The position numbers were made by a program, and so were the translations under genes. Under the pieces are notes generated by a model, which was not told where the DNA came from, made no database searches, and saw only the letters and a program-made list of their open reading frames with translations. A stretch of DNA of 33,679 bases, from IMG/VR virus record IMGVR_UViG_3300005264_000075, positions 1 to 33,679 of that record. The stretch is one strand, 5' to 3'. Below are positions 1-33,679 of the stretch, one piece after another. Numbering within the stretch: position 1 is the first letter of the stretch; every line of letters begins with the position of its first letter. The DNA comes from a virus.

Positions 1-197
1 ACAACCTTCTTGCCTACCTTAGCGTTGCCCTGTGCGATTATTGACGCTATTTCAGTTTTCCCAGCACCGCTTCTAGCTCCTAGTAGTATCAAATCGCTTT
101 CTAGTATCCCGTGTGTAGCCCTGTCAAGAAACTCTACCCCATACCAAAGCCGACTAGGTGGCGACTCTAGCTTTAGTTCTGACATTGCAGACTGCAT
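1..197 (-). CDS. Replicative DNA helicase, DnaB-type (N-terminal part, cut by window edge)
   Basis: Only the first 65 residues are inside the window. They begin directly with a RecA-fold helicase domain and show a Walker A loop, GARSGAGKT, at residues 40-48 with the catalytic Lys47 and Thr48. The preceding stretch (FLDRATHGILESDLILLGA) is typical of the entry to the DnaB/gp4 helicase core, so the primase-interacting N-terminal domain of host DnaB is missing, as in many phage helicases. It unwinds DNA at the phage fork. It lies 21 bases downstream of the initiator-like gene in the same minus-strand operon. The ATG at 197 is preferred; a six-G Shine-Dalgarno run at 222-227 is 24 bases away, with a 14-base palindrome in between. 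An in-frame ATG at 185 is the alternative. Confidence 0.8.
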   Translation of the reverse strand, partial: MQSAMSELKLESPPSRLWYGVEFLDRATHGILESDLILLGARSGAGKTEIASIIAQGNAKVGKKV

Positions 198-200
198 TTC

Positions 201-214
201 TGTTACTTGTAACA
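201..214 (-). promoter_or_regulatory. Small hairpin between Shine-Dalgarno run and helicase start
   Basis: Read on the minus strand, TGTTAC-AA-GTAACA is a perfect inverted repeat; as RNA it can fold as five base pairs around a CAAG loop. The GGGGGG run at 222-227 is 24 bases from the helicase ATG, too far for normal use. Folding away these 14 bases would leave about 10 bases. The role in start selection is inference. Confidence 0.4.
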
Positions 215-218
215 ATAC

Positions 219-836
219 TTACCCCCCAAATGTTAATGCTTTTTCTTTCTTTCGCTTCCCTTCTAGTTGGTTTAAGTAGCCTTCAAACTTGTTGCTAAAC
301 AATGTCTCTGGTCGCAAGAACTTTGACATTTCTTCATCGGTTTTCCACTCAGCCACTTTTTTATCTATTACTGTTTTAAAGTCTTTTCCTGTAAAGCCCT
401 CACTTGTACGAGCTGCAATTAATCTCTGTGTAGCTTTACTTGTAGCAAGATACTTTGTATCTAATACACTGTTCAAATATTTAATTACTCTTTCCGTAAG
501 AGTAAGAGGAGTTCCTTCTTTAACCTCTACTTCTTTATCTATATCTTTATCTATATCTCTAGAGGAAACCATTGTCTTGGCTGGGACCGACCTCCGTGTA
601 CCTCGCTGCAAGCCATTTATGTAATTAGAACAAGACTTTAGCACGTTCGGCTTAATCAAAACCCACGCTAATTGGTTCAGTTTTTCCTCCGTTTCTGGCT
701 CAGTAAAGTTAAACGAGAGTTCAAAAATTGCGTTGTATAAGTCCGCCTGTTCTTCTTTATTTGGTAACAGTTTAATCGCATCATAGAACGATCTATAGAA
801 TGTAAACTGGTTTCTTTTGTACTTAGGCTTTTTCAT
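219..836 (-). CDS. Replication-initiator-like protein (DUF6291 plus phage conserved C-terminal domain)
   Basis: This 205-residue protein has an N-terminal part (residues about 1-85) resembling the DUF6291 / phage replisome-organiser N-terminus, a charged linker with DIDKDIDK near residue 94, and a C-terminal part (about 118-195) of the Phg_2220_C type: YLNSVLDTKY, TSKATQRLIAAR, and a closing LRPETLFSNKFEGYLNQL. Proteins of this type sit next to phage helicases or helicase loaders and are thought to start replication, which matches the DnaB-type gene immediately downstream. The ATG at 836 is chosen because AAAGGGGG lies five bases upstream; an in-frame ATG at 869 would add 11 residues but has no comparable ribosome-binding site. 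It is the first gene of the leftward operon driven from the promoter at 968-996. Confidence 0.75.
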   Translation of the reverse strand: MKKPKYKRNQFTFYRSFYDAIKLLPNKEEQADLYNAIFELSFNFTEPETEEKLNQLAWVLIKPNVLKSCSNYINGLQRGTRRSVPAKTMVSSRDIDKDIDKEVEVKEGTPLTLTERVIKYLNSVLDTKYLATSKATQRLIAARTSEGFTGKDFKTVIDKKVAEWKTDEEMSKFLRPETLFSNKFEGYLNQLEGKRKKEKALTFGG

Positions 837-864
837 GTAACCCCCTTTGCAAATAAAACACAAA

Positions 865-897
865 GGCAAGGTTTGCGTGGATTAGAATCCCCTTGCC
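865..897 (-). promoter_or_regulatory. Leader RNA hairpin of the leftward replication operon
   Basis: GGCAAGG (865-871) pairs with CCTTGCC (891-897). Inside, GGAT (879-882) pairs with ATCC (887-890), and a seven-base bulge sits on one side. The structure lies in the roughly 125-base untranslated leader between the promoter at 968-996 and the ATG at 836. It has no U-tract, so it does not look like a terminator. Just upstream in the transcript is the string AGGGTGATAGCAGGGG (897-912), similar to the start of the leader at 2850. Function unknown. Confidence 0.5.
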
Positions 898-967
898 CCT
901 GCTATCACCCTTCCAGGTAAATGAAATTTAATATTCTATAAAATTTTTTATTTCCCACGCAAGAAAC

Positions 968-996
968 ATAGTAGCAAGATAAACACACGTTGTCAA
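968..996 (-). promoter_or_regulatory. Sigma70-like promoter of the leftward replication operon
   Basis: On the minus strand a perfect -35 box TTGACA (996-991) is followed after exactly 17 bases by TACTAT (973-968), four of six matches to the -10 consensus. The spacer contains GTGTGTTTA. It would start transcription near 961, giving a leader of about 125 bases before the initiator-like gene. Confidence 0.65.
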
Positions 997-1001
997 TACA
1001 A

Positions 1002-1031
1002 AAAGCGTCTTACCCAAAGATAAAACGCTTT
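1002..1031. promoter_or_regulatory. Inverted repeat in the divergent control region (possible operator)
   Basis: AAAGCGT (1002-1008) and ACGCTTT (1025-1031) are perfect seven-base half-sites. Their centres are 23 bases apart, about two helical turns, and they lie immediately upstream of the leftward -35 box. A second short palindrome, AGGC-TTTTAC-GCCT, is at 1050-1063. Such spacing fits binding of a dimeric regulator, for example a ribbon-helix-helix protein such as the one at 1645-1821; that link is inference. The rest of 837-1192 holds only the two promoters and the leader; no gene in it is convincing. Confidence 0.4.
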
Positions 1032-1125
1032 CTGCAATAAAACAAAAGGAGGCTTTTACGCCTGAGTTCATTGTACATATATAGATGCAATTTGTAAACG
1101 GCTTAAAATAAAAACAACAAAAGTC

Positions 1126-1154
1126 TTGACAACGAAAACACAATGTGTTACATT
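1126..1154 (+). promoter_or_regulatory. Sigma70-like promoter of the rightward early operon, with embedded palindrome
   Basis: A perfect -35 box TTGACA (1126-1131) is followed after 17 bases by TACATT (1149-1154), four of six matches. The spacer holds a perfect 13-base palindrome AACACA-A-TGTGTT (1137-1149), which touches the -10 box and is a plausible repressor site. The sequence TGTGTTA-Y-ATT recurs at the same place in the internal promoter at 2817. Transcription would begin near 1161, about 30 bases before the first gene. Confidence 0.65.
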
Positions 1155-1192
1155 TACATACAGAGGGTTAGGGTAATAAGAGGTAGAACAAT

Positions 1193-1495
1193 ATGACTTA
1201 CTTGGAGATGTTCTTTTACGCACTTAATATAACCATAATCATCATGTCAATAGACGAAATCTGCGAAAGGAGGGATAGCATGGACCGACTAGACTTCATC
1301 ACCAGTTTCGACACTGAGTCGTTGAAACAAATGTATTCGCCAGAAGAGATCGAACTAATGTTAGGATGGAAAGAAGCTTACAGCAAACTATTGGGGGTAG
1401 AAAATGAAAGTAACACCAGCAAAGTACCACGACTTAGTGCTGAGAACACTGAGGCCAGTGAACTACGGAGACATCATGGGAGGCGTGCCAGTTAG
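1193..1495 (+). CDS. Hypothetical early protein, first gene of the rightward operon; two possible starts
   Basis: I do not recognise this gene. From the ATG at 1193 (AGAGG nine bases upstream) it encodes 100 residues with a hydrophobic N-terminal stretch around residues 5-18. A second in-frame ATG at 1280 has a much better ribosome-binding site (AAAGGAGG, six bases away) and would give a 71-residue soluble protein starting MDRLDFITSF. The frame is open between the two, so both forms may be made. The last 92 bases overlap the next gene, and the C-terminus there is basic and low in complexity, so it may be under little constraint. Confidence 0.5.
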   Translation: MTYLEMFFYALNITIIIMSIDEICERRDSMDRLDFITSFDTESLKQMYSPEEIELMLGWKEAYSKLLGVENESNTSKVPRLSAENTEASELRRHHGRRAS

Positions 1496-1667
1496 CAAGA
1501 CGATACACTATATCGCAAGCCTGCTCAATACAGACGTGTTTACGCAAATCGGCACAGACTACTACTGGACAAGCGAAGTAGACGCCATGGTAAAAGAAGC
1601 ACAAAGCGTATCAAAAGTGATAAACAACATAAAGGAGAAGGAAAATGGAACGAGACAAAAATCTTAG
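1404..1667 (+). CDS. Hypothetical early protein, 87 residues
   Basis: Unrecognised small protein. The ATG follows a GGGGG run at eight bases' distance. The sequence is a normal soluble composition with an aromatic centre (TDYYWTSEVDAMV) and a lysine-rich tail. The middle (residues 30-60) could form a compact helical or winged-helix-like fold, but no motif is diagnostic. It overlaps the previous gene by 92 bases in another frame and the following ribbon-helix-helix gene by 23 bases. Tight overlaps of this kind are the rule in this operon. Confidence 0.6.
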   Translation: MKVTPAKYHDLVLRTLRPVNYGDIMGGVPVSKTIHYIASLLNTDVFTQIGTDYYWTSEVDAMVKEAQSVSKVINNIKEKENGTRQKS

Positions 1668-1821
1668 TATAAGGCTATCAGATGACGACATCAATGCGAT
1701 AGAAGAAGCTATTGTGCTGTTGACAGAATCGACAGGCTTTAAGGCAACAAAAACGCAAACGATAATGACAGGCATTAAGACACTATCAGACAAACTAAAG
1801 GCGGTGAAAAATGGAAACTAA
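1645..1821 (+). CDS. Ribbon-helix-helix-type DNA-binding protein, 58 residues
   Basis: The ATG follows AAGGAGAAGG. The product has the ribbon-helix-helix (Arc/MetJ) pattern: a short beta strand NLSIRLS at residues 6-12, helix one DDDINAIEEAIVLLTES, a turn with Gly31, and helix two TKTQTIMTGIKTLSDKL ending near residue 52. Proteins of this fold dimerise through the strand and bind palindromic operators. Its position just behind the early promoter suggests that it controls the divergent region, whose palindromes lie 500-600 bases upstream; this is inference. It overlaps the preceding gene by 23 bases and the following one by 11. Confidence 0.65.
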   Translation: MERDKNLSIRLSDDDINAIEEAIVLLTESTGFKATKTQTIMTGIKTLSDKLKAVKNGN

Positions 1822-1960
1822 TTTAAGCGACTTCGGTTGGGACATTTCGTATATGAACATGCACGGCTCAACATACATTAAAGCAGACGACCACATGTTT
1901 GTAGCATTGCAACTAATGGTAGAGGCTTTCCTGAAAGAATACGATACAGAGAGTAACTAA
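1811..1960 (+). CDS. Small hypothetical protein, 49 residues
   Basis: Unrecognised. It begins METNLSDFGW and ends in an acidic helix (KEYDTESN). The start overlaps the end of the ribbon-helix-helix gene by 11 bases, with GGCGGTG upstream acting as ribosome-binding site, and its TAA shares its last base with the ATG of the nuclease gene (TAATG). This chain of couplings, rather than homology, is the evidence that it is translated. Confidence 0.5.
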   Translation: METNLSDFGWDISYMNMHGSTYIKADDHMFVALQLMVEAFLKEYDTESN

Positions 1961-2820
1961 TGGGACAGCATTTCTACACGCCAGAAGGCAAAGACATGTA
2001 CACCGTTATCGGGGCAAACGGCAAAGAACGAGACACTAACATAAGGGACGCAAGAAAGCATGGGTATATCCCAAGCGTTACAACGATACTTAACGTGCTA
2101 AACGCCCCAGAATTAAGCAGGTGGAAAGAAGGGCGACTACTTGAAGCAGCTAAAACAAAGTACCAACGTGCGTTAGACGTTATTAAGCTGGTATGCGAGA
2201 AGGGCGTTACACTGCAACAAGTAAAAGACTATGCGTTAAAAGCAAACCACCACTTTGCAATGTATGAGAAAGAGGTACGCACAGAAGCATTTGAGAAATC
2301 AAAAACAGCAACAGACTATGGCTCGCTTCTTCATTCATACCTTGAGAAGTTGCACATGAACCAACGACTTGTAGGGTTTGATGCAATACCAGAAGTAACA
2401 AAAGTACTTATAAACGACCACTTCAAGGACCAAGTAGCAACATATGATGCAATCGAAAAGACCGTTGTTTCAAAGAACCTCTTGTACGCAGGAAAACCAG
2501 ACCTCGTTTGCACATTGCGAGATGGTCGCTTGTGTGTATATGACTACAAGAACCAAGGAACGATTGACGCAAAGGGCAAGTCGAAAAAGATAGTCTACTA
2601 CGAGAAATCATGGATGCAATGTGCTGCATACGCAAAAGCTGTTGACGCAGAATGTGTGAGGATCCTTACTGTTAGTAGAGACGAGCCAGACCGTGTCGAA
2701 TTTAAAGAGATAGACGGGCAAGAGTTAAAAGATTATTACACAATGTTTCATGCTACAGCGACAATGTATCATTATAGAGGCAACCTAAGAAAAGATGACT
2801 ACGACGAAGAAAACTGTTGA
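1960..2820 (+). CDS. RecB/Cas4-like PD-(D/E)XK exonuclease
   Basis: This 286-residue protein shows the catalytic core of the RecB/Cas4 nuclease group: AGKPDLVC around residue 178 (motif II Asp), VYDYKN around 193-198 (the D/E-x-K motif III), and QCAAYA around 219 (motif QxxxY). The N-terminal region opens with a PSVTTILNV segment, common in phage members of the family. Such enzymes process DNA ends during phage recombination; here it stands two positions before an SSB-like protein and in the same operon as a RusA resolvase, a coherent recombination set. The start is coupled to the previous stop. The internal promoter at 2817 overlaps its last codons. Confidence 0.85.
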   Translation: MGQHFYTPEGKDMYTVIGANGKERDTNIRDARKHGYIPSVTTILNVLNAPELSRWKEGRLLEAAKTKYQRALDVIKLVCEKGVTLQQVKDYALKANHHFAMYEKEVRTEAFEKSKTATDYGSLLHSYLEKLHMNQRLVGFDAIPEVTKVLINDHFKDQVATYDAIEKTVVSKNLLYAGKPDLVCTLRDGRLCVYDYKNQGTIDAKGKSKKIVYYEKSWMQCAAYAKAVDAECVRILTVSRDEPDRVEFKEIDGQELKDYYTMFHATATMYHYRGNLRKDDYDEENC

Positions 2821-2846
2821 CACAGTGTACATACATGTGTTATATT
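2817..2846 (+). promoter_or_regulatory. Internal early promoter upstream of the SSB-like gene
   Basis: TTGACA (2817-2822), overlapping the stop codon of the nuclease gene, is followed after 18 bases by TATATT (2841-2846), five of six -10 matches. As in the main early promoter, the -10 box is preceded by TGTGT, giving the shared string TGTGTTAYATT. The spacer is rich in ACAT/TGT steps and contains the palindrome ACATGT (2833-2838). It would start a second transcript near 2853. Confidence 0.65.
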
Positions 2847-2852
2847 AAGAGG

Positions 2853-2927
2853 GTAGCAGGGAACCCCAAAGAACTAACTAACACCGAGACACTGCCTGCC
2901 CCGCAACCTGCTACAGCAGGCGGTGTT
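2853..2927 (+). promoter_or_regulatory. Structured leader RNA with competing hairpins before the SSB-like gene
   Basis: Three pairings share the same bases. (a) GTAGCAGG (2853-2860) is a perfect eight-base complement of CCTGCTAC (2907-2914). (b) CCTGC-TACA-GCAGG (2907-2920) is a local hairpin. (c) AACACC (2880-2885) with GGTGTT (2922-2927), stacked on GCCTGC (2894-2899) with GCAGGC (2916-2921), closes a 12-pair stem with an eight-base bulge. Pairing (a) excludes (b), and (b) excludes the inner part of (c). The strong ribosome-binding site AAAAGGAGAG follows at 2936-2945. This layout fits a riboregulator or an autogenous translational control site; no known riboswitch class was recognised. Confidence 0.5.
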
Positions 2928-2950
2928 TCACATACAAAAGGAGAGATATC

Positions 2951-3346
2951 ATGGCTTATAAAAAAGTAGAAACAAGTGGCAGTAGCGACAGAAAATTTGT
3001 TAATTTAAAAGACGCAAGCAAGGGCGACGTTTTACTAGAAGGACTATACAAAGGTTTAAAGCCTAGCAACGGCAGGTACGGCGGAGAAGATTGCGTGTTC
3101 CAAACAAGCGAAGGAACAGACACATACATTGGTGCGTCAGGACAATTACTGTATCTTGTGCAAGAGTTAAGTGCTGGCGACTTTGTTAAGCTTGTCTACA
3201 ACGGCAAAGAAGAGATAAAAAAGGGTAAATGGAAAGGTTCAATGGCGCACGCTTTTGAAATGTATGTAGACGAAGAAAGAAAAGGCAAAGTACCAGAAGC
3301 AAGTGCTTCAAACGAGACAACAGACGAAGATGATCTTCCGTTCTAG
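2951..3346 (+). CDS. Single-stranded DNA-binding protein (SSB-like)
   Basis: The 131-residue product ends in the acidic tail DEDDLPF, the signature C-terminal tip by which bacterial-type SSBs recruit replication and repair partners. The preceding body (residues about 15-105) has the strand-rich pattern expected of an OB fold, including VLLEGLYKG and FVKLVYNGKEEI, but the overall sequence is divergent. It coats single-stranded phage DNA and would cooperate with the exonuclease upstream and the helicase on the other strand. The ATG follows AAAAGGAGAGATATC. It has its own promoter and a structured leader, suggesting separate and perhaps autogenous control. Confidence 0.75.
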   Translation: MAYKKVETSGSSDRKFVNLKDASKGDVLLEGLYKGLKPSNGRYGGEDCVFQTSEGTDTYIGASGQLLYLVQELSAGDFVKLVYNGKEEIKKGKWKGSMAHAFEMYVDEERKGKVPEASASNETTDEDDLPF

Positions 3347-3354
3347 GCTAACAG

Positions 3355-3612
3355 ATGAATGACCTATTAACCGAACTAACGACAGAAACTGACGCAGCTA
3401 TTGAACTTAGCATGCTTGTTAAACTATTAAGGGAGTGCGACGTAGAAGAAGAAGCTAGAATGTGTTACGAGTTAACACTGCAAAGATGTACAGAAGGATT
3501 ACAGCAAGCAATCGAAAATTACGAAGCTCGGCTTGATGAGGAGATTGACTTCCAATTAGATACAAATGTTATGTTTGGGTTGTTCAAAGCAAAGGAGTTG
3601 TTAAATGATTAA
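3355..3612 (+). CDS. Hypothetical acidic helical protein, 85 residues
   Basis: Unrecognised. The sequence is strongly acidic and predicted helical throughout, with a heptad-like stretch from TETDAAIELSMLVKLL to IENYEARLDEE that could form a coiled coil. It begins eight bases after the SSB-like gene and overlaps the next gene by eight bases. It may be an accessory protein of the recombination set, but nothing in the sequence says so. Confidence 0.6.
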   Translation: MNDLLTELTTETDAAIELSMLVKLLRECDVEEEARMCYELTLQRCTEGLQQAIENYEARLDEEIDFQLDTNVMFGLFKAKELLND

Positions 3613-3889
3613 CCCACTACTACTAAGCTATGCCATACTCTTTAACATAAACACTCATTGCCCTCATGTATGTAAGGGTAGCCACTATGAAAAGGTAAGC
3701 TTCTCTAACATAGGCATGACGTTTAAAGGTACATGTAACTCTATTAAAAAGGGTAAGATGATGATGGGTGATTGTCGTTGCGATATAACAGACGAAAAAG
3801 TAGGCGGTGATGTTGTAAGAGCTAGGCTCTACGAGGTTACTGGTAGCATTGAACCAGTGCTTACTTTAAAAGATGAGTGTGGAGGATGA
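3605..3889 (+). CDS. Hypothetical cysteine-containing protein, 94 residues
   Basis: Unrecognised. The ATG follows AAGGAG seven bases upstream. Cysteines and histidines cluster in HCPHVCKGSH (about residues 18-27) and in GDCRCD (about 55-60), which could bind a metal. The protein overlaps the previous gene by eight bases and ends just before the MT-A70 methyltransferase start. No membrane segment beyond a weakly hydrophobic N-terminus (INPLLLSYAILF) is seen. Confidence 0.6.
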   Translation: MINPLLLSYAILFNINTHCPHVCKGSHYEKVSFSNIGMTFKGTCNSIKKGKMMMGDCRCDITDEKVGGDVVRARLYEVTGSIEPVLTLKDECGG

Positions 3890-3893
3890 GTAA

Positions 3894-4442
3894 GTGAGTA
3901 AATACAACATCATATATGCAGATCCAGCTTGGAGTTTTAAAGAGAATTGGGGTAACGGATGTGTTAAACACCACTACAAGACAATGAGTAGTTCAAGAAT
4001 CGAGAACCTAGATGTAAAAAGCTTAACCGACAAAAATGCCCACTTGTACCTATGGACTACAAACTCGCACATACACGAAGCGTTACATGTAATGAGTGCT
4101 TGGGGTTTTAATTTTAAACAGATCTTAACTTGGGTTAAAACATATAAGAACGGAGATCCTATCATGGGGTTAGGTTATTACTATAGGGGTTGCACAGAAC
4201 ATTTATTGTTTGGAGTTAAGGGGTCGATGAAGATACTAAACAAAAACACCAAAAATCTAATCATCCACGAACGACCTAATAACAAACACTCTAAAAAACC
4301 CGACCTTGTAAGAGATATAATTGTTGCCTGTAGTGGTAATCTCCCTCGAATTGAATTATTCTCCAGAAAAAAAGTAGAGGGTTGGGACGCCTGGGGCGAC
4401 GAGGTAGAAAATGATATAGCGATTGACGAGCTTAACAAATGA
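3894..4442 (+). CDS. MT-A70-family adenine-N6 DNA methyltransferase
   Basis: The protein opens with KYNIIYADPAWSF; D10-P-A-W13 occupies the place of the DPPW catalytic motif of the MT-A70 family, with Ala in place of the second Pro. Further family features are HYKTMS, HLYLWTT, a TWVKTYKN strand and the closing PRIELFSRKKVEGWDAWGDE. It should methylate adenine N6 in the phage's own DNA, most likely to evade host restriction. The start is GTG with GGAGG eight bases upstream. Its stop overlaps the ATG of the PP-loop gene (ATGA), so the two are translationally coupled. Confidence 0.85.
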   Translation: MSKYNIIYADPAWSFKENWGNGCVKHHYKTMSSSRIENLDVKSLTDKNAHLYLWTTNSHIHEALHVMSAWGFNFKQILTWVKTYKNGDPIMGLGYYYRGCTEHLLFGVKGSMKILNKNTKNLIIHERPNNKHSKKPDLVRDIIVACSGNLPRIELFSRKKVEGWDAWGDEVENDIAIDELNK

Positions 4443-5155
4443 ACGTAGTCTCTTGGTTTAGTGCTGGTATTTCGTCGGCTTTAGCTACTAAAATTGCATT
4501 AAACAAATATCCCGATATGACGATTGTTTATATTGACATTGACGAACACCACCCCGACAACAAGCGTTTTATTACAGAGTGTAGCAAGTGGCTTGATAGA
4601 GAGATTGTGACAATCAAAAGTCCTTACGAATCTATTTATAACGCTTTTAAGCAGTTTAAATATATAGCTGGCGTTAGAGGTGCTAAATGTACACAAATAT
4701 TAAAAAAACGAGTTAGAAAAGACTACGAAGCAAGCCACAGCATAGACTTATATATATGGGGTATGGACGCATCACAAAGAGAGCAAAACAGAGCAAATAG
4801 ATTAAACGAAACAATGCCAGAGTTTAAGCATGAGTTTCCACTAATAGACGCAGGGTACACCAAAGAAAACGTACACTATGAATTTGCTAAATCAGGAATA
4901 GAAAAACCAACGATGTATAAACTTGGTTACTCCAACAACAACTGCATCGGATGTGTAAAGGGTGGTAAAGGGTACTGGAACAAAATAAGAGTTGATTTTC
5001 CTGACATGTTTAAAAAAGCAGCGTTAATAGAAAGAGAGATTGGTGCAAGTTGCATCAACGGGTGTTACCTTGACGAGTTACCAGAAGGGGAAGGGCATAA
5101 GCAAAAGCCCATAGTCGATGATTGCGGAATACATTGTGAAAATTTACTGTTTTAA
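4439..5155 (+). CDS. PP-loop ATP pyrophosphatase, phage PAPS-reductase-like family
   Basis: The N-terminus WFSAGISSALA (residues 6-16) is the PP-loop (SxGxxS) of N-type ATP pyrophosphatases, the fold shared by PAPS reductase, ATP sulfurylase small subunit and DndC. Residues about 166-180 carry NNNCIGCVKGGKGYW, and further cysteines follow in ASCINGC and DCGIHC near the C-terminus, so an iron-sulfur or zinc site is possible. Phage members are common but their substrate is not established; sulfate assimilation, nucleic-acid modification or counter-defence have all been considered. Coupling to the MT-A70 gene by a four-base overlap suggests a linked role in DNA modification, which is inference. 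Confidence 0.75.
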   Translation: MNVVSWFSAGISSALATKIALNKYPDMTIVYIDIDEHHPDNKRFITECSKWLDREIVTIKSPYESIYNAFKQFKYIAGVRGAKCTQILKKRVRKDYEASHSIDLYIWGMDASQREQNRANRLNETMPEFKHEFPLIDAGYTKENVHYEFAKSGIEKPTMYKLGYSNNNCIGCVKGGKGYWNKIRVDFPDMFKKAALIEREIGASCINGCYLDELPEGEGHKQKPIVDDCGIHCENLLF

Positions 5156-5170
5156 TAAGGAGCTTAACAA

Positions 5171-5434
5171 ATGAGAAAAATGGATTGGATAACAGAAAAA
5201 TACCCTTACCTAAGCAAGAGTGAGGAACAGTGTGCAACAAAAGAACCACTACGCGACGAAATTAAACCACCAACAATGATATATCCACCACTTAACACAA
5301 GCGACGTTATACTAATCAAAGTAGCGTTACAAAACAACATGAACGACTTGATACCTGAGTTACAGACGAGAGCTAAACATATTATTAAAGTGTTATTACA
5401 AGCTGAGATCATAAGCAAGGAGGCAAGAGATTGA
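5171..5434 (+). CDS. Hypothetical protein, 87 residues
   Basis: Unrecognised. A good ribosome-binding site TAAGGAG precedes the ATG. The N-terminal third is polar with PPTMIYPPL near residue 35; the rest is helical (ILIKVALQNNMNDLIPEL, then AKHIIKVLLQAEI). The stop overlaps the TTG start of the next gene (TTGA). Confidence 0.6.
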   Translation: MRKMDWITEKYPYLSKSEEQCATKEPLRDEIKPPTMIYPPLNTSDVILIKVALQNNMNDLIPELQTRAKHIIKVLLQAEIISKEARD

Positions 5435-5679
5435 CTAGTACAGTTAGCATAAAAGAGATACTTACAGACTTGTTTCACACATCAAGCGACAAAGTGCAAG
5501 ACAAGATAAGCATGTACATGAACGAACCAAACGTTATGCTTACAGAGGTTCAGGAGTACTGCTCTAAACACAAAAGTTGTAGCACATGCTCGTTTTCCAC
5601 GTCAGAAGATGACGCATACTTCGTTTGCGAAGTTATGACGTTCTCAGAAACAGACACAGCAAGGGTAATACGCAAATGA
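5431..5679 (+). CDS. Hypothetical protein with C-terminal cysteine cluster, 82 residues
   Basis: Unrecognised. The start is TTG, chosen because AAGGAGG lies seven bases upstream and the frame has no ATG until much later. The centre carries four closely spaced cysteines in EYCSKHKSCSTCSF (about residues 43-56), with a fifth near residue 66 (YFVCEV), consistent with a small zinc site. Its stop overlaps the ATG of the following gene. Confidence 0.55.
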   Translation: MTSTVSIKEILTDLFHTSSDKVQDKISMYMNEPNVMLTEVQEYCSKHKSCSTCSFSTSEDDAYFVCEVMTFSETDTARVIRK

Positions 5680-5906
5680 GCGGAATAGAACGTAAGCCAA
5701 CGTACGAGTATGGCGAGTCAGAAAAACTATTTACAATGCGACTAAAGGACCACTTGAGGCGAGACATTGAAAAATGTTGCGAGATAAAGAACCAAGACTT
5801 TTGGTGGATGAACTACAACGCAACAAGGTTTATTAAGGAGGCAATAAGAAAACATGTTAAAACAACCTTACTCCAATGGAAAAAACACCCTAGTCAAAAG
5901 ATTTAA
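5676..5906 (+). CDS. Ribbon-helix-helix-like protein, 76 residues
   Basis: The start at 5676 is chosen because ATGA couples it to the preceding stop; an in-frame ATG at 5625 would give 93 residues but lies inside the previous gene without a ribosome-binding site. After a polar N-terminus the sequence runs KLFTMRLKDHLRRDIEKC (strand plus helix one) and, after an aromatic insert NQDFWWMNYN, ATRFIKEAIRKHVKTTL (helix two), which matches the ribbon-helix-helix order with a longer turn than usual. It may be a second DNA-binding regulator of the phage. The insert between helices makes the assignment less certain. Confidence 0.5.
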   Translation: MSGIERKPTYEYGESEKLFTMRLKDHLRRDIEKCCEIKNQDFWWMNYNATRFIKEAIRKHVKTTLLQWKKHPSQKI

Positions 5907-6150
5907 CTTTGTTTTTATTACTGTAACGAAACTATTGTTAGCGTTTGCAGTCCTAACACTAGGCATACTATACGCAGCACTTATCGAACTATGGTTTTTA
6001 GGAGCAATGGTCGGTTTTATTTGTGCATATGGTATCGCTGTGCTAATATGGAGTCGTGCCGACAGAAAGGAAGAAGCAAGGAGGGAACTTGAACAAAAAC
6101 GACAGTATATTAGACTACATAGGGTTGCAGGACCTACCAGAGACGTATAA
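5854..6150 (+). CDS. Small membrane protein with two transmembrane segments
   Basis: Residues about 22-43 (FITVTKLLLAFAVLTLGILY) and 47-66 (LWFLGAMVGFICAYGIAVLI) are two hydrophobic segments joined by a short turn. They are followed by a highly charged, basic tail (RADRKEEARRELEQKR), so both ends probably face the cytoplasm. It overlaps the ribbon-helix-helix gene by 53 bases and the zinc-ribbon gene by 62 bases. Its place in the early operon argues against a lysis role; interaction with a host membrane target is possible. Function unknown. Confidence 0.55.
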   Translation: MLKQPYSNGKNTLVKRFNFVFITVTKLLLAFAVLTLGILYAALIELWFLGAMVGFICAYGIAVLIWSRADRKEEARRELEQKRQYIRLHRVAGPTRDV

Positions 6151-6298
6151 CACCACGCCTGTAAAATGTGCCTGTGGTTCAACTATCTTCAACAAGACAA
6201 ACACAAAAGACAAATTCAACTGTGCGGACTGCAACAAAGTGCTAGAACTTAAAAAACAATACAAGGAAGAATCATGCAGAAAACCTTTGGACGTATAG
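6089..6298 (+). CDS. Small zinc-ribbon protein, 69 residues
   Basis: Cys27-x-Cys29 and Cys45-x2-Cys48 form a zinc-ribbon-like pattern (KCACGS ... FNCADCNK). The start is taken as TTG at 6089, because AAGGAGGG stands four bases before it; an in-frame GTG at 6056 would add eleven residues but has no Shine-Dalgarno sequence. It overlaps the membrane-protein gene and the next gene by 25 bases. Small zinc ribbons in early operons often modify host transcription or replication enzymes, but the target cannot be read here. Confidence 0.55.
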   Translation: MNKNDSILDYIGLQDLPETYNTTPVKCACGSTIFNKTNTKDKFNCADCNKVLELKKQYKEESCRKPLDV

Positions 6299-6789
6299 AC
6301 GACAAGATCGTAAGGAGCAGCTACAACGTGTTCTCTGTTAAGCTAGTGAAGCAAGCCGTTAACAGGGTCAACCTACTACTAGACCTAACAGTAGACAAGC
6401 GAGGCTTTGCAGAAATGCCACTATGCCTAGTGTGCTGCTCAAGGTCCAAGGCACAGTATTTCTACCCGCAGAACGCTGCAGTTTGTATGCGTTGCGCCAC
6501 GGACTTACGAAAGATAAAGACGTTCCTAAAGGCTCGGCTTGGAACAATGACTCCTCCTGAGCAGACCAAGAACAGGCGTATATTAATATCAGAAGATAAC
6601 GGAGTTAAGCGACGCATCGAAGAGACTATCAGGACGACACAAATTAAGGAAGGCGAGCTAGATGACGCTAGACCCTACATTGATAAACGAAAAGAACTAC
6701 TAAACGACCTTATCGAGAAGCTACATTTCGTGGACCATAGCGAGGCGATCACGTACAAGGCTCGACTTAACAGGAAGCTTGGCTTATGA
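6274..6789 (+). CDS. Hypothetical protein with zinc-finger motif, 171 residues
   Basis: Cys51-x2-Cys54 and Cys71-x2-Cys74 (CLVCC ... CMRC) are spaced as in a treble-clef or zinc-ribbon site. The C-terminal half is highly charged and helical (IEETIRTTQIKEGELDDAR, then KRKELLNDLIEKL), possibly a coiled coil. It directly precedes and overlaps the RusA resolvase gene (ATGA), so a role in recombination or replication is plausible, though no family was recognised. Start ATG follows AAGGAAG. Confidence 0.65.
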   Translation: MQKTFGRIDDKIVRSSYNVFSVKLVKQAVNRVNLLLDLTVDKRGFAEMPLCLVCCSRSKAQYFYPQNAAVCMRCATDLRKIKTFLKARLGTMTPPEQTKNRRILISEDNGVKRRIEETIRTTQIKEGELDDARPYIDKRKELLNDLIEKLHFVDHSEAITYKARLNRKLGL

Positions 6790-7118
6790 CACTTGTCCTT
6801 GACTTAAACAACGTAAAGCTTGCTAGTATCAACAACAAGTATATTAGCAGACAGTACATTTTAACAAAGGAATACAGGAACTTTAAGAAACTGGCGACAA
6901 AGGCATGTGCGAAACTAAACATGGACCCACCATATAAGATTACGATTATGTTTAAAATGTACAAGGACATTGACGCCCCTCTGAAACCCGTATTAGACGC
7001 CCTTGAGACAGCAGGCATTATTACTAACGACAGGTATGTAACTGAGTTACACATACACAAAGAAACAATAAAACGAGGACACCCAGAAGCAGTAAAGGTC
7101 TGGGTCGAGGGAGTATAG
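6786..7118 (+). CDS. RusA-family Holliday junction resolvase
   Basis: The 110-residue length and the motif DIDAPLKPVLDALETAG (about residues 60-76) followed by ITNDRYV (about 78-84) are characteristic of RusA, where conserved aspartates in these segments bind the catalytic metal. RusA homodimers cut four-way DNA junctions, resolving recombination or branched replication intermediates before packaging. The start is coupled to the preceding zinc-finger gene by an ATGA overlap, and the Dam-like methyltransferase follows after two bases. Confidence 0.85.
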   Translation: MTLVLDLNNVKLASINNKYISRQYILTKEYRNFKKLATKACAKLNMDPPYKITIMFKMYKDIDAPLKPVLDALETAGIITNDRYVTELHIHKETIKRGHPEAVKVWVEGV

Positions 7119-7120
7119 TT

Positions 7121-7585
7121 ATGTTTAAAGCAAAAGGTAAGTCAGATAATTGGCGCACGCCTCAATGGTTGTTCGATCGACTAAACGCAATGTTCAATTT
7201 CACGATAGACGCAGCATGTTCAGAGGATAACTGCAAAGTGTTTGTCGAGCCTAACCATGGTACACGATGGACGCAGAGGTATGAAAACGGATTAGACGGT
7301 AGATGGATTTACGAACGAGTATTCTGCAATCCGCCGTTTAGTAAGAAAGCAGCGTGGATAGAGAAAATGCACGATGAAGTTATAAACAGAGGTTGCCCTT
7401 TATGCGTGATGATACTACCTATGTGTTTAGACACGAAAGTTTTCAACAAATACATCAACGGCGTGTTTCATTGGGAACACCTGCCATACAGGGTAAGCTT
7501 TTTAGACGAAAACAATAAGCCAGTAAACGGCAACCCCTCAGGCACGATCGTTGTGTATGCGTGGAAACAAATTGAAAGGAGTTAA
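7121..7585 (+). CDS. Phage DNA N6-adenine methyltransferase (Dam-like)
   Basis: The protein matches the phage Dam family: an N-terminal WRTPQWLFDRLN segment, FTIDAACS (SAM-binding strand), and the catalytic N-P-P-F at about residues 70-73 (VFCNPPFSK), with a later PSGTIVVYAW strand. The 154-residue length is usual for this single-domain family. It methylates adenine and is the second of three methyltransferase types in the operon. A GAGGGAG sequence lies upstream of the ATG. Confidence 0.85.
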   Translation: MFKAKGKSDNWRTPQWLFDRLNAMFNFTIDAACSEDNCKVFVEPNHGTRWTQRYENGLDGRWIYERVFCNPPFSKKAAWIEKMHDEVINRGCPLCVMILPMCLDTKVFNKYINGVFHWEHLPYRVSFLDENNKPVNGNPSGTIVVYAWKQIERS

Positions 7586-7586
7586 C

Positions 7587-7709
7587 ATGACAGTTGAAGA
7601 AATGTTTATCGACATAATGATTGAAGCAGAATACTACAAGGGTTTTGGTAGTTGGAGCAACGACTCTTGTATACTGATGCAGGTATACGCTGAGTTGCTG
7701 TATTGCTAA
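7587..7709 (+). CDS. Very small hypothetical protein, 40 residues
   Basis: Unrecognised. The evidence is positional: a strong AAAGGAG five bases before the ATG, exact fit between two methyltransferase genes, and a seven-base overlap with the next start. The product is acidic and helical, with MTVEEMFIDIMIEAEYY at its N-terminus and two cysteines near the end. Confidence 0.5.
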   Translation: MTVEEMFIDIMIEAEYYKGFGSWSNDSCILMQVYAELLYC

Positions 7710-8473
7710 AGCCCTACTACGAAACAAAGCTAGGTAAACTTTATATGGGTGATTGCTTGGAGGTTATGCCACAGCTTGACGTTGAGGTTGACTTGGTTTT
7801 AACTGACCCTCCTTACGGCACTACTGCTTGTAAATGGGACAGCATTATCCCTTTTGAGCCTATGTGGCAAGGGTTAGCCAAGTTAGTCAAACCCAACAGG
7901 GCTATTGCGTTGTTTGCTCAAAACCCATTTGCAGCTAAACTCATAGGGTCTAATATCAGCAGCTTTAAACATGAGTTCGTTTGGCAAAAAAACGCAGGCA
8001 GCAACTTCGGGTGTGTTAAGTTTCAACCCATGAGAGAACATGAGACTATTCTTGTTTTTTGCAAAGGGTCAGCTAACTACTACCCTCAGATGGAGGCTCG
8101 CAAAGGGGGAGGCTTGGCTAGGGTTACAAGCGGAGTTGTTAACTATGCGACAAAGACAGAAAATTACGGAGTTGCGTTAAGAGGTCAAGTGTCGTCAGCT
8201 CGACCAAAGGAAAGATACCCCAGCTCAGTACAGAAGTTTAACCGAGAGAGAGGGTTACACCCTACACAAAAGCCAGTTGCGTTAATGGAGTACCTGATTA
8301 AGACATACACCCTAGAAACCGAGCTAGTATTAGATTTTACAATAGGTTCAGGAACAACAGCCATTGCATGTGAGAACTTGGGCAGGCGTTGGATCGGCAT
8401 CGAGAAAGAAGAAAAATACTGCGATATAGCGATTGAACGCTTAAAGAACGAAGCCCAACATGGGTTGTTTTAA
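7703..8473 (+). CDS. Site-specific DNA methyltransferase, N4-cytosine/N6-adenine beta type
   Basis: The catalytic motif TDPPYG is at residues 34-39 and the SAM-binding motif DFTIGSGTT near 212-220, so the motif order (IV before I) is that of the beta group. GLHPTQKPVALMEYLI just before the SAM motif is a strong family marker. The 256-residue size fits a free-standing enzyme. No restriction endonuclease is adjacent, so protection of phage DNA rather than a restriction-modification system is likely. The start is TTG, seven bases inside the previous gene, with GAG upstream. Its TAA overlaps the TAA of the convergent nuclease gene. Confidence 0.85.
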   Translation: MLKPYYETKLGKLYMGDCLEVMPQLDVEVDLVLTDPPYGTTACKWDSIIPFEPMWQGLAKLVKPNRAIALFAQNPFAAKLIGSNISSFKHEFVWQKNAGSNFGCVKFQPMREHETILVFCKGSANYYPQMEARKGGGLARVTSGVVNYATKTENYGVALRGQVSSARPKERYPSSVQKFNRERGLHPTQKPVALMEYLIKTYTLETELVLDFTIGSGTTAIACENLGRRWIGIEKEEKYCDIAIERLKNEAQHGLF

Positions 8474-9039
8474 AGGTCAAAGTATGGGGAGTGAAAGTCC
8501 ATAATCTTACCAAAGTATTCATCCATTGTTTTATACCTACTAGTCCGACACACGTCTAGCTCGTCCCTTAACCGAGGCAACAAGTCAAACTTTAAGTAGT
8601 CGTAGCACTCATGCTCAGTAGCCTCAGGATTAAGCTCAAGAAACAAGTCTAATTGCTTCAACACATACTTGTTGTATATCATGTGTCCGTGTACATGTAC
8701 TCCGTCTAACTTATACCCCTCCATACGCTTACCATTCATTTGGCTACTAACGTGAAACCCTACTACAGCAGCTCTTTGCACTACCTCGTGTGTTCTAAGC
8801 GACCATGGAATGATATGGTGTAATTGATAACCAGTCTTACGGTCATATAATTTTGGTAGTATCGCCCTTGAACCGAATGTTATTTTGCCATTCTTTAGCT
8901 TGTATTGAAGCGTCCTAAGGTTGTTTTGTTCGTTCTTCGTCCGTGTGTGCCAATACTTGCCTTTGCTGTGTATCTTCGGTCTGAACCTCTGTGCCTGTAG
9001 GTTTATTGATAGTAAGGTAATCAGTAAGAGTAGTTTCAT
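8470..9039 (-). CDS. Exported HNH/AHH-type nuclease at the end of the lysis module
   Basis: Residues 1-16 form a signal peptide: Lys2, a leucine-rich core and a likely signal-peptidase I site after LQA. The mature part holds YQLHHIIPWSL (His74-His75), Asn102, HVHGH (His115, His117, His119) and YN at 122-123, the order of the AHH branch of the HNH/Endonuclease VII superfamily: HH, a Gly-Phe-x-Val segment, Asn, then GH..YN. Family members are mostly secreted toxin nucleases. Here it lies downstream of endolysin and spanin genes in the same direction. AGGAG precedes the ATG by eight bases. It could act on DNA outside the cytoplasm or only after lysis; both are inference. Confidence 0.7.
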   Translation of the reverse strand: MKLLLLITLLSINLQAQRFRPKIHSKGKYWHTRTKNEQNNLRTLQYKLKNGKITFGSRAILPKLYDRKTGYQLHHIIPWSLRTHEVVQRAAVVGFHVSSQMNGKRMEGYKLDGVHVHGHMIYNKYVLKQLDLFLELNPEATEHECYDYLKFDLLPRLRDELDVCRTSRYKTMDEYFGKIMDFHSPYFDL

Positions 9040-9166
9040 AGGGGGTACTCCTGTAAAAATAGTCGTATATGTATGTTAATTGAACGCCAATAATCGTAAC
9101 TAGAGAGATCAAGGCGAGCCACTCAGCGAACGCCACAAAGTGCCTCGTCTGTTGTTTTATTGTCAT
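8915..9166 (-). CDS. Small membrane protein of the lysis module, 83 residues
   Basis: One hydrophobic segment, EWLALISLVTIIGVQLTYIY (about residues 15-34), is followed by a polar, threonine-rich tail of about 45 residues without further hydrophobic stretch. The frame overlaps the lipoprotein gene by 44 bases and the nuclease gene by 125 bases. Such a long overlap lowers confidence, but the clear membrane segment argues for a real protein. It could be a holin, antiholin or an i-spanin variant. Its ribosome-binding site (AAGAG) is weak. Confidence 0.45.
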   Translation of the reverse strand: MTIKQQTRHFVAFAEWLALISLVTIIGVQLTYIYDYFYRSTPYETTLTDYLTINKPTGTEVQTEDTQQRQVLAHTDEERTKQP

Positions 9167-9341
9167 TGATGTCTCTTAGTGTCGGGATAATTTCAGGTAC
9201 AAGTTCAACTATCTGCTCAAGCTTGGCTCTCTCAGGAAGCCGTACCTTCTTGTACACCATACAGTAGTTACTTGTGATACAAGGAGTCGAGCAAGCCACG
9301 AACAGAAAGAGACTCGTTAGCAACATGAAGCTTTTTAACAT
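9123..9341 (-). CDS. Lipoprotein, probable o-spanin (Rz1-like)
   Basis: The N-terminus MLKSFMLLTSLFLFVAC carries a lipobox ending at Cys17, with Ser at position +2, which favours the outer membrane. The mature chain is about 56 residues. The gene starts 74 bases inside the preceding small gene in another frame, the nested arrangement typical of Rz/Rz1 spanin pairs, which fuse inner and outer membranes in the last step of lysis. The mature part is not especially proline-rich, unlike lambda Rz1. It is followed by an overlapping membrane-protein gene. Confidence 0.55.
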   Translation of the reverse strand: MLKSFMLLTSLFLFVACSTPCITSNYCMVYKKVRLPERAKLEQIVELVPEIIPTLRDINDNKTTDEALCGVR

Positions 9342-9456
9342 TGTTAATATCCTCTATTAGTTTGACGTTCATTTCGTTGATAGTGTCTGACTTGCCTTGC
9401 CGATAAGACAAGTAGGCCACTACAGCCCTATCGACAAGTTTTAAAATTACTTCCAC
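9268..9456 (-). CDS. Short helical protein, possible i-spanin (Rz-like)
   Basis: A 62-residue protein with an amphipathic to weakly hydrophobic N-terminus (VILKLVDRAVVAYLSY) followed by a charged helical region (VKLIEDINNVKKLHVANES) and a C-terminal RGLLDSLYHK. The overall plan matches short Rz-like proteins of podovirus-type lysis cassettes, and the nested lipoprotein frame supports this. The membrane segment contains Asp and Arg, so insertion is not certain. The start is GTG, sharing its G with the TAG of the holin-like gene; AAGAGAG is the ribosome-binding site. Confidence 0.5.
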   Translation of the reverse strand: MEVILKLVDRAVVAYLSYRQGKSDTINEMNVKLIEDINNVKKLHVANESLSVRGLLDSLYHK

Positions 9457-9635
9457 TATCTCTCTTTAATAAGAACCAAGATAAAGCTAGACAAAGCTAT
9501 ACCTAAGCCCATAATTGAATTACTTAATTCAGGAGCTAGATTAACACCTAACACTGTACCAAGCACCGTAAACAAACCAACATAAGTCGATTTTTCTTTT
9601 AACCTGTCTAAAATAAAACTAAAAAACTTGTTCAT
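9456..9635 (-). CDS. Holin-like small membrane protein, 59 residues
   Basis: The frame has an excellent ribosome-binding site (AAGGAGGG, five bases from the ATG) and fills the gap between the endolysin and the spanin-like genes. The product has a basic amphipathic N-terminus (FILDRLKEKSTYVG), two hydrophobic stretches (LFTVLGTVLGVNL and IMGLGIALSSFILVLI) and a charged end, IKER. This resembles small phage proteins commonly annotated as holins next to an M15 or lysozyme endolysin. Its stop overlaps the GTG start of the next gene. Confidence 0.6.
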   Translation of the reverse strand: MNKFFSFILDRLKEKSTYVGLFTVLGTVLGVNLAPELSNSIMGLGIALSSFILVLIKER

Positions 9636-9646
9636 AGTAACCCTCC

Positions 9647-10018
9647 TTATTTATATAACCAAACAACATCAGGCGATTTGCCTGTATCAACATCTACATG
9701 AACGTACGTTGTACCTACCCCAATACGATCAAATCCAACCATGATTGCTGCATGCAAAACCTGATACCTTTCTCTGCTACCAATAGTTGATATGTCAACA
9801 GCGGTACAGCTCCTTTTACCGCTACTCACATGCGAACTATCATCGTTACTCTTGATATGCCTGTTGTGCTGGATACACCTGCAACAGCTTGTTACATCAA
9901 GCATCCTACCAACTCTGTGACACATTTGGTTAAGCTTAACTACAAGCTCGTTTGACACGTTGTTAGTTCCGCAACCACATTTACAAGCTAAATCTTCTGC
10001 TTTGTAGTGCTCAAACAT
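9647..10018 (-). CDS. Endolysin, M15-family peptidase
   Basis: The 123-residue protein follows the short M15 peptidase plan: ACKCGCGTNNVSNELVVKLN at the N-terminus, VTSCCRCIQHN (where family members have a TSGYRCxxHN segment), then SSHVSSGKRSCTAVDIS with zinc ligands His63 and Asp75, and YVHVDVD with His107 and Asp109. The spacing between His63 and Asp75 is a few residues longer than the usual SxHxxGxAxD. It should cut peptide cross-links in peptidoglycan. There is no signal peptide, so release would need a holin. Its ATG directly follows the TAA of the upstream membrane-protein gene. Confidence 0.8.
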   Translation of the reverse strand: MFEHYKAEDLACKCGCGTNNVSNELVVKLNQMCHRVGRMLDVTSCCRCIQHNRHIKSNDDSSHVSSGKRSCTAVDISTIGSRERYQVLHAAIMVGFDRIGVGTTYVHVDVDTGKSPDVVWLYK

Positions 10019-10264
10019 TTAACAATCACTCCTCTTTGCAAGCTCTATCCTGTTGTCTGTTATCTTACCATACAATCGGTTAGATGTTAACTCGCAATGT
10101 GACCTACAGCTTGTCAACCTTGTATCTATTTTGTCAAACTTCTTGTCTATCTTATCAAGCGTCTTGTTCTGTTGCCTTAAATGATAACCCACAAAAGACA
10201 TAACTAATATACCGATTAGCGTTGTAAGTGAGCCAATGACTGCGTAGAGCTGAGACGTATCCAT
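10019..10264 (-). CDS. Membrane-anchored coiled-coil protein (possible holin), 81 residues
   Basis: One transmembrane helix (LYAVIGSLTTLIGILVMSFV, residues 6-25) is followed by a coiled-coil stretch, QNKTLDKIDKKFDKIDTRL, and a cytoplasmic-type polar tail with two cysteines. The plan of an N-terminal membrane helix plus coiled coil is seen in several phage lysis accessory proteins. It precedes the endolysin with no gap (TAAATG). GAGG stands seven bases from the ATG. Confidence 0.65.
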   Translation of the reverse strand: MDTSQLYAVIGSLTTLIGILVMSFVGYHLRQQNKTLDKIDKKFDKIDTRLTSCRSHCELTSNRLYGKITDNRIELAKRSDC

Positions 10265-10371
10265 CTGTTTACCTCGTTGTTTTGTTTTTTTGGGCTGCTA
10301 AAGAATAACATAATGAAAAATATCATTGCTATAAAACACAATATCTGAGTCAACCTTAATACCTTAATCAT
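10216..10371 (-). CDS. Small membrane protein at the head of the lysis module, 51 residues
   Basis: The frame begins MIKVLRLTQILCFIAMIFFI, a single strongly hydrophobic segment (residues about 9-24), followed by a polar tail of about 27 residues (SSPKKQNNEVNRW and on). AAGGAG is eight bases before the ATG, and the gene begins 12 bases after the glycine-rich frame ends. Its 3' part overlaps the following gene by 49 bases, so the tail may be dispensable. It may be a holin or antiholin. Confidence 0.5.
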   Translation of the reverse strand: MIKVLRLTQILCFIAMIFFIMLFFSSPKKQNNEVNRWIRLSSTQSLAHLQR

Positions 10372-10383
10372 ATTGTCCACTCC

Positions 10384-11160
10384 TTATGAAACATCTGAAG
10401 AACTCCCTGCTGAACCTGCAGTACCATTAGAACCAGCAGTTCCGTGGTTTGACCCATTGACTGACTGACCTGCTGCTCCGCCACTACCAGCACTTCCGCC
10501 TGTAGTTGTTATTGTCCATGACTGACTATCTGTTCCACCAATCTTGTATACGAATTTACCACCAGAGCCACCAGCAGCACCACCGCCACCACCGCCACCA
10601 TGTTCTTTCGTTGCTCCACTAGTTGTGTGATTAGCGTCACCACCATCTCCACCATCAGCTCCGTCTCCACCAGCTACTGTTACAGTACCACTACCAGAAG
10701 CATTACCTGCAATACTAATATATAATCCTTGTCCGTGATACGCCCTTGAAGCACCACTACCGCCAGCTCCTTCTGCGTCATCACCAGCATCACTTACAAC
10801 AGCATCTTCGCCATCGTTACCTGTATTGCCGTATATAGAAACAGCCGAGCCACCTGACGTTCCATACCCATTGCCTCCAGCACCTGATAAACTGGCACTA
10901 GCATTTCCACCGCCACCACTGTTACCAGCAGAACCACCGCCACCGTTTCCAGTAGAGTCGTTTCCGCCATCATCGGCGTTATGCCCTGCCCCACCATCAC
11001 CACCGTTTGATTGTGCTATTGTGTATGACAGACTTTCAGAGTCCCATGCAGTCTTAGCAAATGTCCCAGCACCAGTGCCTTTTAAACACTCGATAGTTCC
11101 GTTGTTAACTAATGCACCATCGCATCTTATAGTTACCCAAGCAGTACCCTCAAATAAGCC
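10384..11160 (-). CDS. Glycine-rich C-terminal extension in the -1 frame (adhesin tip), no own start codon
   Basis: This is an uninterrupted 258-codon frame with no ATG, GTG or TTG anywhere in it, so it cannot be started conventionally. It opens three bases after an in-frame TAA at 11161-11163 and overlaps the last 28 bases of the 390-residue gene; a -1 shift within 11133-11160 would fuse the two into about 640 residues. It reads FEGTAWVTIRCDGALVNNGT, then long GGxGG-type stretches such as NGGGGSAGNSGGGGNAS and HGGGGGGAAGGSGGKF. Such sequences occur in phage adhesins (gp38-like), where polyglycine-II helices present host-binding loops. No classical X-XXY-YYZ slip site is visible in the overlap, so a real frameshift mutation or a sequence error is also possible. 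Confidence 0.7.
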   Translation of the reverse strand, partial: GLFEGTAWVTIRCDGALVNNGTIECLKGTGAGTFAKTAWDSESLSYTIAQSNGGDGGAGHNADDGGNDSTGNGGGGSAGNSGGGGNASASLSGAGGNGYGTSGGSAVSIYGNTGNDGEDAVVSDAGDDAEGAGGSGASRAYHGQGLYISIAGNASGSGTVTVAGGDGADGGDGGDANHTTSGATKEHGGGGGGGAAGGSGGKFVYKIGGTDSQSWTITTTGGSAGSGGAAGQSVNGSNHGTAGSNGTAGSAGSSSDVS

Positions 11161-12305
11161 TTAACGATTGAGCTAGTACCAAGCTTTATGTTCGGGCTAC
11201 TTCCTGCTGTTCCAGGCCACTCAACTATCTCCCATGTCATTGTACTTGTCTGACCATTATCAGACTGAACAAGTCGTAACGTCGTGGCTGCTGTTATTCT
11301 TAAATTAACATACCCTCTAGGAAACGCTGTTCCTGTACCTGTAGATTTATTGCTCTCCCCCATTACGGACGTGTTAGCAACCGTTACAGAAGATATTGTT
11401 ACATCTTCTATCTCTTCTTCGCCCGAGCCTGCCATCACGTGGGAATCTTCTCTTGTTACAACCATCTTACCGTCGCCAGTATCAGAGTTCTCTACAATGT
11501 AGGTTACAAATTCCTTGTCTGTTAAACCTGTAGAAGTAGTTGCACTAACAGACAACACTGTTGTTGAACTTAACCAAGTCATTGTACTAGCATCATCAAG
11601 CCCACAAGTGCCTGTTGTGTCATATCTATATGTGGTGTGTATAAAAGCTTTAGTTAAATCAGCTACGGTAAAGCCCATAGTGTGGTTACCAGAAGCATCA
11701 TAGCTTTCTGCGTGGACAGTCCAGTTACTACCTGTAAACTCTACAGCAGCGTATGAAACTGTTCCATTAGAACCACTATCACCACGTTGAAAAGTTATTA
11801 TATTAGATGCTAAAGTTGCGGTCCATAAACCACGCTGGTAATTGTTCCTTGCGGTATACGCCGTAGATTGCCCTGTAATAAAAGGCACTACATCACTATC
11901 ACTTGATATGCTAGTTATTGCACTTGTTGCATCACTTGTTGAGGTACAAGCTAAAGAAGATTGCTCTCTAACTTTAATTTCGTTATCACCACCACTTGAA
12001 CCAACGTAGCAAATTATTTCCCAATCAATCCTACAGTTGTTAGCTGAGCCAACCCTTGTAAATGTGAAACCAGATGAACTTACTGCTGATATATAACAAG
12101 TAACATCATCAGCGTTTTGGCTTCCACCGCCTGACGTTCTACCCATGCCTGAGTAATGTGTGCTTGTTATCCTAAGGAACCAACCATCACTAGCATAGCT
12201 TGACGGCATGTCATAGTCTGTACCTTCAACCAAAGATAGAGCGGTATTGCCTGATGCAATTACGCTAGTGCCTCTTACTACCTCAAAATCTGGTGTTACA
12301 GCCAT
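11133..12305 (-). CDS. Putative tail adhesin / receptor-binding protein, 390 residues (0-frame part)
   Basis: The protein is rich in Ser, Thr and Gly and predicted all-beta. Two related halves each hold a segment with a Trp-bearing strand (SDGWFLRITS, RIDWEIICYVG and, near the end, TSTMTWEIVEWPG), suggesting repeated beta-sandwich domains. It ends IKLGTSSIVKAYLRVLLG; the phrase IKLGTS..KAYL is reminiscent of linkers in phage tail proteins that continue further, consistent with the glycine-rich -1 frame being its natural continuation. It follows the 964-residue fibre after four bases and presumably joins the same adhesion apparatus. Confidence 0.7.
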   Translation of the reverse strand: MAVTPDFEVVRGTSVIASGNTALSLVEGTDYDMPSSYASDGWFLRITSTHYSGMGRTSGGGSQNADDVTCYISAVSSSGFTFTRVGSANNCRIDWEIICYVGSSGGDNEIKVREQSSLACTSTSDATSAITSISSDSDVVPFITGQSTAYTARNNYQRGLWTATLASNIITFQRGDSGSNGTVSYAAVEFTGSNWTVHAESYDASGNHTMGFTVADLTKAFIHTTYRYDTTGTCGLDDASTMTWLSSTTVLSVSATTSTGLTDKEFVTYIVENSDTGDGKMVVTREDSHVMAGSGEEEIEDVTISSVTVANTSVMGESNKSTGTGTAFPRGYVNLRITAATTLRLVQSDNGQTSTMTWEIVEWPGTAGSSPNIKLGTSSIVKAYLRVLLG

Positions 12306-12309
12306 TGTC

Positions 12310-15204
12310 TTACCCTGTTATTAAATATAAAGTTGTTGTAGATGGAGTGCTGATTGCGTCGTACGATGCTTGCGTCCCTGACCATATATCCATAACTCCT
12401 GAAGTAACATTAGTATAAGTTCCACTTGCCGTCCTAGACATTATACCATTACTTGTGAAATCTGCATCCTTTATTGATGCTGCGTCCATTGTTTCTATTT
12501 TGTCTCTTATGGCATTCTTAGAAGCACCGTTGGTTGTATCACCGTTCCAGCTAGTTGCGTCATAAGCTGTGTCGCTTATTGAAGCACCTCCGCCTGAGCC
12601 ATTCTCTACCCACGATCTAGTTCCGTCTGTCTGAGAGGCTAGAACATAATTGTTGGTAGATGGGTTACCTAAAGCGTCTTCTTTGGTGTCGATCGCTGTT
12701 TGTTGTGCCGTACTTACGGGCTTGTCAGCGTCGCTTGTATTGTTACAATTACCTAAGCCGACATCTGTAGCATCCACACTATGAGGATTGTTTGTTAAAC
12801 CTCTATGTGTCGTATTTGTGGCAACGTCTACTGAATCAGTATAGGATATCTTGTCATTGTTGGTTGCTATATTGCTTTCCATTGTGTCTAAATTTACTGC
12901 TTGTGTTACAGTTATGTATCCTACCTTAGTTGAAGACGCACTATCAAAGCTTATTTTTGCATTGTTAGCTACAACGTCACTATGGTTTTTACCATCGCTT
13001 GTCCTATGTGTTGTATTAAGAGCTACAGTGTCATCAATAGTTTCTAAAGCAAGTTGCACATTAGTATCTGCCGAACTTAAAGCGCCATTAAAATTAGTTA
13101 CATCAGCAGCAACCTCATTAGCGATAGCGGTAGCGGTACTGTTGCCGCTGACCCCACCCTTTACTGTTCTTAGGTCAACATGAGTAGACCCATCTGCTAA
13201 ATTTTCTAAGTCACCATTACGTCTAACTATCCAAGCCTGCAAAAACACAAACTCAGGACTAGGCAGCCCATCCATAACAAGGCTGGCTATTTCATCCTCG
13301 ATAGCATCTCTTGCATCTCGACGACTAGCGTACCCATTTTGACCTATAACTTTCTTAACATTATAACCACTTAAATCTGATGTGGCGATTGTAAATATTA
13401 TTATATAGTCAGTAGTTGAAGTGCTCGGTGTTAATTGCCAAGTAGAACCCGTCCACTCGTTCCAAACAACATCACTTCCGCCATTCATAAACCCTACTTT
13501 GTTGTCAGGAGTTGAACCTGTCCATTCACCTGTAGCTCCTAATCTGTATATAAAAGGAGCTGTTGGTTGCAAGCTTAACTCATGCCTTATATCCTCATCC
13601 CAAAAATAACCGCTTGTGTGTGCTGTATAAGTGTCGTTAGCATCCACTAACCCTGTAACATCTAAACCACTCTCAAACCTTGCTCCATATGTTGCATGGT
13701 TAAAATGATGGGTTCTACCATCCATTAACTTGCCATGTACCTCATTACCCACAATCGCTGTTTCTGCTGTAGCGTTCCAATAAACAAGCCCTGTTATAGC
13801 GTTCTCGTAAAAAACTGCTGGAACTATAGAACCCTGTGCTACATATTGAAGTACGCCACTATTGTCAAAATAAATATAATATGTATCTGTTGTATCTGGA
13901 ATAACAACGCTTTGAGTAGTCGTCTTTGTTATCTTTTTATTATTAACCCAGAAAGAAAAGTTAGCTTGTCCACCTTTAACACTTGCCGTAAAGGTTCTAG
14001 TCCCTGTGGTAAAAGCTATATCTGGCAATGTGTCTGTGTCGGTTAAATCATAACCACTAACAAGCCTTGTCTCGCCTATCTCTGCTAGTACCGCCTCAAT
14101 ATCTGTGCCTGTAAAATGGTCTGCTGTATCTGTTACTGCAATATCAGAAGCTGTTGCTGACAAAGGCAAATACCTGGCATCACCTCTAGCGTCATTATGG
14201 TACTGAGAATGGTCGTCATCACCCAAGCCTGTCAAGGCTCCATGATCTGTTACTCCGCCACCGCCCGAACCGTTCTCTACCCAACTTCTAGTCCCATCTG
14301 TTTGTGAGGCAAGAACGTAGTTGTTTGTTGAAGGGTTACCTAAAGCGTCTTCCTTTGTGTCTATCTCTGTTTGTTGTGCTGTCGACACAGGCTTATCAGC
14401 ATCACTCGTGTTATTGCAATTACCTAAACCAACGTCAGAAGCGACTACACCATGTGGGTTGTTTGTCAAATTCCTGTGTGTTGTGTTTGTAGCAACGTCT
14501 GCATGGTCAGAGCCGTCACCCGTCCTGTGACTCGTGTTAGCACTTACTGCTGCTGAATCAGTATAAGATATCTTGCCATTGTTTGTCGCTATATCACTTT
14601 CCATTGTATCTAAGTTTACTGCTTGTGTTACAGTTATGTATCCTACCTTCGTTGCGTCAGCACTAGGGTATGAAACTTTTGCGTTGTTGGCTACAACGTC
14701 ACTATGATCTTTACCATCGCTACTTCTATGGGTGGTATTAAGTGCCACCGCAGCTCCGTCTGTATATGAAATTTTTGCGTTGTTGGCTACCACGTCTGAA
14801 TGGTCCTTGCCGTCACTACTTCTATGTGTAGTGTTTAAGGCAACTACTGCTGCGTCTGTATACGACACCTTTCCGTTATTGGTTGCAGTGTCGCTTTCTA
14901 TTGTATCTAAGTCAACCGCTTGCGTTACCGTTATATGTCCTACTTTTGTGTTCGCTGCTGCTGTTGTAAACTTGTTGGTTGACGATGCGTCTGATAGGTC
15001 GTCAGTATCTAATATAACAACGCCTGTCTGTCCGTTAACACTATCTACAGGGGCAGAACCCCCTGCGTCAACAGCGATACCACCCGCCGTCGAACCGTCA
15101 CCAACGTATAGTTGCTTGGTGTCCGAACACCATATTGGCTCGCCGTCTGCTGGTGTTACCGTTCCTCTCTCTACGTTAGTCCCTCTGCGTAGTTTAAGCG
15201 ACAT
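12310..15204 (-). CDS. Tail fibre protein with Mtd-like N-terminus and duplicated module, 964 residues
   Basis: The N-terminus LKLRRGTNVERGTVTPADGE followed by PIWCSDTKQLYVGDG resembles the N-terminal domain of the BPP-1 major tropism determinant and related fibres. Repeats with LNTTHRSSDGKDHSDV, typical of phage fibre shafts, occur at several places. A module of about 130-150 residues occurs twice (about residues 163-316 and 741-872), each ending YVLASQTDGTRSWVENGSGGG. The C-terminus (DIWSGTQASYDAI, then TLYLITG) is a common end of phage tail proteins. It is probably a trimeric receptor-binding fibre. Its ATG overlaps the stop of the 45-residue gene. Confidence 0.8.
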   Translation of the reverse strand: MSLKLRRGTNVERGTVTPADGEPIWCSDTKQLYVGDGSTAGGIAVDAGGSAPVDSVNGQTGVVILDTDDLSDASSTNKFTTAAANTKVGHITVTQAVDLDTIESDTATNNGKVSYTDAAVVALNTTHRSSDGKDHSDVVANNAKISYTDGAAVALNTTHRSSDGKDHSDVVANNAKVSYPSADATKVGYITVTQAVNLDTMESDIATNNGKISYTDSAAVSANTSHRTGDGSDHADVATNTTHRNLTNNPHGVVASDVGLGNCNNTSDADKPVSTAQQTEIDTKEDALGNPSTNNYVLASQTDGTRSWVENGSGGGGVTDHGALTGLGDDDHSQYHNDARGDARYLPLSATASDIAVTDTADHFTGTDIEAVLAEIGETRLVSGYDLTDTDTLPDIAFTTGTRTFTASVKGGQANFSFWVNNKKITKTTTQSVVIPDTTDTYYIYFDNSGVLQYVAQGSIVPAVFYENAITGLVYWNATAETAIVGNEVHGKLMDGRTHHFNHATYGARFESGLDVTGLVDANDTYTAHTSGYFWDEDIRHELSLQPTAPFIYRLGATGEWTGSTPDNKVGFMNGGSDVVWNEWTGSTWQLTPSTSTTDYIIIFTIATSDLSGYNVKKVIGQNGYASRRDARDAIEDEIASLVMDGLPSPEFVFLQAWIVRRNGDLENLADGSTHVDLRTVKGGVSGNSTATAIANEVAADVTNFNGALSSADTNVQLALETIDDTVALNTTHRTSDGKNHSDVVANNAKISFDSASSTKVGYITVTQAVNLDTMESNIATNNDKISYTDSVDVATNTTHRGLTNNPHSVDATDVGLGNCNNTSDADKPVSTAQQTAIDTKEDALGNPSTNNYVLASQTDGTRSWVENGSGGGASISDTAYDATSWNGDTTNGASKNAIRDKIETMDAASIKDADFTSNGIMSRTASGTYTNVTSGVMDIWSGTQASYDAISTPSTTTLYLITG
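12588..12980 (-). repeat. Downstream copy of a duplicated tail-fibre module
   Basis: It encodes HSDVVANNAKISF to WVENGSGGG and is partner to 14255-14715. The long segment VGLGNCNNTSDADKPVSTAQ is identical in both copies, while the DNA differs at many synonymous positions, so the duplication is old and the protein is under constraint. Boundaries are approximate. Confidence 0.7.
14255..14715 (-). repeat. Upstream copy of a duplicated tail-fibre module
   Basis: Partner of 12588-12980. This copy carries an extra insert (SANTSHRTGDGSDHADV) between the shared KISYTDS and NTTHR segments. Two further tandem units of ALNTTHRSSDGKDHSDV lie just upstream in the protein. Boundaries are approximate. Confidence 0.7.
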
Positions 15205-15341
15205 TATACAATACCTCCACAGTCTATATCTACATATGCGTCAGTGTCAGTTATTCCACCACAGTCGATGTCAACATCAGGAGACGTTGTTCCACTACCA
15301 CCACTTGTTACTTCACTTCCTATTGTGTCTTCTCTAGTCAT
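15204..15341 (-). CDS. Small acidic protein with duplicated VDIDCGGI motif, 45 residues
   Basis: A short frame fills the gap between two tail genes. It starts MTREDTIGSEV, has a Ser/Gly linker, and contains VDIDCGGI twice, 16 residues apart. AAGG precedes the ATG, and the TAA overlaps the ATG of the large fibre gene (TAATG). Short phage proteins with repeated acidic DxG(S/G)I motifs are found before fibre genes, but no function is established. It could be an adaptor or assembly factor of the fibre. Confidence 0.6.
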   Translation of the reverse strand: MTREDTIGSEVTSGGSGTTSPDVDIDCGGITDTDAYVDIDCGGIV

Positions 15342-15343
15342 TG

Positions 15344-15772
15344 TTACGCCTTAACCGAATATTTAAGTGTTGTTATTTGTCCAGCCAAACCACCGACTAC
15401 AGCCACTTTCGCTTGTAGTTTCGTGTATCCAGCAGGAGCAAGTTTCATTTCCCACATTATGTTCTGATCTTCGTTTTTAGCAAGGTTGTACACCTCTGGG
15501 TATATGTTTGTGCCTGTAGCCTTAGGCTCAAGCGTAGGGTAAGTATACAACGTGCCACCCGCTACAGGTTCACCAAGTACCCTAAACGACACACCTGACG
15601 AGCTATTGATATCAATAGTAACAAACAAGATGATCGACTCGAAAGACACAGACTTAATGTATCCTACTGTCGTCCATGTTGTCGTAAGGTCGTACGGCGA
15701 AGTTAGTAGCTCACTTGCTGCTGTATATCTCTGGTGATTAGCCCATGCCCCGTTACTGTTTGTTCCTGACAT
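15344..15772 (-). CDS. Putative minor tail / fibre-associated protein, 142 residues
   Basis: An all-beta protein lying between the T7-type fibre and the large fibre. It begins MSGTNSNGAWANHQRYTAAS and includes strands such as FESIILFVTIDINSSSGVSF and, at the C-terminus, VAVVGGLAGQITTLKYSVKA. No family was recognised. Composition and position suggest a virion component, perhaps a fibre tip, collar or head-domain protein. Confidence 0.6.
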   Translation of the reverse strand: MSGTNSNGAWANHQRYTAASELLTSPYDLTTTWTTVGYIKSVSFESIILFVTIDINSSSGVSFRVLGEPVAGGTLYTYPTLEPKATGTNIYPEVYNLAKNEDQNIMWEMKLAPAGYTKLQAKVAVVGGLAGQITTLKYSVKA

Positions 15773-15782
15773 TTGTTACCTC

Positions 15783-17603
15783 TTAATACTTGCTAAATAA
15801 CGCTGTTGACATTAGTTGCGGTGACACTTCTTCTGATGCGTAAACTTGAATATAATGCCACACCGCCACGTTGCCCTGCAGGTAGGGTGACATGTAAATC
15901 CTGTTCTCTCTTGGCGAATAAGTACCGCCTATGTAAGCGCTTGTACCAGCCGTAACACCATGTGTGTAAGCCACAACACTGCCGTCGCTACAATCTATAT
16001 AGTGCCACGAAGTGTTATTAGCTTGCGAATAAGGCACAAGATATATCCTGTTCTGTGCTGGCGAATATACACCGCCCGAATAAGCGCTAGTCGTAACTGT
16101 TGCCTCGTGGTAGTAGCCTGTCAAAGACCCGTCAGAGCAATTTATATACATCCATCTAGTTTGCAACGTGGAGTAGTGAGGGACGAAGTATATTCTATCT
16201 TGTGTTGGTGAATATACCGCCCCTGAACACTCACCCGACGGGCAACTTTTTGTATAATCGGCAACAGTCCCGTCGTTGCAGTCTATATAATGGTACCGCG
16301 CAGACAAGTGCTGGTCGTGGGGCGCGAAATAAATCCTGTTTTGCGTTGGTGAATATGCGCCACCAAAATATGCGTTATTAACAGCCGTGGCACCATGTGT
16401 GTAACTATTCAATGTTCCGTCGCTACAATCTATATAATGCCATGTTGTTTCGTCAGCTCGTCCGTAAGGCACAAGGTATATTCTATCTTGTGTTGGCGAA
16501 TATACACCGCCCACGTAGTCGCCTGTCGCAACCGCCCCAAGTGCAGCCGTTTCTAGCGTCCCTGTTGCGCAATCTATGTAGTGCCAACCGCCATCTGATG
16601 CCTTTTCAGCGTAAGGGATAAAGTAGATCCTGTTCTGCGTTGGCGAATATACGCCACCTGCATATTGGCTCCCGTCGCCACCACTGCCATACCCAGTGTA
16701 TGTTTCTATTGCACCTGTCTTGCAGTTAACCCTGTGAAAAGTTGTAGAACTCGCTGGTTGCTCGCTTGGCACAAAGTATATCTTGTCCTCTGTCGGAGAG
16801 TATACGCTGCCAAAGTAGCCACCCGAAACAACGGTTGCTCCATGAGTATATGTGCCAGAGGCAGCTTCGACTTTGGCGTTCCTTGTATGTATCGGTTCTA
16901 GGTAATTAAGCAACTCATCTTGGTCAAAATCGTCTAGCCTTAAACTAGGCGAAGGGTTATTGAATGTTCCGACATGCTCATACCCAGTCTCGCCACTGTT
17001 GATTTGTAATATCTTTCCTGAATCACCGCTACTTATCGCAGGTAAGTTAACTGTTGCAGCACTAAGCGCAGCAGCAACCTCACTTGCAGCAGCGTTTGTT
17101 TCGCTGTCACCCGCAGCAATTTCACTCTCAGAAGCACTTGCAGCACTTGCAGAAGCACTATCTACTGCTGTTGCAATGCTCGCCATAAGCTCGTCGCCAG
17201 TGTCGCCACTTGTAGCACTCGTCTTAGGCGAACGTGCTACCTCTGCGCTTAAGTCCTGTATCTGCATAGCGAACTTATCGAATTGGTCCTCGTGTGTCTG
17301 CTCAAAGAATGTTCCCTGTGAAACAAGGTCTGTGTCTTGTGCAAGCGACATGCTTCTTAATATAACTAAATTGTAACCACTTTCTAATGCGTCTGTTAGT
17401 ATAACATTGCCACCCGTACCACTTCCTGCACCTGTTACAGTGTAGTCTGTGCTTAATACAAGTGTCTCTTCGTTCTCGTCATTTTCGTCTGACTTTTTAA
17501 CAACCAAGTCTGCGTCGGCTATTATTTTAAATGGATATGAATATGAGGAAACTGATCCAGTTCCTACATAGTTCACCTGCGGTGTTGTTGCACTTACTGT
17601 CAT
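15783..17603 (-). CDS. Tail fibre: T7-type anchor domain fused to a seven-repeat propeller-like domain
   Basis: Residues about 1-130 match the N-terminal domain of T7 tail fibre gp17, which docks the fibre to the tail: VNYVGTGSVSSYSYPFKI, a DYTV segment, LVILRSM, and EDQFDKFAMQIQDLS. Next comes an Ala/Ser-rich helical segment (about 140-190) that should trimerise. Residues about 250-590 hold seven repeats of about 49 residues with the core YSPTQNRIYFVPY and a following WHYIDCSDG, which I read as blades of a seven-bladed beta-propeller. Such a tip would be the host-recognition head. AAGGAG precedes the ATG. The gene directly follows the giant ejection protein. Confidence 0.85.
   Translation of the reverse strand: MTVSATTPQVNYVGTGSVSSYSYPFKIIADADLVVKKSDENDENEETLVLSTDYTVTGAGSGTGGNVILTDALESGYNLVILRSMSLAQDTDLVSQGTFFEQTHEDQFDKFAMQIQDLSAEVARSPKTSATSGDTGDELMASIATAVDSASASAASASESEIAAGDSETNAAASEVAAALSAATVNLPAISSGDSGKILQINSGETGYEHVGTFNNPSPSLRLDDFDQDELLNYLEPIHTRNAKVEAASGTYTHGATVVSGGYFGSVYSPTEDKIYFVPSEQPASSTTFHRVNCKTGAIETYTGYGSGGDGSQYAGGVYSPTQNRIYFIPYAEKASDGGWHYIDCATGTLETAALGAVATGDYVGGVYSPTQDRIYLVPYGRADETTWHYIDCSDGTLNSYTHGATAVNNAYFGGAYSPTQNRIYFAPHDQHLSARYHYIDCNDGTVADYTKSCPSGECSGAVYSPTQDRIYFVPHYSTLQTRWMYINCSDGSLTGYYHEATVTTSAYSGGVYSPAQNRIYLVPYSQANNTSWHYIDCSDGSVVAYTHGVTAGTSAYIGGTYSPRENRIYMSPYLQGNVAVWHYIQVYASEEVSPQLMSTALFSKY
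15850..16850 (-). repeat. Seven tandem coding repeats of about 147 bases in the tail fibre
   Basis: The core Y-S-P-x-x-(N/D)-(R/K)-I-Y recurs seven times. First and last cores lie near 16773-16802 and 15890-15920, giving an average period of about 147 bases. The DNA copies differ at many sites, so they are not recent. Boundaries are approximate. Confidence 0.8.
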
Positions 17604-17636
17604 TTTTTACGTCTCCTTATTAAATACTATTGTACA

Positions 17637-20600
17637 CTATTTCTTTAGATTTTGGTGCCATTTTTTTCCAGTTTTTACTATGTTATGTACAGGCAACTGT
17701 ATACCAATTCCAAGCGACTTGAAAAGCAACGTAGAAGCCCTCTTTATGTCTTTGTTAGGATTTGTTGCATACGCATGGAACGCTTTTATCGTATCAAGCG
17801 GAATCCTTACAGGATCTAACGCTGGTGTCTCGCCAAAGTCTCTTGAAAAACGGAAAGCACTGACAAAGTCCCTTGCTATTGGCACACCACTTAAAGGGTA
17901 TGTCACCATGTCGGTAAACACGCTTGAAATAAACTCTTCCTTCTTTTCTTCATCGTCACCAAACAATGCAAGAATAGAACCTGTACCAATACCACCAAGC
18001 ATTGCCGCAGTAAACGGAGCTAACACTACCTCGTGAAGCATAGATGTTGATAGTTCGTAGAAAGATATATCGCCGTCTCGCCACGCCCTGAACTCAGCTC
18101 GTTGCCTATTGTGGGCCAGTAAGGTCCACGTCATAAACATACCGAGTAACCTGGTAAAGCCTTCTGACCTTTGAAACTGCGACAAGTCCATTGATGTAGT
18201 GCTAGGCTGTGTCTTTGAAACAACCTGACTAGCATACTTAATTGCAGCTTGCTCATCTGCTGCAATGTCACCTGTGGCAAAGTCTGATAAATATTTCTTA
18301 TAAGCACCTATCCATACTGGCATAGCCGTGCTTCTGTCTGCAAATCTAATAAACGCCATTGAGAAACTGCCTAACATATCTGGCGTTAGCTTTATGTTTA
18401 TACCCATAGACTGACCTACTTTCTCAACAAGCCCAGGCTTAGTAGCAAAGGTTCGTTGCATGTCTGCCAAGTCTCTCTCAAACCCCGACGAGTCCCTTGC
18501 TCTCATTACAGGGTCTTTTTCCATTATCTCGTTAAACACATCGTTAACACTAACCCCTGTAAGGCTACCAATAGCCCCTACTTCCATCATTCCTTTGATA
18601 ACCCATTCCCAGCCTATAACATTAGCTGCATTAACAAGTGATGACTTCTGCTTTAAAGCCGTTCCTGCCTGTAACCCAAGTATACTGATAGTTCCAAGCT
18701 TACGCATCTCGTCCCAGCCACGACTTACATTTTGTCGCCTACCAGTTACGGCAAAGTCAAACGCAGAACGAAGAACAGCATAACCGTCCTTGCCTTCTTT
18801 TTTCTCTATGATCTCTATCAAACGAGGGTCTCTTATTATTTTACCTGTAGCCCTTGTTATGCCTTCGTGTGTCGTGTACCTTGAGGCGTCAGATAAATGT
18901 CTGTAGAAAGTCTGCATACTTAAAAGTGGTGGAAGATTAGATCCACCAAACTTGCCAAAAGTAAACGTCTTGTTAAGCTTACCTCTGTGCAAAATGCCAT
19001 TTCTTGTAGTAAAGGTTTCTAGTGCGTCTTCTGCTTCTTGTCGCCCTTGTTTTATTTCTGCATCAAAGCTTATCCTGCTGTCAAACTTTAAAGAGTGATA
19101 CCCACCCTTCATTTGAACAACTTTCATCTTGCCATCTTCGCCTTTTACTTCAACAGCAAATGGTTGTGCTTCTTCTTTAACTAAATGCCTGTTGTATATC
19201 TTATAATGTGCCTCATTAACTATGGGAAATAGTGTTGCATTAACATTCCAGAGCCCCTGTATGGCGTTTAGCTCTGCTTCTGTGAAAAGACTCATAATGC
19301 TATGCAAATCTTCGTTGCGTAACTTGTACCCATTCATAAGCGAGTCCTTGTTTATTGCAGTACCCATATACAAAGCAACACCTATCAGGTGATCGGGAGT
19401 CCATTTTGTCTGGTTGTCTCTACGGAACTCTTTAGGTAACGGAACACCATTAGCCTTGTCCATCAAGTTTGGCATCCTTGTTAAAAACTCTTTTAGCACT
19501 TTTAAGTGTGGAGCTGCTTCTCTGCCAAGTGTTGCCATTAAGGTTGCATAAGCTGAGTCAGCTTCTTTTATACCTTCTACTAGCTTGCCTGCTGCTCCTA
19601 TTTTGCCATCGTTTCTAGCCCTATCGCCATCAAGCCTTGCTGCTACAAACTTAGCTTGCTTTAATGTTTTAAGCAGCCCTCTAAGCTTTAAAAGCCCGCC
19701 TTTAATCACTGAGTGTTTCTCTAACAAAGGCTTATCTTTCAGCCTGTCGCTAGTTCGCTTTATCTCAGCTATAGTCTCGCTAGTGCTTTTTAACCCTGCC
19801 TCATCTAAAGCGATAGAAGCGTCTCTACCTACAACAGTAAGAGCAGACAAAGCTTCGTCTAGCTCTATTAATTGCCCATATGTTAAGTCAGTATAGTTGA
19901 ACTGCTCTCTACCTTTCTTTGGTTTAGGTTGTTCAAACTTAACTAACCATTCTGGCATTTCCGCAAACAGTGCTTCGTCTGCCCCTTTGCCTTCTTTTAA
20001 CATGTATAAGTCTTGAATATTAGGATCGAACATATTGTCTGATGTCGTAAACCCGTAAATATATGAGATTGTCTTTATTATCTGAGCATAAGTGTTCTCT
20101 ACCTTGCTATTACTCTTGTTTAGTTTGTTTAACGCAATGCCGTCATACTTGTCCTTCATGCGGTCAACTAATTCATTAACCTTAATAGCTTCAGTTACCA
20201 TAACGTGACTATTAAACTGCTTTTCTTTGTGTACCGCTGCCTGCCTAGCGTCGCCTCTTTGATAAGCCTCATCAGCCTTTACTGCTTCTGCTCGTTCTGT
20301 CTTTGAAAAGTTAAGGTAACTTCTTGCTTCATGGACGGGCTTGTTCAATATAGCTTCCTTTGCGGCAGCTACTGTATCCCTGCCACGACCCCTTACCCCT
20401 GCTTCTTTTTCAGCTTTTGCAAGCTCTGCCAATATAAGCGATTGAGAAGCGTTGTCATGCACGTCAAGCTCGCCTTTCATTGCACTTTTTAAGTATTTAT
20501 CTGCTACACCAGCTTCTATTGCTTTAGTCTTTTCCTCAACCCTTGCAGCTATAGCCTTTGCTCTAGGCATAGATTCTCCAAGGTCTGACAAGGCTAACTC

Positions 20601-23600
20601 TACGCTGTCGTAACCAGAATAAGCTGCTGCGTCTTCTAAGGCTGGCTTCTCTACTAACATGTTCCCTTCTAGTGCTTCATCTTTTGCAAGCATTTCTAAA
20701 AAGTAATCTGTTTCGTTTCTCTCAGAAGGTACTGAGATTTTGTTCATGTCTACAAGTTCTTTAACAAGTATGTCAAGAGGAACACCCTCTTTTTTCTGCT
20801 TACTCAACGGTTGTTGATCTTGCGTCTCTTTTACAAGTGAACCTTTCTTTCTAGTTTTCCTCGTTAAATGTCCTAACTTGTTTTCTTTTATAAATTCTTT
20901 TTCAGAAACAGAAAGCGTATCTGCGTTTATGTAACCATGTTCCCTTGCCAAATGACGTGCTGTTCTAGCTTGTTTTTCTACTCCAATCACACGCCTGTGG
21001 TTCTTTTTTAATGCGTCTATATCAGCACCGTAACTTTCTAGTTCTTCTACGGTATAACCACCTGCTTGAGCAAGTGCTTCGTAAAAAGCATAAACAGGCA
21101 CGTTGTCCATTTCTTTTCTTGTTTCAGCCTTTAATTCCGCTTGTTTAGCAGAAGTCCTAGCCTGCGTCTTTAACAGCTTCTTCATCCTGTTTTCAAAAGC
21201 AGACTTCTCTGCTGCTGTTAACTTAGCTGCAAGCTTACTGTCGCCTTTTAGTAATGCGCTTAACTTATCTTTTTTCAAATAGTACATTGAAGCTTCTTCT
21301 ATTTGTGCTTCTGTTGCAAGCCTTAAATCAAACATGCCTCTAACTTCGTCCGATATTTCAGCGATGTTACTACCTTTAAGATGCTTGTATATTGAAGTCA
21401 ACCACTTAGCAAAGTGTTCAAAAGCTGTACGCAACTTGGTACTTGGAGCTTTACCTTCTTTGATGTACTGCTCGAAAGCCCTAGTTTTAGCTTCCACATC
21501 GTCGCCAAAAGCCTCATCTAGTACAGCCATGGCAGACCTAGCACCCTCGCCACCCAATTCAGCCTTTGACATAATCTCTAAATCTTTTATAAACACATGC
21601 CCTAACTCATGTATAAGCGTGGACAATTCTGCGTTTTCATATAAGTCAATAACAGTCGAACCATCTAAGAATGTTGTCGCACCCTTAGCGCCGTCATTTG
21701 ATGTCATTGCTTCTTTACCAATATTTAATTTAATGTTTTTCTGTTCAAGCCACGTAGCTTTATCAATCCCTGCTTCTTTTGCAGATATATCAGCCCACGC
21801 ATCTATTATCGATATAACCCCGTCAACCTCAGCAGCCTTCCTGCCGAAACCACCGTTACGTTTAGGCTTTATAAGTTGTTCCCTAAACTCTTGTAACTGA
21901 ACTGGTGTCTGTTTGTTAAACGCCTCTTCTTTCTTCCTGGCTTTCTCTGCCTTAGCTAGAGCTATCGCTTCTTTTGTGTGTTTCGCTGTCTCTGACGCCT
22001 TTACTCCACCTTCTGAATACATCACATCGCCAAGCAACCCTTCACCCGTAGGCGTGTTAGCAACTTCTGTGATCCACTTGCCACGTCTCATGGTTAAACT
22101 TTTACCAGTACGTCTTGCTTCTTCAATCTCTTCTTTTGTAAAGTGATCGCCAAGAAACGAGTCGCCTTCTTCTGGTTTATCCTGGAAGAACGTCTCTACT
22201 GCTTCTAAGTCAAGATGTACACTTTCAGGCGCACCCATTTCTTCAAGGGTAGCATCTACTAAGTCCGCTGCCCCTTCTATGTTTTCTAGCTTAACAGAAG
22301 CCATTACTTGGCTAAGTCGCTTATCTGTAAGCTGTTGTTCCCTTGCTTCTCTTATTCGTTTTTTCACTGAGAAAAGAGTGCCTGCCCCCGACATTGTTCC
22401 ACCGACAACACCACCAACAAGCCCACTAGACACGTAGTCGTTAATAGCCTCGTTACCAAAGATTACTTCTGTGTCGTCAAGGTTGTCTTGTGCAAGGTAG
22501 TCAATAGTTCTTTGAGCCACTGACGTTCCTGTTTCTGAGCCACCTTCCTGTAGTGTAGCAAACAAGCCTTCTTTAAGGAATGTCTTTGCAAACTCTTTCT
22601 TGGCAACCTTTCCACTGATAAGCTTTATTGTTTGATTAAACGAGCTTCTCATTATGCCAAGGGTAACCATTTCACCCCCTGCTTCTGCAAGACCCTTAGC
22701 ACCCGAAACACCAACTGCTTTAAACTTCTCAGCAGCAGTCATTGCCCCTTTGCTTACTAGCGAGTACGGAGCTGGTCTTGTGTCTAACGGAGCTACCCCA
22801 TTTACAGGACTATAATTTAATGTTGGTAACGGAACGTACGGTCGTAGCGTTGGGTTAGGATTAAAAGCCTTCCCTTCGTCTAACCCTTCTGTAAAGCTTT
22901 GCATTGCCGAGTAAGCACCAAGAGCATATAACGAAGCTCCGCCTGTTGCTGCCATTGCTGCAATTAAAGGAGCTGTCTCTGCTATATTTGTTGCCAAGCT
23001 TACCGCAGCCCCACCCCAGTTACCTGATTTTATCTGGTCAAAAATACCACTATCACTAGCGATTGGAGAGATTATTTCTTTAAACTCTTTTACAGCCTTT
23101 GTAACTTCTGATCGTTCTGAGTCGCCTGCTAAAAAGGAAAGCTCTGGCTCTGGTAACAACGGTAGCCCTTTGGCTTCCCTGTCAAGATTGAGCTTCTTGT
23201 TTGTTAAAAGTATAGCACCAGCAGCAACACCCTTAGCTACTTCTGGCAGCGTTCTTGGTAAGTCTAATGCCATTTCTGCTAAGCCTACGCCAAAAACAGA
23301 GACTGCCCTTAAACTTTGAGCAATAACGCCTTCGTCTCGCTGCCTAATACCTCTAGCTGCCATTTCTAGCTTGCTTAATGCTTTTGCCTGATCCTTGTTT
23401 GCTGCTGCATATGCTGAATCGCTAAACAGTTTCCTGTATGTTGGGTATATGTATTCGCCCATGCCACCCTTTCGGTTTGCTAATTCTATTGCAGCACGAA
23501 CGTCTCTATTGTTCTTGTATATTTCAGAGTTTTCCATTGCCTCAGATGGCTCAATGCCAAACTCTTTTGCAAGAGCCTGTGCTTCTCTAACCTTTACTGG

Positions 23601-23828
23601 GTCAAGAAAATGTGTCGTCTGTACGGAGCTAACTGGATCGCCTGAAACTGCTGCTGCTGTTTCTAGGTCTTGCGAGGAACGAAGCGACGCAAGCTTTGCT
23701 GGGTCTGCAAACGCAGGATCGTCAGTTGCCGAAACAGGCGTTAACCCTGTTATGTCAGTTAACGCTTCTGGTTCTACCCCTTGCTCCTCTTCCTGTATTG
23801 ACTTTAACCCTGTTATATCCTCGTTCAT
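17637..23828 (-). CDS. Giant internal virion / DNA-ejection protein with zincin-like motif, 2063 residues
   Basis: By size and position after a gp14-like and a second internal protein it corresponds to T7 gp16, the large protein ejected with DNA. It lacks a recognisable lytic transglycosylase. Near residues 739-743 is HELGH in LSTLIHELGHVFIKDLE, followed about 40 residues later by AFEQYIKEGKAPS, whose Glu could be the third ligand of a gluzincin metalloprotease. Hydrophobic segments near the N-terminus (LATNIAETAPLIAAMAATGG) and C-terminus (FTAAMLGGIGTGSILALF) suggest membrane insertion. The end region (SQVVSKTQPSTTSMDLSQFQ) resembles the polyvalent-protein LPD38-type domain. Its ATG directly follows the preceding stop. 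Confidence 0.75.
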   Translation of the reverse strand: MNEDITGLKSIQEEEQGVEPEALTDITGLTPVSATDDPAFADPAKLASLRSSQDLETAAAVSGDPVSSVQTTHFLDPVKVREAQALAKEFGIEPSEAMENSEIYKNNRDVRAAIELANRKGGMGEYIYPTYRKLFSDSAYAAANKDQAKALSKLEMAARGIRQRDEGVIAQSLRAVSVFGVGLAEMALDLPRTLPEVAKGVAAGAILLTNKKLNLDREAKGLPLLPEPELSFLAGDSERSEVTKAVKEFKEIISPIASDSGIFDQIKSGNWGGAAVSLATNIAETAPLIAAMAATGGASLYALGAYSAMQSFTEGLDEGKAFNPNPTLRPYVPLPTLNYSPVNGVAPLDTRPAPYSLVSKGAMTAAEKFKAVGVSGAKGLAEAGGEMVTLGIMRSSFNQTIKLISGKVAKKEFAKTFLKEGLFATLQEGGSETGTSVAQRTIDYLAQDNLDDTEVIFGNEAINDYVSSGLVGGVVGGTMSGAGTLFSVKKRIREAREQQLTDKRLSQVMASVKLENIEGAADLVDATLEEMGAPESVHLDLEAVETFFQDKPEEGDSFLGDHFTKEEIEEARRTGKSLTMRRGKWITEVANTPTGEGLLGDVMYSEGGVKASETAKHTKEAIALAKAEKARKKEEAFNKQTPVQLQEFREQLIKPKRNGGFGRKAAEVDGVISIIDAWADISAKEAGIDKATWLEQKNIKLNIGKEAMTSNDGAKGATTFLDGSTVIDLYENAELSTLIHELGHVFIKDLEIMSKAELGGEGARSAMAVLDEAFGDDVEAKTRAFEQYIKEGKAPSTKLRTAFEHFAKWLTSIYKHLKGSNIAEISDEVRGMFDLRLATEAQIEEASMYYLKKDKLSALLKGDSKLAAKLTAAEKSAFENRMKKLLKTQARTSAKQAELKAETRKEMDNVPVYAFYEALAQAGGYTVEELESYGADIDALKKNHRRVIGVEKQARTARHLAREHGYINADTLSVSEKEFIKENKLGHLTRKTRKKGSLVKETQDQQPLSKQKKEGVPLDILVKELVDMNKISVPSERNETDYFLEMLAKDEALEGNMLVEKPALEDAAAYSGYDSVELALSDLGESMPRAKAIAARVEEKTKAIEAGVADKYLKSAMKGELDVHDNASQSLILAELAKAEKEAGVRGRGRDTVAAAKEAILNKPVHEARSYLNFSKTERAEAVKADEAYQRGDARQAAVHKEKQFNSHVMVTEAIKVNELVDRMKDKYDGIALNKLNKSNSKVENTYAQIIKTISYIYGFTTSDNMFDPNIQDLYMLKEGKGADEALFAEMPEWLVKFEQPKPKKGREQFNYTDLTYGQLIELDEALSALTVVGRDASIALDEAGLKSTSETIAEIKRTSDRLKDKPLLEKHSVIKGGLLKLRGLLKTLKQAKFVAARLDGDRARNDGKIGAAGKLVEGIKEADSAYATLMATLGREAAPHLKVLKEFLTRMPNLMDKANGVPLPKEFRRDNQTKWTPDHLIGVALYMGTAINKDSLMNGYKLRNEDLHSIMSLFTEAELNAIQGLWNVNATLFPIVNEAHYKIYNRHLVKEEAQPFAVEVKGEDGKMKVVQMKGGYHSLKFDSRISFDAEIKQGRQEAEDALETFTTRNGILHRGKLNKTFTFGKFGGSNLPPLLSMQTFYRHLSDASRYTTHEGITRATGKIIRDPRLIEIIEKKEGKDGYAVLRSAFDFAVTGRRQNVSRGWDEMRKLGTISILGLQAGTALKQKSSLVNAANVIGWEWVIKGMMEVGAIGSLTGVSVNDVFNEIMEKDPVMRARDSSGFERDLADMQRTFATKPGLVEKVGQSMGINIKLTPDMLGSFSMAFIRFADRSTAMPVWIGAYKKYLSDFATGDIAADEQAAIKYASQVVSKTQPSTTSMDLSQFQRSEGFTRLLGMFMTWTLLAHNRQRAEFRAWRDGDISFYELSTSMLHEVVLAPFTAAMLGGIGTGSILALFGDDEEKKEEFISSVFTDMVTYPLSGVPIARDFVSAFRFSRDFGETPALDPVRIPLDTIKAFHAYATNPNKDIKRASTLLFKSLGIGIQLPVHNIVKTGKKWHQNLKK

Positions 23829-25571
23829 TTACCAGCTCCCTGCTGCGGTATACTTCTTCATGTCTACGTTCTTTACTTTCTTGCCTATAATGTATGTTCT
23901 GGCTTTGTCAATCTTGTTGCCCGTACCTTCATAGAACACTGTATAAGTGAAGCCATCAGCCCCATCAACATCAGTTGCTAACTGCCCGTAGACAACCTTG
24001 CCGTTTCTTGTCACCTTGTGTGGTTTCGTGGCTGGAGGCAAGTCTGCTCCATGTTCAACGTAGCTCTTGATTGTCTTGCCTTCCCTCTCTGCTGTAGCCC
24101 TCTCCTCTTTTCCGCCACCGTTAAGTAAAACCTCTGCAACAGCTTGTTTGCTTGCTTTTTCCATTATATTCGTGGTTATGCTGTCCGCCCCGTAAGTTTG
24201 AAGGATGCGGAGAAATGTAGCCGTGTAAGCGTTAAACTTTAATGGCTCGCCCTTAAAAGTATCAGTTTCTTTAAACTTAACGAAGCTCTCTAGTCGGAGC
24301 TGCGTAGAGTCTTTTTTCTTGTATGCTGCTGTAATAAGAGTTGCTTTCGTTTTGTCTGGCAAATCACTCTCGTTTATCCTTTTAACGAGAGCATTTACGC
24401 CGTCTCTATCTGTTGTCGCAATGGTCATTATCTCTCTGTAATAACCACCCATAGCAACAATATCTTCACTCGTTAAAGCACTGTCAGCCTTGTCTTTTGC
24501 AGCCTTCTGTGCGTTATATATCGCTAAAAGCCTATGATGTGCGTCGGGAGAGACTCTAAATTTCCCGTACGGGGGCTTACCTATTTTGTACCTAAATTCA
24601 GCCCCTATTGCTCCGTCAGAGTAAGCGTTCTTGTACCCTGCTTGATATTGTTCGTCTGACACCTTGTTAAGCATCGCCTTTTTTGCGTTTCTAGCCCCTA
24701 CGATTGCCTTGTTTGCAAAAGATCGTTCCCCTTCTGGCAGTTTCTTTACCTCAGCCTGCTCTTTCTCAACACTTAACCCCGAAGCAACTATAGACAGCCC
24801 TGCTGCCGTACCTGCTTCTTCTACTGCTACTTTCTCATATTTGTTTTTCAATTCATCGTAATCTGCTGGTGCAAACATGCCTTTAACTCTGTCAAGGACG
24901 ATAAGTGCTGACTTAGCATCTACCTGCGACGCTTCAGTTACTGACCCTGCTGCAAACTTGCCTAACTCTGCTACAATATTCTTTTTAAGGTTGTCGCCTT
25001 CTTCGCCTAGAGCCATACGGGTTTTAGTAACCCTTTCTGTGTACGCAGCAATCTCGGTTGCAGCCTGCACTGGTGTCGCCTCTGCGTTTCCGACAAGCTT
25101 CATTGAGGAAAGTGTTTTTCTGTTATCTTGTGTTTGTTTGTATGCTAAGGCACTTTGTGTCTGGTAACGCAACTCTTGGTTCAGAAGGCTGTTTCGTTGG
25201 TTCTGAATAGCCCTCCTTACCTTCTCTGCCTTACGAGGACTTAACCCTTTAGTCGCTTCGCTAAACGCCTTTTCAGACGACTGCAATACCTTGGAATAAT
25301 GCCCGCTTGCCAGCTTACCTTTGTTCGTCGCCCTTTCAGTTGAAACAGACAGCCTCATTATGTCGTAATAGTTGTTCTCTCTCTCTGTTAAGTCTGCTTC
25401 TTCGTATATGTTGTCAACCGCCTTGATTAACCCAGGCATAGCTTTTGTTATCTCTACAAGATTGTCTGCGTCGTGAAACCCAAACTGTTGCGGAGTTGAC
25501 TGTATGTTCTTTCTATCAGTGTTACCTATCGAACGATTAACTTGACTTTTGTACCCAGGAGCTTTACTCAT
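23829..25571 (-). CDS. Internal virion protein (ejection protein), 580 residues
   Basis: The protein is rich in Ala, Lys and Glu and predicted almost entirely helical, with long charged helices and no hydrophobic membrane segment. It lies between the gp14-like protein and the giant ejection protein, the place of T7 gp15, and its start overlaps the upstream stop by ATGA. A gp15-like structural role in the ejectosome is inferred from position. The N-terminus KAPGYKSQVNRSIGNTDRKN and the C-terminus are basic. Confidence 0.65.
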   Translation of the reverse strand: MSKAPGYKSQVNRSIGNTDRKNIQSTPQQFGFHDADNLVEITKAMPGLIKAVDNIYEEADLTERENNYYDIMRLSVSTERATNKGKLASGHYSKVLQSSEKAFSEATKGLSPRKAEKVRRAIQNQRNSLLNQELRYQTQSALAYKQTQDNRKTLSSMKLVGNAEATPVQAATEIAAYTERVTKTRMALGEEGDNLKKNIVAELGKFAAGSVTEASQVDAKSALIVLDRVKGMFAPADYDELKNKYEKVAVEEAGTAAGLSIVASGLSVEKEQAEVKKLPEGERSFANKAIVGARNAKKAMLNKVSDEQYQAGYKNAYSDGAIGAEFRYKIGKPPYGKFRVSPDAHHRLLAIYNAQKAAKDKADSALTSEDIVAMGGYYREIMTIATTDRDGVNALVKRINESDLPDKTKATLITAAYKKKDSTQLRLESFVKFKETDTFKGEPLKFNAYTATFLRILQTYGADSITTNIMEKASKQAVAEVLLNGGGKEERATAEREGKTIKSYVEHGADLPPATKPHKVTRNGKVVYGQLATDVDGADGFTYTVFYEGTGNKIDKARTYIIGKKVKNVDMKKYTAAGSW

Positions 25572-26074
25572 TTGTAGAAACCACCTATCGAATTGATAAT
25601 ATTTGAGCCCTGTGACAAGATCGAACCAGCCACATCACCGAAGCCGTAATCCTGTACGCCTTTCCTGACTAACGCTGCTCTCTCTTTATATGTCTTTGCT
25701 TCTCTTTCTAGCTTGTCCGTTTCTCTGTCAACATTGCTACCTATCATGGCTATGTCTTGTCCACCTTTCGAGATAGTATCTATTAACATATCTAACGCTG
25801 AGCCTGAGTCTATATCTACGCCACTTGAAGCTCTAGCTGCGATCTGGTCGCTTTTGATTGACTCAATCTGTGTTGCTAAGTTGCTTTGCTGTAACGCACC
25901 GCCTCTCTCAACCTCTGCTGCCTGTAGTTCCGCTAACTCTGCATTGTCCAGCATCACATCGGCATTGTACTCTGCTGATTTCTTTTTCGCTTGAGCCTGT
26001 GTGTAGCCTTGGTAAATAGAAGAACCTACTGACGCTACCCCTGCTACTATTCCTGCTATTGCTAAACCGATCAT
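25568..26074 (-). CDS. Internal virion protein, gp14-like, 168 residues
   Basis: Residues 1-24 form a small-residue-rich hydrophobic helix (IGLAIAGIVAGVASVGSSIY), followed by the QGYTQAQAKKKSAEYNADVM segment typical of gp14-type internal virion proteins, then long amphipathic helices and a Gly/Ser-rich end. In T7, gp14 inserts into the outer membrane during DNA ejection. The gene follows tail tubular B and overlaps the 580-residue gene by four bases, the expected order. Confidence 0.75.
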   Translation of the reverse strand: MIGLAIAGIVAGVASVGSSIYQGYTQAQAKKKSAEYNADVMLDNAELAELQAAEVERGGALQQSNLATQIESIKSDQIAARASSGVDIDSGSALDMLIDTISKGGQDIAMIGSNVDRETDKLEREAKTYKERAALVRKGVQDYGFGDVAGSILSQGSNIINSIGGFYK

Positions 26075-26083
26075 GTTAGCCCC

Positions 26084-28369
26084 CTATATTTCGCCTGCTA
26101 CTATTCTAGCGGAAAAGTTTAATATTGTCACTGGTAATGGGTCGCTGCAAACGAAACAAAGCTTGCTTTCGTCCACGTTCCCTGCTTCTATAGAAACCTC
26201 TTTGTCGCCAGAAAAAAGTTCAATGGGCTGTCCGTATCTTTCGTCGCTTCTAAACGGAACCTCGTTAACATTCTCAAGCGTTGAGCCTACATATAAAGCC
26301 CTTGACTCACGCAACTTAACAACTACGCTACTAATCGTTTTGGCTTTATCGGATGTATCGCCTGTCTTTGTGCTGTATTCAAGGTTCATTGTCTTTACCT
26401 TCATTGAATAAGGTAAGCCAACATGAACCCTGCTTGCTGGCATTGTCATTGTTATTTCGCCACTACTCACGACCTTGTCAGGAAGAACGCTACCGTTAGC
26501 AAGGACCGTTACAGTCTCGCCTTCTAAATGATCTAACCCTGTTATTGTTGTAACAGCTTTTCTAGCCTTACCCCCACTTATATATGTAGTATAAGCCGTG
26601 CTGTCTATATCATTACCACTCATATCAGTTAACTCAAATGTGTTAGCTGTTTGATTAGCAACGATAAACCTGTAGTAGTTTACCTCTGTCATGCCTTTTA
26701 CTTCCACGATGTCCACATAGTCACCGTTTGAAAAACCATGTGCTTCGCTTGTAACCACTGCTGGCTCTGCTTTTGTTATGCCTGTTATAGTTTTTGGATC
26801 GTCTAATGTTAAACCACTGTCAACGAAAAACGCATCTCTTATATCAACGAACCCATCGTCTCTAGGCTCTAGCCTGTCTGTGAATTGTTCAATGTATTTT
26901 TTTGTCGTGCCATTAACCACTCTTTCAACGACAACATATGTGTCGTCTTTTGCTCCATTTTGAAGTGTTGCAATAGACTTAAACAACCCGTTAGTCTCGT
27001 GTTGATGCCATGCAAAAACATTGTAGTCTTCTTGGTACGTTACGCCAAGTAGCTTACCGTCGTTTCTAATGCCCCAGATGATCGACTCTGGCGCTTGCTG
27101 GTAGCTTAGTTCTGTTATTGACTTGCCTTTAAACAAATGTTCTGCAAGGAAGGAAATATCTCTACCAACGTAACGCTTACCTTCGTCGCTATAAGCGAAG
27201 GTCCTAAGCACGCTGTCTGAGTTTTCAAGGAACACAACTGTTCCACCTATCGTTACAGGAGCCACGTTGCTCATGCCCCAGTTACTTTGTTGTTTTAGAT
27301 CGACTGCAAGAGCTGTTACTGTGTTGCTGTCTCTACCTGACGACATCTGCCACTCTGTCCCTGACGTTCCAAGGAGCATAACTTGCTTTGGTATCAAATG
27401 ACGTATTTCGTTCATGTAAACAGACGCTATTGAATACTCGTAAGCCGAGCTTGCTGTTAAAGGCGTTGATACATTAAGGTTGTTAATCGTCCCAGGAAAC
27501 GTCCCCCACACTGTGTCTGGGTGGTTGTTTGTCCTAGAAAACACTAACCGTTGTTCAAAAAAAGCTGCACTACCTGGATAATTGTCTGGCCCAGTGAATG
27601 GTGTATTGTTAGATACCGTTGGCAGCTTTGTATAGTCTGGGTCTAGCCCTGTTGAAACTTCTGTGTAGTTAACATCTGTTGCTACTCCTAGAAAACCATA
27701 AACACCACTATCTGAAACATCTTTATATACATTGTAGTATACTGCACCCGATGCTGCGGTCCATGAGATCCTGTTACCTGCTGAACCTGTTACACTTGAA
27801 GGTGATGTCGGAAGCAAACTTTCTTCGCCAAGGACATTAACAGCAGTAACGGTATACTCACTACCTACTCCGCCTGCACTTGTAAGCCCTGTTGGCGCTG
27901 CTTGGTTAGTCCCAAAAGCTATTAAACTAAGCGTCCAAACCGTATGGGACGTTCTCTCTAGTACCCTTGAAGGATAGCTAGGATGCGTTATGACCATCTG
28001 CTCTGTGTTTTGTCTAAACTTTAGTAAAGCCAAGTCTGCCTCAAGGTAAGGTGTCGACACCGTTACGGGTGTTCCACCGCCTACAATTACGCCATCTGAT
28101 ATAAAGCGAAGCATTGTGTCGCTAAACTCCAGGATGTAACCCTGCTCTACAGAGTATTGAAAAGGCACGAGCCTTGTAATACTTGTTGAGTCATGCACTT
28201 CGCAGACATATCTAAGTCCTGGGCGATTACTTACGCCGCCATACTTCGTTACATATCCGTTGTACACTAACTCGTTTGCATGGGCATAACCCTCTACGTC
28301 ATTTCTGCCGTATAAACCAGGTGTCCATTCACCGCTTTGAAACGATCTTTGTTTAAGTGATATACTCAA
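26084..28369 (-). CDS. Tail tubular protein B-like / tail nozzle protein, 761 residues
   Basis: The N-terminus SLKQRSFQSGEWTPGLYGRN followed by GGVSNRPGLRYV is characteristic of the gp12-like nozzle proteins of podoviruses. The first half carries repeated beta segments and a fibronectin-III-like stretch near residues 150-250 (TVTAVNVLGEESLLPTSPSS). The C-terminal part has beta domains with TGLDHLEGETVTVLANG. It forms the tail tip below the gp11-like adaptor, encoded immediately upstream with a four-base overlap. Confidence 0.8.
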   Translation of the reverse strand: MSISLKQRSFQSGEWTPGLYGRNDVEGYAHANELVYNGYVTKYGGVSNRPGLRYVCEVHDSTSITRLVPFQYSVEQGYILEFSDTMLRFISDGVIVGGGTPVTVSTPYLEADLALLKFRQNTEQMVITHPSYPSRVLERTSHTVWTLSLIAFGTNQAAPTGLTSAGGVGSEYTVTAVNVLGEESLLPTSPSSVTGSAGNRISWTAASGAVYYNVYKDVSDSGVYGFLGVATDVNYTEVSTGLDPDYTKLPTVSNNTPFTGPDNYPGSAAFFEQRLVFSRTNNHPDTVWGTFPGTINNLNVSTPLTASSAYEYSIASVYMNEIRHLIPKQVMLLGTSGTEWQMSSGRDSNTVTALAVDLKQQSNWGMSNVAPVTIGGTVVFLENSDSVLRTFAYSDEGKRYVGRDISFLAEHLFKGKSITELSYQQAPESIIWGIRNDGKLLGVTYQEDYNVFAWHQHETNGLFKSIATLQNGAKDDTYVVVERVVNGTTKKYIEQFTDRLEPRDDGFVDIRDAFFVDSGLTLDDPKTITGITKAEPAVVTSEAHGFSNGDYVDIVEVKGMTEVNYYRFIVANQTANTFELTDMSGNDIDSTAYTTYISGGKARKAVTTITGLDHLEGETVTVLANGSVLPDKVVSSGEITMTMPASRVHVGLPYSMKVKTMNLEYSTKTGDTSDKAKTISSVVVKLRESRALYVGSTLENVNEVPFRSDERYGQPIELFSGDKEVSIEAGNVDESKLCFVCSDPLPVTILNFSARIVAGEI

Positions 28370-28998
28370 TTTCTTGATCCTACAAAGCCATTATACGTAT
28401 CTGGTGGTGTAACACCCTCGTTTGCGTTGTCTGTTCTAGCTTCCCTTATTGTATACTGATACTTCTGGTAGAAGTCTCCTGCGACACGCCTATCAGCTCG
28501 TAAAGGGCTTGCAAGGTCGCTTGCTAACCTTAAAATTAAGGCATCGATGAACATGCTATCAAACATGTTTGCGTCGTCAATTCGTGCTGTATATTCTAGT
28601 TCCGCATCTGCTATATTTGTTACAACAACCTTGCTCCCTGTGCTTGTCCTCATTATGTCGTAAGGTAATTGCCCTGTGGTTCTATAGGTTTCATCCTCGT
28701 AATCATAGTATGTTTGTGTGTTACCTGACCCCAGAGGGTTAACTATCTTTCGAGCTACTAAGCAGTCCGATGGATATGCGTAAGTGTATGACCAATTCGT
28801 AAATGTAGTCGCTAGAAGACCTAAGTCAACCCTACACCTTGCAAAGTTCCAATCGTGCGCTCTTAGCACTGAGTCTTTGGAATATTCGTAAATCTGGTTG
28901 CACAGTCTAGCTTCTCTTGTTTGTTCGGTAAACGCACTTATTGTCTGCGCCCCTACCTGTATCAATGCTAAATTACATATGCTAACTGCACTCGCCAT
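28366..28998 (-). CDS. Tail tubular protein A-like / head-tail adaptor, 210 residues
   Basis: The opening MASAVSICNLALIQVGAQTI, the segment ICNQIYEYSKDSVLRAHDWN and the tail REARTDNANEGVTPPDTYN are typical of gp11-like tail tubular A proteins, which bind the portal and connect it to the nozzle. Length is usual for the family. It follows the capsid block and is coupled to the nozzle gene by an ATGA overlap. Confidence 0.85.
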   Translation of the reverse strand: MASAVSICNLALIQVGAQTISAFTEQTREARLCNQIYEYSKDSVLRAHDWNFARCRVDLGLLATTFTNWSYTYAYPSDCLVARKIVNPLGSGNTQTYYDYEDETYRTTGQLPYDIMRTSTGSKVVVTNIADAELEYTARIDDANMFDSMFIDALILRLASDLASPLRADRRVAGDFYQKYQYTIREARTDNANEGVTPPDTYNGFVGSRN

Positions 28999-29004
28999 AC
29001 TTAC

Positions 29005-29244
29005 CTACCTTTTTTTGCCAAGAATTAAAGCCTCTTTCTCTGATGCTTGTATGTCTTTAAATGTCTTTTGCTCTGCTTTCTTAGCTTTTGCTTTCTTTTC
29101 CTTTTTCTCTACTTCAAGCTTTGCTTCTTCTTTTTCAGTTATGTGTTCAAAGTGTTTGCAAGGAAGGGCTGGCGAGGTGAGTATTTCACCCACCTCGTAC
29201 AACCTTTTCTTCACAAAGCATTTCGTTTTACAGATATACTTCAT
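29005..29244 (-). CDS. Small structural-region protein, 79 residues
   Basis: The N-terminal half (KYICKTKCFVKKRLYEVGEI) resembles short beta proteins found after the capsid genes in many phages, where a strand-rich core of the FxxxGxxYxxGE type is common. The second half is a highly charged Lys/Glu helix. Precise function is unknown; a minor head or joining role is possible. Confidence 0.55.
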   Translation of the reverse strand: MKYICKTKCFVKKRLYEVGEILTSPALPCKHFEHITEKEEAKLEVEKKEKKAKAKKAEQKTFKDIQASEKEALILGKKR

Positions 29245-29254
29245 GTATTACCTC

Positions 29255-29665
29255 TTAACCGTTTGACTGTACGTCTAACACGATACCAGCTTCGATTTTG
29301 CCTGCTGTCATTGGTCCAGTTGCTACTGTAAAGTTCAGTCTAGCATACTGTTTGTCAATGAAAGGAAGAGTTACTCCACCAAAGATGTTGTAACCTTCTA
29401 CAAGTGTTGCTTTAGCTATTGCTGGTGTTGTTAAAACAGTTGCATACCCTGAACCTTCTGTGTCAGAAGTTTGAAGAGCTACAGTTAAAGTAGCTGATCC
29501 TGATGCTGTAAACGTCTCTGTTACTTGACAAAGGATTTTTCCACCCTTTTCGTTTAACGCTTTAACTAAAGAACTATCGTTTCCTAAGTCTACTACGTTT
29601 GTTGATGCAGATGTAACTGTTATAGCTTGATCTGCACTAAATTCTGTTTGACTATCTATATACAT
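29255..29665 (-). CDS. Capsid stabilising (Bbp16-like) protein, 136 residues
   Basis: A beta-rich protein starting YIDSQTEFSADQAITVTSAS and containing GSATLTVALQTSDTEGSGY, the pattern of the Bbp16 family. BPP-1's Bbp16 is a cement protein that decorates and stabilises the capsid. It immediately follows the major capsid gene, the usual place for such a protein. Confidence 0.7.
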   Translation of the reverse strand: MYIDSQTEFSADQAITVTSASTNVVDLGNDSSLVKALNEKGGKILCQVTETFTASGSATLTVALQTSDTEGSGYATVLTTPAIAKATLVEGYNIFGGVTLPFIDKQYARLNFTVATGPMTAGKIEAGIVLDVQSNG

Positions 29666-29680
29666 TTTTATTTCCCCCTA

Positions 29681-30670
29681 TTAAGATACTGTCGCTTCTG
29701 TGTTAAGAATAGCGTCAACTTTTTTCACTGGAATACCGTCAAAAGCAAGAACATGTTTTCCGCCTGCTGTATCTAGTGTTAAGTTAACATTAGCTTTGTT
29801 AGAAATCTGTCTACGCAAGAAAGACTTAACCTTTCTGTTGCAGTAGAAAACTGGTTTACCCATGTGAAGGTCTTGAACAGTTTCTAGTGCTTGTGACATT
29901 AAGTCGATAAGATCCGCACTACTACCTGTTGCGTCTTTTGTTAGCTCAGAAACGTCTATGTTAGCTATTCTTACTATGTATCTGTGGTCTCTTATTGATA
30001 AACCTGGTTTCCATTGGTAATGGCTTCTATATCCTTCATAAAGTCCACCAGAAGCATCTGTTAATGTTTCTTGTCCCTTGTCTTCAAATTTAAGACCAGC
30101 ACTTGAACCCTTTGGGTAAATACCGTGAACAGTGTTTGTTCCCCATACTACTAACCAAATAGAAGTATTGTCTGAACCTGAACCGCCACCTTTTATGATG
30201 TTTCCACCATTAGCTGCTGTTGAGTCGTTGAATCTTGGTGCAAAACCCATTATCTTTTCTGGGTCTGTATCTATGTTGCCATAAATAACTGCTGACTGCA
30301 TTGCGTTAGACATTCCGTGAACAAACGCTTTGTCCTCTGATGCTCTAAAGTCTGCTGAGTTACCGTTAAGGTCTGCAACTTCTTTGTCTATTTCTGAGTA
30401 GTTTTCTAACATACCGCAAGTGTCTGTTACTGCAACTGTTTTAGACTTAGTTGGTTGAACACCTTGGTATAATTTTCTCCATGTTGGTTCTGGAAGTCCT
30501 GTTCTGATTGTTGTTTTGTGTCCTGTTGCTAAGTTACCTTCTACCCAAGGTATATCCTCTAGCATTTCATTTGATTCTTCCAACATTTCAACGATTGTCA
30601 TAATCTTGCCGTCTTTCGTACGACTAGCAACATCTTGTAAATTTGGATACTTTGTTCCTACTGTAGCCAT
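29681..30670 (-). CDS. Major capsid protein, 329 residues
   Basis: The sequence (TVGTKYPNLQDVASRTKDGK, later TTIRTGLPEPTWRKLYQGVQ) is of the type annotated as major capsid protein in BPP-1-like and related podoviruses, probably of the HK97 fold. The strong ribosome-binding site AAGGAG upstream of the ATG fits high expression. Position between scaffold and cement genes supports the call. Confidence 0.8.
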   Translation of the reverse strand: MATVGTKYPNLQDVASRTKDGKIMTIVEMLEESNEMLEDIPWVEGNLATGHKTTIRTGLPEPTWRKLYQGVQPTKSKTVAVTDTCGMLENYSEIDKEVADLNGNSADFRASEDKAFVHGMSNAMQSAVIYGNIDTDPEKIMGFAPRFNDSTAANGGNIIKGGGSGSDNTSIWLVVWGTNTVHGIYPKGSSAGLKFEDKGQETLTDASGGLYEGYRSHYQWKPGLSIRDHRYIVRIANIDVSELTKDATGSSADLIDLMSQALETVQDLHMGKPVFYCNRKVKSFLRRQISNKANVNLTLDTAGGKHVLAFDGIPVKKVDAILNTEATVS

Positions 30671-30682
30671 TGTTAATTCTCC

Positions 30683-31363
30683 TTATTTATTTTTGCCATA
30701 TAAGCGTTCGCCTTGTGTCAAGGGACTGCCTTCTGGTTTTGAGCCTTCGATAAACGTATCTTCGCTAAATTTAGACTCAATACGCCTCATCATGTTTAAA
30801 AACCCTGGATTGTCTCCAAAGCCTGTTGTTTCAAGGAATGTCACTGTGTCTGTATCTGCAAACTTGTTCATCAGCCTGATAACTCGATCCTTGTTTTCTT
30901 GATAGTTGCTACCACCGAAATCAGGATCTTTCTTAGCTCTAGCTACCCAATCTGCTCGTGCTGTTTTCCACGATTCAAGGCTTTTCTCCTCAGCTTCTTT
31001 AAAGCCGTTAATCCCTGCATCGTAAAGCTTCTGTGCTGCTTCCTGTGGCAAATTTAACTCTCTTGCTACCTCTTTTATGCTGTCTACATACTTCTCCGAC
31101 ATCGTCATGCCTTCTGGTGTAGTAAACGTAGCATAAGCTTCTGGAGCTCCTTCTGGTTTCGCTTCTTCTGGCTTCACATCGTTTGCTACTTCCCCTGGCT
31201 TGGCAGGTTCAGCGTTTAATACAACTGGTTCTTTACTTGGCTCTGCAACCTCTGGCTTCTCGCCACTCGGGTTAACAGGATCATGTAAAGACGGTTCAGC
31301 TATCGGTTCAACAGGTGGTGTAATGTTATTTTGTACACCTGAATCAGCTATTGCTTCACTCAT
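30683..31363 (-). CDS. Scaffolding protein, 226 residues
   Basis: The first 75 residues are disordered and rich in Pro, Glu, Ala and Val (EPSKEPVVLNAEPAKPGEVA); the rest is helical and ends basic (LTQGERLYGKNK). This composition and the place directly before the major capsid gene are typical of phage scaffolding proteins, which guide procapsid assembly and then leave. The start overlaps the upstream stop (ATGA), with GGAGGA as ribosome-binding site. Confidence 0.75.
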   Translation of the reverse strand: MSEAIADSGVQNNITPPVEPIAEPSLHDPVNPSGEKPEVAEPSKEPVVLNAEPAKPGEVANDVKPEEAKPEGAPEAYATFTTPEGMTMSEKYVDSIKEVARELNLPQEAAQKLYDAGINGFKEAEEKSLESWKTARADWVARAKKDPDFGGSNYQENKDRVIRLMNKFADTDTVTFLETTGFGDNPGFLNMMRRIESKFSEDTFIEGSKPEGSPLTQGERLYGKNK

Positions 31364-31662
31364 TCCTCGTCCTCCTTGTTTTCTTTTCTAATCATTAGTT
31401 CAGTAAGCCTCTCAGGACTCGCCTCACAAATATCGTTAAAATACTTTAACGCTAAGTTTCTGTGACCTTCTAAAAAGAAAGTCTGACTATTGCCTGTAAA
31501 GGTAGTTGTAAAAATCCTACCATCCTCAAAGAAGCGAGTGAAAAACCTTCGCCCTGCCCCTGTGTTAAGCAATGTCTTAATATCTTCAAGCTCCTGACGT
31601 CTGTCGTTCTTTAACGTCTCTCTAACCTTGTTTACCTTTTTTTCATCTGCTGCGTTGTACAC
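31360..31662 (-). CDS. Bbp19-like structural protein, 100 residues
   Basis: The stretch LLNTGAGRRFFTRFFEDGRI followed by FTGNSQTFFLEGHRNLALKY matches the Bbp19 family pattern (GRR, then FTG, then a GxRxxALxx motif). The gene is conserved between portal and scaffold in BPP-1-like phages; it may help portal or capsid assembly. The start is GTG, which shares one base with the portal stop. Confidence 0.7.
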   Translation of the reverse strand: MYNAADEKKVNKVRETLKNDRRQELEDIKTLLNTGAGRRFFTRFFEDGRIFTTTFTGNSQTFFLEGHRNLALKYFNDICEASPERLTELMIRKENKEDEE

Positions 31663-33347
31663 TACAGCTCCATGTCAGCTAGTGCTGTCCCAGGGGTAGT
31701 CTTTGTCTCGCTTAGAAGCTTTGCTCCCTGTATGTCCTCTTGTGCCTGCATACGTTGCTTCTCTTCCTCTGCTGCTGCTGCTCTAGCTTCTCTTATCTCA
31801 GCAACCTGCTCGTCGCTTCTGATTAAACCTGTTGGCATCCCAGCCGAAGCTGCGTACACGTCAACTGCTTCGTCAAAGTCGATCTTGTCGATAATATCTT
31901 CCTGTATTCCTGCTAAGCCACCTACGAAAGCCATCGTTCCCTCTATACTGTTACGCTTTGCTAGTCGTTGTGCTTGGGATAATATACTTATATATTCTAT
32001 GTTAGGCTGCTTTAAGCCTTCTAGCTCTTCTGGTTTCTCTGGTAACACGCCCATGTTTTCCATTATATTATATACTCGTGTAATAAATGGGTCTAAAAAC
32101 TCACTTTCGATACGTTCGATTACTGCACCTAACTGGCTTAGCTTCTCTTCGTGTATCTTTGCAACCTCTGTAGCTGTCATGTTCTCTTTCTCAGAGCCAA
32201 GTATCGACAGAAACAAGTCGTTAAAAAACGTCTGCTTGATTCTTTGCTCAACCTTCTGAACCTCTACGCCAACATTGCTGATATCAAGGTTGATCTGGTA
32301 CGACGGAGTAAACCCTGTGCTACCTTGTGCTGCATCATAGTAATTAACGCCACCAGGAACAACAGAGCCACCTTTACCACGAAGGGCTGTAGGGGCGTTC
32401 ATCGGCGGGTCTACTATCTTGTCTAACGCTTTAAGTTTCTTCTCTTCCATCTTTTGAAGCATCTTGATGTCGCCCAAAGCGTCCATTGCAGGACTGTCGC
32501 CATATGTGTCAACACCTGTAACATCCCACCTTGAACTTATGAACGGTTTACTCTTGTAACCACTCTTGCGAAGGAATTTATCCTTGTCTGCCGTTCCTTC
32601 TTCAAAGTAAACACTCTCATAAGCCATCCCTGACTCATCTTCTGCGTCGATCTCTTGCTTGCCATTAGGCTGGATACAATGGATTACATCATGCCGTTGC
32701 TCTGTCTGCCTGCTGTCGAATGCTTGCTGTACTTGAATAGACACATTGTCGTAACCAAATTCTTCTACCATTTGAAGCACTGACATGCTGTATTTGCGGT
32801 ACAAAGTGTCTGGTCTATATGATGAGTCAAGTGCGAGAACATACTCGCCTATAGTGAAAGGTCTGCACCTTATAACTGTCTTGAAATCTTCTAACACAAG
32901 CATACTGCCCGTGCCGTTTATCGCCAGCTCCCTGTAAAAACTGTTAGCTGCACCATAAAAGTTGGAACGTGAGAGAATGGCAAGCATCCTGTTACGAGTT
33001 TCCTCTAACCACACCCTTACATTGTGCGTTTCTTGTAACTCTTTGTCGCCTACGCCAAGCGTGAACCACGGCATACTCGGGCTAGTTAAACCCCCTTGCA
33101 TGCCACTCGCAAGAACCTTTACTGCTGCGGTTGCCGTGCCATTTATGATGCGTTGGTTCTTTTTCTTGCCTTCGTTAAACTGACTTGTGTCGTCAGTCAA
33201 ATATCTACCCTTGCGAGGGCTTATATAGTCGTTTAAATCTTTCCAGTACACCTTGAAGTCTGTAACCTCATCAAGCAACTGCTTGTACCGCTTGCGGTAC
33301 TTCTCTGTTGCCGTTGCGTCTGGCAGTTTGTTTTTGTTATAACCCAC
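31662..33347 (-). CDS. Portal protein (T7-type head-tail connector), 561 residues
   Basis: The beginning YRKRYKQLLDEVTDFKVYWK with DLNDYISPRKGRYL and the later LASGMQGGLTSPSMPWFTLG are hallmarks of the T7 gp8-like connector family. Length agrees with the family. Twelve copies form the channel at one capsid vertex for DNA packaging and exit, and bind the gp11-like adaptor. The start is GTG inside the last codons of the upstream gene, 11 bases before its end, so it is translationally coupled. Confidence 0.9.
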   Translation of the reverse strand: MGYNKNKLPDATATEKYRKRYKQLLDEVTDFKVYWKDLNDYISPRKGRYLTDDTSQFNEGKKKNQRIINGTATAAVKVLASGMQGGLTSPSMPWFTLGVGDKELQETHNVRVWLEETRNRMLAILSRSNFYGAANSFYRELAINGTGSMLVLEDFKTVIRCRPFTIGEYVLALDSSYRPDTLYRKYSMSVLQMVEEFGYDNVSIQVQQAFDSRQTEQRHDVIHCIQPNGKQEIDAEDESGMAYESVYFEEGTADKDKFLRKSGYKSKPFISSRWDVTGVDTYGDSPAMDALGDIKMLQKMEEKKLKALDKIVDPPMNAPTALRGKGGSVVPGGVNYYDAAQGSTGFTPSYQINLDISNVGVEVQKVEQRIKQTFFNDLFLSILGSEKENMTATEVAKIHEEKLSQLGAVIERIESEFLDPFITRVYNIMENMGVLPEKPEELEGLKQPNIEYISILSQAQRLAKRNSIEGTMAFVGGLAGIQEDIIDKIDFDEAVDVYAASAGMPTGLIRSDEQVAEIREARAAAAEEEKQRMQAQEDIQGAKLLSETKTTPGTALADMEL

Positions 33348-33679
33348 CTAGAAAACCCCTCATGGCAGCACGCTGGTCCTCTACTGGCTTCGCCACGCCT
33401 TGTGTTTTCTTTTTCTTCTTGGCTTCAAACATGCCTATCTGTGCTTTCGCAACGTCAATCTGTTGCCTGTTGCGATCCTCGATCTTTTGCTCGTAAGTCA
33501 TGTCTATCTTGTCGTATGCGGTCTTTGCCGCTGCATCGTTCTTTGCTGCGATCTTTCCGATTTTAGAATCACGCCAGCCTTCGGGCAGTTCGTCCGAGGT
33601 CATGCCTGTTATGTTCTTCTGTCGCTTACGTGCTTCGTCTTTTGTGATTTCGCCGTCAGCGATGTCTTTGTCTAGGGAT
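33337..33679 (-). CDS. Unrecognised gene upstream of the portal (C-terminal part, cut by window edge)
   Basis: The frame stays open to the right edge of the window. The visible 113 residues are highly charged and helical, with an in-frame Met at 33603 that is probably internal, because the preceding residues (LDKDIADGEITKDEARKRQK) have the same composition. The end is a Lys run (KKKKKTQG) and RGFLGGL. In T7-like phages a small head or tail assembly protein or the terminase often precedes the portal; I cannot say which this is. Confidence 0.6.
   Translation of the reverse strand, partial: SLDKDIADGEITKDEARKRQKNITGMTSDELPEGWRDSKIGKIAAKNDAAAKTAYDKIDMTYEQKIEDRNRQQIDVAKAQIGMFEAKKKKKTQGVAKPVEDQRAAMRGFLGGL

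Follow-up and report, generated by a model that had tools for sequence, protein, structure and literature searches.

A reading-frame break in a phage tail gene ahead of a glycine-rich end of known kind, most likely an ordinary one

A metagenome contig of 33,679 bases (IMG/VR virus record IMGVR_UViG_3300005264_000075, analysed over its full length and called the window below) contains a tail gene in which a break of the reading frame is confirmed; the glycine-rich end of this gene belongs to a known kind, and the break is most likely ordinary. The preferred reading, with a probability of about 0.8, is that a single gene codes for a tail protein with a glycine-rich domain at its C-terminus and that a net change of one base, where two frames overlap, has broken it. 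The original prediction had seen here a glycine-rich adhesin tip that can only be made by frameshifting. The tip survives in part: its sequence is truly coding and most likely specifies the C-terminal domain of that tail protein, whereas production of the tip by programmed frameshifting is unsupported.

The virus is a podovirus, and its portal is closest to those of SPN1S/BPP-1-type phages, with ~40% identity to the portals of phages SPN1S (Salmonella) and BPP-1 (Bordetella). Podoviral head and tail genes are found on the minus strand of the window. The region of interest lies among the tail genes (Table 1). In the 964-aa protein, Mtd_N corresponds to the N-terminus of the BPP-1 major tropism determinant and Phage_tail_C is a tip domain; its gene contains long internal repeats, with copies of 141 and 243 nt and identities of 70-81%. 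A general scan of ORFs, not specific for reverse transcriptases, found no reverse transcriptase among the ORFs scanned. Further away, the C-terminal two thirds of a 2063-aa protein (17637-23828, minus strand) match PHROG 9880, whose function is unknown; this protein is encoded near an internal virion protein gene and is probably a large internal virion protein. For a small phage, there are three separate DNA-methyltransferase-like genes on the plus strand (3894-4442, 7121-7585 and 7703-8473), in addition to a PAPS-reductase-like gene (4439-5155).

Table 1. Features around the break in the tail region; positions refer to the window
Feature	Position	Strand	Remarks
Tail-fibre gene	15783-17603		In the minus-strand tail region, ahead of the 964-aa gene
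964-aa Mtd_N/Phage_tail_C protein	12310-15204	-	Between the tail-fibre gene and the 390-aa ORF
390-aa ORF	11133-12305	-	ATG just past the stop of the 964-aa tail protein; no family match
Frame-change overlap, 28 nt	11133-11160	-	Longest homopolymer 3; slippery heptamer absent
Glycine-rich C-terminal domain	10384-11160	-	258 codons and a TAA stop; -1 frame; no start codon of its own
Lead-module end, IRCDGALVNNGTIECLKGTGAG	11065-11130	-	Spans residues 11-32 in the glycine-rich ORF and aligns to positions 26-47 of the 50-position profile
Gene boundary	10370-10386	-	The glycine-rich ORF stops with TAA; GGAG and the next small gene's ATG follow directly
M15-type endolysin	9647-10018		After the glycine-rich frame, a small ORF and an 81-aa ORF

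The glycine-rich -1 frame is truly coding sequence, because its synonymous codon choice matches that of the phage's genes, codon preference passes from one frame to the other at the overlap, and the glycine-rich frame ends just before the next GGAG. Re-reading of the DNA bears out the geometry first described, namely the coordinates, the -1 frame, the 258 codons, the 28-nt overlap, the upstream TAA and the absence of ATG, GTG and TTG. The stop-free codons run from 11160 to 10387 on the minus strand, in the -1 frame relative to the 390-aa ORF, directly behind an in-frame TAA at 11163-11161, and glycine accounts for 30% of the residues. When this stretch is simulated with an order-1 Markov model, 0 of 20,000 sequences keep the 258 codons open, and the other two frames contain 9 and 25 stops and have negative codon scores. 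The synonymous codon score, which is independent of the odd composition of the glycine-rich protein, reaches 0.114 bits/codon (z 6.2 versus synonymous recoding by base composition) and lies within the span of 0.05 to 0.20 obtained for the phage's other genes by leave-one-out scoring; the 390-aa ORF scores 0.124 bits/codon in its own frame, and the preferred frame moves from 0 to -1 at the overlap. At the far end, the GGAG before the next small gene is Shine-Dalgarno-like and the boundary is tight. The lack of start codons is only slightly out of the ordinary and weakly informative, methionine being simply absent and the probability of neither GTG nor TTG being 0.07 given 10 valines and 6 leucines. 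On the plus strand, a 141-aa ORF (10739-11164) lies opposite the glycine codons and was taken as a mirror of GGN.

Neither half is recognised by a family library. The 390-aa ORF has no match in Pfam, PHROG or PDB and no homologue in viral contigs, genome contigs, the phage collection or 20 portal-related contigs; the name 'adhesin' originally given to its product stems from its position only. The glycine-rich part matches no Pfam or PHROG family, and close relatives are absent from viral contigs, phages and the 20 portal-related contigs. Its sole PDB match, GbpC (E 0.0026), is probably a match of composition. AlphaFold models of the two halves are of low confidence and uninformative (mean pLDDT 33 for the 390-aa part and 39 for the glycine-rich part, the latter bearing on the question of a polyglycine-II fold).

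The kind of end is revealed by a lead module that, in the -1 frame of the window, stands directly before the glycine-rich repeats. Its consensus is roughly YnnLTIdnGvTLxtnGFRIFvkGtLtNNGTI, followed by GGxGG repeats, and the glycine-rich frame matches the lead profile with an E value of 1.8e-5 in a test set of 203 sequences. The match is confined to the second half of the lead; the first 25 profile positions have no detectable counterpart in the window. Because the -1 frame enters the module mid-way (26/50), one would expect the domain to begin further upstream, in a different frame. Other viruses set this module inside a longer tail protein. The comparison of frames among homologues, suggested at the outset, shows that 18 of 18 other viral contigs encode the lead module in the same frame as coding sequence ahead of it, unlike the window as sequenced; 14 of them have an ORF that does not run into a contig end, and in each of these at least 65 codons and an in-frame start lie upstream. 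Scanning IMG/VR for NNGTI followed by GGxGG yields 126 matches in long ORFs, nearly all of them single-frame glycine-rich viral ORFs, with at least 60 in-frame upstream codons in all but one, the exception lying at a contig end; the lead module is common to a sub-group of these ORFs.

At the level of individual relatives, L078 is collinear with residues 13-253 of the glycine-rich ORF (88.1 bits, z 4.3), a score above all 50 shuffles (mean 42.5, maximum 73.8). Only such per-target z-scores were used, because uncorrected phmmer scores are driven by composition: for the glycine-rich part, shuffles reach up to 203 bits versus 183 observed. In L161, the protein that contains the lead module is tail-fibre-like and encoded in one frame; its gene comes two genes after Dit. 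The lead and glycine-rich module is widespread in viruses (L161, L165, L168, L174 and others) and has no Pfam family. PHROG 13336, of unknown function, is matched by three of the five aligned lead-module members; the window's sequence, P0002, has no match to PHROG 13336. Like the tail proteins of L078, L161 and L174, the window has the lead and then GGxGG repeats towards the C-terminus. Unlike the window, these and the others are all single-frame, and a relative of the 390-aa part was not found.

When both frames are read through, the lead profile scores 16.1, versus a mean of 16.2 for shuffled upstream sequence, and it does not locate the frame switch. Joining brings no gain in profile score, and continuity across the junction therefore rests on architecture and codon usage. 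A weak PHROG match of the joined peptide across the junction (phrog_11523, E 0.04) was not used as evidence, and the junction DNA, with 0-3 variable bases allowed, is not found in any other contig.

In the preferred reading, an original single gene ending at 10384 would have encoded an N-terminal part of ~380 residues and the C-terminal glycine-rich domain, probably the distal, host-contacting tip. A net one-base change inside the overlap would break this gene; as sequenced, translation would end at 11133 and the glycine-rich tip would not be made. We infer that the two parts were once one polypeptide. The break has two possible origins: an error in the assembly or consensus of the metagenome contig, which takes about half of the total probability, and a genuine mutation that arose recently in the phage sampled, which takes about a third. 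Several features argue for a broken gene. Both halves score like the phage's intact genes, the stop in frame 0 would by itself leave ~750 nt untranslated in a packed genome, and the -1 frame, devoid of a start codon, runs right up to the GGAG and ATG of the next gene. Against it count that the exact fusion is unseen elsewhere, since the 390-aa part has no homologue, and that the window's other family-matched genes look intact. The contig is thus not generally error-ridden, which has little bearing on one single site. The persistence of 258 codons with no further break fits a recent event, and it also fits regulated expression.

Special decoding is less likely than an ordinary one-base break or assembly error, because the relatives carry such ends unbroken and in one frame. 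In programmed -1 ribosomal frameshifting, as originally proposed, most ribosomes would stop at 11133 and a fraction would slip, giving a form of ~640 residues with the glycine-rich tip. This is improbable, even though the frame is the right one, the overlap is short and the downstream frame is intact coding sequence lacking a start codon. The mechanism is known for phage virion proteins: gene 10 of T7 yields the frameshifted virion protein 10B (PMC4283147). The arrangement here resembles 10A/10B as a -1 frame extension of a virion protein and differs from it in that a slippery site and a downstream structure were not found. The original prediction had quoted the 0-frame codons of the overlap correctly and had rightly seen no slippery heptamer: no X XXY YYZ motif occurs there, and in the nearest approach, T TAT TTG, P-site pairing would be expected to fail. 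Downstream RNA (101 nt from 11160) folds no better than shuffles (z -0.27, pseudoknots being outside the tool's model), and thus shows no stimulatory structure. With homopolymers of at most 3, the overlap is too short in runs for transcriptional slippage as well. The relatives of the module are single-frame, and searches for the full protein gave no homologue. That the phage makes two forms of its tail protein, with and without the glycine-rich tip, by efficient -1 frameshifting lacking both a classical heptamer and an ordinary hairpin is a shade more doubtful again.

Still less likely than programmed frameshifting are a repeat-driven switch and a gene of its own for the glycine-rich part. If there were two genes, the glycine-rich protein would start independently or by translational coupling, from a non-standard start codon. 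A GAGGG motif within the overlap speaks for this, as does the fact that gp38-type adhesins are separate proteins; however, the 258 codons offer none of the three usual starts, no candidate start, even an unusual one, lies behind GAGGG at the proper spacing, and a gene start at the mid-module point where the frame opens is found in no relative. Two genes are accordingly very unlikely. In gp38 of phages S16 and PP01, a beta-helix is followed by a polyglycine-II sandwich that is glycine-rich and contacts the host (PMC12892980). The order of a lead and then a glycine-rich part is similar here, by analogy with the T-even gp38, which, unlike the domain of the window, is a separate protein. The comparison with gp38 made at the outset reduces to this analogy, as both halves fail to match gp38 in Pfam (E up to 10), PHROGs and PDB sequences. 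Equally remote is an on/off switch of the tip by indels, also raised earlier, here taken to be reversible and to act by strand slippage within the overlap. Tail tips are variable and selection for switching is possible, and the halovirus phiCh1 provides a precedent in a known adhesin phase-variation system (cited in PMC7230728). Against such switching, the overlap has neither a homopolymer above 3 nor a short tandem repeat. Phase variation of the phiCh1 adhesin presumably goes by another route.

What the one broken tail gene means depends on the origin of the break. Only the unlikely frameshift reading, if true, would add a novel mechanism by which mixed tail tips are produced. If the break is a consensus error, it serves as a reminder that a 258-residue domain that has no start codon will escape gene callers. 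If it is real, the sampled phage population would carry a tail protein minus its putative host-contacting tip, that is, a natural loss variant.
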